A stretch of DNA of 64,000 nt from Chloropicon primus (lineage: Eukaryota; Chlorophyta; Chloropicophyceae; Chloropicales; Chloropicaceae). Numbering within the stretch: the first letter of the stretch is position 1; the number at the start of each line of letters is the position of its first letter. Of this stretch, positions 1-64,000 are shown piece by piece. The translations under genes were made by a program, and so were the position numbers. The notes under the pieces are model-generated. The model made no database searches, was not told the DNA's origin, and saw nothing but the letters and a program-made list of their open reading frames with translations. The DNA lies in assembly GCA_023205875.1 (NCBI GenBank), contig CP060763.1, forward strand, positions 706,553 through 770,552, in the 5' to 3' direction.

Positions 1-780
1 GTGCTCGCCGAGAGGATGCTTTCGGTGTGCGAGAGCGACATGAAGAACTGCCCTCTGCTGCAGCACATCCCGGAGGAGGAGAGGGTCGGGAGCCAGATCG
101 TCTTCGCCACCGAGGAGGAGGGCGAGGAGGCCGGCCTCAACGGCAGGAAGTTGCAGCAGGAGAAGGTCCCGGTGTCCGGCAACCCGGACACCAAGGTTCC
201 GTTCTTGAACGTGCCAAACCCGCCGATCAGCTTCGGGGCCGTGTCGAGCTTCCAGTTCTACAGGGACCTGTACTGCACTCCGCCGATCGTCAACCCGGCG
301 GAATTTGACTTCATCAGCGAGACCTCGTTCGAGGGCGTGACCTACGCCTTTGCAGTGCTCGGTGGGGGTGCCCGTTGGGATCCCAAGACCCAGCAGCTCA
401 CCGTGAACAAGCCGCAGGTCGTGTACTCCAAGAGGCCCTCGAGCTGGTCCAAGTCCGGGGGGAGCACCACCAAGGGAAGCGCCACCGAGAAGTCCTGCGA
501 CTTCAGCTCCGCCATTCAGAAGAAGTCTGGCGAGGGAATCGGCTACTCCCAGGTCTTGGGTATCGAGGAGCAGTTCTTCAAGCCAACCGCGAACACTCCG
601 ATCTACATCGATGCCCTCAAGCCCGACACCTACCCATCCCTCAGAGGGTGGTTCAGGTGCTGGATCGACCAGCAGCACCCAGAGTGCACGCCGCCTGACA
701 TCGCGCTGAGCCCACTCCTGTTGAACTTGCCACTTCAGATCTTGTCCTTCTTGCCCGGACTTGGAATCCTCGGAAAGTAA
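1..780 (+). CDS. Unknown protein, C-terminal part (gene runs off the left edge)
   Basis: The reading frame is open from the first base of the window, with no ATG upstream, so the 5' end lies outside. The visible 259 residues end at a TAA. I do not recognise the family. The visible part is mostly soluble, with a Ser/Lys/Thr-rich stretch around residues 143-165, several scattered cysteines (residues 10, 17, 92, 166, 220, 229) and a hydrophobic Leu/Pro-rich C-terminus (about 235-256) that could be a membrane-associated helix. The paired cysteines would suit a secreted or luminal protein, but this is inference. It is convergent with the MATE carrier gene, with about 260 bp between the two stops. 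Confidence 0.6.
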   Translation: MLAERMLSVCESDMKNCPLLQHIPEEERVGSQIVFATEEEGEEAGLNGRKLQQEKVPVSGNPDTKVPFLNVPNPPISFGAVSSFQFYRDLYCTPPIVNPAEFDFISETSFEGVTYAFAVLGGGARWDPKTQQLTVNKPQVVYSKRPSSWSKSGGSTTKGSATEKSCDFSSAIQKKSGEGIGYSQVLGIEEQFFKPTANTPIYIDALKPDTYPSLRGWFRCWIDQQHPECTPPDIALSPLLLNLPLQILSFLPGLGILGK

Positions 781-1037
781 GCCCGAGGGAAATCAGGGGA
801 AGCCTGGCACTGGTGGAACGGAGAGTGCTGTAGACGGGCGTGGACGACGACGGTGGAGTAACCAAAAAAAGCAAAACCCGTTATCTTACTTCGCAACATT
901 TTAATATATTTATTTTTTGATCACTGCTTTGTTTTCTGATCCTTATATATCGCGACGGCGAGGACGACGACGAGGACGAGGGCATACTCAGATAGATATA
1001 GTTATAACATATACATTACAACGACCCTTCTCCTCTC

Positions 1038-2645
1038 TCAAAGGCCCGGCTCTTGGATCGGAGAGTGCTCTGAGAGGTACAGCCTGAAACTGCTGAAAAG
1101 GATTCTCCCCATCGTAAGAATTTTGACGCACAGCCACACGTGAAGCAGTGTGTAGGGCAGCGCAAAGGTTTTGGTCATCAGGTACAGCGCCAGGAAGCAG
1201 GTCAGAGACGTTGCAATCACACTGCGAGAGATGTAGGCGTGCTCCCTCGCGCCCAGCAACACCCCCTCCTGGGCCAGCATCAGGGCATCCAGAGGCTGGA
1301 AGAGGGCGACCACCCCGATCACCGTGAAGGTTATTCCGATGACGTTGTCCTCCTTGGTGAACACGTGGACAATCTTTGGGCCGAGAAACTTGATCATCAG
1401 CCCCAGGATCGCGCCCAGCGACACGGCAAGCTGGACCAGCCTGTAAGCGATCATCCTCGCCTGCTTGACCTCCTTCTTCCCCAAGCATTCCGCCACCAGG
1501 CTCTGGCCCGCCACCGACAAGGGCTCGACCGCGATGTAGCAGAAGAAGAAGAGCTGCTTTATGATCTCATGCGCGGCGAGGGACACCGCGCCGAGCTGCG
1601 CAATGGCCTGGGACGCCAGCCCCACCGTGTACATGGTGACCATGCTCTTGGTGGACAGGGCGATGCCCGCCGAGAGCACCGGCATCGCTTCCGTGAGGCC
1701 TGGCGGCCGGAAGAGGTCCTTTGGAACGAGCTTCTTGGTCTTCAGCAGGGCGGAAAGGAGCAAGAAGCAGGACAAAGTCGTGGAGATCGAGGATGAAGCA
1801 GCCGCGCCCGTGACTCCCCAGCCGAACTTGAAGACGAACAGGCAGTCCAAGCAGCAGTTCAAAGCATTGGCCACGACGGTTGCGTACAGTATCTTCTTCG
1901 TGTTTTTGAGCCCCCTGAGCGCCCCGATGCAGACCAGCTGCAGCAGGGTGGCGTGCACGGAGAAAATGCGGGCGTCGAGGTACTTCATGGAGTTGGAAAC
2001 CACCTCGCTCGAGCTGGTGAACACGTTCTGCAAAAACCACTCCGCGCCCACGTACTTGAGCACGAACAGGACCGTGCCTATCGACGCGGCCAGCCACAGC
2101 CCCGTGCATATCGTCCTGCTGACGGCCTCGTCGTCCCCCCTCGCGTTCGCCCCGCTCACGAGGGGGGTGATCGCCGTGGCCAGGAACTGAAACAGCGCCA
2201 CGGTGAACGTCGCCCAAAGCAGACCGGCCAGCCCCGTCCCCGCGAGCTCGTTCACCCCGATCCTTCCTATGATCGCAGTGTCCACTATGCTCATCAGCGG
2301 GTCGATCAGAACCGACAGCAGGGCCGGGAGCGCCAGCTTGAATATCTCCCCATCGTAAGGCGACCTCGACCACGGCCTGAAGAGGTTCGTGGTCGCGACC
2401 TCGGAACCTCGCTCTCCTTGCAATTTCGCCTCGCTCGTTCCCGCCTCCTGGCCGCGACCCACGTCGTGCCCCGCCCGCAGAGCGAGGCTTCTGCGTTCTC
2501 CCTCCTTCCTCTCCCTCCTCTGCTGCTGCACCCTCCACTTCTTCCGAGACACGAGTCTCGACGCGAGGGGACCATTCCACCGCGACGACGGAGGTGCGGA
2601 TCCTCTCGCCCCACGCGCGGACCCAGTCACCCTCGCCGCCCTCAT
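1038..2645 (-). CDS. Plastid-type MATE efflux transporter (EDS5/DTX45-46-like)
   Basis: A 535-residue member of the multidrug and toxic compound extrusion family, which exports small organic molecules using cation gradients. The N-terminal ~90 residues are rich in Arg, Ser and Gly with few acidic residues, as in a plastid transit peptide. About twelve membrane helices follow from roughly residue 103, starting at the family motif region SPYDGEIFKLALPALLS. The conserved early segment with VDTAIIGRIG and the repeated two-lobe layout (second lobe near SLAAHEIIKQ) are typical of MATE proteins. The closest plant relatives by this signature are the chloroplast-envelope EDS5 group, one of which exports isochorismate; the substrate here is unknown. 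The start is the first ATG in frame at 2645. No intron is needed. Confidence 0.9.
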   Translation of the reverse strand: MRAARVTGSARGARGSAPPSSRWNGPLASRLVSRKKWRVQQQRRERKEGERRSLALRAGHDVGRGQEAGTSEAKLQGERGSEVATTNLFRPWSRSPYDGEIFKLALPALLSVLIDPLMSIVDTAIIGRIGVNELAGTGLAGLLWATFTVALFQFLATAITPLVSGANARGDDEAVSRTICTGLWLAASIGTVLFVLKYVGAEWFLQNVFTSSSEVVSNSMKYLDARIFSVHATLLQLVCIGALRGLKNTKKILYATVVANALNCCLDCLFVFKFGWGVTGAAASSSISTTLSCFLLLSALLKTKKLVPKDLFRPPGLTEAMPVLSAGIALSTKSMVTMYTVGLASQAIAQLGAVSLAAHEIIKQLFFFCYIAVEPLSVAGQSLVAECLGKKEVKQARMIAYRLVQLAVSLGAILGLMIKFLGPKIVHVFTKEDNVIGITFTVIGVVALFQPLDALMLAQEGVLLGAREHAYISRSVIATSLTCFLALYLMTKTFALPYTLLHVWLCVKILTMGRILFSSFRLYLSEHSPIQEPGL

Positions 2646-3224
2646 CCCTAACAACCCCTCGCCCCTTCCCCTCGTTTGTCCTAAAATATCTTGGCTGGAT
2701 GGCTGGATGGCTGGATGGCTAGGATGGATGTGTGCCCCCGAACGAATCGAACCAGAGCTCCCACCGAGGAGCCGATCGCCTCACCGGAAGCGAAGGCGTG
2801 TCTCGCGCCGTGGCCCTCCGCTCTTCGTCTCGTCTCCGTCCCTCGTCCTCGTCCTCCGCGCAATGCAATGGCGTCGAGTCGAGGCCTCCTCCCGCTCGAC
2901 CAATGACGGATCTCTGATCTCCTCGATCTCTCGGGGGCGGTGAACCCAAGGAAAGGGACGCCCGGACTGGAACTTGGAACTTGGAACTTGGAGGACGCGA
3001 CCCTTGGCGACTGGACGAGGGAGAGGGAGGGGAGCCAAGGCCGGGAGACCAGGAAGGAAGTCTCATTGATACGCTCACTTCGGTGTCCTGCCTCGGACGA
3101 TACCTTGGGTCAGGGTTCAGCGGACGGAAAGGGTGGTCTGTGTCTCACCTTGGGAGTATTGTATTGTATTCACTAGTATTGTATTGTTTGATTGCGGTTG
3201 GCAAGACAATGATGCGGTGAAGCA
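2646..3224. promoter_or_regulatory. Divergent intergenic region between MATE and TH1-domain genes
   Basis: About 580 bp lie between two outward-facing start codons, so both promoters should be here. It contains a short GGCTGGATG tandem run near 2693-2720 and a T-rich TATTGTATTG stretch at about 3158-3188, just upstream of the + strand gene. No coding region or RNA gene is evident. Confidence 0.4.
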
Positions 3225-3947
3225 ATGGCTGGGGGAGGCGAGGAAGAAGGCGTTAAGATGGGGGAGAACCGGGGGGCTTACGAGAACAACCCGAGGCGAA
3301 CTCCTGTCCGACTCCTGCCTCTGCACGGGGTGAAGAAGCGGAGGGACTCGAGCCCGAACAAGAGGTGCTCGGGGGACCACGCCAAACTCGGGGCGAACCC
3401 AAAGGTTTTGCGGATGCTGGCCAAGCACGACGAGTCCAGGATTTTGTTCACGGGGGCCGTGCTCAAAGTCAATCGGGAGGGGAGGCCGAAGGAGAGGGTC
3501 CTCCTTCTTTCGGGCAACGCGATATACGTCCTCAAGCCGGGGACGTTCAAGTGCGGCAGCAGGATAGAGATCAGGGCGGTGTCCAAGCTCACGCTCAGCA
3601 CCCTGGCGGATAACTTCTGCCTCGTGAGCGGGGCCGGCGAGGGCGACGCTGGGAACGACCTCCTGTTCAGCTGCTCCCACAAGACAGAGTTCGTGAGCAC
3701 CGTGCAGCAAGCCGCCTCGGACTTGCTCGGTCTGCACCTGCCCCTGGAGTTCGCAAACGAGATGACGCACAGGTTCAACTGCGTGTACGAGAGGAAGGTC
3801 ACGTTCCTGGAGGACGCGAGGAGCAAGAACACCGTGCACACCAAGCTGTCAGAGCCCGTGCTGCGGCGGGAACAACGCGGGGTGGAGGGAAAGCTCTCCT
3901 CCTCGCAAGACGCGGAGAGTGTCTTTGAGGGGGGCGACGACGCGTGA
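3225..3947 (+). CDS. Stand-alone myosin tail-homology 1 (TH1)-like protein
   Basis: A 240-residue protein. Residues about 55-170 resemble the class I myosin TH1 domain, a pleckstrin-like lipid-binding fold. Visible support is the run from DESRILFTGAVLKVNREG through KERVLLLSGNAIYVLKP to a strand block around KLTLSTLADNFCLV and the DLLFSCSHKTEFVSTV segment, in the family order. There is no motor domain, IQ motif or SH3 domain, so this is a free TH1 module that would bind acidic phospholipids at membranes. The N-terminus is basic and the last 40 residues look disordered and acidic. The start is ATG 3225; a second ATG 33 bp downstream is possible. Confidence 0.72.
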   Translation: MAGGGEEEGVKMGENRGAYENNPRRTPVRLLPLHGVKKRRDSSPNKRCSGDHAKLGANPKVLRMLAKHDESRILFTGAVLKVNREGRPKERVLLLSGNAIYVLKPGTFKCGSRIEIRAVSKLTLSTLADNFCLVSGAGEGDAGNDLLFSCSHKTEFVSTVQQAASDLLGLHLPLEFANEMTHRFNCVYERKVTFLEDARSKNTVHTKLSEPVLRREQRGVEGKLSSSQDAESVFEGGDDA

Positions 3948-4085
3948 TAAAAAATAATGAATCCTTTTTACAGTTCGTTCGAAAGAAATTGCCGCATCGG
4001 ATTCCCGTCTGTATTCTACACTTCTAACGAGGCGCCGCTCGAGCTCGAGTCTCTCCACGTTCGGGGGGGCTTGTGCTTCTCCTCG

Positions 4086-4448
4086 CTAACCGGGACCGAC
4101 TTTCGGAATGTCGTAGTGCTCGGAGAGGTTGGCGAGCTTCTCGTTAAACTCCTTCACCCTCTCCCTGTGCGTCATCTTCGCGGCCTTGGCGATCTCCTCC
4201 TCCTCCCTCTTGGCCAGCTTTTGCTCGAACTTCTTCTCCGCCGTGGTCCTCCTGTCCGCGGGACCCTCGTCCCTTATCGCGTAGCCCAACGTCGTTTCCC
4301 TCTCTCCGCCGTCCTGCTGGCCCGAACCAACGACCGCCTCCTCGTTCTTCGAACCCTTCCCCTTCTTCTTCTTCTTCTTCTTCTTCTTCCTCACGACGCC
4401 CACGTCTCCCACGCCCTTGAGCTTCAGCTTCCCCCCCACGAACGACAT
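4086..4448 (-). CDS. FAM32A: FAM32A-family nuclear protein
   Basis: A small basic protein of 120 residues matching FAM32A along its length: an N-terminal GGKLKLKG motif, a polylysine tract (about residues 21-30), a variable middle, and the conserved C-terminus with THRERVKEFNEKLANLSEHYDIPKV split across the last 30 residues. In animals and yeast this family is found in catalytic-step spliceosomes, where it stabilises 5' exon binding, so a nuclear splicing role is likely. The ATG at 4448 is chosen because the conserved segment starts there. It is divergent from the ClpR4 gene. Confidence 0.9.
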   Translation of the reverse strand: MSFVGGKLKLKGVGDVGVVRKKKKKKKKKGKGSKNEEAVVGSGQQDGGERETTLGYAIRDEGPADRRTTAEKKFEQKLAKREEEEIAKAAKMTHRERVKEFNEKLANLSEHYDIPKVGPG

Positions 4449-4870
4449 CGTGGCCTTCCTCGACCGACCGTCGTTGTCGCCGGCCAAAGCCTGACCCAAT
4501 CCCCTCAACCAAGGTACCACCCACCGAAATCCCTCCAGACGCGCGCAGTCCCTCCCCCTCTCCTCCCTCCGTCCCTAAGTCTCCTCCCCTCTCCTCCCTC
4601 CCCCTCCCTCTGTTGCTGTTGCTGTTTGCTGTTGCGTTCTCCCCCTTCTCGCTTGTCGAGTCCCGACCGAAACCCGTCAACCTTGATACCGACCGAAAGC
4701 CCTGGAGACGTACTTGATCCCTGTCCCCCTGTGTCCCCCTCCCTCTCCGCCCTCCGTCCCCCGCGTCGTCCTCCAGCGCCTTGCCTCCCCTCGCCTCGCG
4801 CGCTCCAGATCTGATCCAGAACTCCAGAACTTTAGCGGCGCGAAGGCGAAGGCGAAGGCGAAGGCAGAGG
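4449..4870. promoter_or_regulatory. Divergent promoter between FAM32A and ClpR4 genes
   Basis: About 420 bp separate the two start codons. The region is CT-rich (CCTCCCTC runs at 4550-4620) and carries a TGTTGC repeat at 4611-4635 and a (GAAGGC)n run at about 4843-4866 just before the ClpR4 ATG. I see no gene in it. Confidence 0.4.
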
Positions 4871-5997
4871 ATGGCGCTGGGGATGAGTCTCAAGGGGAGG
4901 AGACCTCCGTCGCGGGGGGTGAGGGAAGAGGGCGCAACGCAAACCCTGCTGCGTCCTGCGCTCAGTGGGCAGACGAGATGGACGAGACTGAGGAGTGGGA
5001 AGGAACACCAACACGGTTTCGGTTTGCCTTGTGCATCCAAGGAGAGGTGCGTTCGGACGAGGGTTATTCCTTCTCTGATAGGGGACGCGGCGACGCAGCC
5101 TCCGCCGGACCTCCCGTCCTTCCTGTTCAAGGAGAGGATCGTTTACCTTGGCATGACTCTCGTGCCCTCCGTCACCGAGCTCCTCGTCGCTCAGTTCTTG
5201 TACTTGCAGTTCGAGGACCCTCAGAAGCCCATCTACTTTTACATCAACTCCACGGGAACCACCAAGGAGGACGACAGGTAAGAAGAAGAAAAGGAAGAGC
5301 ACGGTGAGAATGCGCGCATTGCACGTGGCGCCCTTGCTTCCGGGAGCAACCAAGAAGCGGGAGAAGACCAAGGCGAAGGGAGGAAGGAAACGATTCCACG
5401 ATTCACGTCACGTGAAAGTGTTCCCTCTCTTCGCCTTCCTCAAGGGGGCCGGACCGCGACGCCGGTCTCTCTGTCGTCTCTCTCTGTCGTCTCTCTCTCT
5501 GTCGTCTCTCTTGTGTGTGCGTGCGCGCGCGTGTGTGTGCCTGGTGCGGACTTCTGAAGCGAGGACGTTTGCTTTTTTGCTTCTTCTTTGTTGTTGCTGC
5601 TCCCAGGCTTGCGTACGACGCCGAGGCGTTCGCTATTCTTGACACCCTGAACTACATAAAGAATCCGGTGTACACCGTTTGCGTTGGCACGGCTTGGGGT
5701 GAAGCCGCCATGCTCCTGGCCGCCGGTGAGAAGGGCCACCGCGCTGCCCTTCCCTCGTCCACGATCATGATCAAGGAGCCCGTGGCCCTCAAGCGCGGGC
5801 AGGCGAGCGACTTAGACCTGGCCAGGCTCGAGCTCAGGGAAGTGAGGGACGAGGTGGTCAAGACCTTGGCCAAGTACACGGAGAGGACCGTCGAGCAAGT
5901 TTCGGAGGACATCAGGAGGCCGGTCTACATGAAGCCGGAGAGAGCGATAGAGTACGGGCTCATCGACAAGATCCTCGAGGAGAGCGCGCTCCAATAA
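4871..5997 (+). CDS. CLPR4: Plastid ClpR4, non-catalytic subunit of the Clp protease core
   Basis: Two exons, 4871-5277 and 5607-5997, joined across a 329 bp GT-AG intron that splits an Arg codon; the product is 265 residues. After a basic transit peptide of about 60 residues the sequence follows the ClpP fold (FLFKERIVYLG, then YINSTGTTK). It is an R-type subunit: the nucleophile-Ser motif reads GTAWGEAAM, without the Ser of active ClpP, and the catalytic His position reads LPSSTIMIKEP, with Lys in place of His. The combination GTAWGEAA plus ALPSSTIMIK is specific to ClpR4 in plants. It would sit in the stromal ClpPR ring, acting structurally. TGTAA, a likely algal poly(A) signal, follows near 6039. 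Confidence 0.93.
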
Positions 5998-6177
5998 TAG
6001 CGCGCCCGCAGTAAAGTGTTTTTCTTTTTGCTGCTGCTGTAAAGAAAGGTCACAGAACGTTCTTTCGTTTCGCTCCTCTCTCTGGATGATACACACAATC
6101 GTTCGATTTACATTACACACAACGCTCTGCTATTGCGCGCGCCACTACGGCTGTTGTCCAAATAGTCTTTTAGTTTC

Positions 6178-7071
6178 TCAAGTCACAGAGCGGGCGTACG
6201 GCACGAAGGCCCGCATCTCCAAGAGCTCCGCGGCCTCCACGACCCGCTCCTTCCGAGCCCTGGAGGAGTGGTTGCCCGCCTCGGAGCCCTCGAGCACCGA
6301 CGGCGGGGAGAAGTGGGTGGTCACCCCCGCGCCGCACTGGCCCTGCTGCTGCTTGCTCCTCAGCTTGTTGAACTTGTACATGTGCTTGCTCCCCCCGGAG
6401 CACAGCTCCTGCTGCTGCCGCGCCGGCACAGGCTGCAGGGCTGCGTCGACGACCCAGGGGCCGAGGAAGTAGTCCATCGACAGGGTCGTCGAGGCCAGGG
6501 GCCTCCGGCGCTTGCAGCTGCTGGTGGTGGTGGTGGAGAAGAAGTCCTCCGAGGCATAGACCCTCGGCGCGCTCGCCACCGGAATGATTTTGGACCCCCG
6601 CTTCAAGTCCACGTTCGTGCACTTCCTCGGCAGCTGGAGCAGGCTCAGGCAGGCGAGGCGCCTCCTCAGCCTCAGGGGGCTCGGCGCCACGTCCTGGGAC
6701 CCCAGAAGCGAGCGGTACTCCACGCCGCACATGAAGTGCCTCTTGTTGTAGTTGCTCCGGCTCCACTCGTCCCCGAGGCCGTACCCCACCATCGCCCGCC
6801 TCGCCCTGTTCCTGGCGTCCAGGCTCTTCAGCGAGAGGGGCAGCTCCAGCACGGCCGGCGCCATCAGCTGCTCACGCAGAACCTTGCCGTCGCAGCACTC
6901 GATGCAGTGCCCACAGCCACGAGATTGGCGGGAGGTGCGGAGGGTCCACGAGGAGGAGTCATCCACCCGAGCGGCGAAACCCATGGCGAAACCACAGCGG
7001 TCGGCTTCGACGTCGTCGCGATGGGGAGCAGCGTCGCTTCTGTCCTTGTTCTCGGTCGTGATCGGCGGCAT
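6178..7071 (-). CDS. Unknown basic protein with a Cys cluster
   Basis: A 297-residue frame from the first good ATG (7071); an open frame continues upstream without ATG support. I do not recognise the family. Visible elements are a Cys/His cluster CGHCIECC near residue 50, a Leu/Arg-rich segment LRLRRRLACLSLLQLPRK (about 125-142), a basic CKRRRP motif that could be a nuclear signal (about 178-183), and a helical, charged C-terminus. The mix suggests a small regulatory or nuclear protein, but no function is assigned. It is convergent with ClpR4, with about 180 bp between them. Confidence 0.5.
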   Translation of the reverse strand: MPPITTENKDRSDAAPHRDDVEADRCGFAMGFAARVDDSSSWTLRTSRQSRGCGHCIECCDGKVLREQLMAPAVLELPLSLKSLDARNRARRAMVGYGLGDEWSRSNYNKRHFMCGVEYRSLLGSQDVAPSPLRLRRRLACLSLLQLPRKCTNVDLKRGSKIIPVASAPRVYASEDFFSTTTTSSCKRRRPLASTTLSMDYFLGPWVVDAALQPVPARQQQELCSGGSKHMYKFNKLRSKQQQGQCGAGVTTHFSPPSVLEGSEAGNHSSRARKERVVEAAELLEMRAFVPYARSVT

Positions 7072-7825
7072 CTCTCGTCTCTCGTCTCTCGTATTGTTTC
7101 TCCTCCGGTGGTTATCGTGTTTTGGTCGCCAAGGGTCTTTTGGTCGCCAAGGTCTGTGGGGGTCCTGTCCCTCCAGAGTTCGCGTCCCCTCGTGCGCGTC
7201 CTTTGGCTTCACCCGATCGTCCTCCTCTTCCTGGGTGGTCCCTTGGAGTCCTCGTCTTGTCTTGCGTCGTTCCCCTTCCTGGTCTTGTGGTCGTGTTTCG
7301 TGATCGTGATCGTGTTCGTCCTGGTTCGATCGATCGATCGATCGTCCTCTGGACGTCCTCTCGCTCTCCTCCTCTCGTCCCGAGGATTTCGCTTTTATTG
7401 GCTCCGCTGGACCTTGATTTTGCCCCAAGAACAAAGAGAGTAGAAATCCCTTCTCGAGGGAAGAAAAAATACAACCTTGAGAGGCACGTGCCCTCCTCGA
7501 TTGAGGATCACAGGTTGTTCCCCTCACCAATCCAAGGGACAACTGACAATGCAGGGAAGGGAGAGGGAAAGGAAAGGAACACGGTGGCACATCCTCCTAC
7601 CTCCTCTTCTTCTTCTCCTTTCTCCCTGCATGCCATGGCACCTATCTCTCTTATCTCTTCTTTCGTTCGTTCGTTCGTTCGTTGCTGGGTGCGCTGGACT
7701 TGGGGGAATACTGGAAAGGCGTTCACCTTTCCAAAATACTTGTGTGAGGTCCTCCTCCTTCACCGACTCAACCGCACATCCAAGGCAGCCATCCGACCAT
7801 CCTCCTCTTGCCCTCTGCTCTGTCC

Positions 7826-7862
<37 letters not shown>

Positions 7863-8065
7863 CACAAGCACACGCAAACACACACACACACACACACAAG
7901 CACAAGCAGCTCGTCCCGTAACACAACAACAACTCGTTCGCTCTTTCCTTGCCCTCGTTCATATTCATGCTCCTGCTCCTGTTCATGTTCTATCGACCCT
8001 CCTCCCTTAACTCTATACGACCTTCTTCTTCTTCTTCTTCTGTTTATTATTGGTTAGGTCGATTA
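7072..8065. other. Intergenic region rich in simple repeats
   Basis: Nearly 1 kb without a supported gene. It holds a (GATC)n run near 7327-7342, (GTTC)n at 7662-7682, a (CT)n microsatellite at 7828-7860 that runs into a (CA)n block ending near 7902, and (CTT)n at 8022-8040. The long open frames here translate to low-complexity Ser/Arg/Pro sequence with no domain. The promoter and 5' leader of the 6178-7071 gene must lie in it. Confidence 0.5.
7828..7902. repeat. Compound (CT)n-(CA)n microsatellite
   Basis: An uninterrupted run of CT dinucleotides of about 33 bp passes into interrupted CA/CACG repeats. It lies in non-coding DNA upstream of the 6178-7071 gene. Confidence 0.9.
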
Positions 8066-8587
8066 TTATTCCTCCGGGATGCTCTCCTTCTTGCCGTCGC
8101 CCTCCTCCTCCTCCTCCTCCTCCTCCGGCTCGGGGTTCATGGGGTCGTCAGGGTCGACCTCCGGGTCGGGCTTGGTCTCCTCCTCCTCGGCCTCGTTGGG
8201 CTGCTCCGGGTCCCCGGGCATCGGGTTGGGCAGGGGCGTCTCCATGGGCTCGAACTCCGGCCAGATGTCCGGCCTCTTGCTCGGCGGGGGCACCGACCAC
8301 TCGGCGGGGTAGTCCAAGGGGTTCTTCTCCACCTCCGTCTCCTGCTCCCCGGGGCCTCCGCGAGCAGCCCTGGGGACCACCACGGAAGCAGCCAGAGCGC
8401 TCAGGCCCCGCCCTCGGCACCGGACCCCGTGCCCCCCGCCCCCCTCCAGCACCCTCCCCGTCGCCACCGAGGCCCTGGCCCCGCCGCCGCAGCAGCACAG
8501 CCTCGACACCACCGCAACCCTCGCCCTCTCCCCCCCCGTCGATGCCCCCATTCTTCCCATCCCCTCTCTCCCTCGCATTCTTCTCAT
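8066..8587 (-). CDS. Acidic, probably plastid-targeted protein of unknown function
   Basis: A 173-residue protein from the first ATG at 8587 (later in-frame ATGs at 8578, 8560 and 8551 are possible starts). Residues 1-75 are Arg/Gly/Ala/Val-rich like a transit peptide. The core that follows, NPLDYPAEWSVPPPSKRPD then IWPEFEPMETPLPNPMPGDP, is Pro-rich and looks conserved. I associate this Pro-rich PEFEPM...TPLP...MPGDP pattern with an uncharacterised chloroplast protein group in plants and algae, from memory and not checked. The C-terminal 55 residues are almost all Glu, Asp, Pro. No catalytic motif is visible. It is divergent from RABGGTA. Confidence 0.65.
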   Translation of the reverse strand: MRRMRGREGMGRMGASTGGERARVAVVSRLCCCGGGARASVATGRVLEGGGGHGVRCRGRGLSALAASVVVPRAARGGPGEQETEVEKNPLDYPAEWSVPPPSKRPDIWPEFEPMETPLPNPMPGDPEQPNEAEEEETKPDPEVDPDDPMNPEPEEEEEEEEGDGKKESIPEE

Positions 8588-8928
8588 CCCCTCACGAGCC
8601 GAGCCTAAAACCAAACCTCGCGCCGTCCACCGTGGCAACCTGGCCCTCGCCCTCGCCCTCGCCCTCGCCGTGCGCTCGCACGCTCCTTGGGTTCCAGTTC
8701 CTCCGCGGAGCCGGTTTCGGATAAGGAAAGCGCAACGCGACGCGTCCGTCCGTGGTTCTATTTTTTTCGAGCTGAAAGATTACAAGTTTTTGGATGCTGT
8801 TCTCAAGGAGGTCCTCCGGATCATCCGCTGAACCCATACGTTCGTTCGTTCCGTTCCTTCCACTCCTCTAGCGCGAGGCGCCTCGTGAAGAGGAAGAGAG
8901 TCTCCGACTGCACACCACTCCTACCACC

Positions 8929-10032
8929 ATGCACGGGAGGAAGAGGGAGGCGAAGGAGGTGAAGCACTCCTCGGCGAGGGTGGAGGCCCGGAGGAGGAAG
9001 GCCAAGCTGTACGCGGAGCTGAGCAGGGAATGCTTCGCGAGGAGGAACCAGAAGAGGTACGACGAGGAGACCCTCGCCTTGTGCCAGAAGCTCCTGGAGA
9101 TGAACTGCGAGCTGTACACGCTGTGGAACCACAGGAAGGAGTACCTGGAGCCCATCCTGCTGGGCTCGTCGTCCGACGCCAAGGGAGCGGCGGAGAAGGA
9201 GCTCAAGCTCATCGAGGCGTGCCTCCAGAGGAACCCCAAGTCGTACTGCTGCTGGCAGCACAGGAAGTGGGTGGTGGACCTGGCCAACCGACTGCCGAAC
9301 GCCGAGGAAGCCGCCCTGGACAGGGAGCTGGGCCTTTGCGACCTCCTCCTCTCCGTGGACGAGAGGAACTTCCACTGCTGGTCCTACAGGAGGTTCGTGT
9401 GCTCCCTGCACAAGGCGAGGGAGCCGGAGGTGGAGCTGGACTTCACCACGGACAAGATCTCGCAAAACTTCTCCAACTACTCCTCCTGGCACTACAGGAG
9501 CGCCCTGCTGCCGGAGATCAACAAGGTGACCAGCTTCGAGGACCTCGTCAGGGGGGGCGGCGGCGAGAACACGACGACGACGACGTCGTCCTCGTCGGTG
9601 GGGGTAAAGAGGGTCCTGCCCCCTCACGTCCTCGACGAGGAGTTCGGCCTGGTGAAGCAGGCCTTCTTCACCGAGCCGGAGGACCAGAGCTCGTGGCTGT
9701 ACCACGCCTGGCTCATCAACCACCTCGTGGAGAACGAAAAAAAGTTTGGCTCGTACGGCGACGAGAGGGTGGGGGAGAGGCTGGAGCAGGAAGTCGAGAC
9801 CTGCAACGAGATATTGGAGATCGAGCCGGAGAGCAAGTGGCCCCTCCTCACCCTGGCGAGGCTCCTGGAGGCGCAAGCGGCTCGGGCGGGCGGGGAGGGC
9901 TCGGAATCCTCGGCTGCCGGGCTCCACAACAAGATGAGGCAGCTGTACCGCAAGCTGGAAGGGATCGACCCGATGAGAAGGGGGTACTACTTGGACGCCA
10001 TCGCTGCCGTCGGGAATGAGGAAGGGGGATGA
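8929..10032 (+). CDS. RABGGTA: Rab geranylgeranyltransferase alpha subunit
   Basis: A 367-residue, all-helical prenyltransferase alpha subunit. With its beta subunit and Rab escort protein it adds geranylgeranyl groups to Rab GTPases in the cytosol. Five PFTA repeats are visible with the Trp signature: YTLWNHRKEYL (about residue 62), YCCWQHRKWVV (about 106), FHCWSYRRFVC (about 148), YSSWHYRSALL (about 184) and SSWLYHAWLI (about 248). The N-terminal MHGRKRE matches the alpha subunit of type II enzymes rather than farnesyltransferase. A Gly/Thr/Ser insert lies near residue 207-225. The C-terminus lacks the Leu-rich repeats of animal RABGGTA. Confidence 0.92.
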   Translation: MHGRKREAKEVKHSSARVEARRRKAKLYAELSRECFARRNQKRYDEETLALCQKLLEMNCELYTLWNHRKEYLEPILLGSSSDAKGAAEKELKLIEACLQRNPKSYCCWQHRKWVVDLANRLPNAEEAALDRELGLCDLLLSVDERNFHCWSYRRFVCSLHKAREPEVELDFTTDKISQNFSNYSSWHYRSALLPEINKVTSFEDLVRGGGGENTTTTTSSSSVGVKRVLPPHVLDEEFGLVKQAFFTEPEDQSSWLYHAWLINHLVENEKKFGSYGDERVGERLEQEVETCNEILEIEPESKWPLLTLARLLEAQAARAGGEGSESSAAGLHNKMRQLYRKLEGIDPMRRGYYLDAIAAVGNEEGG

Positions 10033-10111
10033 CTAATTGTCGGATATTGGTGTAGTAAGATGTTGGCAGGCCGCGTGGTACCTGGAAAGAGCTCCACACG
10101 CCGTCGCTTCG

Positions 10112-10933
10112 CTACTTGCTGTGCTTGTTGACATAAGCCTCCACGCTCCTCTTTATCTCCTTTCTCGTCTCGTCCGTCAGCGGCCTCTCCGCAAACGCTT
10201 CCACCACCTTCTTGCATATCGCCTTGTAGCTCTCCTTCGACAGCTTGTTGGTCTTCCAGGGCTCCCTCAAGTAGTGCTTCACCACCTTGACAACCGCTTC
10301 CTTGTCCACCTTACCGGGCGCCACACTTCGCTTGGGGGATGGCCGAGGAGGACGCACGGGGTCGGGATCCTCCCGCCTGGGCTCGGGTGCTGGTGGCGCT
10401 TGGCCCACCGCCGTCGGCCGGTGGCTCCCTTCCCCCAGAGCCGCTTCTCGAGCGAAGGACATCTTCTCCGACAATGGGACTGGGGCGCGCGAGCAAGAGA
10501 GCGCGTCGTCAGGAGCTGAAGGAGACCCACGCACGCACGCACGCACACACAAAATCGTTCGTTCACCACCTCACTCACCTTGCTTCATGGCTCCTAGGAG
10601 AAGCTCGCTCGCTTTCGCCGTTTCTAGCTTGGCCAGCAGCTGCGCCACCCCACCCGCGCCTCCAGGGCCCGCGCTTGTCGTCGTCGCCGTCATCATCCTC
10701 GCCGTGGTCGCACTGGCGTTCGAGGCCTGCCTCTTCAAAGCCTCGTAGTACTCCTGGCCCGCCCCACCGTGGAGGAACGAGAACTTGTCGTTGCCCACGT
10801 TCTTGCTCCTTGCCATGACCTCGAAAGTCTCGCCGTTCTTCGCCACGTACCGCGCCAGGGTCTCCGCATTCTTCTTCACCTCCGGGTCCAGGAGGACGCC
10901 AGCACCAGCACCGCTCGAGCCCTCCATCACCAT
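10112..10933 (-). CDS. SURP-domain protein with SRI-like C-terminus (splicing factor candidate)
   Basis: Two exons, 10579-10933 and 10112-10515, flank a 63 bp intron (donor GTGAGT after MKQ, acceptor TTCAG); the product is about 252 residues. Residues 16-57 form a SURP module, found in splicing regulators: LDPEVKKNAETLARYVAKNG followed by FSFLHGGAGQEYYEAL. The last 65 residues, with VVKVVKHYLREPWK and SYKAICKKVVEAF, resemble the SRI helical bundle that binds the RNA polymerase II tail. A Pro/Arg linker joins them. SURP plus SRI points to splicing coupled to transcription in the nucleus; the SRI assignment is the weaker half. A second in-frame acceptor (CCCAG near 10480) would shorten the linker. 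Confidence 0.75.
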
Positions 10934-11169
10934 CGCCTTGGCCTCCCTCTGCCTCGCTCGCTCTGATCCGCCCTGAATCCTCCAGGAGGGAGGGAGGAGG
11001 GAGGAAGGAGAGGAGAAGAGAGGGGAGGATCAGAGGATGTCCTTGGATCGGTGGAAGGGTTTGTGATCTTTAATGTATTGTTACGAGGTTGTTGGTCCTT
11101 AAAGACACAGTGTCATCGTTAATCGGTGATGACCGCAAAATGATGCTTCCGCTTTCAAGCATCTTTGTT

Positions 11170-14100
11170 CTATTCTTGGGCCTCGGCGCCGTTACCCTCG
11201 TCCTTGCTCGGCTCCTCGGCCAGCAAAGGCTTGGCGGCCTCCTCGAGTTTGGACTTGAGGTCGGCAATCTCCCTGTCCTTCTGCTTGATGAGGTCCTCGT
11301 AGTGGGAGGTCGTATCGCTCGTGGTGGTCACGTTCGAGGTGTGGATGGTGGCGAGGCCTCCCGCGGTTGCGCCCGGGCTCACCTGCTTGGAGACCATCGT
11401 CTGCGCGATCGTGGAAGCGTCCTGGGCCTGGTCACCCCTCAAAATGTGGAGGAGTTTCGGGAAGATGACAAGGGCCGTGGCGCCGTTGAAGGCGTACAAG
11501 ATTCCGCAGCAGACTATGATGAACCTCACGTCCCTGTCCAAATCCAGGTAAAAGTACATCGGGATCACCACGATAACCGCCAAGGCCGTGTTGTACGCAC
11601 CCATCACAACAACCTTAACCTCCTGGTAATCAGCAGGGGCGTTCCTGACTCGGAATCCGAGGACGAGGCCGTACAGCAGGAGCAAGATCTTCATGAAGAT
11701 AAGAACGATTCCGATGGGGCTTCCGCCGCTCGACTTGCATTCGAAGTACGGAATCAGCGCTCCCTTGACGGTCTCGTGGACGAAACCGGCCCTGAGATCA
11801 TCCACGAAGATGAAGAGCAAGAGCACGAGCAACTCCGCAGCCATGACGAGGGAGAGGATAAACATCATCTGCCTCACGCCCATTGTCACGACCTTCATGT
11901 ACTTGTTGTTGAAGAGGACGTGGACGCGGTACATCTTCAGAGCCAAAGAGGCGTACATCAGAGTGAAGCCGAGGGTGAGCAAGGCAGGAACAGTCCTGCA
12001 GGTCTCGTCGCTCCTCTTGCCCAAAAGCACGAAAATCGACGCGATTCCCATGATGGCTCCGATGATGGACAGGGCCATCATGGTGGGCTGGGATCGCCTC
12101 ATGAAGGGGTTGTTCCTGTACATAATCACGGCGACAAGCAAAGCCAACTGGAAGGCAATCGAAAGGATCGCCAGGGCGAGGAAGGCCTGCCCCACAGGGG
12201 AGTCCTGGTGCACGTAGTCGCACTCGACGTTGATTGGGGCCGGAAGTGGCAGGCCAGTTGGGCACAAGTCGCCAAAGTTGTCCTCGTTGCAGCAACTCTG
12301 CGATCCATTCTTGTAAGTGTAGACACCAACCCTCTCGTTGTCCGTGCTGCATTTGGAGACCGTGAAGTCAAAGTGACTGGCGGTGCAAGGCGCGGGCATG
12401 ATCACCTCGCAATTTGCTCCACCGTAACCAACAGGGCACATGCAGACACCCGCCCCAAAGTCGCACGTTCCTCTGCCCGAGCAGTACGACGTGATCTGAG
12501 AGTTCAGGAGGCAGGTTCCGTCGGTCGGGGCGGTAGACCTCGCGCCCGGGAAGATCACGTCTCTTGAGAACGTCACATTGTCGCCTTCCAAGAGACCCAC
12601 CGTGTAATCGTCGCTGCGCCTGTTGAAAAGGGTGTACCTGGAACCTCTGCGGTCCAAGTTCTCATCGAAACTCACTTTACCAGAGAGACCCTCGAACTCA
12701 ACCTTCTTCAAGGCTTCAAGCAATTTCTCGCCATCCGTGGGGTCGTTGCCGGCCTCAATGACGTCGTGAATGGCAAGAGCCACCGCTGTGGCAGCATCGA
12801 AACTGGGTGGACCGTAAGGGTGGACCGTCTTCCTGTCCCCATCTCCGTCGGCCCAGCCCAAGTCGTCTCCGTTGTCGATGAAGAACTGGTTCGCGATGTC
12901 CTGGTTCACCGTGTCAAAGGCGTACCTCGCGTTCTTTGGCTCCCAGATCGTGTCGATGTAGTTCTGGAGAAGAGGCCCAAAGGTCGACTGAGCCAAGCCC
13001 ACCGTGCCTAACATGGTGGCTTCCAGATTCTCCAGGGTTGGTGGAGGCAGTCTGGTCCAAACTTCACCGTCCGCCCAGGTAATCGTATCCTGCCCTCCGG
13101 CCGTGGAGACTGTTCCGGTGCCACGACCCCCAAGAGAGACGGAAGCTCCGGACCTCGTACCAGTGACCTTGAGGCAGTTGGACTGCGGGTTCGCGCTCTC
13201 CAAGTCACCAGTGCTCGATTCAAAGAGCGGGATGATGTCACCGCCGGCGCTCGAGCGGTAGTAGCCTCCCAAGGTGCCGGCCCTTGGCTTGTACCACCAC
13301 GAGCCGATGTCTCCGTCCAAAATCTGCATCGCTTGGTTGTTGGACCAACTGTCTGGAGCGTAGTACATGTACTCTGGTCCCTTGAGGTAGCCGCTCTGGA
13401 AGACAGTGGCCGCGAAATACTGAGCATCCTGGGTCTGAAGAGCTCCGAAGACGTGCCTGACGCCCTCCCCAGCAAGGTCTCTTACTTTGCAAATCATGGC
13501 GAGGTCGACCTTTGCTTCCTTTCCAGCTCCGGTATCCACTTCGCTGTACTTCGAGACGGTCTTGTACGCGCTAGCCGGCTGATCGATCGATTCGGCTGCT
13601 GCCTGAGACCTGAACTGATCGGCGAGACCGATGCCGTAGGCGCCATCGCTCGCCACGACACCAACGCGCTTCACACCAAAGTGCTTGGCCAAAGTAGCAA
13701 TACCCTTGCCCTGAGCAAGGTCGCTTGGAACCGTCCTCAAGAAGTACGGGTACAAGGTCTTGTCCGACAAGTCAGGCGAGGTCGCGGAGTAGCTCACCAT
13801 TGGAATCTTGTAGAGCTTGAGCAAGTCCTGGGCAGACATGGAAGCTCCCTGCGTGTGGGTGAGAAGGAAGTGGTGAGGGAGTGGTCAGTTTCAAATTGCG
13901 CCCTCAAACAACAAGAATGTCAAAGACGAACGTACCGAGCAAGTGGCTCCCACCGTGGCCACAACGGGCTGGCTCGTGGAGCCCGACATGCAGGGCGTGC
14001 CCTGCTTGGCAGCGCCTTCGAGTGCAACACTTCTGGAGCAACCACTGTTGTCCACGACGTATCTAATTTGGGTGCTCGGCAAGATGTCGTCGAACCACCC

Positions 14101-14301
14101 GTCCGTCTTGTCGTTAATCATGTCGAGAGCAAGCCTGAAGTGGGACGCTCTCTCCCTGACGTTCCCGTAGGCAACCGCATAGAGCCCTCCAACGTGGACT
14201 TCAGCTGGCGCCTGCCCTTGAGTCGTATGGATTAGCTGGACAACTGTCAAGGCCAAGATAACCCCAATTGCTTTCATCTTTCGTGTGGTCGCACCCTTCA
14301 T
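11170..14301 (-). CDS. Class C GPCR-like receptor (GABA-B/glutamate receptor type) with EGF-like module
   Basis: Two exons, 13936-14301 and 11170-13848, flank an 87 bp GT-AG intron; the product is about 1014 residues. A signal peptide (MKAIGVILALTVVQLIHTTQ) is followed by an ANF-receptor-type ligand-binding region (about residues 31-545; e.g. VKRVGVVASDGAYGIG). A six-Cys EGF-like module follows (about 568-602, CSGRGTCDFGAGVCMCPVGY). Seven membrane helices (about 670-912) contain the class C features NPFMRRSQPTMMALSIIGAI and YMKVVTMGVRQ. The cytosolic tail carries a short coiled coil (DREIADLKSKLEEA). The order matches GABA-B-like receptors, which sense amino acids or related ligands at the plasma membrane. 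Ligand and G-protein coupling cannot be read from sequence. A second ATG at 14277 also gives a good signal peptide. Confidence 0.9.
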
Positions 14302-14732
14302 CTTGGTCCCCTCCCTTCGTGTGGTCGCAAAGGCCTTGGTCCCTTTCAAGGTCACCCAAGGTCACTCCCACGACCTCCACCGTCCTTGTGGCTGGGTCTC
14401 TTTGGGTCGTTGGACTCCTTCTCCCTTCGCCGCAACCGGCAACCACAGGAACAGGAAGAGGAAGAGGAAGAGGAAGAGAAAGAGAAAAGAGAAAAGAGAG
14501 GATTGAATAGTCTATTGACACTTGTCACAATCCAGCGTAGACGAAGTCCTTCTTCTTTGGGACAAGAAGTTCCCTATTTTTTTCGGAAGAAAACGAAGCG
14601 TCAATCAATCTGATCTGAGGATGGATGTAGAGAGCATCAAGATTGCGGGGATGGGGAACCGAAAGAACAGCGAAAGAGGAGAGGGATCTCTCGAGGAAAG
14701 GAACAACCGGAATCATTGCTACACAGCATTCT
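14302..14732. other. Intergenic region upstream of the class C GPCR gene
   Basis: About 430 bp between the GPCR start and the stop of cysteinyl-tRNA synthetase, both on the - strand. It contains (GAAGAG)n at about 14455-14480 and a T-rich stretch near 14570-14585. It should hold the GPCR promoter; no gene is evident. Confidence 0.4.
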
Positions 14733-16514
14733 TTACTGGATGCTCACAGGTTGCCACACGGTGCCCTGCGGAGAGTCTAATAGGGCGATGCCGTCGTTCA
14801 CGAGCTCGTCCCTTAACCGGTCAGACAACTCAAAGTCCTTGTTTTTCCTCGCCTCCTGCCTTCTTTTTATCATGCCCTCCACCTCCTCGGCACTTCTTCC
14901 GCACCTACGGAGCGCGCACTCTTTCATTCCCTGCAAGACGTCCTTGTAGTCAGCACAAGCCAGGCCCAGCACCTGCATGATTTCGGTAACGCCGGCGTAG
15001 TAACCCCTGAGCTGCTTCTCCCTTTCAGGGTTTTTCCTTCCCTTCTTCGTATGGAGCAGCTCGTTCATGCTCTTCAGGACGGGGGACAAGACGGAGAGGG
15101 TTTGCTGCGTGCCCAAGTCATCGCTCATGGCTCTCATGCAGTCCTCCAGCATGACTTTCGACCCCTCGAAGGTAGCGCAGCAGTCCTCCGCCGTCGCTTC
15201 GGTTCCCTCGCCCTCGAAAAGGAGGTCCTCGCAGTCCGCGAGGGTCTGGTAAAGGTAGTAAGACCTCGCCGAGGCCTCGTTCAACATGCCGTCGCTGAAA
15301 TTGATGGCACTCCTGTAATGGGTGTTGAGCAAGAAGAATCTCAGCGCCTTGGGGTGGTACCGTTCCAAAATTTCCCGAATTGTGAAGAAGTTCCCCAACG
15401 ACTTGGACATCTTCTCCGTGTTCACGTTCACAAAACCGTTGTGCATCCAGAACCTCGAGAACTGGTCCGAGCACTGCTTGCAAGAAGCCATGGACTGGGC
15501 CAGCTCGTTCTCATGGTGGGGGAAGGTGAGGTCCAGCCCACCCCCGTGGATGTCGATCTCCGTGCCCAGCAGCTTGTGGATCATCGCACTGCACTCGATG
15601 TGCCACCCGGGTCGTCCCTGCCCCCACGGGCTCTCCCAGAAGGGCTCTCCCTCCTTCTTGGCCTTCCACAGCGCAAAGTCGGCCGGATCCCTCTTCCTCT
15701 CGTCCACCGTCACCCTCTCCCCCGCCCTGTTGTCGTCCTGCTTGCGGCCGCTCAGGCTCCCGTAATCGCCCAGCGATGGGACTGAGAAGTAGACATCGCC
15801 ATCCACGACGTAGCCGTGGCCGTTGTCGATGATTCTGCTGATCTGCTCGATCATGGCGTCGATGTGCTCCGTCGCTCTGGGCTCCAGCGTCGGACTCAAG
15901 TTTCCCAGGGACGCCATGTCGGTGTGGAACTCGTCTATGAACTTGTCCGTGATCGCATTGCAGTCCTGCCCCACCTCCTGAGCGCGCTTGATGATCTTGT
16001 CGTCAATGTCGGTGAAGTTCCTGCAGTACACGACGTCGTACCCTCTCCACCGAAGGAACCTGTACAGCACGTCGAAGACGGTATAAACCCGGGCGTGGCC
16101 GATGTGGCTAAAGTCGTACACCGTGACGCCGCAGACGTACATCGTGACGGACCTCGTTTGGGGGTCCCGCGCCTCGAACTCCTGCTTCTTTCGCGCCTTC
16201 GTGTTGTACAGCACCACCTGAGGCCCGGTGCCCGTGGCCTCCCTGGCTCGACTCGTCTCCGCCTCTCCGGCGAGCGTCGAGCACAGAGCGGAGGGAGCCG
16301 ACCTCGTCGTCGACCTCCTCGCGCTCTCCCCCGCCACACCTCCCAGGGTCGCCAGGGCCCGCCTTCTTCCCTCCCTGCTCGCCCTCCATGACGGCGCCAC
16401 TCGGAGTGCCTTGGAGGAGACGGAGACCCGGGGCCTCGCGCCGCCCCTCCAACACAGCACACAGCGCGCGGATGCCGCAGCGTACGAGTGAAGGGGCACG
16501 ATCAAATTCATCAT
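14733..16514 (-). CDS. CARS: Cysteinyl-tRNA synthetase, organelle-targeted form
   Basis: A 593-residue class I synthetase that charges tRNA-Cys. Residues about 1-100 are Arg/Ser/Ala-rich, consistent with targeting to mitochondrion and/or plastid. The catalytic core begins at MYVCGVTVYDFSHIGHAR, which holds a zinc-ligand Cys and the HIGH-type motif. YCRNFTDIDDKIIKRA, the GGGLDLTFPHHENE block with zinc-binding residues, and KMSKSLGNFFTIREIL (the KMSKS loop) follow in order. The C-terminus carries the DALR-type anticodon-side helices. Length and motif order are normal. Two adjacent ATGs begin the frame. Confidence 0.96.
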   Translation of the reverse strand: MMNLIVPLHSYAAASARCVLCWRGGARPRVSVSSKALRVAPSWRASREGRRRALATLGGVAGESARRSTTRSAPSALCSTLAGEAETSRAREATGTGPQVVLYNTKARKKQEFEARDPQTRSVTMYVCGVTVYDFSHIGHARVYTVFDVLYRFLRWRGYDVVYCRNFTDIDDKIIKRAQEVGQDCNAITDKFIDEFHTDMASLGNLSPTLEPRATEHIDAMIEQISRIIDNGHGYVVDGDVYFSVPSLGDYGSLSGRKQDDNRAGERVTVDERKRDPADFALWKAKKEGEPFWESPWGQGRPGWHIECSAMIHKLLGTEIDIHGGGLDLTFPHHENELAQSMASCKQCSDQFSRFWMHNGFVNVNTEKMSKSLGNFFTIREILERYHPKALRFFLLNTHYRSAINFSDGMLNEASARSYYLYQTLADCEDLLFEGEGTEATAEDCCATFEGSKVMLEDCMRAMSDDLGTQQTLSVLSPVLKSMNELLHTKKGRKNPEREKQLRGYYAGVTEIMQVLGLACADYKDVLQGMKECALRRCGRSAEEVEGMIKRRQEARKNKDFELSDRLRDELVNDGIALLDSPQGTVWQPVSIQ

Positions 16515-16792
16515 TCAACCCAACCCTACGCCCCTCCCTGTCCCCTGTCCCCTGTCTCTCTCTCTCTCCCTTCGATCGGTTCCGTCCCGCCCTCCAGACT
16601 GGAGCCTTATCCGGATGAGAGGGCCAGGTCGAGGATTGGGAAGGTTCATGGAGGAAGGAGGACATGGCAAGGAGTCGTACGGACGTGTGTGAGTGTGACA
16701 CAAAAGTATTTCCATATGTGTATATGTCTATGTTTATGTACAGATAGATAGGATTGGCGACGACTCGAGGTGGTTGTGATGACGGTGGTGAC

Positions 16793-18295
16793 TCAGAACC
16801 TCTTCATGTCTTTGGGGGGCTTGAAGCGGACGGGGTGGGTCTCCGGCGTGGCCTCCAGGTCCTCCTTGTAGAACTTGATGGTCTTGTCCGCCTCGCAAGT
16901 GAGCAGCCGGGTGCCGGTGACGTCGAAGGACGAGGCGAAGATGCCGTTCTCGCTGTCGAGGGATCCGGGCTGGACCTGGGTCTCGATCTCCTGGAATCGG
17001 TTGCCGCTCTGCCAGTCCCAGAGCCAGACGTTGCCGTTGTCCGCGCCCGTGACCATCACGCCATCGTCGTTGCACGCGATCGTGTTGACGATGGACCTCT
17101 GCTGCTGGATGGTGTTGTGCATGAACTTTCCCGAGGGCAGGGCGAACTTCTTTATCCTGTCGCTGCTCGCGGAGCAGAACGAGTACTCCTTGGGGTGCAT
17201 GCCCAAGCAGCGGACGCTCTTTTTGTGGTGGGTCAGGGTCGTCATGGGCTTGGCCGCCACCAGGTCCCACAGCTTGATCTGGCTGTCGTGAGACCCGGTG
17301 ATCACCTGGGGATCCGTCCCTTGGGACAGGATGGAGCAGACCGTGTTGTCGTGGCCCGTCAGCACGTGGACCTGGGCCTTGGTTCTCATGTCCCAAACCC
17401 TGCAAGTGCAGTCCCTCCCTCCCGTGAACAGCAGGTCCAGCGTGGGGTGGAGCTGGAGGGCGTAAATTCCGCTCAGGTGGCCGTGGTAGTGCCTTATCAC
17501 CTTGTTGTACTCCAAATCCCAGCACTTGATCTGCTTGTCCAGGCCGCAGCTGAACATGTACGGGTGCCTGGGGCTCACGGCCAGCCCCGTGACCTGCTCG
17601 ATGTGACCCGTCAAAGTCAGCTTGAGCCTCCCCGAGGCCAGGTCCCAGACCTTTATCGTGCGGTCGGCCGACCCCGTGACGAACCAAGAGTTCGAGGGGT
17701 CGAAGGCAACGCTCCGAACCCAGCCCATGTGGCCGCTCACGACGCGGTACAGCTTCCAAGGCGCGTGCCACACCGGTTTGGGCCACTTGCTGGCCTGCCT
17801 CCTGATCACGCTGGCGCTGTACTCGTGCGTGGAAGCAGAGGGCGCGGAGAACGTCGAGAGGGAAGTGGACGCGGCCCCTGCCTCCCTCGCACCGCCGTCG
17901 GGCTTGGACGCCGGGGGCAGAGCGAGGGCGAGCCCCGAGGCCTTCTTCCCCTTCCCCTTCTCCCCGGGCCTGCTTCCCGAGGACGACGACGGTCCAGCCG
18001 CAGCCGCCTCGACGGAAGCAGAAGCAGAAGCAGAAGCAGAAGCAGGATCAGACCCCCCTCCCCCGTCCCTCCTCGCCTCCGCCACGCTGGCCGCGTACTC
18101 GTACTCCTCCCTCCACTTGGCCTTTGCCCTGACACTCCCCTCGTTCCGTTCTCCTCCCTCTTTCTCCTCCCTTGCACGCTTCAAGTGTTCGAGTCCCACC
18201 TTGCCGTGTTCCTCGTTCCCCTTCCCTCCCCTCGGAAAGAGCGCCCTCGTCCTCGTCCTCCTCTCCTCCACATGCCTCCTCCCCTCGGCCGTCAT
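16793..18295 (-). CDS. PRL1: PRL1/PLRG1 WD40 protein of the NineTeen complex
   Basis: A 500-residue WD-repeat protein from ATG 18295. The N-terminal ~165 residues are low-complexity Ala/Ser/Lys/Arg sequence. Seven WD40 blades follow, starting at [20 protein letters not shown], the conserved entry of the PRL1/Prp46 propeller, with WD signatures [33 protein letters not shown] and [11 protein letters not shown]. In plants PRL1 works in the MOS4-associated/NineTeen spliceosome-activating complex and has been reported to inhibit SnRK1 through a CUL4 ligase. It is divergent from NOG2, sharing a ~240 bp promoter. Confidence 0.95.
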
Positions 18296-18533
18296 CCTCG
18301 TCCTCGCCTCGTGCTCGTGCGCCGATCGATCGCGCGCGCGGAACGAGGCTCCAGGCGGCGCCAAAGGGGGAAGAAGAAGAAGAAGAAGCGACGACGCGAC
18401 GCGACGCGACGACCGACAAGAGGGAGAGGGAGAGGGAGAGGGAGAGAGGCGGACGTGCGTGCGGCGGCTTGGTTTCTTTTTATTTTTATTTTTGGTATTT
18501 TTGTGACGGGAGGGGAGGGGAGGGGAAAGGAGG

Positions 18534-20297
18534 ATGCCTAAGACATTTAAGAAGAAGGGGGACAAGAAGGGGGAGCCGAAGCATGCGCAGGATGCGAACA
18601 GGTCAAACAAGACGAAGCCCGGGGCCCACTCCATACGTAGTGCGGCCACGGTGCGACGGCTTAACATGTACAACGACAAGGCGAAGAGGGACAAGAAGGG
18701 AAAGTTCATCTCCCAGTCTTTCCAGTCCAAGGAGCTGCCGAACAGCAGGATTCAGCCGGACAGGAGGTGGTTCGGGAACACGAGGGTCATTGGGCAGCAG
18801 CAGCTGCAGAGGTTCCGGGAGGAGCTCGGGGCGAAGCTGAAGTCCCCCTTCAACGTGCTTCTCAAGGAAAGGAAGCTGCCCATGTCGCTCCTGAACGAGG
18901 GGGAGAGCAGCAAGCAGGCAAAGGTGGACCTCCTCAAGGTGCAGGGCTACCAGGACACTTTCGGGCCCAAGAGCCAGCGCAAGAGGCCAAGGATGCTGGC
19001 CAACGACCTGGAGTCCCTCGTGAAGAAGGTGAAGAAGAGCGACGCGGAGTACGAGGAGAGGGTCACCACGGGGAGAGGCGACTCCTCGGCGGTGAAGGAC
19101 AACATGGAGGCCAGGGACCTCGTGAAGGACAAGCTCTTCGAGAAGGGCCAGTCCAAGAGAATCTGGGGCGAGCTTTACAAGGTCATAGACTCCTCTGATG
19201 TGATCATCCAGGTTCTGGACGCGAGGGACCCCATCGGGACGAGGTGCCAGCACGTGGAGAGGCACCTGAAGAAGAACGCCAGGCACAAGCACATGCTGTT
19301 GCTCCTCAACAAGTGCGACTTGGTTCCCGCCTGGGTCACCAAGAGGTACCTGCACATGCTCTCCAAGGACTACCCGACCTTGGCCTTCCACGCGAGCATC
19401 ACCAACCCCTTCGGCAAGGGCTCTCTCATCTCTTTGCTGAGGCAGATTGCCAGGCTGCACAGTGACAAGCAGGCCATCTCCATTGGGTTCGTGGGCTACC
19501 CAAACGTGGGGAAGAGCTCCGTGATCAACACCCTGAGAACCAAAAAGGTGTGCAACGTCGCTCCGGTTCCGGGTGAGACCAAAGTGTGGCAGTACATCAC
19601 TCTGACCAAGAGGATCTTCCTGATCGATTGCCCTGGGGTGGTGTACAACAGCACGAGCGACACGGAGACGGACAGCGTTCTCAAGGGCGTTGTGAGGGTG
19701 GAAAGGCTGGAGGACGCCACGGAGCACATCCCTGCCGTCCTCTCCAGGGTGAAGAGGAAGTACATCTCCCAAGCCTACAAGGTCAGCAAGTGGAAAGATC
19801 CCACTGACTTTTTGGAGCAGCTCGCCAGGAGGATGGGAAAGATGCTCAAGGGAGGGGAGCCGGACCTCAACACTGCGGCGAGGATGATGCTCCAGGACTG
19901 GCAGAGGGGAAAGATCCCTTTCTTCGTGAATCCACCGGAGCACGTCGAGGAGCTGGGGCCAGCGGAGGAGGAGAGCGACGACGAGGAGAGCGAGGAGAGC
20001 CAGGGGGAGGAGAAGCCCACCGACGAGAAGCTCGAGCAGATCGCGAAGGAGTCGCTCAAGGCGGCGGAGGAGGCCCAGCGGAAGCAGGAGAAGGAAAAGT
20101 TCCCGACCAAGGCTGACTTTTTTGATAAGGAAGAGCAGGGCTCCGACCAAGACCAGGAGGAGGAGGAGGAGGCCCGCGGCAAACCCGATGGAGGAAAGGG
20201 CAGTGGGGACAACGACGGGAGCTCTGACAGCGAGGACAGCCATGGTTACGGCGACAAGGGCCTGTCATGGGAGGCAGTCATGCAATATGTGAAGTAA
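18534..20297 (+). CDS. NOG2: Nucleolar GTP-binding protein 2 (NOG2/Nug2)
   Basis: A 587-residue circularly permuted GTPase that acts as a placeholder and checkpoint on pre-60S ribosomes before nuclear export. The N-terminal NOG2 domain includes [17 protein letters not shown]. The permuted order is visible: the G4 motif NKCDLVP (about residue 262) comes before G1 GYPNVGKSS (about 321) and G3 DCPGVV (about 366). The C-terminal 130 residues are an acidic/Lys-rich tail. Length is normal for the family and no intron is needed. A TGTAA element lies about 20 bp past the stop. Confidence 0.96.
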
Positions 20298-20459
20298 AGA
20301 CGCTCTCTTTTTTTTCTCTTGTAAAACATTGTGTGGACCAAGCTCACAAGAATCGAAGTTTTCTTTTACACGTGTGCGCTTTTTTTTTTTACATATGCCC
20401 TTGCCCATGGAGTCTTTGTCGTCATTGTGTTGTTGTTGTTCGCGAATCGTTCCACTACT

Positions 20460-21848
20460 CTAAGACCCACTCGGGTACAGGGAGTTATAATGAACCTCGG
20501 CCCAGAAACTGAGCCACAGGACGCGCGGGTGCAACGTCTCCTGGGGCTTGATGTCGATGATGAAAGAGGTCTTGTAGGAGCTCAGGATGCAAATCCTTCT
20601 GCCATAAACGTCCGCGGCAGCCTGAAGGGTCACGTGGTCGCCCCACTCCCCGTCCTTGGCCATCGTGTTGACGTACTCGTCATACTCCTCTGGCACATAA
20701 GGTTTGTAAAGGTCGCTGTGGTTCCTGAGCTGGCCGATTGCCATCTTCCTCACCTCCTCGTGGCGATCCATGGTGCCAAACAGCTGGTCCGCCAGTGACC
20801 TGAACTGGCAGTTCCCGTCCCCCTTCACCTTCTTCTCCTTCAACCCGTAGTGCTTGAGCCGGTCCGCCAGATTCATGTAGTCCATATCGGCGACTTCCTT
20901 TGTGGGCACGTTCTCCACGACCTTGGGCAGGTGGGCGGTCATCCGGGGCTCCTCCAAGTAGTCAGCGGGCGGTGGGGGCGGGGGGAGGAGGTCCAGTGCC
21001 ACCGCTCCGTTCGAGGGCGGTGGGGGCGGCGGTGGCATCTGCATCGCCCCGTTCGAGGGGGGCGGGGGCGGGGGCCCGGGCCCCGCTCCCGCCATCTGGG
21101 GCGCGCTCGGGGGGCCTGTCGGGGGGATTGTCACCGGCATTGCCACCTCCGGCACCACTGGGGCGGCCGCAGAGAGAATTCTGGCCGAGTCCATGCTCGG
21201 GTAGGACACCACGCTCCCCGACGCCGGGGAGCCGTCCGGCCGGCGGGGCTTCCCTTGCGTCCCCCTCGCCGCCGCGAGGAGGTCCGCGCTCGTCCCGCTC
21301 AGCAGATCCACCGGACCTCCGGCCCCGGGGCCAGCCCCCCCCAACTTTTGCTCCCCTCCCTCTCCCTGCGCGGAGCCCTCCCCCCTGATGCACAGGTCGT
21401 CCAGTGGCAGGACGCCGCCCGCCCCGCTGGCTCCAGCCGCGCCCCCCGTGTCCTCCCTCTTGGCCACGGGCTCCCCAGCCCTCGCCGCCCCCCGGCCAAC
21501 CTTCTCCTTCTCCTTCTTCCCCTGGTCGCCGCCCTGGTCGAGAGTCTTCGTCAGGGACTCCAGCTCGCTTATCGCCCTGCACAGGGGCTCGTTCAGCTTC
21601 TTATACCTCTCCCTGTTCGCGGGCTTGTGCTTGAACTCCTGGTGCTTGGGTATCGTGTCCAGCAGCAGGGATGAGAACCGAGCTTGGATCACGAACAGGT
21701 TGAAGTGGTCCATGCTCGCCCTGTATATCATGGCTTGCCTCATCAGCCTCTCCGCCCTATCGTAGTACTCCTCGATGGGAAACCGCGAGTTCACCGGAAT
21801 GCACGGCGCCTGCTTCATCAGAAGCTGGCTCGTCTTGGGCTTCTTCAT
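20460..21848 (-). CDS. AMSH-like N-terminal domain fused to OTU deubiquitinase
   Basis: A 462-residue protein with two domains not usually found together. Residues 14-100 match the USP8/AMSH dimerisation or MIT-like region of plant AMSH proteins: SRFPIEEYYDRAERLMRQA, then FNLFVIQARFSSLLLDTIP. A Pro-rich linker (about 190-320, several PPPPPP runs) follows. Residues 335-460 are an OTU cysteine protease with active-site block KGDGNCQFRSLADQLFG, structural motif GEWGDHVTLQAAADVYG and catalytic-His block FWAEVHYNSLYP, as in plant OTU9-12 enzymes. Asp, Cys and His are intact, so it should be an active deubiquitinase, perhaps brought to endosomes by the AMSH-type domain. There is no JAMM metal site. 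Confidence 0.88.
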   Translation of the reverse strand: MKKPKTSQLLMKQAPCIPVNSRFPIEEYYDRAERLMRQAMIYRASMDHFNLFVIQARFSSLLLDTIPKHQEFKHKPANRERYKKLNEPLCRAISELESLTKTLDQGGDQGKKEKEKVGRGAARAGEPVAKREDTGGAAGASGAGGVLPLDDLCIRGEGSAQGEGGEQKLGGAGPGAGGPVDLLSGTSADLLAAARGTQGKPRRPDGSPASGSVVSYPSMDSARILSAAAPVVPEVAMPVTIPPTGPPSAPQMAGAGPGPPPPPPSNGAMQMPPPPPPPSNGAVALDLLPPPPPPADYLEEPRMTAHLPKVVENVPTKEVADMDYMNLADRLKHYGLKEKKVKGDGNCQFRSLADQLFGTMDRHEEVRKMAIGQLRNHSDLYKPYVPEEYDEYVNTMAKDGEWGDHVTLQAAADVYGRRICILSSYKTSFIIDIKPQETLHPRVLWLSFWAEVHYNSLYPSGS

Positions 21849-22471
21849 CTTCAGTGCTCAAGGCTAACGCGTCTCCTCGTCGTCCGCGTCTCCTCCTCCT
21901 CCTCTCCTCGTCGCTCGTCGTCTCCTCTCTCTAGGAGGCCGGAGCCATCCTCGTTCTGTCTCGGACAAGCGAGAGACCGCGGGGTGATGGAGGAGAGGAG
22001 GAGGCTTTGGAGGAGAGGGAGGGTGCAGGAGGAGGGGAGGAGAGAGGAGGATGGATGCAGGAGGGAGGATGCAGGAGGCTGGGGCCCACAAGATGGGTGG
22101 GTGGAAGGGGGGACCACGGGAGGATGCAGGAAGGAGGGTACAGAAGGATGGATGCAGGAAGGAGGGTGCAGGAGGATGGACGAGGGAGGAGGATGGATGC
22201 AGGAGGGAGGATGCAGGAGGATGGGGCCCACAAGATGGGTGGGTGGAAGGGGGGAGGAGGGAGGGAGGGGTCGTGGCGTGCTGTGGCTTGGAAGAGTGAG
22301 GGTGGTTTCAAGCATAAACGAATAAACATCGAATAAAAAATCTTTAGGGTGTTGTTTTCTAAGGGACCGGAGGAGGATGTGTGTGTCTGTGTGGGGGGGG
22401 GGGTCACGGAGGGCCGGGGCCATCCATCGAGCGAATGGCGATTCCGCGCGCTCCCCCCCCTCCCCCTCGTG
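21849..22471. other. Intergenic region with GATGCAGGAGG minisatellite
   Basis: About 620 bp separate the OTU gene start from the SDR stop, both on the - strand. Most of 21990-22270 is purine-rich repeat based on GATGCAGGAGG, including a 70 bp near-perfect duplication described separately. A poly-G run lies at 22393-22402. The frames here are repetitive and I do not call a gene. Confidence 0.5.
22044..22255. repeat. 70 bp direct duplication within a purine-rich minisatellite
   Basis: Copies at 22044-22113 and 22186-22255 (offset 142 bp) differ at one base, in GGCTGG versus GGATGG. Both include GGGCCCACAAGATGGG, which is not itself repetitive, so this is a segment duplication rather than simple slippage. 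The spacer contains further GATGCAGGA units. Confidence 0.9.
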
Positions 22472-23224
22472 TCAGGCTCGGACGGAGGAGAGGCCCCCGT
22501 CCACGGCGAGGACCTGGCCCGTGATGTACGAGTTGGCCGGATCGAGGAGGAATGCGAGGGCGCTGGCCACGTCCTCCGGCTCGCCGATGCGGCCCAGGGC
22601 GTGCATCTTGACGGAGGCCGCGAGGGCGACCTCGTTCCCCGTGATCCTTTCCGTCATGGGCGTCCTCGTCAGCCCCGGGGCCACGCAGTTGACCCTTATC
22701 CCGCTCGGCCCGTACGTGCAGGCCGCGGAGAGGGCGAGGCCCTGGACGCCGCCCTTGGCCGCCGCGATGGCCTCGTGGTTGGCCACGCCGTGGCCCGCCA
22801 CCGCGCTCGAGCACAGGGCGATGCTCCCGCCCCCCGACCGGCGCATCTCCTTGGCGCTCCCCCTCAGGATGTTGAAGGACGTCACCAGGTTCGTCTGCAG
22901 GCAGTCCAAAAAGTCCTTGTCGGACGTCGTGTGCGCGGGCTTGAGGACCACGGAGCCGATGCAGTTGGCCACCCCGTCCAGGGCCCCGTACTCCTTCTTG
23001 GTCATCTTGATCACCCTCTCGACCTCCTTCCCGTCGAGGGCGTCCACCTCCACGACTTGGGCCCTCTCCGGCTCCGCCAAGGTCGACCTGATTCCCTCCG
23101 CCTTGTCCGTCGCCCGGGCGGCGAGGACCACGATGTCCCCCCTCGCGCTGAGCGCCCTGCACAGGGCCTGCCCGATCCCCCCCGTCGCGCCGAACACGAC
23201 TTGAATCCCTCGACGGGTGCCCAT
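22472..23224 (-). CDS. Short-chain dehydrogenase/reductase lacking the usual catalytic Tyr
   Basis: A 250-residue Rossmann-fold protein. The nucleotide-binding motif reads [15 protein letters not shown] at the N-terminus, just after ATG 23224, which fixes the start. NTNLV-type sequence ([14 protein letters not shown]), the [12 protein letters not shown] strand and the C-terminal [15 protein letters not shown] and [13 protein letters not shown] are all standard SDR features. The active-site YxxxK is not: the region reads [14 protein letters not shown], keeping Lys but with Ile four residues before it where Tyr is normal. I recall this [10 protein letters not shown] form from cyanobacterial and plant relatives, unchecked, so it may be a conserved subfamily. 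No transit peptide is evident. Confidence 0.88.
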
Positions 23225-23700
23225 CCCTTCGCTCGCACGATGGATACCTTGATTGCTTACTCCCTTGATTGCTTGCTCCCTTGGGAAGGTGGTGGGCGGT
23301 TCGAGTTTGCGTTTGCGCTTGCGTTTGCCTTGGATATCTCGATTCGATTCTCGCTCCAGTGCATCCAACACCCCGTACCAGTGTCCTCCAACCCCCCGTG
23401 CGAACCCTGTGTCGCCCTCCTCGCCCCTTCTTGCGCCCCCCTGCTCCCCTCCTCATCCCTCGTTCCCTTTTGTTTCCGTTTTTGTGACTCTCAACACCGC
23501 CACGTGTCACCGTTTACACCCATTTGTGGCCTTAAAATTTCTCCGCCTTATCGAGATGGAGATTGTAGAAGGGGAACAACAACTCGACAGGGAGGACGAG
23601 GACGAGGACCCGAACCCAACACCAACACCAACACCAACACCAACACGAACCCCCCGCCCCGCCCCGTCCACCAAAACAACGACGACGACGACGACGACGA

Positions 23701-23739
<39 letters not shown>

Positions 23740-23993
23740 GGGCGGGAAGACTCGAGTCTGGAGTCTGCAGAGAAAGAACGAGGCAACGCAACGCCCTGCT
23801 GCTGCTGGTCTCTCTTGAGGGGGGGTTGGTGGGGTTTGACCAGACTGGAACGCCTTCACACACACACACACACACAGAGACACACCGGCAGCACAACTGT
23901 CGCTGCTCATCGTTTGATTTGATTTGATTTGTTTTGTTTTGTTTTGTTTTGTTTTGTTGTGATTGATCCCTTGCTCCAGACCCGACGCGCGCC
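23225..23993. promoter_or_regulatory. Divergent region between SDR and DCAF1 genes
   Basis: About 770 bp between two outward-facing starts. It contains (AACACC)n at about 23617-23646, (GAC)n then (GAGGAC)n at 23681-23735, (CA)n near 23858-23876, and (TTTTG)n at 23927-23957 close to the DCAF1 ATG. No gene is supported; the promoters and any 5' leader introns would be here. Confidence 0.4.
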
Positions 23994-26900
23994 ATGTCAG
24001 CTGCTGCTGCTGCTGCCGCCGCGGAGGCGATGGACACGCTGGCGAGGACGCTGGACAGCGCCGCGACCTCCTCCGCCGGGCCTGATGACCACGCCCTCTC
24101 GCCGCCGAGCTTCGAGGTCGTCGTCGCGGTGGGCGACGCCTTCGAGGTGCTGAGCCGGGCCCTGGAGGAGGGCGACGACGACCTCGAGGCGCCGCGAAGG
24201 GGCTTCGTGGCCCGATTCGCCAGGGAGAGGGCCCAGGAGTGCCTCTGGGTCGTGGCGGACGCCCTCAGCAACGACGAGGTCCTGGACGAGTTCGTGAGGA
24301 CCGGCGTCGCGGCAAGGCTCGTGAGCAGCCTGCGGGAGGGCATCCTGGAGAGGCCGGGCCAGACGTCGTCCTCCTCGTCCTCCTCATCGCCCAAGGCGCA
24401 GGACGTCAACCCGTACCACCTGTACTGCGTGCAGTGCCTCGCGTGCATGGGGGAGTACGTGGAGTGCCTCGGCCCCATCCTGAAGGACAAGGGGGTGGAG
24501 GTGAGCGTCGAGCTGCTGAGGCGGTGGAGGGACCGGCCCGACGCCCTGGGCGTCCTGCTGCACCTCATCTGCTCCCTCCTGGCGCACAAGAAGTACGCCC
24601 AGCTTTTCGTGGACCACGGCGGGGTGGGCCTGCTCCTGGACCTCGGCAGAACGAGCGACGTCTCCATGTGCCTCTTCGGGATCTCCTCCATCCCGGAGGC
24701 CCTGGAGCAGGCGTGCAACCTGGGCCAGGGCGTGTGCGAGAGGATGGCCAAGGTGGCCCTGGACCAGATGAGCAGCGGGATCGATCCGGCAAGGAAGAAC
24801 TCCGCCCTCTTCCTTGCGGAGGCCCTCAAGTACCAGCCCGTCGTGGAGTGCTTCGACGACCGCAACGGCCTGCGGGCGACGCTGAACTTGCTGAGGGCGA
24901 GCCAGAAGTTCGAGTCCACGAGAACGGAGGCCATCATCGCCTACCACCTGCTTTCCGTGCTGAGAGCGTACTTCAGGGCCAAGCTCGGCGTCCTGGTGTC
25001 CGGCATCCAACCCGCCAAGCTCCCGCTGAATAGGGCCAAGGCCGTCGACATGAGTTCGGACTCCTTGGGCTTCATCATGTCCCTGGCGAAGAGCGACAAG
25101 GCCATAAGCCTCTGGTTCGCGTGCGAGGTGTGGCCCCCCGCCAAAAACTTCCTCGAGTCGAGCGGGGTGGAGACCATGCTTCACTTTGTTCAGCCGCACG
25201 CCATCGGAAAGTACCACTCCGAGACGGTGATCTCCGTCTTCGAGATCATGCAGGTCGTCACCCTCTCTCACGAGTTCCACGTCAAGCTGGAGAGCTCCAC
25301 GATCCCAACGGGAGCTGGAAGCAGGCGGAGCACCGTGGAGATCCTGTTGACGGCGGCCACCAAGTACAGGTCTTACCCGGATCCCCAAGTGGCCGTCAGG
25401 GCCCTCGAGGTCATTGTCAACCTCGTGTGCCTGCCGGAAGCCCTGGTGGACTTGGTGGTGGATCCGGGCGTGCAGCCAATGAAGCACCACAGCAACTGCT
25501 GCCACGCCTGCGGTCACGGCCAGGGCCTCAAAGGGGCGCTCGTGGAGTCTCTCAGAAAGACTTACGAGGAATCCAGGATGCTCGTGAGGGCCAACAACGG
25601 GATCAAAGTACTGCTGGATCTCCTGCGCAACAGGTGCCACGATCTTCAGAACTCAGAGACTATGAGTTTACTCAGTCTCCAGGCTCTCTTGGGCTTGGCC
25701 CAGGATCCCTCGATCGCCCAAGTCCTGAGCAAGCTGCAGCTCCCGCACCTCCTGTCGGAGATGCTGAGGGATCCGAACTCGGGGCACGGGAGAACGAGCA
25801 GGTACTCCAAGGCATCGCCGAGCCTGTTCGTGCAGAACTTCCGACGAGCTGCCTTAAAGCTGATATCCGTGTTAACGGGCTCGGACCTCGCGGACACCAT
25901 CTCCACGAGCGAGGCGACGACATCGGCCCTGCAAAAGATAGAGAAATCGTCCATCGTGGCGTCCACGGAGATCAGTTACCCACAGAGGGAGCTCTTCCAG
26001 TTGATCCACGACCATCTCGTTGCGGCTGGCATGGAGGCCACCGCCAAGAGCCTGGAAATGGAGGCCAAGTTGGTCGAAGGCAAGGAAGACGAGAAGGGCC
26101 TGATGAACACGCTCACCTTTCCCGACAAGCACGGAGTCATGGTGAGCGTGAAGGCAAAGCCAGAGAAGATCAGGCTGCACTTGAAGCCCAGACCGAGGAA
26201 GGGCGGCTCCGGCAAGAGAGGCTTGGATAATGAGCCCCGGGCGGACACCGGGATGGACGACAGCAGAGAGGTCAAGAGGGCCAAACAACCAAAGCGTCAC
26301 GAGGCGGCGGAAGTTTCCGGGGGGAAGAAGAACAGCCGCGTCAAAAGCAAGCTGGATTCGATCATCATGTCACACCTGAAGCACCAGCACTGTGAATGCG
26401 AGAACCCGATCTCTGTTTTGCCGCCCTTCTCCTTGATGGAGCCCCACGTGTGCCCCACGGCCAAATTCAAAGAGGCCGTCGAGAACACCAGGCCAAACGT
26501 GACATGCAGGTTGCTGAACATGCAGTCTCAGGCTCACCCCTGGGACCAAAAGTGCCTGGACAGGAAGCTCAATAAGCACTTTGTGCACTCTAGATTCAGG
26601 CACATGAGGACCGTGAAGGACGACACCGCCTTCACCGCTTGCAGCTTTATGGGAAACTGCCAGCAGCTGGTCGTCGGCACGGATTCCGGTGACCTGCGTC
26701 TCTTGGACACCTTCTCCGGGGAGGTGGTGGACTGCTTCGATTCGCATTCCTCTGCGATCCATTCGTTGTGCACGATGCAACCCCAGGCTCAGAACGGCTG
26801 GCAGCCCCTGTTGCTCTCCTCGGCGAGCAACGAGGTTGTGCTCTGGGACACCGTTGAGCTGAAGAGCCAAACAACGTTTCAGCACGTGTACGACGGGAGC

Positions 26901-27686
26901 TTTGACAGCTTCGGGACGAGAATCGTCTGCCCCAGCTCAAACAGAAAGCTGGCCAAGCTCTTCATCTTCGATGTCTGCAGTGGTCGGTCCTCTCCCGTGC
27001 AGAGCCTGGAGGACCCGGCCAGGAATGGCTGCGGGCGTTACAACGCTGATCTGCACGGGAGAAACGCCGCCCACTTTGGCCACGAGGACAAGCTCGTCTT
27101 GTGGGGGAGCCTTCTCTGGGACCTTCGAATGTCCACGCCAATTCACCGTTACGATCGGTTCACGGACGGGGGCCGGAGTCAGTTTCACCCGAACGGCTTG
27201 GAAATCGTACTCAACAGCGAGGTGTGGGATCTTCGTACTCACAAGCTCCTGAGGAGCGTCCCGTCCTTGGACGGTGCGAACTTTGTGTTCAACCACACTG
27301 GTGACGTCGTCTATTCGTGGCACACGGGAGCCGCAGCCACGGAGGAGGCTTTCCCTGGGCTTCCCAGCCTCGGGAGGCACCCCATCCAGACCGCGTTCAA
27401 GGTCCTTGACGCGCATGATTACAGAGACATCTCCACGATCAATATCGAGAGGAATGTGGTGGATCTGTCCATTGCGCCAGAGGACAACGTCCTTGCAACC
27501 ATATCCATCGACCCGATGGACCAGTATGCGAGCTCCTGCGCGGTCAGGACGTACGAAATAGGCAGGAGGAAGCCCCAGGATTGCGACTCGGACCTCGAAG
27601 ACGACGACGACGACGACGATGATGATGACTCGGAGGACGAGGAGGAAGAGGAGGAGGAGGAGGAGGAGGAAGAGGAAGAGGAGGAG

Positions 27687-27719
<33 letters not shown>

Positions 27720-27845
27720 ATGGAAGGCTCGGATCTGGAGGAGGACGAGGAGGAGGAGATTGAGGACGAGGAACTCGAGGATGATTTGGAGGAAATCGAA
27801 ATGGAAATGGACCACGGAGAGGGACGACGGGAAGACGTGTCTTGA
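23994..27845 (+). CDS. DCAF1: DCAF1 (VprBP-like) substrate receptor of CUL4-DDB1 ubiquitin ligase
   Basis: A 1283-residue protein in one exon. The N-terminal ~650 residues are Armadillo-like helices; the HHSNCCHACGHGQGLKGALV segment near residue 495 is typical of DCAF1. A LisH motif follows (LFQLIHDHLVAAGMEATAKS, about 665-685). The C-terminal WD40 propeller (about 870-1200) contains two WDxR boxes that dock DDB1: SLLWDLRM and EVWDLRTHK. The tail is a long Asp/Glu tract (about 1205-1280), as in plant and animal orthologues. It would recruit substrates to CRL4 in the nucleus. The Ala-rich start MSAAAAAAAAEAMD has no targeting features. Confidence 0.94.
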
Positions 27846-27923
27846 TAGTATCTCGGCCGAAAAATGAAAATAATAAAATGAACGACCAAATATTTGTTGT
27901 ATATACAAACACGCGCGCGTCCT

Positions 27924-29245
27924 TTAGTACGGCACATTTCGTGGAAGCTTGTTGATCACTGCGTTCTGGATACCCGAGTGGAGCTTCAGCTCCATTTGGT
28001 GATCCCTTCGCTTGTTCTCGCTGTCGTTCATCACCGCCAGGTTCTTGATGGCGTCCTCGTGCTTGAGAAGCCCAAGCATCCTGTACCTGGCCACGATCTT
28101 GTTCGCAAGGACACTCTGCCTCTGGTCCAAAGGCCTGTGGCTCTGCTTGTAATACTTTGAGAGGCTCCTGCTGCCCAAAACTTTCGAGGTCTTGCCCTTT
28201 TTCGGAAGGAAGAGCTCGTACCCGTTGCTCACGGCAACCTGGCCGACCGAGGACGATTCCGCGAGCTGCAGGGATCCCATTCTCTCCTCCAGCGCCGCCT
28301 CCATGGCGGAGTAATCATAAAAGTCCTCGTACTCTTCCTCGTTGTCCTCGTAAAGCATCCTCGTCTTCCCCGTGTCCACCATGTGCCTCTGCACGGCGTG
28401 CACGCTACCAAACGTCTTTGCCTCCGGGTCGAGACCCGAGCTGTAAAGGGGAATGAAGCCCTGGCCCACCTTCGCGCCAAGGTACACGATCAGGCCCTCC
28501 GGGTCGGCCAGGTACTCCACGTCAGGGATGGAGAAACCAAAGTTCTTCCACATGTACTCGATGTTGTCCTCCACGTTCTTGCTCTTGTGGTTGTCGAACA
28601 AACTGACGCAAGGATCCCAAGGCTCGAAGTCCTCTTCGTCCTCGCTTGCCGTCTCCCAGCTGTCGCTGTGCTCCTCCTCCTCCCCCCTCTCCTGAGCCTC
28701 CACTCGCATCGCCGAGGACTCCGCCCCATCGGTGGACTCCCCGTCCGCCTGCCTGCCTGCCTCGTCTGCTGGTGCTGGGTTCCTTTGCTTCGTCTTGAGA
28801 ACGGCTTCGGGCCTCACGCCGCCGTTCGCCTTGACGAGTTTCTGCAGCAGCAGCAGGACAAGAAGAAGAGCAAGAGGGAGCGGTTCAGTCAGTCTCCCTC
28901 GTCCGACCCACGCCAACCACCGCGTCGCCCACTCCTTACCTTGTACTTGTTTGAGTTGATGAACTCTTGGTACTTGGCCTCCGTGTTGAAGTGCTTCCTG
29001 GAGAGCGGGTCGAAGTACACGACCTGCTTCGCGTCCTCCTCCTCCTTTTGCTGGCTCCTTCCCAGCACAAGCTTATCCCTGTGAGTATCGAACCACTCCT
29101 TGGTTACCGGACCGAGGCCCGCCACGCGTCGCTTCAAGTTGTACCTGTGAAACGCCGACCTGTAGTGCTCGTGGAGTTCCTCCTCCGTTCGGAAGGGAAC
29201 ATTGCTCGTTGCGGAGAAGTACTCTCGCCCCCCACCGCCCTCCAT
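27924..29245 (-). CDS. REI1/ZNF622-like pre-60S factor whose zinc ligands are lost
   Basis: Two exons, 28940-29245 and 27924-28841, flank a 98 bp GT-AG intron; the product is 407 residues. It aligns with cytoplasmic 60S maturation factor REI1/ZNF622 throughout: HYRSAFHRYNLKRRVAGLGP, FDNHKSKNVEDNIEYM then FSIPDVEYLADPEGLIVYLG, HAVQRHMVDTGK, and the C-terminal GSRSLSKYYKQSHRP. The four zinc fingers, however, have lost their metal-binding Cys pairs: residues 11 and 14 are Ser, finger 2 reads FDPLS, finger 3 reads SLFD where relatives have CLFC, and finger 4 reads IPLYS where relatives have ICLWC. Only about three ligand His remain. The rest is well kept, so this looks like a functional protein rather than a pseudogene. 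Confidence 0.85.
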
Positions 29246-29659
29246 GCTGCCCCTCTGCCTCCTCCACGCAACACCCACACCCACACCGACACGGCACGCA
29301 CGCACTCTGTCTGTGTCTGTGCCGCCACCAGCGAGAGCGCGCAGTCTGCAGGGAGAGCGGGGAGCGGAGACGAGGAACGAGGAGGAGGAGGGGGGGGCGG
29401 GAGGAGCACAAGACATGGAGGGGGAACAAAGGAGGAAAGAGGACAAAACAAAACAAAAGAAACGCGTATAGTATTACAAGCACAGGGAGAGAAAGAGGCA
29501 AAGGGAGAAGGGGACCGCGAGCGGCCGTGCTACGGTTCGCCTCGTGCGGACCGCACAAGCGCAAGCCGAGCCAAGCGCACGTCCCGGACCCCTCGCCGAG
29601 CGGAAGCCAACAAGAATTTTTTGGTGCCCCGTGGCCTCTTCCCCCCGCCCGCCGCTGTT
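29246..29659. other. Intergenic region upstream of the REI1-like gene
   Basis: About 410 bp between two - strand genes. It contains (ACCCAC)-type repeats near 29270-29290 and the run AAAACAAAACAAAAG at about 29445-29459. It should hold the promoter of the REI1-like gene; no other feature is seen. Confidence 0.35.
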
Positions 29660-30286
29660 CTAGAAGATGTCCCTGTTCGGTTGCGTGGTTGGGGAGAGCG
29701 TGGCGCAGCTGTTCATCTGCTTCAGGTGGACCTTGAGAGAGTAGTTCTCGATCTCCAGCTGCCTGGCTTGCTCCTGCGCGTGCGAGAGAGCCACCCTGAG
29801 GGCCTGGTTCTCCTCCTTGGCCCTCAGGAGGTGCCTCACCTGCTGCTGGGCGGCCGCGAGGGCCTCCCTCAAGCCGGCGGTGGACTCCTTCTCCGTCCGG
29901 AGCTTCTCGTTCTGGATCGCCACGGCCTTCTTCAGAATTTGGTTCTCCTTCTGGAACTCCCCCGCGTGCGACGGCTGCTTCTGAGCCTCTATGAACTTGT
30001 ACTCGTGCTCGTGGTCCGCCGCCGCCACGTGGTCCACTCTTCCGCGCTTGAACGTCTGCTGGTGCGGCGAGTGGCTCGCCGCGATGCAGTTTGCGCGGAG
30101 GTCGAGGTCGTGCGCCTGGAGCGGCGCCCTTCCTCTCTTGAACCCGACCCTCTGCTGTGTTTGGTGCTGGTGCTGCATCCCCTGGCACTCGCACGCGCTC
30201 GTTCCGGCCTCCGTCTGTCCTTGCTGAGCCAACCCAAGCCCCAGTCCTCCCGTCCTCCCGAACGGGTACTCGAGAACTTCCGCCAT
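29660..30286 (-). CDS. Green-lineage conserved coiled-coil protein of unknown function
   Basis: A 208-residue protein from ATG 30286. Its architecture matches an uncharacterised family I recall from land plants: a short FKRGR motif (twice here), then ENQILKKAVAIQNEKL opening a long coiled coil (about residues 115-190), ending with LEIENYSLKVHLKQM and a terminal NRDIF, where plant members have a similar PDVF ending. The coil is Gln/Leu/Glu-rich with clear heptads. No DNA-binding basic region precedes the coil, so it is not a bZIP factor. Function unknown; dimerisation is likely. Confidence 0.72.
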   Translation of the reverse strand: MAEVLEYPFGRTGGLGLGLAQQGQTEAGTSACECQGMQHQHQTQQRVGFKRGRAPLQAHDLDLRANCIAASHSPHQQTFKRGRVDHVAAADHEHEYKFIEAQKQPSHAGEFQKENQILKKAVAIQNEKLRTEKESTAGLREALAAAQQQVRHLLRAKEENQALRVALSHAQEQARQLEIENYSLKVHLKQMNSCATLSPTTQPNRDIF

Positions 30287-30860
30287 GCTTCTCCTCAAAA
30301 CCGTCGCCGTCCGGTCTTCCTTCCTTCCTGTCTGTCTCACGCGCGTGCGCGCCTTCTACCCCCCGCTCCTCGCGTGCGTTGAGACCCGTATCCCCCACGA
30401 CCAAACACACACAACACAACACAAAGCAAAGGTGTCCTCCGGTTTAGGGTTCCTCGCCACCGCGGAGCCTGCTAAGGTTCACACGCACGCACGTGTTTTG
30501 TTTTTCGTAGTTCGTTTCTTTCTTTTCCTCACGCGTCGCGTCGTGTCGCGTCGTGTCGTGTCGTGTCGCGCGTCGTGTGTGTTGTGTTCTTCCGTCCCCT
30601 TCCCCTCCCTCTCCCTCGTGTGTGTCGTGTGTTGTGTTCTTGTTGTGTTGTTGTATGTTGTCGCGCGTCGCGTCGCGTCGCGTCGCGTTCGCCCTCTGCT
30701 CTTGCTCCCCCCTCCCCTCGTCCCTCTCCGTAACACAGATCCCAGTGTTTGAACCCCAACCCCAACCCCGACGAATGGCGACGAAAATGGGAGACGAGGA
30801 CGAGAACGACCCCAGGGGAAGGCATCCCAAGGAAAAGATAAAGAAGCCCAAGACCAAGAC

Positions 30861-30895
<35 letters not shown>

Positions 30896-31553
30896 GGGAT
30901 CCAAGAACCAAAACCAAAAGACCAGCAGACCCGGAGGGATCGCCCCCTCGCCCCTTCCCCTCCCCCGAAACCGAAAGAAGGAAGAAGGATCCTGGAAGGG
31001 ATCGGCCGAATCCTCCTCCTCCTCCTCCTTTTGGAGAAGAAGAAGAATTGCTTTATTCTTATTCCGACTCGAGGAAGACGAGGGCCTCTCTTGTTTGGGT
31101 GTTGGGTGGATTGGATTCAAAAGTCAGTGTTCGGGTGGATTCGTTGGAGACGCAGACCCAGGATCCTGGCTCTCGGGCTCTGTCCAGGAGGAGGCGAGGC
31201 TCCAGCAGGTGACCAGGGGGCACACCAAGACATTACACTGACAGACGACAACACATAACAACACACACACACACACACACACACAACACATACACACACA
31301 TACACAACAACACACACAACAACAAAGACGCCATCCAACAGACGCGGAACTCAAGCGGAACTCGAACGATGGGTATGGGTATGGGATGAGGCGAACTCGC
31401 ATGCAGGCACGATAATCGAGGTTGGTGTTGAAACCTACAATGGCGGCGGTTCGCTGCGCGTCTTTGTAGGCGGAGCGTAGGTAGAGGAAGGCGGCTCGAG
31501 GGAGGCTTGGCCGACCAGGGCTTTGCTCGGCTAGCGCGTTGACCTCGGCGAGC
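30287..31553. promoter_or_regulatory. Long divergent intergenic region before the eight-CNBD gene
   Basis: About 1.27 kb. It holds (TCGTG)n repeats at 30537-30575 and (GTCGC)n at 30661-30688, (GGACGA)n at 30863-30893, and a (CA)n microsatellite at about 31258-31312. All long frames translate to low-complexity sequence. The promoters of both flanking genes lie here. Confidence 0.4.
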
Positions 31554-34500
31554 ATGAGCGGCAAACCAATGAAGCCGTTCCCTCCTTGGGTTGCAGCGGA
31601 CGAGACGATGAGACTGAATGGAGAGGACTCGGACGAGTATGAGCACCAGGCCATCCAGGAGATCGTCCTGGACGAGAGGGAGGAGCTCCTCAAGGAGTGC
31701 CAGCTCATGTCGCCCTACTGGCGAGGCTTCAAGTCCTCGGAGATATCCCTGCTGGCAGATAAGATTGACCTGCTCAAGCTCGGGGAGGGGGAGTACCTCG
31801 CCAGGAACAGGGAGCAGGCCTGCTTCTTCGGGGTGTACCTCAAGGGCCACGCCGAGGTGACCAACGAGAGGAAGCAGAAGATAGGTCAGCTCTCGGCCGG
31901 AGATATTCTTGGAGAATTCACCTTCTTTGGCGGGGGGTTCAGGGGGGCGGACATCGTGACAAGGAGCAGGGAGAACATCGTGGCGATCTTCCCGTTCCAG
32001 GACTTTATCTCTCTCTACATGAACATGCCCAAAATCGCGTCGAAGATCATTTATGTCCTGAATTGGACGGGTTTCAGTAGGATTGTGCAGGGGGCCAACA
32101 AGAAGAACCCAAAGGAGGACATCAAGGTGTCCAAGAAGCAGCAGCCCAAGGAGGAGAGGAAGCAGATTTTGGCCAACGCCATCGAGAAGTCGGTATTCTT
32201 CGAGCGGGACCACATCTCGCTCTCGGGCTCAGCGGCCCTCGACGTCATTCTGCCGTACTGCCTCTTCGAGAGGTACACGCTCCCCGGCCACGAGGTCTTC
32301 AAGGAGAAGCAAAAGTCGAACATCGTTCTGATGACGGTGGCCGGGTCCATGGACGAGGGCGGGCGGGAGATTCCGGTCGGCAACTTCCTGGGCGAGAGCT
32401 CCCTCCTGCAGGACAACATCGAGTGGTCCTTCAGGAGGCAGGAGGCGAGGAACAAGTCCATGGGACATATTATCGGGCTCAGAGTTTCGGACATCCACGA
32501 GCTCATCTCGACGCACGTGCAGATCGGCCTCACCCTTTACGTGAACATCGCCAGGAGCTGGCTGCTCAAGTACAAGAAGGAGGGAACCCAAAAGAGCGAC
32601 TTGAGTGACGAGGAGATGTACACGAAAGGGTATTTCTTTGACATCGGGCACATCGTGCCCACGGAGGGCAAGGTCGAGAAAATGATCGAAGCCGTGCTGG
32701 AGTCCCAGGCCACGGAGAGGGAGAAGGCGGCGAGGCTGGAGAGGGAAAAGATCAGGAAGAAGAGGCAGGTGGGAAGGAGGACGTCCTTGATGGTGGCGGA
32801 CTTGTCCCCGTACAAGAAGGATGACGAGAAAAAGGACGACGAGGATCAAGGGGAAGAACAATCGGTGATGATTCTCAAGGACCTGGACTTCAATGCGGAC
32901 ATGCTGCACAGTTGCTTGTGCTACAGCAGGTACCTCCTCGGGTTCAAGCAGAGGCAGATCGACGTGCTGTCCTCTGTCATGACTTTTGTGAAGGTCAGGA
33001 GCGGGGAGACCATCACTCAGGCTGGGGAGTTTGCGTCGTACGTGGGGTTCATCGTCTCGGGTGGTGCTGAAGGGCAGTCCCCCGAGGGGAAGATTCTGAG
33101 GGAATTGGCGGTGGGCGATGTCATCGGAGAGTTCGAGTTGTTCCTGGGAGGAACCAGGAGTGAAACAATTCTCAGCGCCAGCGACAACACTGTTGTGGCC
33201 TACATGACGTTCAAACAGCTGCTGGAGATCGCTACGAGGCACGCCAAGCTGTGCATCAAGCTCTTGAACAGTCTGCTGAATGCCGCAGTCAGTCGGAGCA
33301 GGCACGAGTCGTACAGCCTGACCGATCCGCCCAAATCGAATATTTCGCAAAAGGACAAAGCAAAGGTCTTGGACTACCACAAGCTGGAAGGCCTTGGAAA
33401 GTTGTTCAAGCCCTTCGTGGACGAGAAGAGGTTCCAGAGTTACCTGGAGAGGGCAACCATGCTGAGGATACCAAAGCGAAGCGCGGGGATGGCGGACCTG
33501 CTCTTGTTGCCAAACTCCGTCTATGTCTCCGAGGGCACGGTCGAAATCAAGATAGCGGGCGTGGACAAAGTGCAGGGGATCACCCAGTCTTTCATACCCG
33601 ACTTCAGGTTGCTGAAATCCGACAGTATCTACCACATCCAAGGTGCGGAGGCTGTTACTCCTTGCACGCTCATACTCTTTGAGCACAAGCTCATCAAAGA
33701 AATGAGGAGAGATTACCCACTCTTGTCCATTGCCTTCCAACTCCACCTGTCCAAGCTCAACCTTGGCAGTGCTGGGTACAAGGTGGAGAGCTCGGGGGCC
33801 GTGACCAAGTCGATGAGGGTCGGGGAGAAGGCGATGACGAAGACGGAGAAGCTTCGGATGGAAAGCATCATGGCCAAGAAAAAGGAGCAGTACAAGGAGG
33901 AGCTGAAGAAGGCGCAAATGAAGAAGAGGCTGAAGAAGAAGAACGCCAGGATACTCAAGAAGAAGCAAACTCTGGGAACGGCCGTGAAGGATGCAGCGAA
34001 ACTGAAAGAGACAGAAAAGCAACTCGCGAATTTGAGGGCCCAGAACGAGCTCTTCAGGTACTTGGACAACATTCAGTTCCACAGCAAGTGCTTCAGGCAG
34101 TTCACCACAGAGGAAATCAAGACGATCGGGTCTGTTATGTCGATGGTACCCTACAAGACGGGGGAAACCATCATCAAGAAAGGAGACGAGTCTTCCTTTG
34201 TTGTGTTCATGCTGGCGGGGAAGGCGAGCATCAACATCAAGAACGACAAGGGGAAGACCGTCAGCAAGATTGACTTGATGGTCGGCGATATTCTTGGCGA
34301 GATGGCCCTGTTTGAAGGCGGCGTCCGATCAGCAGATGTGGTGAGCGCGAGCGATTCTACTGTGGTGGGTCTCTTGGAATTTACCGGCGTTGTGATGTGT
34401 CACTCGCGACATCCCAAGATTGGCTTGAAGCTTATCTCGTGTTTCGTACAAAGCGCCGTGACGAAGCTGAGGTCGTTTTACTTGAAACAAAACAGCAAAC

Positions 34501-37340
34501 CAGAAGTTTACCCCAAGGAGCACAAGCTTGAATGCACGGAAGAGCACATAAACGAATCTGGCATTTTCTCGTCCCTCCTCACACCGGAGGAGGTGGGGGT
34601 ACTCTGCAAGCAGATGTTCTTGGTAAAGTACAAGGCAGGAGAAAAAATCATTGTTCAGGGAACACTGTCGACCATGATATGTATCGTGGTCTCTGGAACA
34701 GTCCTGACCGGTTCAAGCAACAGCGCGGCGAGAATTGAGCACAATAAGGGCTACTTCCTCGGTGCCGACATCATTAGGCCGGAAACCCTGGTACGTTACT
34801 ACTCGGGATACTCGGAGGAAGAATGCACCATAGCAGTAATGGAGTACGACAAGTTCATGAAGCTCAACAAGGAGGTTCCCAAGTTGGCATTCAAGCTTTT
34901 GGCCAGGATGGCGCAGGAGATCGTGTGGATCGAGAACAACATCCTGCGGCAGAAGATTCACGAAGAGGAAGAGAATGAATCTGACATGGAAGGCGCCAAT
35001 CGCTTCAAGGACTGGACGCAGACGGACGCCAATGCAGTCAATGAAACCCTCCTGAACGTCATCGCAGAAGACCCTGATCGGTACGAGTACAAGGATCCGA
35101 TCGAAAATTTGCTGAAAGACTGCCAGAAGAACAGTCGCCACTTCCACGGGTTTGAGGAGGCAGAGATCCAGTACCTGGCGAAGAAGCTGAAGGTCGTCGT
35201 CCTGCAGCTTGATGAATGTATTGTAAAGGGTGGGGACGACGCCTGTTTTGTGTGTTTGATATTGAGGGGCACGGCCAGAGTTCTAGACAAGGGCGAGAAA
35301 ATCGGGGAGTTGGAGTCTGGTGACGTCCTAGGAGAGCTTTCGTTGTTTGACCAATTTTCAAGGGGGGCAGACGTTCTCGTGGACTCTTCCACTTGCATGG
35401 TTGCCATCTTCAATTTCCAAGACCTGAGAGAGATCCACGAGGAAAACCCCATGCTGGGCTTGAAGGTTCTACGCATCTTCACGAACGCAGCTTGCAACAA
35501 GCTCAGGAGGAGGTGCTTGAACAACCTGAAGCCAGAATCTCCCAACATCAGCCCCTGTTCAAACGACAGGCTCTACCTTCTTCTTCACAGGTGCCACAAG
35601 AAAAACAAGGGGCTTGGGGATGAGATGGACATGTCGTCTGTCCAGTACCTCGCGGAAAGGATGTGCCTCCTGGAATTCGAGTCAGGGGACTTGATCTTGC
35701 GTCGTGGCCAGCGAGCGTCTTACATCTTCTTTATCCTCGAAGGTGTGACTGGGGTCCGCATTAATGGCAACATAGTGGCGCGGAGGGTAGCAGGAAATTT
35801 TATCGGGGAGACGGCGTTCTTCCAAGGTTTCAAGGAGGATGGATCCGAGCGAGATTACTCTGAACGTACAGCGGATGTCGTTGCCGAAGGGAAAGTGCTG
35901 ATAGCGGCAGTGTCTTACAGGCAATTGAAAGAGCTGAATGAGAGGCACCCACTTGTTGCTCTGCTCCTCTTCAGCAGGATAGGAGAGCTGCAGGTCCAGC
36001 TGTTGCGTGGCCAGACAACCGTCAAGAGCGAAGGGAGCGACTCCGACTCTGATTCTGACCTCGAAGAGGAAGAGGTATTAGAAAAGGAGGAGGAAGCTCC
36101 ATCAGCGAAAGCGAAGACCCCGGCACCCCCGGGGAAACGAAGATCGAGCTCCAAAGCTCCAGCCCTCGGAGAGATTCGAGAGGAGGAGGAGGAGGACGAG
36201 GGCGAGGGCGTGATGTTGGAAGAAAGGGCCGAGAAGATCAAAACGTTGAGAAGCAAGATGAAAGAAAGGAAAGTTGCCGAGATGGCAATGAAGTGGCACA
36301 CTATCACAAAGGAGAGCAATTCCCTCGTCACGCCCGCAAATGGAATCTCCGGTGGAGACATTGACGAGGTCGTTTCCAGGCGAATTGATGCAGTGATTGC
36401 TCGAAGGCAATCGATAAGGGACCAGGCAAGAAGGCAGAGCATGATGTCGAGGAGCTCAATCGTGTCCATACAGCCAGAGGCTCAACAGGAGAAGGAGAAT
36501 GGCGTCGGGGGCAAGAAGCTTGTTTTTGCCGCGAGCGAACTTTCTGAGATGGTCATGCGCTGCAAGTCGTTGCTGGACCTGGACATGACAGAATTCGCGG
36601 ATCCTTCAAAGGAAGAAGTGCTGACGATCTTCGAGGAGGTGATGCCCAAAATGGGGATGATTGAAGAGGAAAGGAAGGACATTATTGTCACCACGTTCAA
36701 GTACGAGAGCAAAATCAGAAAGCTGGAAACGGAGAACGTGTTGCTCAAGGAGGAGATGGATGTGAAGGAGACAGACCTTTCGAATATTTACACCCAGCCC
36801 CACGTGCTGGATTTTTTTGAGAAGAGGTTGGAGAGACTCCAAAAAAGCCTTGGGGACAAGGTGAGGGACTGGCAGGAAGAGAAGGAGAGGGCGGACACGC
36901 TGTCAGAGCTGCTGAACAACACGAGGTCAGAGCTCCGAGGCAGGGAGGAGACCGTCAAAAACTTGAAAGAGGAGCTGCAACGGTTGAACGAGGCCTTTGG
37001 GAGCATGACCAAGAAGGAAGGCCCCCGAGCAGAGAGGGTTCCGAGGCACATCGAAACGCTGCGCAGGTCAAGGTCTCAGTCCCCTAGCAAAAGGCAGTTG
37101 TTCTCTCCCAGCAAGGGAGACCTCAATGGTGGAAGGAGCGCGAACGATTTCCACCCATCTCTGAGCCAGCGCTTGCTCCTGTCTCGCCAGAGGGCTGCGA
37201 CGGCTCAGCTCACACCTGTGACCAAGAACAAGTCGTACGGCAATCTCAATGACAGGCCGAGCACGCAGTACTCTGTTCAATATTCTGCGGACCTTCTTGA
37301 CGTCAGATCGTCCCCGCACCTTTCCTTTGACAAACTTTAA
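31554..37340 (+). CDS. Giant protein with eight tandem cyclic-nucleotide-binding-like domains
   Basis: A 1928-residue, single-exon protein. The first ATG is at 31554; the open frame five codons earlier starts with TTG. Eight CNBD-like beta-barrels can be traced. Their phosphate-binding cassettes or equivalents lie near residues 117, 277, 522, 675, 912, 1066, 1257 and 1415. Cassettes 1, 3, 5, 7 and 8 keep the GE...R core (e.g. GDILGEMALFEGGVRSADV in domain 5), though domain 3 has Glu (RSE) where the others have Ala after the Arg; domains 2, 4 and 6 are degenerate. There are no membrane helices and no kinase, cyclase or GEF domain. After the barrels come an acidic stretch (about 1495-1560), a coiled coil (about 1620-1810) and a Ser/Arg-rich tail. 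It is best described as a soluble cNMP-sensing scaffold; ligand and partners are unknown. Confidence 0.88.
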   Translation: MSGKPMKPFPPWVAADETMRLNGEDSDEYEHQAIQEIVLDEREELLKECQLMSPYWRGFKSSEISLLADKIDLLKLGEGEYLARNREQACFFGVYLKGHAEVTNERKQKIGQLSAGDILGEFTFFGGGFRGADIVTRSRENIVAIFPFQDFISLYMNMPKIASKIIYVLNWTGFSRIVQGANKKNPKEDIKVSKKQQPKEERKQILANAIEKSVFFERDHISLSGSAALDVILPYCLFERYTLPGHEVFKEKQKSNIVLMTVAGSMDEGGREIPVGNFLGESSLLQDNIEWSFRRQEARNKSMGHIIGLRVSDIHELISTHVQIGLTLYVNIARSWLLKYKKEGTQKSDLSDEEMYTKGYFFDIGHIVPTEGKVEKMIEAVLESQATEREKAARLEREKIRKKRQVGRRTSLMVADLSPYKKDDEKKDDEDQGEEQSVMILKDLDFNADMLHSCLCYSRYLLGFKQRQIDVLSSVMTFVKVRSGETITQAGEFASYVGFIVSGGAEGQSPEGKILRELAVGDVIGEFELFLGGTRSETILSASDNTVVAYMTFKQLLEIATRHAKLCIKLLNSLLNAAVSRSRHESYSLTDPPKSNISQKDKAKVLDYHKLEGLGKLFKPFVDEKRFQSYLERATMLRIPKRSAGMADLLLLPNSVYVSEGTVEIKIAGVDKVQGITQSFIPDFRLLKSDSIYHIQGAEAVTPCTLILFEHKLIKEMRRDYPLLSIAFQLHLSKLNLGSAGYKVESSGAVTKSMRVGEKAMTKTEKLRMESIMAKKKEQYKEELKKAQMKKRLKKKNARILKKKQTLGTAVKDAAKLKETEKQLANLRAQNELFRYLDNIQFHSKCFRQFTTEEIKTIGSVMSMVPYKTGETIIKKGDESSFVVFMLAGKASINIKNDKGKTVSKIDLMVGDILGEMALFEGGVRSADVVSASDSTVVGLLEFTGVVMCHSRHPKIGLKLISCFVQSAVTKLRSFYLKQNSKPEVYPKEHKLECTEEHINESGIFSSLLTPEEVGVLCKQMFLVKYKAGEKIIVQGTLSTMICIVVSGTVLTGSSNSAARIEHNKGYFLGADIIRPETLVRYYSGYSEEECTIAVMEYDKFMKLNKEVPKLAFKLLARMAQEIVWIENNILRQKIHEEEENESDMEGANRFKDWTQTDANAVNETLLNVIAEDPDRYEYKDPIENLLKDCQKNSRHFHGFEEAEIQYLAKKLKVVVLQLDECIVKGGDDACFVCLILRGTARVLDKGEKIGELESGDVLGELSLFDQFSRGADVLVDSSTCMVAIFNFQDLREIHEENPMLGLKVLRIFTNAACNKLRRRCLNNLKPESPNISPCSNDRLYLLLHRCHKKNKGLGDEMDMSSVQYLAERMCLLEFESGDLILRRGQRASYIFFILEGVTGVRINGNIVARRVAGNFIGETAFFQGFKEDGSERDYSERTADVVAEGKVLIAAVSYRQLKELNERHPLVALLLFSRIGELQVQLLRGQTTVKSEGSDSDSDSDLEEEEVLEKEEEAPSAKAKTPAPPGKRRSSSKAPALGEIREEEEEDEGEGVMLEERAEKIKTLRSKMKERKVAEMAMKWHTITKESNSLVTPANGISGGDIDEVVSRRIDAVIARRQSIRDQARRQSMMSRSSIVSIQPEAQQEKENGVGGKKLVFAASELSEMVMRCKSLLDLDMTEFADPSKEEVLTIFEEVMPKMGMIEEERKDIIVTTFKYESKIRKLETENVLLKEEMDVKETDLSNIYTQPHVLDFFEKRLERLQKSLGDKVRDWQEEKERADTLSELLNNTRSELRGREETVKNLKEELQRLNEAFGSMTKKEGPRAERVPRHIETLRRSRSQSPSKRQLFSPSKGDLNGGRSANDFHPSLSQRLLLSRQRAATAQLTPVTKNKSYGNLNDRPSTQYSVQYSADLLDVRSSPHLSFDKL

Positions 37341-37394
37341 TAACAGTAATTGTATTTTACACACTACACGTACGTTACAACTTTCAAGCCTCCC

Positions 37395-38816
37395 CTACGC
37401 CTCGTCTTGCTCGCCTTGTCCTCCCGCTCCCTGCGCTTGGACAGCGCTCGAGTCCTTGGGATGGTCCGAGGGAGCGATGTAAATCATGTGGGAACGCTTG
37501 CTGTTTGGGTTTCTTATCATCGTGATTCCCTCGAAAGACCCTCTCGGCGGATACTGGAGCTCAAAGTAAGTTTGCAAAATTTCTTCCTCTTCTTCCTGTG
37601 TCCCATAGTACAAGACCAGGTCTTGCTCACCCGCGAGGTCATTGATATTATCCTTGCTGTCAACGGTTCTGCTCTTGCGCACCTTTTCCCACATATCGAG
37701 TTTAAAACGATCGAGTTCCAAGTAAGAAAGGTCTTCTTCCGCAAAGGGCACGTAAACGGAGTTGCTCACTATTCTTTCTATGCCCATCTCGAAGAAATCG
37801 TCCGGATTCGAGGTCCCTCTCTCCCCAAAGTTATGGTTCCGGCTGACCTCGGGGACAATGGTCTGGCGACCCTGCCTCTGCTTGTCTTGCCTCATGTAGT
37901 CGTCCCAGAACGCTGCAGGCCAGCCCGCCTTTAGCTCGTCCCAGAGCCCCCTGGTGAGCATCCATCCGAGTCCTCCGAAGAAATCCGTGCGTCTCAAAGC
38001 ACGGGGATCGCTGGCGTAGCTTCCATAACCATTGTCGTTCCAGGAGCTGACGGCGTAAAGGGAAGGGTCCTTATCCAGCAGACGTGCCGTGCCTTCGAAG
38101 AACTGAAAGAAATCCACAGAGACTTCCATGTCGTCCTCCACTATGATTGCTTTTGGGTGCTTCATGCAGTCGAAGATCTGTCCCAGCGCCCACTTGTAGT
38201 GGGCGGACAGGTAGTAGTAGCCCCTCAAGCGAGGCTTCACCCCCTCCAGCCCCCCTTCCTCCCCCCGGGGATGCACGAGGTGACCCGCGACGAGCGAAGG
38301 GAAGGACTCGATCACTTTGCTCACGTCTGCGTTGTCTCCGTCCTGAGATACGAAGACGGGGAACTTTCTGGACACGCTCCTCGCCTTTAGGCGCTCTCGT
38401 ATCGCCCCTAGAGTGGTGTTGAGATATCTTGGCCGGTTGTAGCTGAGGACGAGAACCGCTGCCACCTGTCCCCGTCCCTCCACGAATGTCTCTTGAGAAG
38501 GCGAGCAGAACGAGGAGTTCAGAAGACCAGTGGCAACGCGGTCCACCCCCGCACTCGCGGTGCTCCCAAACGCACCCACCGCCCCGACCTCCTCTGTCTT
38601 GTGCCACGCTTCTGTCTCGACCACAAGTCCACCCTCCTTCTTCGCTCTGTCGCTGTCCGCGCCTGTCTGTTGCAATCTCAAAGTCACGTCCGTCCGAAGC
38701 GACATGGACGAGAGCAGGGCGTGCACGAGGCACAGGGTAAGGACCGAGCAAACCATCGCCTCCACACTCACCCGCCACCTTGCCCTCGTTGTCCTTTGGG
38801 CCCTCAGCACCACCAT
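37395..38816 (-). CDS. MGAT1: Alpha-1,3-mannosyl-glycoprotein beta-1,2-N-acetylglucosaminyltransferase (GnT-I, GT13)
   Basis: A 473-residue type II Golgi membrane protein. A short basic tail precedes the anchor helix (about residues 20-40, VCSVLTLCLVHALLSSM). The catalytic domain begins with AAVLVLSYNRPRYLNTTLGA. The metal-binding EDD motif lies in AIIVEDDMEVSVDFFQFF (about residue 215), followed by DPSLYAVSSWNDNG, FGGLGWMLTR and WDDYMR, the conserved order of GnT-I. It starts complex N-glycan synthesis by adding GlcNAc to Man5 glycans. It is convergent with the CNBD gene, the stop codons only about 54 bp apart. Confidence 0.94.
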   Translation of the reverse strand: MVVLRAQRTTRARWRVSVEAMVCSVLTLCLVHALLSSMSLRTDVTLRLQQTGADSDRAKKEGGLVVETEAWHKTEEVGAVGAFGSTASAGVDRVATGLLNSSFCSPSQETFVEGRGQVAAVLVLSYNRPRYLNTTLGAIRERLKARSVSRKFPVFVSQDGDNADVSKVIESFPSLVAGHLVHPRGEEGGLEGVKPRLRGYYYLSAHYKWALGQIFDCMKHPKAIIVEDDMEVSVDFFQFFEGTARLLDKDPSLYAVSSWNDNGYGSYASDPRALRRTDFFGGLGWMLTRGLWDELKAGWPAAFWDDYMRQDKQRQGRQTIVPEVSRNHNFGERGTSNPDDFFEMGIERIVSNSVYVPFAEEDLSYLELDRFKLDMWEKVRKSRTVDSKDNINDLAGEQDLVLYYGTQEEEEEILQTYFELQYPPRGSFEGITMIRNPNSKRSHMIYIAPSDHPKDSSAVQAQGAGGQGEQDEA

Positions 38817-39104
38817 AATCTCATCTCATCTCTCTCTAGGCAGAGCAGAGCAGAGCAGAGCAGAGCAGAACACAATGCGGCTCCCTCCAGCAAGACGAAT
38901 CTATGTCCTTGGCCTTCATCGTCCCCTCGTGAACTTTCCTGTGTTCCCCCTCGCCTCCTCCTCCTCATCATCTTGTTCTTGTGTTGTCCCCCTCCTGTCC
39001 TGTCTTGTCCCGTTCTTGCCTTCCCACCGCTCCTGGTCCTGGTCCTGGCTTGAGTCCAAAGATGGCGCCTTGGCCCTGCCTCCAGGTTTCTCTCTCTCTC
39101 TCTC

Positions 39105-39137
<33 letters not shown>

Positions 39138-39371
39138 CAGGGGACTGCAAATCAGTCCCGTGCCGGCGTTCTTGCCCCCCTCGTTTCCTGTCTTGCCTTC
39201 CCACCGCTCCTGGTCCTGGTCCTGGCTTGAGTCCAAAGATGGCGCCTTGGCTTGCAGGGTTTGGCTCCTTCCCTTCCCTTTCCCTTCACTTTGGCGGAGG
39301 CGAGGGGAGGGGAGGAAGGCGACGAGAGAGGCGAGGACGAGGGAGGAGGGAGGAGGGAGGAGGGTTTCAGG
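38817..39371. promoter_or_regulatory. Divergent region between GnT-I and CARNMT1-like genes, with a 61 bp duplication
   Basis: About 555 bp between two outward-facing ATGs. It contains (AGAGC)n at 38842-38867, a (TG)n run at about 39108-39135, an exact 61 bp direct duplication (separate entry), and purine repeats just before the CARNMT1-like ATG. No gene is evident. Confidence 0.4.
39014..39251. repeat. Exact 61 bp direct duplication
   Basis: Positions 39014-39074 and 39191-39251 are identical by eye over 61 bp, 177 bp apart, and include CTCCTGGTCCTGGTCCTGGC and AAGATGGCGCCTTGG. It is non-coding and lies in the promoter region of the CARNMT1-like gene. Confidence 0.92.
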
Positions 39372-40523
39372 ATGGACGCGCAGGAGGAGGAGCGACACGC
39401 GGCGGAGAACATACTCCGTGCGTTTCGTAACTACGACAAGGAGGGACTCTTGGACGTCTTGCGTTGGGAACACAACTACAACAAGCTCTCGTCCACACAC
39501 CAGAGACTCATGCGGAGTCTGCAAGAGGTTCACGGGAAGGCGAGGGAGTGTCTGAAGAGGAACCAGGATTTCTTCGATAAGCTGGTCGCGGCGGTGGACG
39601 AGGACAACGGGAACGAGTCCTCTCCCCTGCGGGAGAGCCAGGAGACGAGCACCTCGGGGAGGAGGGGATCCAACGACTTGAGCTCGAGGAAGGAAAAGGA
39701 GGGGGAAAGGGTGAGCGCGCTGGACGTGGAGAAGGTGAGGTACGTGCTGAAGGATCTGGTGAGGGAGTGGAGCGCAGAGGGAGCCATCGAGAGGGCCCAG
39801 AGCTACGACAAAATAACTGGGATCTTGTGCGAGCTCTTCCCGGTGAGGGGACCGGGCCACAGGCCCAAGGTGCTGGTTCCCGGCTGCGGCTTGGGGAGGC
39901 TGGTCCTCGAGATCGCCTCCAGGGGCTTCGTGGTCGAGGGAAACGAGTTCTCCTACTACATGCTCTTCACCTCCGCTTTTGTGATGAACTACGCGGAGAG
40001 GAAGGACCAGTGGGAGATATTCCCGTACTTGCTGAACTCGTGCAACAACAGGACCCACGGGGACCAGCTGAGGCGGGTGAGGATCCCCGACGTCTGCGCG
40101 AACGACTTTGCTTCCACGATCGTGGACCCGAACCAGATGTCCATCTGCGGCGGCGACTTCGTGGAGGTGTACGGCCGGGAGGAGCACAAGGGAAAGTGGG
40201 ACAGCGTCGTGACCTGCTTCTTCCTGGACACCGCGCACAACTTCATCGATTACGTCGAGGTGATTCGGCACTGCCTCAAGGACGGCGGCGTCTGGATCAA
40301 CCTCGGCCCGCTTCTGTGGCACTGGGCGGACCACACCTACTTGGGTCCCAACGAGCTCAGCCTGGAGGTCCCGTGGGAGGACGTGGAGAGGGTCATCGAG
40401 GAGGAGTACGGGTTCCAGAGAGAGAGGCAGGAGATGGCCAAGTGCAACTACACCAACAACATGAAGTCCATGATGCAGACGGTCTTCTTCTGCAACTTGA
40501 GCGTGTACAAGAAGGCCAGCTAA
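39372..40523 (+). CDS. CARNMT1: Carnosine N-methyltransferase-like (CARNMT1, N2227 family)
   Basis: A 383-residue SAM-dependent methyltransferase. The start ATG 39372 leads into the conserved N-terminal helix region (HAAENILRAFRNY, LSSTHQRLM). The SAM-binding glycine motif is VLVPGCGLGRLVLEIASRG (about residues 167-185), followed by GNEFSYYMLFTSAFV, FPYLLNSCNNRTHGDQLRRV, CFFLDTAHNFIDYVEVI, WINLGPLLWHWAD and a C-terminal YTNNMKSMMQTVFFC, all in family order. Human CARNMT1 methylates carnosine and some protein His residues. In a unicellular alga the substrate may be protein His rather than carnosine; that is inference. Confidence 0.93.
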   Translation: MDAQEEERHAAENILRAFRNYDKEGLLDVLRWEHNYNKLSSTHQRLMRSLQEVHGKARECLKRNQDFFDKLVAAVDEDNGNESSPLRESQETSTSGRRGSNDLSSRKEKEGERVSALDVEKVRYVLKDLVREWSAEGAIERAQSYDKITGILCELFPVRGPGHRPKVLVPGCGLGRLVLEIASRGFVVEGNEFSYYMLFTSAFVMNYAERKDQWEIFPYLLNSCNNRTHGDQLRRVRIPDVCANDFASTIVDPNQMSICGGDFVEVYGREEHKGKWDSVVTCFFLDTAHNFIDYVEVIRHCLKDGGVWINLGPLLWHWADHTYLGPNELSLEVPWEDVERVIEEEYGFQRERQEMAKCNYTNNMKSMMQTVFFCNLSVYKKAS

Positions 40524-40851
40524 CGGCAGACCAGCGGTGCGCGGCGGGCCAAGTGAAGCAACGACGCCCCCTCCTTCCTCGGTTCCTTGTTCGTGCCCTG
40601 TTGTTTTGTTTTGGTCCAATATAACTTATTCATTGCATTGCATCGCATCGCGACGATTGATGAGGATGATGTTGTCCTCCTGTTGCCGTTTTCGTTTTCT
40701 TGTCCTCGTCTTCGCCCAGCCCCCTCCTGGAGAGCTCATCCAATCCAATTGGGCGCGAAAAAGAGTCAGGATCAAAAATCCATCGTCCCGCTCGAGTCGA
40801 GTGAGACGAGACGAGACTCTTCCGACCGACGAGGTAGGTAGCGTGTTTTCC
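40524..40851. other. Tandem-gene spacer upstream of the GHKL ATPase gene
   Basis: About 330 bp between two + strand genes. It includes CATTGCATTGCATCGCATCG at 40631-40650 and alternating GAG/GAC sequence near 40795-40815. In-frame ATGs at 40660-40669 could extend the downstream protein by 64 residues. Confidence 0.35.
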
Positions 40852-42951
40852 ATGCTACTTGGAGTCCTCGCCACAGCGTTGACACGGAGAGCCTTGAGTA
40901 TGAGTACCCAGACCGCGAACTACTGGAAGACCCAGTGCACGAACAAGGTGCACCTCCCCTTAAGCCAGACCATGACGAGGTGGAGCACGACGGTGGGCGT
41001 GAGGGCCAAGCACTGCAGTGCGCCGACGCTTAGTGTGCTTGGGCAGAGGACCAAGGGTCTCTGTCGAGCGCTGGGGGACCACCAGAGGACGTCGTCGTCG
41101 TCCCCTTCGTCGTCTGAGGGAGGGGGACGCCCTGGGTCTTCGGCGTTTTCCCTGCACGCGCCTTACTCTTCGGGAGGGGTCGAGCTTCCGCCCACCGTGT
41201 CGCAGAGCACCGGGTCCGGGAGGGAGGAGCTCCAGCTCACCATCAGTCGCCCGACGCTCCTCCTGAACCACATGGCGGAGAGGTACACGAGCACGCCGAG
41301 GGTTCTCATGGAGTTCGTGGACAATGCGATAGACGACGCGGAGGCGTACTACAAGAGGAACGCGACGAGCGAGGGCAAGGACTTGGCCGGTGATCAGAGC
41401 TTCGGGTATTACGAGCGCGGCGTCGAGGTCAACGTCTTCGTGTGCAAGGAGAACAAGTCGATCAGGGTGGTGGATAACTGCCGAGGCATGCCCAAGGAGG
41501 TGCTTCAGAGGGTGGTGCTGAACGTGGGAGAGTCCAAGAAGAGGGGGGTGGCGTTCCTGAACGGCCAGTATGGGTTTGGCATGCAAGCTTTTCGCACCTG
41601 CTGCGAGTCCCTGACGGTTCAGACGAAGACCAGCGAGTTCGACGACGCCATGGAGATCACGCTCGGGAGGTGGCAGATGGAAGGCTTCGCCGTGGAGAAG
41701 GTGCCGAAGGAGACCTCTCCCATCAAGACCACGGGGACGGCGATTCACCTTCAGAATTTCGACGAACAGTGGATGGACGAGACCTTCTCGGCCAGCCAGA
41801 TCGCCAAGGAGATCGAGTTGCACTTTGAGCGACTCCTGGCTCGCCCGGGACTGACTGTGAACGTCACGGAGGAGGCCGCGGATGGGCAGATCATCTCTTT
41901 CCATAGGTGCGAGCCCTTCGATTACGGCAAGGACTCTCTCGGTGTCATCGCTGCCATCGACCAGTCCGTTGTCTGGCCGGAACTCGAGGGCGATAACGGT
42001 ATGAAGCTTAGCAACGTTGCGCCCCAGAAGGTCAACATCAGGCTCTGCGTTTCGTCCCAACCCGTGCACGGAAGGATCGCAAGATTCTTTGTGAACGGCC
42101 GCAGGATCAAGGAGGTTGCAGGCACGAGGTCCTTCACGGCTTACAGCAAGAGAAGGTGGACCGTGTGGGCCCACCCTAACGTCTTGGGGTTCATCGACAT
42201 CTCTAACGAGGAAGGGTCGGCCCAGGGAGGAGCGCTGCAGCCGGTGATCACCAGGGACGAGTTCAAGAGAACGAGGTACAGGAAGAGGATGTTCGAGTAC
42301 CTCATCGAGTTGTGCGAGCAGAAGCTCGAGAAGGCGCTGAGCACTGCGAACAAGGCCCAGAGCGACAACAAGCTCGTCGTCTTGGAAGATATTCTGACAA
42401 ACGTGCTGAGCACGGTGTCCAGGGAGGACAACAGGAGGAGGGCCAAAGGAGGCGATTCTGCCATGCTCGACTCCCTCGAGCCCCCAGAGGGTGGCTTGGG
42501 AATTTACAACCACACGCATCTCACCAAGGCTGCTGAGACGGCCTCCCGCAAGCGGTCCAAGGAGAAGAAGGCCGTTCCAAGGAAGACCAAGTCTCCCGCG
42601 GTGGACCAGGGCTTCAATGTCCGTCTGATCAGGGGCGATGGCAAGCGCAGCGAGCTCATCGGGAACACGATTTACGTTGACATTGAGCACGAGGACTTCA
42701 AGAACAGGATGAAGAAGAACAGAATGGGGCACGAGAGGTTCGACGACAGGATCTGCGGGTACCTTGCCACGATTATTGCGGCCCATTACCAGGACAGGCG
42801 GTACGTGGAGCATGGGTACCAGCCGAGTGACAGCAACCAGGCCTTCCAGGACATGATCGACGTTTACGTTAGGCTCGAGGCCAAGATCAGGAGCGAGTTG
42901 CCAAGCCTTTTGAAGCAGATCGAAGCACTTGAAGCAGCTTCTGCCGAGTAA
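40852..42951 (+). CDS. GHKL-type ATPase (HATPase_c_3/MORC-like), probably organelle-targeted
   Basis: A 699-residue protein from ATG 40852. The first ~55 residues (MLLGVLATALTRRALSMST...) are basic and hydroxylated, like a mitochondrial or plastid presequence. The ATPase starts with an N-box EFVDNAIDDAEAYY (about residue 154), then DNCRGMP in the position of the DxGxG lid motif, and GQYGFGMQAFRTC (about 238) in the position of the second glycine motif. A transducer-like region follows, then a basic linker (about 560-590) and a C-terminal domain (IRGDGKRSELIGNTIYVDIE, YLATIIAAHYQDRRYVEHGY). It resembles MORC and topoisomerase VI-B ATPases, and bacterial ATP-binding proteins of unknown role more than Hsp90 or MutL. 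Specific function unknown. Confidence 0.85.
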   Translation: MLLGVLATALTRRALSMSTQTANYWKTQCTNKVHLPLSQTMTRWSTTVGVRAKHCSAPTLSVLGQRTKGLCRALGDHQRTSSSSPSSSEGGGRPGSSAFSLHAPYSSGGVELPPTVSQSTGSGREELQLTISRPTLLLNHMAERYTSTPRVLMEFVDNAIDDAEAYYKRNATSEGKDLAGDQSFGYYERGVEVNVFVCKENKSIRVVDNCRGMPKEVLQRVVLNVGESKKRGVAFLNGQYGFGMQAFRTCCESLTVQTKTSEFDDAMEITLGRWQMEGFAVEKVPKETSPIKTTGTAIHLQNFDEQWMDETFSASQIAKEIELHFERLLARPGLTVNVTEEAADGQIISFHRCEPFDYGKDSLGVIAAIDQSVVWPELEGDNGMKLSNVAPQKVNIRLCVSSQPVHGRIARFFVNGRRIKEVAGTRSFTAYSKRRWTVWAHPNVLGFIDISNEEGSAQGGALQPVITRDEFKRTRYRKRMFEYLIELCEQKLEKALSTANKAQSDNKLVVLEDILTNVLSTVSREDNRRRAKGGDSAMLDSLEPPEGGLGIYNHTHLTKAAETASRKRSKEKKAVPRKTKSPAVDQGFNVRLIRGDGKRSELIGNTIYVDIEHEDFKNRMKKNRMGHERFDDRICGYLATIIAAHYQDRRYVEHGYQPSDSNQAFQDMIDVYVRLEAKIRSELPSLLKQIEALEAASAE

Positions 42952-42992
42952 TTTTTATTGACATTTATGTTATCGTTTATACAGCAGCAGCA

Positions 42993-45326
42993 CTAAAGCT
43001 CGATTCCAAGCTCGTTCACCATTTCATCGATTGATTTGTCGTGAAGAGGCTTCTTCTCGATCGTGGCGGGCTTGGGTGATTCTCCGTTCTGTGCGGGGAG
43101 GGCAAGGGCTTTGTCCTTCACTGGAGTCCCTCCTAAAGAGGGCAGGGAGAGCTTGTCCGCCTCTTCCGCCTCTTGGTACACGGTGAGGAACTCGATCTCA
43201 TCGTTTGTGACCGCGATTGCCGGCTTCATGGGAGACCCATTCGGCGCGATCGCTTCGTTTCCCCCCATCTTGATCGGGCTTGAGGGGTCCAAGCTCATTG
43301 GCAGCTCCCCTCCCCCCGCGCCCTCTTCGAGCGTGTCCAGCCCATACGTATCGCAGTTGCTCACGGCGAAGGTCAGCCTATCGTCCATCGTTTCCCTCAG
43401 CTCCTTGAGCAGCTCGTCTTTCTCCCCCTGGCCCAGGTTCCAAAAGTTATCGGGCGTCCCCTTCACGTGGAGCAAGGACTCCCAGTAGTTGGGAATCTCT
43501 AGCAAGTTCTCGCAAGTGTGAGCCTGAGGCAAGGTCTTGAGTAAGTTCTTGTGGTCGTGGTCGCTGAAGGCGAAGAATGGGAGCTCGATCTTGATGAGCT
43601 CCGTGTTTGGCAGGGGCAATCGATCGCTCCCAGTCACGAACTTCACAAAGCAGAGCTTCTTGTCCTTGGGCCACGAGTCCAGAACCTCCCAGAGCGCGTT
43701 GGACAGCAGGGGCCACTGTTCCTCGAGCTCCTCGTCGTAGTTCACCAGAAACACCTCTCTCACCGAGAAGTTTTCGAGGTTCTTCATGGACTCCTTTCCA
43801 CAGATCGCCATCTGGAGGGACGCGGCGCTGCTGAAGTACCCCACGAGCTTCTCGGGCGTCAAGATGGAGTGAAACCCACGGCAAAGGGCATCGAACTGCC
43901 ACTTCACTCCATCCAGCAAGACTGACTTGACAGAGTCTTCAATGAAGTCCTTCCTGGACATTCCCTTCTTCCCCTCGAGCACCAGCATGGATTCAAAGTC
44001 ACCCTGAGGCAATTTATTGATGTTCTGAATGCTCTTGGCTGCCTCCGGGTCCATTGCCTCGAGGTACTCCATCGAGGGAACAAAGCCCTCGCCCTTGAGC
44101 AGCCGCTCAAAGATGACCTCGGAAAAGTCGACCGACAGATTTGTTCGGTTGAAGAACGCTTGGGCCATGAGCCAGCCCACGAAGTAGTACCTCTCCTTAA
44201 CCTCCTCCGTCCTCTTGACGCCCAAGTTGAACCAAAACTTTCCCATCGACCGGCTGAAGGCGAAGAGCAAGGGTGACCCCCTCCCACCCTTCGCAGTCAA
44301 CTCCTGGCTCACCAGGTCGAAGAACTCTTTGCGAGGCCCGTGGCCCTCCCCCTTCTCGAACGCGACCGAAGTCCCCCCGTTCTCCTCCACGCCGCTCTCG
44401 ACGAACAGCGGGAAGATCTTGCACCTGGGCCCCCTCACGTCGGGGTGCTCGAAAACCCCTCGGAAGACCTGGTGCGAAAAGTCCGTGAAGCCGCTTTGGA
44501 ACGGCCGGTCCCTGACCACTCGGAGAGAGAGCTTGCTTTCGTCCTCCTCCGTGTTGAGCATCAGATAAACTAAAGTCGACACCGAGGCGGAGTCCAGCGC
44601 ATACACGAGGTTCACCCCGAGCCCCAGCATGCACAAAACCTCTCCAAACTCCCTCTTCTGCTTCTCCATATCGGCGCAGCTCAGCTGGGTGACGCTTCTG
44701 TTCAAGATGACAGAGATGTAGTTCATGAAGAAGCTGATGCTCTCATTGTGGAAGAGTCCGTCCTCAAGGCGCACCACGCCCTCCGTGCTCGGACTCTTTG
44801 GTCCGTTCAGCTCGTAAAAAAATTGCAGAACCTCCAGGGCCAGGCTCGTGCAGTAACACATATCCTTCCGCAGCACCTCCGGAAGCTTTTGCTCGAGGTG
44901 GTCCTGGATGCCCTTGATGCTCACCGCCCCCCAGTCCAGCGTCCCCCGAGTTGTTCCAGCTTCCAGAGCATCGAGAAGATCCCGCCAAGCGACGTCGAGG
45001 CACCTGTGCAGCACTAGCACCCGTTTCCTCGCTCTCGCCTCGTCCCCACTAACGCTCTTGTCCTTCAGCTTGACCCTCGCGCTCTCTAGGGCGCACCCCA
45101 GGTCCTTCAAGGTCTTCCCCCGATCGCACGCAGCGAGGATGCCTATCAGAACGCCGTCCTTGTCCCTGTCCAGTCCCTTGGTGAGGTCCTCCAGCAACCT
45201 CTTTCCGCGGACGGAACCCAACCCCTGCTTGTCCCGGAGTTTGTCGCTGGTTGAGGCCCCCCTTTGGTTCACCCTCTCCTGGTGTTCCTCCCTCCCGCTC
45301 GCCCCAAAGCAAGAGAAGCACCCCAT
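42993..45326 (-). CDS. HECT-type E3 ubiquitin ligase with lipidation signal and C-terminal tail
   Basis: A 777-residue protein. The start ATG 45326 gives MGCFSCFGAS, a strong N-myristoylation (Gly2) plus palmitoylation (Cys3, Cys6) signal, which supports this start over the upstream open frame. The middle is helical and unassigned. The HECT domain spans about 330-640, with VAFEKGEGHGPRKEFFDLVS, VKERYYFVGWLMAQAFFNRT and the catalytic cysteine (about 605) in LPQAHTCENLLEIPNYW. HECT enzymes normally end about 35 residues after that Cys; here 172 residues follow, mostly Pro/Ser/Lys-rich and ending in DEMVNELGIEL. It probably works at a membrane. The stop is only 41 bp from that of the GHKL gene. 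Confidence 0.92.
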   Translation of the reverse strand: MGCFSCFGASGREEHQERVNQRGASTSDKLRDKQGLGSVRGKRLLEDLTKGLDRDKDGVLIGILAACDRGKTLKDLGCALESARVKLKDKSVSGDEARARKRVLVLHRCLDVAWRDLLDALEAGTTRGTLDWGAVSIKGIQDHLEQKLPEVLRKDMCYCTSLALEVLQFFYELNGPKSPSTEGVVRLEDGLFHNESISFFMNYISVILNRSVTQLSCADMEKQKREFGEVLCMLGLGVNLVYALDSASVSTLVYLMLNTEEDESKLSLRVVRDRPFQSGFTDFSHQVFRGVFEHPDVRGPRCKIFPLFVESGVEENGGTSVAFEKGEGHGPRKEFFDLVSQELTAKGGRGSPLLFAFSRSMGKFWFNLGVKRTEEVKERYYFVGWLMAQAFFNRTNLSVDFSEVIFERLLKGEGFVPSMEYLEAMDPEAAKSIQNINKLPQGDFESMLVLEGKKGMSRKDFIEDSVKSVLLDGVKWQFDALCRGFHSILTPEKLVGYFSSAASLQMAICGKESMKNLENFSVREVFLVNYDEELEEQWPLLSNALWEVLDSWPKDKKLCFVKFVTGSDRLPLPNTELIKIELPFFAFSDHDHKNLLKTLPQAHTCENLLEIPNYWESLLHVKGTPDNFWNLGQGEKDELLKELRETMDDRLTFAVSNCDTYGLDTLEEGAGGGELPMSLDPSSPIKMGGNEAIAPNGSPMKPAIAVTNDEIEFLTVYQEAEEADKLSLPSLGGTPVKDKALALPAQNGESPKPATIEKKPLHDKSIDEMVNELGIEL

Positions 45327-45881
45327 CCTTCCGCCCCCCTTCCTACCCAGCTCCCGCACGACCACGAGGCAATACCCGTGGTGGTGTGCTGTGTTAGGTA
45401 GCGTGCAGCCCCAACCGTCAAGCCAAGCCAAAGCCGCGGTCTTTGGTTCGTCCAAGCCCAGGATCGATGAAAAGACCCTCTCCTTCCACCCCCAAAGTGT
45501 TTCTCTCCCGCTCCACTCGTCTGCCTGTCTGTTGCGCCCCAAGGCCCAGGGCGGCCTTGCCTCCTTTCCTTTCCTTTCCTTTCCTCCCAAGGCGCTGCCT
45601 TTGGCCTCCTGGTTCGGGCCAGCTCAATTTTCAAAAAACAAAACGGCGAGGGCGATCGCGATCGAGGAGGGGAACCATCGCGACGACGAGGACGACGAGG
45701 ACGGCGAGGACGAGGACGAGGGACCAGGGGGAGCGGCGGAGGGAGGGGACCGGGACCGGGACCAGGACCGGGACCAGGGGGAGCGGAGCGTGCGGCGGAG
45801 GGGGGACAAGAGGACAGGGAGAGGGGGAGGGTGCTTGGGGAGGAAGGGGAGGTTTGCCCCTTCGTCGTCGTCGGCGTCAGC
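45327..45881. promoter_or_regulatory. Divergent promoter between HECT and PCID2 genes
   Basis: About 555 bp between outward-facing starts. It contains (TTTCC)n at about 45566-45588, (GACGAG)n at 45680-45720 and (GGGACC)n at 45745-45780. An open frame runs through much of it on the - strand but the lipidation start argues against coding use. No other gene is seen. Confidence 0.4.
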
Positions 45882-47147
45882 ATGGTGGAAACGGACGTGC
45901 CTTCGTACCTGAAGAAGTTGAAGCGGAGCTTCGCGAGGAAAAATGGGAGGGAAGTCGCGCAAGCTCTTGACCTGGGAATCAAGGAGGGATCAAACAGCAA
46001 GCTGCCAATGAGCTTGATCGGGGAGAGCCTCAAGCGCGCCTCGCCTGCGCAGCTGGGGAACCAGTGCTCCAAGTTTCTGGGCTCCGCCGAGCCCAGCCCC
46101 AAGGCGGCTGAGGTCGTGGCGGCGTGCCTGCTCTGCGCCAGGGAGTACCACTGCGGAAACTTGGCCGAGGCCTACGACCAACTCGTCGCCGGGGTGCAGC
46201 CCTTCCTGGACCTCTTTCGGCAAGAGGAGGAGACTTGGGTCGTGGAGCCCCTGCACGTCATGGTGTCCAACCTCAGGCACTGCGCGGAGCTCGCGGACTC
46301 GGCGATCAAGGCCGCGGGGGACGAGCGCGTGAAGCCGGACAAGCTGGAGAACGCGGGGAACCACCTCATGAGCTGCTTCAGCGCGGCCAACAGGCCGCAG
46401 GGAGACCCGGACAAGAGGCTGGCGACCCTGAGGATCGTGAATTCGCTGTTCAGGATTTACTTCAAGCTCAACACCCTGAGGAACTGCAAGTACTTGATTC
46501 GGGTGGTGGACGCGAAGAAGTTCGTCGCGTTTCCTCACTTCCAGGCGGGGGACAGGGTCACGTACAAGTTCTTCGTGGGCCGTCTAGCCGTCTTCGACGA
46601 GAACTTTGACGAGGCCAACGACCACCTCTCGTACGCCTTCGACCACTGCCACCCTTCGCACTACACGCAGAGGAGGCTGATACTCAAGTACCTCGTGCCG
46701 GTGAAGATCTTCGCGAAGCAGTCCCTTCCCTCGGACGCCCTCCTGCAAAAGTACGACCTCGCCGGGTGGTACAGCGCCATCAAGGAGGCCGTGAAAACGG
46801 GCTCGGTGGGCAAGTTCGAGGAAGCCCTTCGCGAAAAAATGGCTCTCTTCGTGCAGGCTGGCATCTTCCTGCTGATGGAGAAGCTGAGGGTCGCGGTGTA
46901 CAGGCGCTTGCTCAAGCGGGTGAAGCTCATCCACGCGGAGATGAGGCCCGAGAAAGCGGTGCAAGTTCCGCTGAGGTACTTTGTGGGGGCCTTGCAGTGG
47001 CAGGGCTACGTAACCGATCTCGACGAGGTGGAGTGCATCGTGGCCAACTTGATCTACAACGGCCACGTCAAGGGGTACATCTCACACAAGTCGGGGGTCG
47101 TGGTGCTGAGCAAGAAGGAACCCTTCCCGGCGATGAAAATTTATTGA
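45882..47147 (+). CDS. PCID2: TREX-2 complex PCI-domain subunit (PCID2/Thp1)
   Basis: A 421-residue helical PCI-domain protein. It aligns with PCID2/Thp1, the TREX-2 subunit that with Sac3/GANP links transcribed genes to nuclear pores for mRNA export. Recognisable segments are NLRHCAELADSA, AGNHLMSCFSAANRP, FKLNTLRNCKYLIRVV, FFVGRLAVFDENFDEANDHL, RLILKYLVPVKI and the winged-helix end VPLRYFVGALQW, VECIVANLIYNGHVKGYISH. Length matches the family. It is in one exon and convergent with the FAM20-like kinase gene. Confidence 0.95.
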   Translation: MVETDVPSYLKKLKRSFARKNGREVAQALDLGIKEGSNSKLPMSLIGESLKRASPAQLGNQCSKFLGSAEPSPKAAEVVAACLLCAREYHCGNLAEAYDQLVAGVQPFLDLFRQEEETWVVEPLHVMVSNLRHCAELADSAIKAAGDERVKPDKLENAGNHLMSCFSAANRPQGDPDKRLATLRIVNSLFRIYFKLNTLRNCKYLIRVVDAKKFVAFPHFQAGDRVTYKFFVGRLAVFDENFDEANDHLSYAFDHCHPSHYTQRRLILKYLVPVKIFAKQSLPSDALLQKYDLAGWYSAIKEAVKTGSVGKFEEALREKMALFVQAGIFLLMEKLRVAVYRRLLKRVKLIHAEMRPEKAVQVPLRYFVGALQWQGYVTDLDEVECIVANLIYNGHVKGYISHKSGVVVLSKKEPFPAMKIY

Positions 47148-47284
47148 AAAGCACCACCATCACTTCTTCCGTCGTCGTCGTCGTTGTTGTTGGGGCGTGT
47201 AAAAGGGTGTATTTTTATTAAAAAAGCTAGTGTTAAAGTCAGCGTGCTTGCCCCTCGTGCGTGCTCGGATGCACACGACGATCC

Positions 47285-48721
47285 CTACTCCACGACCACC
47301 GAGTCGTAGCCGTTGAAGAACACCAGGCCGTCGAAGTAGTCCAGAATCGCGTCCTTCCTCCGGTGCAGCTCGCAGATCTCGCTCAGGTCCAGGCCGCAGC
47401 TCAGGTTCGTCTCCAGGACAGTGTGGTTCAAGTACCTCAGGTGGAGGTACGTCCTCGCCGAGATGACCCTGCACGGACCCGTGAGGAAGGCGTTCTCGTG
47501 GTCCATGCGGACGCACGCCTCCTTCCTGAACCCGGCGGCGTGGTCGATCAGGAAGGCGGTCTCCTGGTCCTTGGTCCAGTGCTTGCCGTGAAGGAAGTGC
47601 CCGTGGTGGCGGTCGCTGTTGTGTATCAGCGCGTCGAGGATCCTCGTGTTCGACAGGAAAACGGGGTCAGGGACGGACTGGGCGGACTCGTTTAGCTGCC
47701 TGGCCCCCTCCACAAAGTACGTGAAGGACCCCTCGTTGAACTGCCTGCCGTCCACGATGATCTCCCCCCTCCTGATCACTGTGGGGGGGACCAGGTCCAT
47801 CCCCAGCAGCAGGTTGAGCTGGTAGGCCACGGCCTCCACCCCCACTCTGTGCCAGCCGCTCTCCTCGCCCTCCTCCGACTTGGGCTTGAAGAGGGCCTTG
47901 ATCGTCCTCCCGTTCCCTTCGAGCTCCACGAGGTAGGACTCATGGAAGAACTCGCTCGCGTGGTCGCTCGGCCTCGAGCTCACGATCCTGCCGTGCTGCA
48001 GCACGTGGCACAGCTCGTCGTGCGACCCGCCGCCCACCATCCTCTGCTGCCGGAGCTCCCTCGTCTCCTGCTCGAACAGGCCGGTCGCCGTGTTCTTGAT
48101 GGCGAGGGCCGCGAGGGCGATCTGATCCTTCTTCGACAGGCCCCCCACGGACGCCTCGATCGTGAGCGTGCCGTCCTGCACCGAGGTCCTCGTGCAGCAC
48201 TCCGTCCCCGGGTGGATGGTCGTCTCCAGGGCGAGCGGGTGGACGTCGTCCTCCTCCTCGTCGCTGCCGCCCTGGTGCAGACGGAGCGCCTCGGGCTCGG
48301 GCCTCACGATGACCCTCCTCACCTCCTGCAGCTCCTCCCTTATCTTCCTGATCATGGTCCTCCCCCTGTCCTCCCCCTCCCCCAGAGGGCCGGCGGGGGC
48401 GGGGGCGGGGGCGTTGGAGTCCGACGACGGCAAGCCCGACAAGCCCGACGCGCAGCTCGCCCTCGCCCTCGCCAGCACGGACGCCCCGTCGTGGAGGTGG
48501 TTGTGGTGGTCGTTGCTCGCTCCCGCTCCGTCGTGCCTCTCCCCGCTGTGCGCGGCGACCCGAAGAAGAGACGGTGGAGGAGGCGTCCCGGAAGATGACC
48601 CTGGAAGGGTGGCGGTCCAACAACCCCGTCGCGGCGTTGTAGTAGGGTTGTTGGTGTTGGTGTTGGTGCTGGTGTTCCCCATGATCACCGTCCTCTTGCA
48701 CGCCACGACGCAAGGCCTCAT
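47285..48721 (-). CDS. FAM20-like atypical kinase-fold protein
   Basis: A 478-residue protein from the first ATG at 48721 (a later ATG at 48682 would give MGNTST..., a possible myristoylation site). Residues 1-200 are variable and low-complexity. The C-terminal half resembles the FAM20/CotH/actin-fragmin-kinase group: a nucleotide-binding strand IKALFKPKSEEGEE, WHRVGVEAVAYQLNLLLG and DLVPPTVI, a catalytic-loop motif LIHNSDRHHGHFL and a metal-binding motif FLIDHAAGF. FAM20 proteins usually enter the secretory pathway, but no signal peptide is visible here, so it may be cytosolic. The substrate (protein, lipid or sugar) cannot be told. Confidence 0.72.
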   Translation of the reverse strand: MRPCVVACKRTVIMGNTSTNTNTNNPTTTPRRGCWTATLPGSSSGTPPPPSLLRVAAHSGERHDGAGASNDHHNHLHDGASVLARARASCASGLSGLPSSDSNAPAPAPAGPLGEGEDRGRTMIRKIREELQEVRRVIVRPEPEALRLHQGGSDEEEDDVHPLALETTIHPGTECCTRTSVQDGTLTIEASVGGLSKKDQIALAALAIKNTATGLFEQETRELRQQRMVGGGSHDELCHVLQHGRIVSSRPSDHASEFFHESYLVELEGNGRTIKALFKPKSEEGEESGWHRVGVEAVAYQLNLLLGMDLVPPTVIRRGEIIVDGRQFNEGSFTYFVEGARQLNESAQSVPDPVFLSNTRILDALIHNSDRHHGHFLHGKHWTKDQETAFLIDHAAGFRKEACVRMDHENAFLTGPCRVISARTYLHLRYLNHTVLETNLSCGLDLSEICELHRRKDAILDYFDGLVFFNGYDSVVVE

Positions 48722-49247
48722 CCTGAAGGTGCCCACGTACCCCTACTCGTACTCGTCGTTGTCGTCGTCGTCGTCGTCGTTGTTGTTGTTGGTGTGGTCG
48801 CTCGTTTGGAACCCCCCCTCCCCGTTTGCCCGGCCGTTATTTTCGTCAATTCCCCCCAGGAAACGAAAGGAAAGGAACTCCGTTCGTTGCTTGTTTTTCC
48901 CAAAGCCAACCCAAGGCGTATGACGTCGTGTTCCGTCGTGTTCCTTCGTTGTGTGTTGTTGTGTGTTTCCCTCCTTCCCTCCTTCCCTCCTTCCCTCCTT
49001 CGCTGTCCTCGTGTCCTCCTCGTCTCTGTAGCGCTGGCGCCTCGACGATCGCGCTCCGCTCCGTCAGGCACGTGATACCAGTAGGGAACCCCGTGTTCAC
49101 TGAGGATTCTACAATACACGTTACCATATCTATCCAAACATAAGACAAAACTACAGGAGGTGTACACGTGGATGACGTCGTTTGGAGAAACAAAAGGAAA
49201 CAAACCAACGCCAGCCTGGCTGGAGAAGGAGAAGGAGAAGGAGAAGG
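48722..49247. promoter_or_regulatory. Divergent region between FAM20-like and DJ-1-like genes
   Basis: About 525 bp. It contains (GTC)n/(GTT)n at 48755-48795, (CTTCC)n at about 48970-49000 and (GAGAAG)n at 49222-49248 running up to the DJ-1-like ATG. No gene is evident. Confidence 0.4.
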
Positions 49248-49988
49248 ATGAGGAGAAGGACGTGTGCGGTGGTGGTGTTCGAGGGGGTGGAGCTACTGGA
49301 TGTAGCGGCGCCGGTAGAGATCCTCGGGGCACTCGGGACGAACCACGTCCACCTCTGCTACGTGCTCGCGCACCACCAGGACGAGGACGAGGACGAGTCA
49401 TCTTCCTCTTTCTCTTTCTCTTCCTCTTGTGTCACCACGAGCTGCCTAGAGGTGAGCGGAGGGTGCAGAGGGCCGAGGATCGTGGGCACGCACGTGCTGG
49501 CCAGCGGGGGTCGCATTCGGAGGGTGGGGACCGGTGTGGTCGAGGCGCCCCACGTGGTGGTCGTTCCGGGAGGAAAGGGCGCGCGAGAGCTCTTGGGGGA
49601 CCGGGCCCTGCAGAGGTGGCTGGTGGACGCCTGCTCCAGCGAGGAGTGCGAGGTCGTGCTCACCGTGTGCACGGGATCCTGGCTCCTGGCTCGGTCCGGG
49701 GTCCTGGATGGCCTCAGGGCGACTTGCAACAAGGGGGCGCTCGCCTCGGGCGCTCCGCAGAGGTCGAGGCCGCAAGTGGATTGGGTGCGCAGGGCTCGCT
49801 GGGTGGAGCACCGCACCGCGGAGGGGAAGCTGTTCGTCACGAGCAGCGGCGTGAGCGCGGGGGGCGACGCCGCGCTCGCCGTCGTGTCGCACCTCGCGGG
49901 GGAGGAGAGGGCGAGGGGGGTGGCGAGGGACGCCGAGTGGATCTGGAACGAGAACGCGGACGACGACCCGTTCTGCACAGCAGAGTAA
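49248..49988 (+). CDS. DJ-1/PfpI-family (class I glutamine amidotransferase-like) protein
   Basis: A 246-residue protein from ATG 49248 (the open frame upstream starts at TTG). The family strand VVVFEGVELLDVAAPVEIL opens the fold. PHVVVVPGGKGARELL and the nucleophile elbow VVLTVCTGSWLLARSGVL (Cys about residue 141) follow, and KLFVTSSGVSAGGDAALAVV supplies the later conserved His/Asp region. These features fit the DJ-1/PfpI superfamily, closest in pattern to ThiJ/PfpI-type proteins with an AraC-regulator-like amidotransferase domain. An Asp/Glu/Ser-rich insert (about residues 42-62) is unusual. Possible roles are glyoxalase, hydratase or chaperone; none can be chosen. Confidence 0.85.
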   Translation: MRRRTCAVVVFEGVELLDVAAPVEILGALGTNHVHLCYVLAHHQDEDEDESSSSFSFSSSCVTTSCLEVSGGCRGPRIVGTHVLASGGRIRRVGTGVVEAPHVVVVPGGKGARELLGDRALQRWLVDACSSEECEVVLTVCTGSWLLARSGVLDGLRATCNKGALASGAPQRSRPQVDWVRRARWVEHRTAEGKLFVTSSGVSAGGDAALAVVSHLAGEERARGVARDAEWIWNENADDDPFCTAE

Positions 49989-50082
49989 AAAGCGAACGAC
50001 GACGTCTCTGAAACAATAATGGATACATGAAAACACAGCCAAAGCGAGCGCGCTTTGTGTGCGCGCGCTCGCGCGTCTCCGC

Positions 50083-52162
50083 TCACGAAGCGTTCACCCC
50101 GAGATCCTCCCCGGCCTTGGCAGCGGCTCGGGGGCTCAGGGAGCTCCAGTCGACGGAGGCCATCACCGTGTCCAGGGCCTCCTCCGGGACGTACGCCGAG
50201 TTGAGCCTCAGAATGTTCTCGACCTTGGCGCAGCAGTGAATGAGGGCCTCCCCCCCGTTCTCGACCTTCAAGAGGTTGACGCCGATCTCCGCGACCTCGG
50301 ACAAGACGTTGTAGAGGTGATCCTTGAACCGGGTGGCTTCCGCTCTGGCCTCCTTGAGCTCGTCCACCTCGTCCTCCAGGAACAGGCACCTCGCCCTCGT
50401 GTCCCTGTGGCTCAGGAACACCTTGGCGTTCACCTGGCTCCTCCACTCCGCGAAGGAGGACGCGGCCAACCTGCGAAGCCTCCGGCGGTTGTACCTCTCG
50501 CTCAGCCTCTGGTTTCTCCTGGACTCCCTGGCGAGGAGGAGCCAGGACACGAACACGTTGGCCACCCTCAACCCCACCCACTTGTTCAAGCAAAGCGCCA
50601 AGAGAATTTTCTGCCTCGTGTTGAACTTCCAGGCGTAAAAGGACTCGCTCACCCTCCTGGCCCTGTTGTTCTGGTTGAACAGGCGCCTCAAAGTCTTTAT
50701 CTTCTGCCTCACCAGCATCTCCTTCTCGGCAACCTGCATCCAGGAGCTGAAGAATTTGTAAAGCATTGCCCCCCTCTTGAGGAAGACCTCGCTCCTCCCA
50801 GACGACTCGCCCGTGTTCGCTCTGCCGTCGGACTCCTCCTCCACGTCTTCCTCGGAGGACGAGCTGGAGACCTCCAGTGCGGTGTTTCCGCCATAGCCAA
50901 CATCGTGTTGTACGACGTCCGATCCAACCTCCTCGCGTACTTCATTCTCCTCGGTCTCGGTCGCCAGGTCTCCCTCGCTTCCTTCGCTCGCGGGCGCCGA
51001 GTCCACCACTTGCACGTCCTTCTCGTCTTGATCCTCGCTGCCCACGCCCCTGCTCTCTGCCTCCTCCTCCGAAGAACAAGTCGATGAGGTGTCGGACGAA
51101 ATGGAGGCCATGGAATCGTCGGAGGCCTCGGCCTCGCCCCCGCCCAGGGTGGTCACCAGCCTTTCCTTGTCCCCCAAGTCCCCCTCGCTGTCCGTCTTGG
51201 CAAGGGGACTCGCGGGCGTGGAAACCCATTCCTTGTCCTTGTCCTTGTCCTTGTCCTTCGCCTTCAGAGTGGTCTTCAAGTTCCTCAGCCGCTCGTTGAA
51301 AGCGATGTCATCCCTTGAGCCTTCGCCACCCTCCGCCACCCTGTCGTGGTGTTCTGCCTTGGGCTCAAGGGAGGACCCAGGACTGGGCCCCGCCCTGTCG
51401 TATCCCGGGCTTTCCGACGTGGTGAGGTACCAAAGGCTGGGGTGCTTGTCTCCCCCGTCCATTCTGTCCATGGTCCTCCTCACCAGAACGTGGGAAGAGT
51501 CCTTGAGGAAGCTCAGCGTCCTTTCCAGTTTCTCCTTCTCCCTGTCCGTCAGACTGTACCCGCTGAGGTCACTGTCGTAGCTCAGCAGAGTCATCAGGTA
51601 CTCCGCAGCGACCACCAGAAACTCCTCGCTGTGGGACGCAAAGTCCTCGATCACCCAGTCCACCTGTGAGCGGAGCGAGGAGCCAACCACCACCATCATC
51701 ACCACCACCATCACAACAAACATGGACAACAACATCCAACCCAACAACGGGACAGTGAGCGAGCGAGCGAACGAGTGAGGAGGGAACAAAATGTGTCAGA
51801 AACAAAGGTACGCAATGCGGCGGGCTTTTACTCTATTGAGGTGTCCCCAAGTGACTCACCAGGTCCTCGAGCGCGCCGTTGGAGAGCAGGAGCTTCCTGC
51901 ACACGGACCCGCTCGCGAGGTGTCTCAGGAACTTGAGCGCCTGGATTCGCAAAGGCTGGGACTCCTTCTGCTTGCAGAGCTGGAAAATAATTTTCGCAAA
52001 GTCCTTGGTCTTGAGCAACCTGATGCTTGTGTGCTCATTCACCTGCACAATGGAGTTGAGTCCCCTGAGCGAGAATATCTTGTCCTGCATTGTCCCTATC
52101 TGCAACTTGGCCAATAGCTCCCTGAAGAGCAAAGTCGACGTGCTCCCCGCCAGTGGAAACAT
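50083..52162 (-). CDS. Armadillo-like protein with Sfi1-type Trp repeats
   Basis: Two exons, 51860-52162 and 50083-51663, flank a 196 bp GT-AG intron (donor GTGAGT after GALEDL, acceptor CACAG before VDWVIEDF); the product is 627 residues. Residues 1-135 look like Armadillo helices (QPLRIQALKFLRHLASGS, RKLLLSNGALEDL). A long acidic, Ser-rich disordered middle follows. Residues about 390-510 hold five spaced Trp motifs of the Sfi1 kind: FFSSWMQVA, SESFYAWKF, LCLNKWVGL, VFVSWLLLA and ASSFAEWRS. Sfi1 repeats bind centrin at centrosomes or basal bodies, so a centrin-linked cytoskeletal role is likely. A C-terminal coiled coil and an unknown end follow. Confidence 0.72.
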
Positions 52163-52387
52163 CCTTTACCCGTGTTCTCTGTCTACGTCAGTGTTCTTGT
52201 GTCTCGTCCTGTTGTTGTTGTTGTCCACCTTGGCCTTGGCCTTGGTCCACCTTGGTCCTCCAGGGCACAGCACAGAGCAAAAGTCCAACGATCAGAGAAG
52301 AGAGAAAGAGAAAGAGAGAGAGGCTGGCGCCGACGAGGAGGACGACGAACAAGGAAGGAGAGGGAGAGGGAGAGGGAGAGGGGCAAG

Positions 52388-52676
52388 ATGGTGCGGATGG
52401 AAGTTAACATACACCCGCCGCGAAGAACATACAAACACGAGACAGGGGAAACACGAAACAACGAAAAGGTAAACAGAAAAAACCTCGGCCTGTGTGGGCC
52501 TGGGCCTCTGTGTGTGTGTGTGTGTGTGTGTGTGGATCTTGAAGGAACAAACAAAGATACAAAGGACGAGTTTGGTTCGGGGCTTGGGGACTGCTGGGCT
52601 GACGAAGGGATGCTTTTCTTTCTCTCTTGTTTCTTCCGTCCGTCCGTCAACTCTATTGGCATTGGCATTATTGGAT

Positions 52677-52707
<31 letters not shown>

Positions 52708-53857
52708 AAACACGCGACAGAACGGTCTCGAGGTGTGTTATGAAACGATTCAGGAAGCTGGACCGGGCAGCGTGTTCGGGCAAGGGGATCTGGTGTGCGT
52801 GGGTGACGCCATTGATCCCGTGGGAACGAGTGGCGACGGCCAGGACACTTACCTCAGGGGCCACGGAACGAGGGTGGACGTCGAGTATGACGGGAAGGGG
52901 AGGAGAGTGAGGGAGGTGCTCAGGGCCACGGTATGCGGGACCGTGGAGAGGGTCAACAAGCTCGTGACGGTGAGGCCGGTGGGGTCCCAGTACACAGCCG
53001 AGGTCGGGGACGTTGTGGTTGGGGTGGTGACGGAAATAAGCGGCAAGAGGTGGAAGGTCGGGCTCAAGGGGAACCCGACCCTGGTCTCGGGCGGCGGGGG
53101 AGGTGGGAGCGAGGGCGTCCTGCACTTATCCGCGGTGAACCTCCCGGGCGGTGCTCAGAGGAGGAGGACGTGGGAGGACGAGCTGAACATGAGAAACGTG
53201 TTTAGGGAGACCGACGTCGTGTGCTCGGAGGTTCAAAGCTTGCACGCGGACGGGACAGTGGCGCTGCACGCCAGGAGCGCAAAGTACGGAAAGCTGACGA
53301 GTGGCACCCTCGTCTGCGTCCCCTCCTTTCTCGTGAAGAAGCAGAAGCACAACTTCCTCACCTTTTCCTTTGGTGACGAGGACGACGAGCGCGCGGGGAA
53401 ATCTAAGAAGCAGTCGGGTTCCCGAGTCCGCAGAAGAGACAAGGGCGCGGACCCGAACTCTGTCCGGGTCGTTCTCGGTTACAATGGCAACATCTGGGTT
53501 TGCTCCCCCTGGGGGGTCCCCCTGTCCAAGGACAAGCGAGACAGCGACGACGAGGACAGCAGCAGCAGCGGCAGCGAGTCTGACGAGGAGATGGCGGAGA
53601 ACGCCGACAAGGGGAAGAGGAAGAGGCCGGGGACCGAGAATGAATTGAACGCGGGCGTGCTTTACAACATAAGCACGGTGTCCAACGTGGTGCGGGCCAT
53701 CGGTGACCTCATGCTGCCCGTCACGGAGGAGACGATAGGCCAAGGGGTGGGCCTGGCGAGGAATCTCAAGGTGGAGCCGAACTTGATCTGCCAGCAGGAT
53801 TTCCTGGAAAAGCTCGTGGACCAGGAAGCCGTGAGGAGGATGGCGTACGAGGACTAG
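52388..53857 (+). CDS. RRP4: RNA exosome cap subunit RRP4
   Basis: An S1/KH-domain subunit of the RNA exosome cap. Diagnostic segments are YLRGHGTRVDVEYD, ATVCGTVERVNKLVTV, VGDVVVGVVTEISGKRWKVG (S1), the RRP4 signature RRRTWEDELNMRNVFRE, SAKYGKLTSGTLV and VVLGYNGNIWVCSP (KH). The conserved part begins near 52790. The 5' end is uncertain: ATG 52388 opens a frame of 489 residues that passes through Cys/Val and Asn/Thr simple repeats, which look more like intron or leader than protein. An intron near 52469-52753, or a start at ATG 52610, is possible. A charged, disordered insert (about 335-355) and an acidic insert (about 380-415) interrupt the KH half. Confidence 0.88.
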
Positions 53858-54089
53858 CTGATGGGGCCAAAGAGCTCAGCGCGCGCTTTCTCGAGGAAAA
53901 AAAATTCAAACTAGAGTATAATAGCTTTAGTAGAAAAGCTTTCGCGCGTCAAAACATGGCGTGCTCGCTGGTCTTGGTGGTTGGTTTATTGTGCCAAATA
54001 TTATTGTTTCGCGGGGTTTGCATATACAAAAAGGTATTGATACATCATTTCGGTTGCTTCCAGTCTGGACTGGCCTTCTGTCAAAACTC

Positions 54090-55493
54090 TCAAGCCTTGG
54101 CCTTGTTGTTGGACTTGACTTCCTTCTCCTTGTCACTACTGTCCGAGGCCTGCTTGTCGTCCGTCTTGCTGCTGCTGCCCGATCCCGAGCTGTCGGACTT
54201 CTTCTGCTCCTCGAGCTTCTTCTGCTTCAGGAGCTCCTCAATCTCGTCGTTCCTTGCAAACCTTCCCCTGATCTTCGGCCTGCTGTCGGCCAGAGTCTTC
54301 CTACAATTATACTTGATCCTCTTCCTGAAGTTCCTCTCGTGCCTCTTCTGCCTGTAGCGCAGGATCCTTGCCCGCCTCTCGTCCAAGGTAAGCGTGCCGA
54401 TCATCACCCTTCCGTCCCCGTTGCCGGTTTGCGCTGCGTGGTTCCCTCCAGGCGGCGACAACCCCCCCTCCTTCTTCGTGGCGTTCTCAAGGTGCTTTCC
54501 AAAGTTGGGCGAACTGGCCACCCTCCGAAGCGTCCCTCCCTGAGGTGCCGAGGCGCCGCCGTTCATCATCGAGCCGTTCATTCCGTTCATGTGCCCATGG
54601 TGACCCCCGTTCATTCCTACCCCGTTCATTCCCATGCCAGGGTGGGCGTGGTGAGGGGGCATCCCGACGTGGTGGGAGGATGCCGGGGGATGAAACTGGT
54701 GCGGGTGCCCCGCCGCCGCGCCCCCCCCCGAGGGCTGGTTGTACATGCCCTGGTGGTGCTGCTGCATCGGCATGCTCCCCGCCGGCCCTTGCGGTGGTGG
54801 CGCCCCCATGACCTGCTGAGCCGGTGGTGCACCCGAGTGGGGGGGTCCCTGGTGGGGATGGCCCTGCATCTGGTGGGGGTGCGGCGACTGGTGAGGATGG
54901 CCCTGCCCCTGGTGGGGGTGCTGCTGGTGGTTCTGGCTCCACTGACCGGCGGGAGGGGCCATGGTCTGGGGGTTCATCAGCACTTGCTGTGAGTCTTGGA
55001 ACTGCTGGTAGTGCATGCTCGGCATCAGGTCAGGCTGGTCAAGCGTGCCGAGCGAACTGAGCTCCTCCTGCGCCATCGGCTCGTTCTCGTCCAGCGACTT
55101 GAGCTTGTTCCCCTTCTTGCTCCCCCTTCTCCCCCTCGGCTTGGGCTCCTTCTTGACTTTGGCCAGGCCGTTCGCCTTCCCCGAGGAGGGCTGCAGGGCC
55201 GTGAGGTCGTTCATACTGAAGGCCGCCCTCTTCAGGCCGCTCCTGTTGAGGCCCGCCGCCGCCTGGGCCGCGATCACGACCTGCTTCTCGTTCAGCTTGT
55301 TGTCCAAGGTGTCGTCGCTCCCGCTCCCGCTCCCGCTCCCCTCCCCCCCGACGTTGTCAAACACGGGATCTCCCAGCGCCCGCATGAGTTCCGCCTCCTC
55401 GGCGCAAAGCATGGCGTTCATGTACCCATCGTCCAGCAAAAAGTCTGGAAAACCCGTTCCCGGGTTGCTCAAGAGGACCTGATCATCAATCAT
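54090..55493 (-). CDS. CCT-domain transcriptional regulator (CMF type)
   Basis: A 467-residue protein from ATG 55493; no earlier ATG exists in the open frame, though an upstream exon cannot be ruled out. The N-terminus is acidic with PDFLLDDGYMNAMLCAEEAE, an activation-like segment. A basic stretch (PKPRGRRGSKKGNKLK) and a long Gln/His/Pro/Gly-rich region follow. The CCT motif (about 377-420) reads DERRARILRYRQKRHERNF then RKRIKYNCRKTLADSRPKI, as in CONSTANS and pseudo-response regulators. There are no B-box zinc fingers or receiver domain, placing it in the CMF group. Plant relatives act in circadian and light regulation through NF-Y; the target here is unknown. The tail is Lys/Ser/Glu-rich. 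Confidence 0.9.
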   Translation of the reverse strand: MIDDQVLLSNPGTGFPDFLLDDGYMNAMLCAEEAELMRALGDPVFDNVGGEGSGSGSGSDDTLDNKLNEKQVVIAAQAAAGLNRSGLKRAAFSMNDLTALQPSSGKANGLAKVKKEPKPRGRRGSKKGNKLKSLDENEPMAQEELSSLGTLDQPDLMPSMHYQQFQDSQQVLMNPQTMAPPAGQWSQNHQQHPHQGQGHPHQSPHPHQMQGHPHQGPPHSGAPPAQQVMGAPPPQGPAGSMPMQQHHQGMYNQPSGGGAAAGHPHQFHPPASSHHVGMPPHHAHPGMGMNGVGMNGGHHGHMNGMNGSMMNGGASAPQGGTLRRVASSPNFGKHLENATKKEGGLSPPGGNHAAQTGNGDGRVMIGTLTLDERRARILRYRQKRHERNFRKRIKYNCRKTLADSRPKIRGRFARNDEIEELLKQKKLEEQKKSDSSGSGSSSKTDDKQASDSSDKEKEVKSNNKAKA

Positions 55494-57191
55494 GTCTCTC
55501 TGCTGCTCCTGCTGCGGAGGAGTAATCTTGACTAAACCTCCCTCGATGTGAGGCGAGGCCGCGGTGGCGGTGGTGGTGGTGGTGGTGGTGGTGATGATGT
55601 GTGCTCGCGAGTGCGTCGCGTGCGGGGCGTTCTCCGTCCTCCCCTTGCTAGCACCAAAGCAAAAGCGCCGAGAACGAAGCCCGGTTCTCTTGCCAAGAGT
55701 CCAAGCCTCCCACTGCGAGTTGAGGCGAAGAAAGACGGAGAAGAATCCAAATCCGCTACTGCAACGAGAGGAGCAAGTTGAGCTGGCTGGTTCCCCCTCG
55801 CACACACACCCGGGCGTTCAGGCCTGCACGAGTAGTCGTAGAAGCAAGGATGCCCGCTGGGTGCAGCTTTCCTCCTCCTCAGATTCCCTTCCAACACGTC
55901 CAAGCGCCTGGCTTCCCTCCTTTCTCCTGAACAAGAAGAAGAAGAAGAAGAAGAACAAGTGCTTGAGTTGCCGACAGTTGTCTTGCTTGTTGGTGCGTCG
56001 CGAAGACGGGAAGACGGTCGGCCTGTTGTGTTGTGTTGTGTTGTGTTGAAAGAAGACGGTCGTGCGTGCGTGTGTCTTCCTCTTCCTCTTCCTCTTCCTC
56101 TTCCTCTCCCTTGAGTGCTCTCTCGAGTGGGTAGAGATTTATCCACTCCCCGTGTGGATCCTCCTCCTCGTCCTCGTTCCTGGTGTGGTGTGTTGGTGTT
56201 GTTGGTGTTGTGGATCCCAAGGCTGGGAGGTTTGGTTAGCCTGTGTAGTGGCGCGGTGGAAGAGGCAAAAAGTGAAGGTGTTCCCTGGATCCTCGACCTC
56301 GTGCTTGATCTCCCTCTGCAAGAGCAAGAAGAAAACAACACCAGGGACACAGAGAGAAAAGGAAAACCATTCGCACACGAGAAGAAAAGAAAAGAGAAAA
56401 CAAGACAAGACACGACAAGAAGGCCGTGCATGCATGGTATGTATTGTCAGAGAAAGCGAAGAGTGGATGAGGCCGAGGAGGCAGATGGGAGGCAGATGGA
56501 GGAGATTTCGGATAAAGCTCCCGCCCTCTTTTCCCTCCCCTTCCCCTTCCCTTCCCAAGACAAGAGAAGAAGAAGAAGAAGAAAGAAGAAGAGAGTGGAA
56601 GCCCGTCTTGTCGTTGTCGGTTGTGGTGGTTGTCGTACCTGGTGTGGTGGCAATGCTTCGTACGAGTGTTCCTCCTCGTTCTCGTTCTGTGTTCTATGTT
56701 CTATCTGGTTCCCTCTCTTCTCTCTTTGTTTTCGTTGTTTTCGCTTTGTTGCCGCCTCTTTTGTGCATCGTGTAGTTCACGCGTCTTGGGGGGGACACCA
56801 GGAGTTGTGGATAAGGAATCTGATCTGATCTCCACCAACACAGGGGAAACTACTCGGCTCGCGGAGGGGGGAGAGGTTCACGAACAATACTTCAAATATG
56901 AAATATGAAATACAAAACCCTTTTCCTCCCCACGCGATAAGGCGACCCCCCACTGGAGGCGGAGGACGACACGACACCCACCCATCCAGGAAACAACCAG
57001 GACCAGGACCAGCACCAGGACCAGGACCAGGACCAGGACCAGGGGAGGAAACAAAACTTCACAACACCCGTCTAACACCCGTCTTACTTCCTTGCGAGAA
57101 GAAAACACAACACAACACAACACAACATAACATAACATAACATAACATAACATAACTGGCTTGGAGGAGAGGAGAGGAGAGGAACAGGAAA
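55494..57191. promoter_or_regulatory. Longest intergenic region: divergent CCT and YGGT promoters with many simple repeats
   Basis: About 1.7 kb. It contains (GGT)n at 55568-55595, (GAA)n at 55935-55955, (TTGTG)n at 56026-56048, (CTTCCT)n at 56086-56106, (GGTGTT)n near 56190-56210, (AGGACC)n at 56996-57043 and (AACAC)n to (ATAAC)n at 57105-57156. The open frames in it have no recognisable domains. A 5' exon of the CCT gene could be hidden here. Confidence 0.4.
57105..57156. repeat. Pentanucleotide repeat (AACAC)n changing to (ATAAC)n
   Basis: About five AACAC-type units are followed by about six ATAAC-type units, ending some 36 bp before the YGGT-protein ATG, probably in its 5' leader. Confidence 0.88.
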
Positions 57192-58076
57192 ATGGGATCG
57201 GCTTCTCTTCTTCCAAACACCGCCAAGACGAAGGGGGGGAAACCCTGCCTGACGACGAGGCGACGAGAAGGAATACAGGGGCAACGAAGACAACGAGGAC
57301 AACAGCGACAGTTTCTTCTTCCGCGTCGTCGCCAGCAGGGGATCGCCACCACCACCACCACCACCACCACGGGAGGTCGAGGTCGAGGCTTCCTCGGAAA
57401 TTGTTCGGCCCACAGCAGCAGCAGCAGCAGCAGCAGCAGCTCGGGCAGCAGGCCCAGCAGCCCCTTTGCGACGACGGCGACGCCGGGGGCCAAGGTGGAC
57501 GCGGCCCTGCGCGCGGTGGGCGAGTTCCTGCGCGACAAGTTCGCGGCCCCCCTGGCCCTGCTGGACAGGCTCGGCCTGACGAGGAAGGAGGCGTGGAGGA
57601 AGCAGGCGGGGAACTTCAGCATGATGGCCTCCGTGGGCTCCCTCACCAGCAAGTTCTGCGTGTACGATCCCACGCCGACCACCCCCGTGGACACGTTCAT
57701 CCTGCTGTGCAAGGCCCTGGCGAACTTCCTCGCGTTCTACACGCTGATCCTCTTCGTCCGCGTGCTGCTGACGTGGTTCCCGAACATAGACTGGGACAAG
57801 AACCCGTGGCTGACGCTGAGGCAGATCACGGACCCGTACCTGAACATCTTCAGGAACATGGTGCCGCCGCTGATGGGCCAGATCGACCTCACCCCCATCG
57901 TCGGCTTCCTCGTCATGCAGTACATCACGAGCTTCATCAAGTTCCTGGGCAACAGGTTCATCTCGATCGACAACTTCTCGGACGGGTGGGGCGGCGTCTT
58001 CTTCTTCGAGGACGAGGACATGCTCGCGGGCCTGTTCGAGGACCAGAACGCGGCGCCCACGGCCCCTCCGGCTTGA
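57192..58076 (+). CDS. YLMG: Plastid YGGT-family membrane protein (YCF19/YLMG-like)
   Basis: A 294-residue protein. Residues 1-110 form a long basic, Ser/Thr/Gly-rich transit region with His/Thr and poly-Ser runs. A short helix precedes the YGGT domain, which has two membrane spans: LANFLAFYTLILFVRVLLTW (about 176-196) and the segment around IDLTPIVGFLVMQYITSFIK (about 236-256). The stromal loop WLTLRQITDPYLNIFRNMVP is the family signature. Plant YLMG1 proteins affect thylakoid nucleoid distribution and relative CCB3 helps attach haem to cytochrome b6; which role applies is unclear. The acidic tail is disordered. Confidence 0.92.
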   Translation: MGSASLLPNTAKTKGGKPCLTTRRREGIQGQRRQRGQQRQFLLPRRRQQGIATTTTTTTTGGRGRGFLGNCSAHSSSSSSSSSSGSRPSSPFATTATPGAKVDAALRAVGEFLRDKFAAPLALLDRLGLTRKEAWRKQAGNFSMMASVGSLTSKFCVYDPTPTTPVDTFILLCKALANFLAFYTLILFVRVLLTWFPNIDWDKNPWLTLRQITDPYLNIFRNMVPPLMGQIDLTPIVGFLVMQYITSFIKFLGNRFISIDNFSDGWGGVFFFEDEDMLAGLFEDQNAAPTAPPA

Positions 58077-58435
58077 GCTTGAGCTTGAGTGGAGAGAGAG
58101 AGCGAGAGAAAGAGAGAGCGAGAGCGAGTCGTTCCAGGGGAAGAGGAGCGGTTCATGCGCGCGCGCTTCGGAGAGTAACAACAAGCCAACAAGCCAACCT
58201 TCTGCGGGGTTCAGGGAAGGAGTGGGTTGGCTGTTTCTTTGTGGTGAAATATATCCTAGACCATCTACGTCTTCCCTGTTGTTGAGCGCACAGTCGCTGC
58301 GTCGCTGTCGTTGGTGAACAACTACTAATTCTCTTATTCCATCCCAGTAGAAGGTAGGTTTTAGACGCCACGACGACCGTCGTCGCGTTCCCAGCAAAAG
58401 AATCGAAGGACCGAAGGGCCTTCCTCCCGATTGAC
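58077..58435. other. Convergent 3' region between YGGT protein and PsbTn genes
   Basis: About 360 bp between two facing stop codons. It contains a GAGCTT repeat right after the YGGT stop, (GAGA)n at 58095-58125 and CGCGCGCG near 58157. Both 3' untranslated regions lie here; no gene is evident. Confidence 0.35.
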
Positions 58436-58913
58436 TTACTTGTTGCAGATCTTGGCGGTGGCGTTGTTCGCGCAGATCTTCAGCAGAGGAGAGGAGAGAA
58501 CAGAGGTCGTGTCAGAGAAAGAAAGAGAGCTGAGGAGATCCTTCACTCGCTCGCTCGACCTACCTTCTTCTTGAGCTTCTCAGGGATCTCGTCGGCCTGG
58601 GCTGGCAAAGGCGTCTTCACCACGGACAGGACGGCAGCGGCAGCGACCAAGGCAGCGTTGCGGGCGAACACCCTGCGGGACTCCACCTGAGAGAGAGAAA
58701 GAGAGTGTGTGTGTGTGAGTGAGTGACGTCGTTTTTGGGCGGTGTCAGTGGAGGAGTTCGTGTTTCGTTGTTTTTGTTTTTGTTTTTTATGTCCCTCCCT
58801 CCCTCCCTTACCTTGTTGTTGTTTTGCGCGGAGGCTCTGGTGAGCACCCTCCTCGCCTGGACGTTCTGTCTGCAGCAGACTCCTTTGCTTCTGGTGATTC
58901 CCGCGGCGGCCAT
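58436..58913 (-). CDS. PSBTN: Photosystem II 5 kDa subunit PsbTn
   Basis: Three exons, 58812-58913, 58564-58686 and 58436-58477, with introns of 125 and 86 bp; spliced product 88 residues. The first part (MAAAGITRSKGVCC...VLTRAS) is a chloroplast transit peptide. A second, thylakoid-lumen signal follows (AALVAAAAVLSVVKTPLPAQ, then A before the mature start at DEIPEKL). The mature lumenal peptide is about 28 residues and ends ICANNATAKICNK, with the two conserved Cys that form a disulphide in PsbTn. The last 13 codons sit alone in exon 3, so the protein is only recognisable after splicing. The final intron ends in AAG. PsbTn is a small extrinsic subunit of PSII. Confidence 0.92.
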
Positions 58914-58930
58914 ACTTGCTCTTGTTCTTA

Positions 58931-58963
<33 letters not shown>

Positions 58964-59349
58964 TGTGTCTTGCGTCGGTTTGTCCTGGGCTCTGCTCTGC
59001 TCTGGTTGGCTGAGATCTGGAGGGATCTGTGGATAAGGGTTCTATCAACAAATTTAAAACTACCAGAGGAACCAGGAGAGGAACAGAAGGAGAACATCGT
59101 CCAAGATCCAGGCAATGACATCCTCGAAACCAAACCAAGGACACCAGGGGATCGGCTCGGCTGGGCTCGGCTTGGGTTTCCAAAGCAAAGCAAAACGAAA
59201 CATAATATATAAATCATTTTTTTTTCATCACAGGACAGGGACATCACAACAAGCTTAGGCTTAGGCGACCTTGTTGTTGTTGTTGGGTTTCATTTCATTT
59301 CCTCCCTACTTAAAGCAACGAATCGCAGCCCGTCGAAATGGAACGCCGA
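58914..59349. other. Upstream region of PsbTn
   Basis: About 435 bp between the PsbTn start and the Tudor-SN stop, both on the - strand. It contains (GTC)n at 58931-58962 just upstream of the PsbTn ATG and (GGCTC)n near 59153-59168. It should hold the PsbTn promoter. Confidence 0.4.
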
Positions 59350-62199
59350 TCACCTGCTGCCCCAGGCGGAGGGCCTTCCGTCCTCCTCGTCGTCGCTCCC
59401 GATGTCACCGTACTCCCAGATGTTCAGGTGGTCCTTCCTGGCCTTCTCCTCCTCCTCCTTGAGGGCCGCGTACGCGTCGCTCTGGTGAAGGACCGACCTC
59501 TTGTTCCTCTCCACCCGGGCCAGGCCCTGCTTCACCAGCTCCAGGGCGATCGCCTCGTGGGTCTCCGGGTCGGTCAGCGCCACCCGCGCGACCGTTTCGG
59601 GCCTCCTGCCCTGGACGACCTCGCTGGACCTGGACTCCACCGTGGCGTCCAGGACCTGGCCCCGGCCGATCAGGCCCTGGAGCTCCGAGGCGGCCTCGTA
59701 ACCAAAGTCCTCCTCCAGCTTGGGGACCTTGACCCCCGCGAGCTGGCAGGCGAAGGCCAGGGGCTTGGAGGACTTGAGCTGCAGGTTCCCCTCGATGGGG
59801 GATAGCTCCTTGGCGGTCACGACGTCCCTGTTGCCAAAGTCCACGTAGAACACCTCGTAGGTCTTGGCCTTGTCGTCGTAGCGCTCCACCCGGGCCCTGT
59901 AGACCTGGCCGTCGCCCTTGTACTTGCACAGCACGACCTCCCCGTTCTGGTACCTGGCCGAGTCCCCGGCGGAGGACTCCGAGAGGCCGAGCCCCGCCAC
60001 CTCCTTGAGGAGGGCGTTGGCCTCGTCGTCGGCCTTCTGGGCGTAGAACAGGCCCCCGCTCACCACGCAGACGCACCTGATCTTGACCTCCTCCTTCTGG
60101 TGCTGGGCCCCGTTACCCGAGCTGGACTCCGCCTCCGCCTCCGCCTGGGCGTCCGGCTCCTGGTAGTCCTTCCACAGGTTGATCCTGGCGTCCTTGGCCC
60201 GGCTCTGGGCCAGAGTCAGCGGGGACCCGCTCGAGACGTTGTAGCCGTGGATCGTGGCCAGCCCTTGGGAAAGGAGCTGCTCGGCGATGTCGATCCTCTT
60301 GTTGTTCCCGTGCAGCAGCCTCAGCTTTCCGGTGAAGGTTCCCATCTTGTCGATGGACTCCACCTCGATCTCGACGTCCCTCTGCATGCAGTGGACCCTG
60401 GCGTACTTGAGGGCCTCGTCCGAGTACGGCTCGTTCCTGCCCGGGCACCTCACGTCCGACAGAGCAAAGGTGAGGGCGATCGCCTGCTTCGGCACCAGGA
60501 GCTTGTACCTGTGCCCGCTCAGCACGTAGTCCACGATGGCGTTCACCCTGTCCGACCTCTGCAGGAAGGGCAGGAACTGTTTGGACTTCTGGGCGGACGA
60601 GTTCACGGAGAGGTCGTTCATCCTCCCCCCGCTGCTGGGCTTCTTGCCCCCGTGGATGCCCTTCTTGTTCTTCACGGCCCTGGCCTCCGCCTCGACCATC
60701 TCCTCGAAGTTCTCGGCCCTCACGTCCCCGCTGCGGTGGTTCTGGCACGTCGCCAGGCCCCTGGACAGGAGGACCTCGCTCACGTTCACCGTCTTGGGCG
60801 ACCCGCCCTGCCTCTCCTCGTACGAGATCGAGGCGAAGCTCAGCGTGCGCATCTGCTGCTGCTGCTGCTGGTCCCCGCCGCCCTGCTGGCCGCCGCCGCC
60901 CAACGGGACCTTCCTCTCGTACTCGATCCTCGCGGTCACCTCCTTGCCCACGATCTTCTGCCTCAGGACCTCCTTGGCCTCCTCGGCCCAGGGCTCCCCC
61001 TGGTTGTTGTTGCCCCTGGTGGGCATCCTCGGGGCCCTGAGGCTCGAGAGATGAACCCTCCTCTCCGACCTGTCCTTGAGGCTCAGCAGGACCACGGTGT
61101 CCCCGCTCACCACCTCGGTGACGATGCACTTCATCTCCCCCCCGGCGTCCTCCGAGACGCCGGCGCTCGGCACGTAGTCGTGCCACAAGTTCGCCTTCCT
61201 GGCCTTGGCCGCCTTCTCGGCCTGCCTCTGCTTGGACGACGCCAGCGAGGGGAGCATCCTGCCCGACCAGTCCAGCACCTTGGCCAGGCCCTCCCTGAGG
61301 AGGAGCTCCGCGACGCTCTCGCCCTGGGGGGTGTAGACGCTCGCGTAGACGTTGCCGAACTTGTCGAGCTCCTCGAAGCACACCTCGCAGTCCCTGCTGA
61401 GCACGAGGTTCTCCACGAAGACCTTGCTCCTCACCCCGAAGGCCTCGGTGCCCTGGGTCTCCTGGCCCTCCTGCTGCCTCCTCTGCACGAGGGGGCACGC
61501 CACCCCGCACAGGAACACCGTGGCCTGGACGAACTCCCTCTTCTGCTTCTCGCTGTCCGTCGGCTTGACCAGGACCCTCAGGACGTGGGGGTTCCCCACG
61601 CTCTCCACGACGCACCCGTACCTCATCCGGTTCCTCAGCTTGCTCCTGTCCACGAGGGACTGGGCGGTCACGCACCCGTCGCCGTCGCCCACCCCGAGGA
61701 CCTTCCTCCTGGGGTTCTGCTTCCTCTCCTTGCCGCTGCTGTTCTCCCCGAAGGTCCAGATCCCCAGGCCCTTGTTCCTCGCGGCCTCCTCCGCCTGCTT
61801 CAGCTGGTGCGCCAGGTCGGACTTCCCGTCCTTGGCCCTCGCCAAGCCAGCGGACACCTGGAGCAAGGCGGCGTTGTTGTTCTGGGAGTCGAACACCGTG
61901 CCGAACTCCAGGTTCTTGCCCTTGATCACGTCGTCCACACGGAACACGACGCCCTGGCCCACAAGAGCCCGTCTCAGGTTCTCCCTGCTGCTCCAGGCCC
62001 CGGGCTCCTCGTTCGTGGACCCGTCCCTCCTCCCCAGCCTCGGCGCCATGATCCCGCTCAGGATCAGCCTCTTCTCCTGCCTCAGGGCCTGGCAGTTGGG
62101 TGGGATCTGCTCGTGCGAGCTGCACCCGCTCGAAACCACCACCACGGAGTCCCCGCTGCTCACCTCCTTCACCACGCCGCGCAACCAACCCGTCGCCAT
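59350..62199 (-). CDS. TSN: Tudor staphylococcal nuclease (Tudor-SN/SND1)
   Basis: A 949-residue protein with four tandem staphylococcal nuclease-like (OB-fold) domains in about residues 1-690, a Tudor domain (about 775-830; YKGDGQVYRARVERYD, then TYEVFYVDFGNRDVV), and a partial fifth nuclease domain at the end. The repeated start pattern is seen in WLRGVVKEVSSGDSVVVVSS and MKCIVTEVVSGDTVVLLSL. The architecture and length match plant Tudor-SN, which binds RNA in stress granules, affects mRNA stability and joins splicing and RISC complexes. It is the last gene before the telomere, one exon, on the - strand, reading away from the chromosome end. Confidence 0.95.
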   Translation of the reverse strand: MATGWLRGVVKEVSSGDSVVVVSSGCSSHEQIPPNCQALRQEKRLILSGIMAPRLGRRDGSTNEEPGAWSSRENLRRALVGQGVVFRVDDVIKGKNLEFGTVFDSQNNNAALLQVSAGLARAKDGKSDLAHQLKQAEEAARNKGLGIWTFGENSSGKERKQNPRRKVLGVGDGDGCVTAQSLVDRSKLRNRMRYGCVVESVGNPHVLRVLVKPTDSEKQKREFVQATVFLCGVACPLVQRRQQEGQETQGTEAFGVRSKVFVENLVLSRDCEVCFEELDKFGNVYASVYTPQGESVAELLLREGLAKVLDWSGRMLPSLASSKQRQAEKAAKARKANLWHDYVPSAGVSEDAGGEMKCIVTEVVSGDTVVLLSLKDRSERRVHLSSLRAPRMPTRGNNNQGEPWAEEAKEVLRQKIVGKEVTARIEYERKVPLGGGGQQGGGDQQQQQQMRTLSFASISYEERQGGSPKTVNVSEVLLSRGLATCQNHRSGDVRAENFEEMVEAEARAVKNKKGIHGGKKPSSGGRMNDLSVNSSAQKSKQFLPFLQRSDRVNAIVDYVLSGHRYKLLVPKQAIALTFALSDVRCPGRNEPYSDEALKYARVHCMQRDVEIEVESIDKMGTFTGKLRLLHGNNKRIDIAEQLLSQGLATIHGYNVSSGSPLTLAQSRAKDARINLWKDYQEPDAQAEAEAESSSGNGAQHQKEEVKIRCVCVVSGGLFYAQKADDEANALLKEVAGLGLSESSAGDSARYQNGEVVLCKYKGDGQVYRARVERYDDKAKTYEVFYVDFGNRDVVTAKELSPIEGNLQLKSSKPLAFACQLAGVKVPKLEEDFGYEAASELQGLIGRGQVLDATVESRSSEVVQGRRPETVARVALTDPETHEAIALELVKQGLARVERNKRSVLHQSDAYAALKEEEEKARKDHLNIWEYGDIGSDDEEDGRPSAWGSR

Positions 62200-63657
62200 C
62201 CTTCTTTCTTCTTCTTCTTCTTCTTCTTCTCTCTTGCTTTTCTTTCCTTGGTTCGTTTGTTGATTGATCTCAACTCAACACCCCCCTCCACTTTGAGGAA
62301 AAGAACAAGCGAGCGCAACGCGACGCGCGTGCGTGCCCTATCGACAAGGTTTGCGGTCTTTCTTCAGTCGTGTCTGAGAGCCCTCCTCTGGTCCAAATAC
62401 CAAAGGTTTCCCGTTCCCAACCCAAGGCCTTGCGCGTATCGGTCGTCGTTCCTCCTGCCTCCTCCTTTGCCCTAATGCTCGCGCAATCCTCTCCGGATCA
62501 TCCAGGTGATCTCCGCTTTTATTCAACGGCATTGATTTCGGGATTAGCGGGGGCGCGGAGGGAGGGCAGGGGAGGGGATCGAGGACACCATCACCATCGG
62601 GGAGGAACAGGATTGGTTTGGAGGTGTGGTTGGGGGGTCTCTGTCGTCCAATTGGGGTCCTTGGAAGACCTTCGTCTCAGTCGCCTTGATCGATGACACT
62701 GAATGGGAGGAGGGGCCGGGCCCAGATCGGGTCCGGGCACCGGCCTCCAGGGGTGGGGGAGGAGAGGTGTTGAGGTTGATGCAGGGGGTTGGGAGGGGAA
62801 ACGAGGCAGGGAGAAGTTGATGTGGGTAGTTTTGCGTGGCTTGGATCACCTGTGTTTGGTTCATGCTTCACTTGATTATGTAATGTAGGTGTGTATGATA
62901 TGATTCTGTTGCTATTATTGTCCATTTTGGGCCTACTTTTTGGCACGAATAGTGGAGTGACGGATCCAGTTCGTATCCGATGGCTGTAAAACTTTGTCAG
63001 AAGGGGCTTGTATTTTATATTTGGATACTCCTCGAATATGGTGTATGTTGCCGTCGTCGTTGAACCTGTAGAGATCCATCTGTCGGACCACTAAAACCCA
63101 AACCACAGCCCTCCATGGATGATGATGATGATGATGTGTGAATGGAGTCCGTGATGAAGAAACTTGTTCCGGGTGGAGTGCAATCTAGGGCACCTGAGAA
63201 TAAAGAGGTCCAATCGTAAACCTTACCCTGATCCACTCTTCTGCTGGAATCCGTCGTCTTATGCGACCTGGTTTAGGGCCGACTAAAACCCAGATCACAC
63301 TTAAAACCTATACCAGAAGGAAAAAATGCGGTGGCTTGGAGGCACCACGGAAAGCTTGGATGATGCGACGGTGTCTTTTACTTAGGCTTCTTTTGTTCTC
63401 CGGCTCCTTTCCTTGGCCAGGTCGTCCTTCCTTCCTTCCTCGGGCAAACCCTACTCAAGGCACTTCGGACCCACGAGAGGGCCTTTTAGGCGTTAGGTTT
63501 TAGGACTCCCAAGGCTTTAGGAAACGCGGTGACTCGGAGGCACCCCACGGGAAAGGTTGGATGATGCGACGGTGTCTTTCTCCCAGGCTTCTTTTGTTCT
63601 CCGGCTCCTTTCCTTGGCCAGGTCGTCCTTCCTTAGGTTTAGGCTTGTAGGCTTGTT
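62200..63657. other. Subtelomeric region without a supported gene
   Basis: Base composition falls from GC-rich to mixed. A (TTC)n run at 62205-62230 lies in the Tudor-SN 5' leader. Between 62540 and 63300 I see no frame longer than about 100 codons and no domain; a (GAT)n run lies at 63117-63134. From 63328 a pair of ~107 bp repeats begins, leading into the telomere. No subtelomeric gene family or rRNA is visible. Confidence 0.5.
63328..63634 (+). repeat. Two-copy subtelomeric repeat (~107 bp units)
   Basis: Units at about 63328-63434 and 63526-63634 share GGTTGGATGATGCGACGGTGT-type sequence (first copy GCTTGGATGATG) and the long block with CTTCTTTTGTTCTCCGGCTC and CTTTCCTTGGCCAGGTCGTC. They differ at several sites in the first half but appear identical in the last ~60 bp. 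They are about 198 bp apart, directly before the telomeric array. Confidence 0.88.
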
Positions 63658-64000
63658 AGGCTGTTAGGTTGTTATGTTTAGGTTTTAGGTTTTAGGTTTT
63701 AGGTTTTAGGTTTTAGGTTTTAGGTTTTAGGTTTAGGTTTTAGGTTTTAGGTTTTAGGTTTTAGGTTTTAGGTTTTAGGTTTTAGGCTTAGGTTTTAGGC
63801 CCAGGTTTTAGGCCTTAGGTTTTAGGCCCAGGTTTTAGGCCCAGGTTTTAGGCCAGGCCTTAGGTTTTAGGTTTTAGGTTTTAGGTTTTAGGTTTTAGGT
63901 TTTAGGTTTTAGGTTTTAGGTTTTAGGTTTTAGGTTTTAGGTTTTAGGTTTTAGGTTTTAGGTTTTAGGTTTTAGGTTTTAGGTTTTAGGTTTTAGGTTT
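63658..64000 (+). repeat. Telomere: (TTTTAGG)n array, right end of chromosome
   Basis: From about 63678 to the window end the + strand is mostly a 7-base tandem repeat TTTTAGG, G-rich strand running 5' to 3' toward the end, as expected for a right-hand telomere. The outer part (about 63863-64000) is perfect by eye. The inner part includes variants such as TTTAGG and the degenerate block at about 63782-63860 with TTAGGCCCAGG units. The proximal edge (63658-63677) reads TTAGGCTGTTAGGTTG. The array reaches the last base, so its full length is unknown. Confidence 0.95.

Follow-up and report, generated by a model that had tools for sequence, protein, structure and literature searches.

A protein of Chloropicon primus with four tandem dyads of cyclic-nucleotide-binding domains and no recognised effector domain

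Introduction

The cyclic-nucleotide-binding domain (CNBD) is old and well known, and proteins that carry it without an effector are known as well. Dyads of CNBDs are the rule in the regulatory subunits of PKA, where an inhibitor segment of the RRx[SAG] type precedes the pair. In these subunits and in PKG, the ligand alters the arrangement of the A and B domains. R-R-x-S is the PKA/PKG consensus. The protein CRIS has a single CNBD.

Some described proteins resemble the one reported here in part. Trypanosoma brucei CARP1 has three predicted CNBDs, one of them with a consensus cassette, and binds cAMP (PMC10354285, excerpt); it is a three-domain kinetoplastid protein, and its likeness to ours is one of functional analogy only. 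Mouse CRIS is a cAMP-binding CNBD protein outside the known effector classes (PMC3854790, excerpt) but is animal and sperm-specific. Toxoplasma PCR12 is a very long, CNBD-bearing structural protein (2720 aa in PMC12819142, excerpt; 2736 in the PDB) and, unlike what we describe, a component of the preconoidal ring (same excerpt). Its PDB chain, 9ya0_MA, is matched by the profile of our alignment A4 with an E value of 5.4e-8.

The protein analysed here is encoded in a window of 64,000 nucleotides of the Chloropicon primus genome (C10:706553-770552; genome of 17.58 Mb in 20 contigs, published as 17.4 Mb in 20 chromosomes; PMC6731263, excerpt). It shares with PKA regulatory subunits the CNBD-A/CNBD-B dyad and has, before one dyad, an RRxS-type segment that might correspond to theirs; it differs from them in having four dyads, altered B cassettes and 1928 aa. 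With protist PKG (Plasmodium, 5dyk, and the PKG-like frames of this genome) it shares the CNBD array and its best PDB sequence matches, but it lacks the AGC kinase domain (no kinase match in Pfam); two PKG-like frames, L014 and L018, have four CNBDs each by Pfam, and this protein about twice as many. An exact-word search of open PMC literature on algal and multi-CNBD proteins, in the excerpts it returned, found no description of this architecture, in agreement with a preliminary description that had named it a candidate for an undescribed signalling component. What we have not found described is a single chain that lacks an effector and strings together four dyads, the A sites canonical and the B sites altered; the domain itself is known.

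A single reading frame encodes the protein

The CNBD gene (31554..37340, + strand) is one uninterrupted frame of 1928 codons, with its ATG at 31554 and its stop at 37340, encoding four A-B dyads, a coiled coil and a basic, Ser-rich tail. An in-frame TAG lies shortly 5' of the ATG, third-position GC is 0.74, and each of the five other frames across the gene contains between 16 and 95 stops. Two full-length relatives of 1949 and 1933 aa, both ENA sequences, were found in a search of about 5.8 billion proteins; they are 70% and 60% identical to the C. primus protein at 100% coverage. That both span the full length speaks against a split gene or a chance frame, and together with the stop counts rules these out. 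Each of the three homologue searches was confined to set lengths and to the candidates with the most words in common (7978, 7988 and 7984), and a profile search with alignment A1 yielded nothing past the three orthologue sequences. The eight-CNBD architecture is apparently restricted to an algal lineage, a restriction that we call apparent rather than proven since the searches were bounded by candidate number and length.

No Pfam domain besides PF00027 reaches its cut-off in the protein, and the NCBIfam matches are CNBD cross-matches below the cut-offs of those families. The hydropathy profile has one peak, 1.84 at residue 1032, which falls within the strands of the D6 barrel; a membrane span is therefore unlikely, and a membrane protein was rejected. 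The single frame of 1928 residues and the absence of an effector domain, both claimed from the letters in the preliminary description, are borne out, and its claim of no membrane span is probably right. Further along the window stand a GNT-I family (PF03071) gene (37398-38816, - strand), whose stop and the stop of the CNBD gene are about 55 bases apart, and a carnosine N-methyltransferase family (PF07942) gene (39252-40523, + strand).

Domain architecture

The protein contains eight CNBDs, with the beta barrel and flanking helices of the superfamily (PF00027), arranged as four A-B pairs in which D1, D3, D5 and D7 are of the A type and D2, D4, D6 and D8 of the B type (all on the + strand). Domains were matched against a profile reference of 18 domains from 9 frames, chosen by cassette pattern. 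The four A domains, D1 (residues 34-181, 31653..32096; cassette GDILGEFTFFGGGFRGAD), D3 (residues 439-590, 32868..33323), D5 (residues 829-978, 34038..34487) and D7 (residues 1181-1327, 35094..35534), have cassettes of canonical spacing, GE-x8-R. The B domains present a different pattern. D2 (residues 206-345, 32169..32588) is divergent and recognised by profile match only, but keeps Glu281 and Arg294, with 12 residues between, in all three orthologues; D4 (residues 598-745, 33345..33788) is degenerate, with neither Glu nor Arg in its cassette; D6 (residues 984-1137, 34503..34964) keeps the Arg and has Ala in place of Glu in all three orthologues; D8 (residues 1332-1487, 35547..36014) has Glu and Arg separated by 18 residues instead of 8. 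Both cassette residues are consequently present in six domains (D1, D2, D3, D5, D7 and D8). The eight repeats noticed earlier are confirmed and the count of five recognisable cassettes was close: four are canonical, and in D2 and D8 the two residues persist with a longer loop between them. Since the B domains of a sister protein resemble D2 and D8 in this, we regard the B domains as altered, not mostly dead. A PKA regulatory subunit has two CNBDs, both with canonical cassettes; this protein has eight domains, and its B cassettes are either longer than canonical or incomplete.

Glu and Arg of the A-type cassettes are kept at 23 of 24 residue positions (four domains in three orthologues), the sole exception being a Glu to Lys change in D5 of orthologue P0003. 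Binding of cyclic nucleotide by the A domains is predicted from this one feature. The most conserved domain is D1, 91% identical across the three orthologues, compared with 40-72% for D2-D8 and 4-28% for the variable linkers. The low value of D2 (40%) is due to its aberrant first half in P0003, where residues ~186-246 do not align and both flanks do. This looks like two compensating frame shifts, as if from an assembly error or a real change. Residues 1-802 gave a poor structure model (pLDDT 39.8) that could be used only around D4. Foldseek listed PKG and PKA regulatory subunits for this model, at query TM-scores of just 0.10-0.17, for which reason the result was set aside.

Ancestry of the domains and a sister gene

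In a tree of 49 rows, the A-type domains and the A domains of the sister gene form one clade (support 100/99), which rules out independent recruitment of the eight CNBDs as far as the A domains are concerned. For the B domains the tree does not show a single clade to the exclusion of the outgroup, and the branches of D2, D4 and D6 are long. Three of six aligned sister sequences were taken in; D2 of P0003 was excluded from both tree and profile because its first half looks frame-shifted. The 14 outgroup domains came from a cassette-pattern search of 6 paralogue frames out of 20, and 5 of these 6 frames contributed rows.

The sister frame (L019:2217-5354, - strand; G000:C1:995580-997808) is 100% identical to HOP50_01g05770 of C. 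primus (P0004, 1046 aa). The A-B dyads of this protein are of the same kind and share 34-35% identity with D7-D8, Pfam finds no effector in it, and its B domains carry Glu and Arg on a loop longer than canonical. However, it has two dyads rather than four, its linkers and its conserved tail (GQIRPSSAPTRAGGFSKK) are different, and it is without an RRxS block resembling residues 1603-1632 of the CNBD protein. Its homologues among ENA sequences measure 649-1078 aa; one analysis of the family took P0004, P0005, P0006 and P0008, leaving out the partial P0007 and P0009.

Linkers, RRxS sites and C-terminal region

Short basic sites are conserved outside the domains. The sequence RRTSL (residues 408-412, 32775..32789, + strand), of the form R-[RK]-x-S-hydrophobic, lies ahead of dyad 2 and is kept in all three orthologues; the rest of this linker is 22% identical. 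A site of this form common to the three was obtained in none of 2000 column shuffles of that linker. Dyad 2 is the only one preceded by a segment of the RRx[SAG] type; the KKQTL ahead of dyad 3 is no more than chance would produce (810 of 2000 column shuffles). The linker between dyads 2 and 3 (residues 746-828, 33789..34037, + strand) is basic, predicted helical and 69% identical in the three orthologues. Past D8, an acidic, variable linker (residues 1488-1602, 36015..36359, + strand; 20% identity) leads to a conserved block, IDEVVSRRIDAVIARRQSIRDQARRQS (residues 1603-1632, 36360..36449, + strand; 77% identity), containing two RRxS sites, both RRQS. Only the first fits the strict pattern, the second being followed by a hydrophobic residue in just one of three orthologues; a shared strict site in the 1488-1657 region arose in 1 of 2000 column shuffles. 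Counted along the full chain, the strict pattern is seen 2 times where shuffles average 0.127 (at least 2 in 1 of 300), and the loose pattern 4 times where they average 1.07 (12 of 300), the pattern having been defined after the sequences had been inspected. Judged from sequence, these conserved sites most likely make the protein a candidate substrate or pseudosubstrate of PKA or PKG.

The coiled coil proposed earlier is short (residues ~1751-1815, 36804..36998, + strand) and is backed by heptad periodicity: 6 overlapping windows within 1751-1835 reached p <=0.04 among 48 tested, uncorrected, and the best was equalled in 0 of 500 shuffles. Isolated windows at 1821-1855 and 791-825 likewise reach p <=0.04 in this uncorrected test. 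The basic, Ser-rich tail (36999..37337, + strand) carries the conserved motifs PRHIETLRRSRSQSP and QRLLLSRQRAATAQLTPVTKN. Altogether, the multi-CNBD architecture first noticed stands, and what had been missed is the dyad layout, the two-dyad sister and the conserved RRxS sites.

Proposed mechanism and alternatives

We propose, with a probability of about one in two, that the protein is a scaffold that responds to cyclic nucleotides and consists of four dyads similar to those of regulatory subunits. The A domain of each dyad would bind cyclic nucleotide, cAMP or cGMP, and the B domain, its site lengthened (D2, D8) or lost (D4, D6), would probably offer more of a structural or docking surface. 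Ligand at the A sites could shift the A-B arrangement within a dyad, in the manner of PKA regulatory subunits and PKG, and the shifted arrangement could alter the partners held by the dyads. The coiled coil would make the chain oligomeric, and PKA or PKG may phosphorylate the conserved RRxS sites. That messenger levels are read cooperatively is conjecture. The preliminary description had already suggested a scaffold sensing cyclic nucleotides; this is the most economical reading, one that we infer.

A mostly structural role is unlikely by our estimate but has to be taken seriously, given the state of the B domains and the places where CARP, CRIS and PCR12 proteins act, which are flagellar or apical. 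The protein would then be a constitutive scaffold, such as one belonging to the flagellar or cytoskeletal apparatus, with its CNBDs serving mainly as protein-protein modules. Such a role would suit the coiled coil and basic tail, and C. primus keeps a near-complete flagellar gene set with vegetative cells devoid of flagella (PMC6731263, excerpt); CARP1, CARP11, CRIS and PCR12, effector-free or structural CNBD proteins, are described as flagellar or apical in the excerpts consulted. However, Pfam reveals no flagellar marker in the protein, and ligand-contacting Glu and Arg, held at all but one of the A-domain positions, would be needless for purely structural use.

It is less probable again that the protein is a giant regulatory subunit, whose dyads and RRxS segments hold free PKA-like catalytic subunits, by acting as their pseudosubstrate or substrate, until ligand releases them. 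In its favour, RRTSL stands ~30 residues ahead of dyad 2 in all three orthologues; two neighbouring, conventional R-subunit-like frames of this genome have RRISVSAE ahead of their CNBD pair, and the two closest relatives of the PKG-like kinase domain (frames of 362 and 365 aa), kinases located at C15:439332-440192 and C4:1252643-1253557, show no CNBD match in the genome-wide search. Yet such a site precedes no dyad but the second, the remaining two RRxS sites come after the CNBDs, none of the loose inter-dyad matches scattered in the sister family is kept across its members, and no RIIa dimerisation/docking domain was found by Pfam (E up to 1). Equally doubtful is its fuller form, a polyvalent regulatory subunit with 4-6 cyclic-nucleotide sites and RRxS segments that gather PKA-like catalytic subunits for graded release or activation; if true, it would serve this genome, with its thirty or so guanylyl cyclases, as an integrator.

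Two further readings are less likely still. With several candidate sites in one effector-free chain, and cyclases very numerous, the protein might buffer the messenger, its many tight sites shaping the spread of cyclic nucleotide without a downstream partner; we consider this highly improbable, as the conserved basic linker, the RRxS block and the tail would be left unexplained. The least probable is that the ligand of the A sites is not a cyclic nucleotide but something else, for instance a nucleoside. The residues following the cassette Arg do depart from the PKA consensus, and trypanosome PKA binds purine nucleosides (PMC10959531, excerpt), but the Arg itself is kept in the A domains of every orthologue and its PKA counterpart contacts the cAMP phosphate (PMC10354285, excerpt).

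Cyclic-nucleotide signalling in the genome

The genome of the oceanic green alga Chloropicon is small, and its authors place the guanylyl cyclases, with 30 genes, among the largest gene families of C. primus (PMC6731263, excerpt). We find 49 cyclase-domain and 7 PDEase_I (phosphodiesterase) matches, and 97 CNBD matches with partial ones counted. The word "cyclic" is absent from the main text of the genome paper and from the 2025 C. roscoffensis comparison, and the excerpts of the former (PMC6731263) discuss no reader of the guanylyl cyclase messenger. The CNBD protein and its two-dyad sister are candidates for this function. The effector-free array suggests a many-site second-messenger hub, and its alternation of canonical and altered domains illustrates how a sensing module can multiply, with some copies drifting from sensing.

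Thirteen frames hold at least three CNBD matches, some partial, and 7 of these 13 also have a PKG-like kinase match; the "one or two per protein" taken earlier as the norm for CNBDs is thus too narrow. Of the other six, the Pfam scans covered five, the CNBD protein and frames at L019, L021, L022 and L023, in all of which PF00027 is the only family; the sixth is the frame at L020. The protein does lack an effector as first described, but is not unique in this, other effector-free CNBD proteins of the genome having been missed. Long frames with PF00027 only are L022:2549-5494 (- strand), L023:2506-6549 (+ strand), L021:1492-5184 (- strand) and L027:2436-4667 (- strand), and some of their CNBDs contain long acidic or low-complexity insertions.

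CNBDs also occur in other settings. One frame (L020:1331-5566, - strand; G000:C14) has three CNBD matches and, after them, a part resembling a patatin-type phospholipase. Another, of 1878 aa (L025:1297-6930, - strand; G000:C18), matches two class III cyclase domains and one or more CNBDs, and seems, as read from its sequence, to add a metallo-beta-lactamase-like stretch and membrane spans. A third (L017:1354-4299, - strand; G000:C1) combines two CNBD matches and a kinase match with an apparent PP2C-like phosphatase, read in the same way; a PP2C-CNB-kinase subfamily is mentioned as plant specific by Kannan et al. 2007 (PMC2246266, excerpt).
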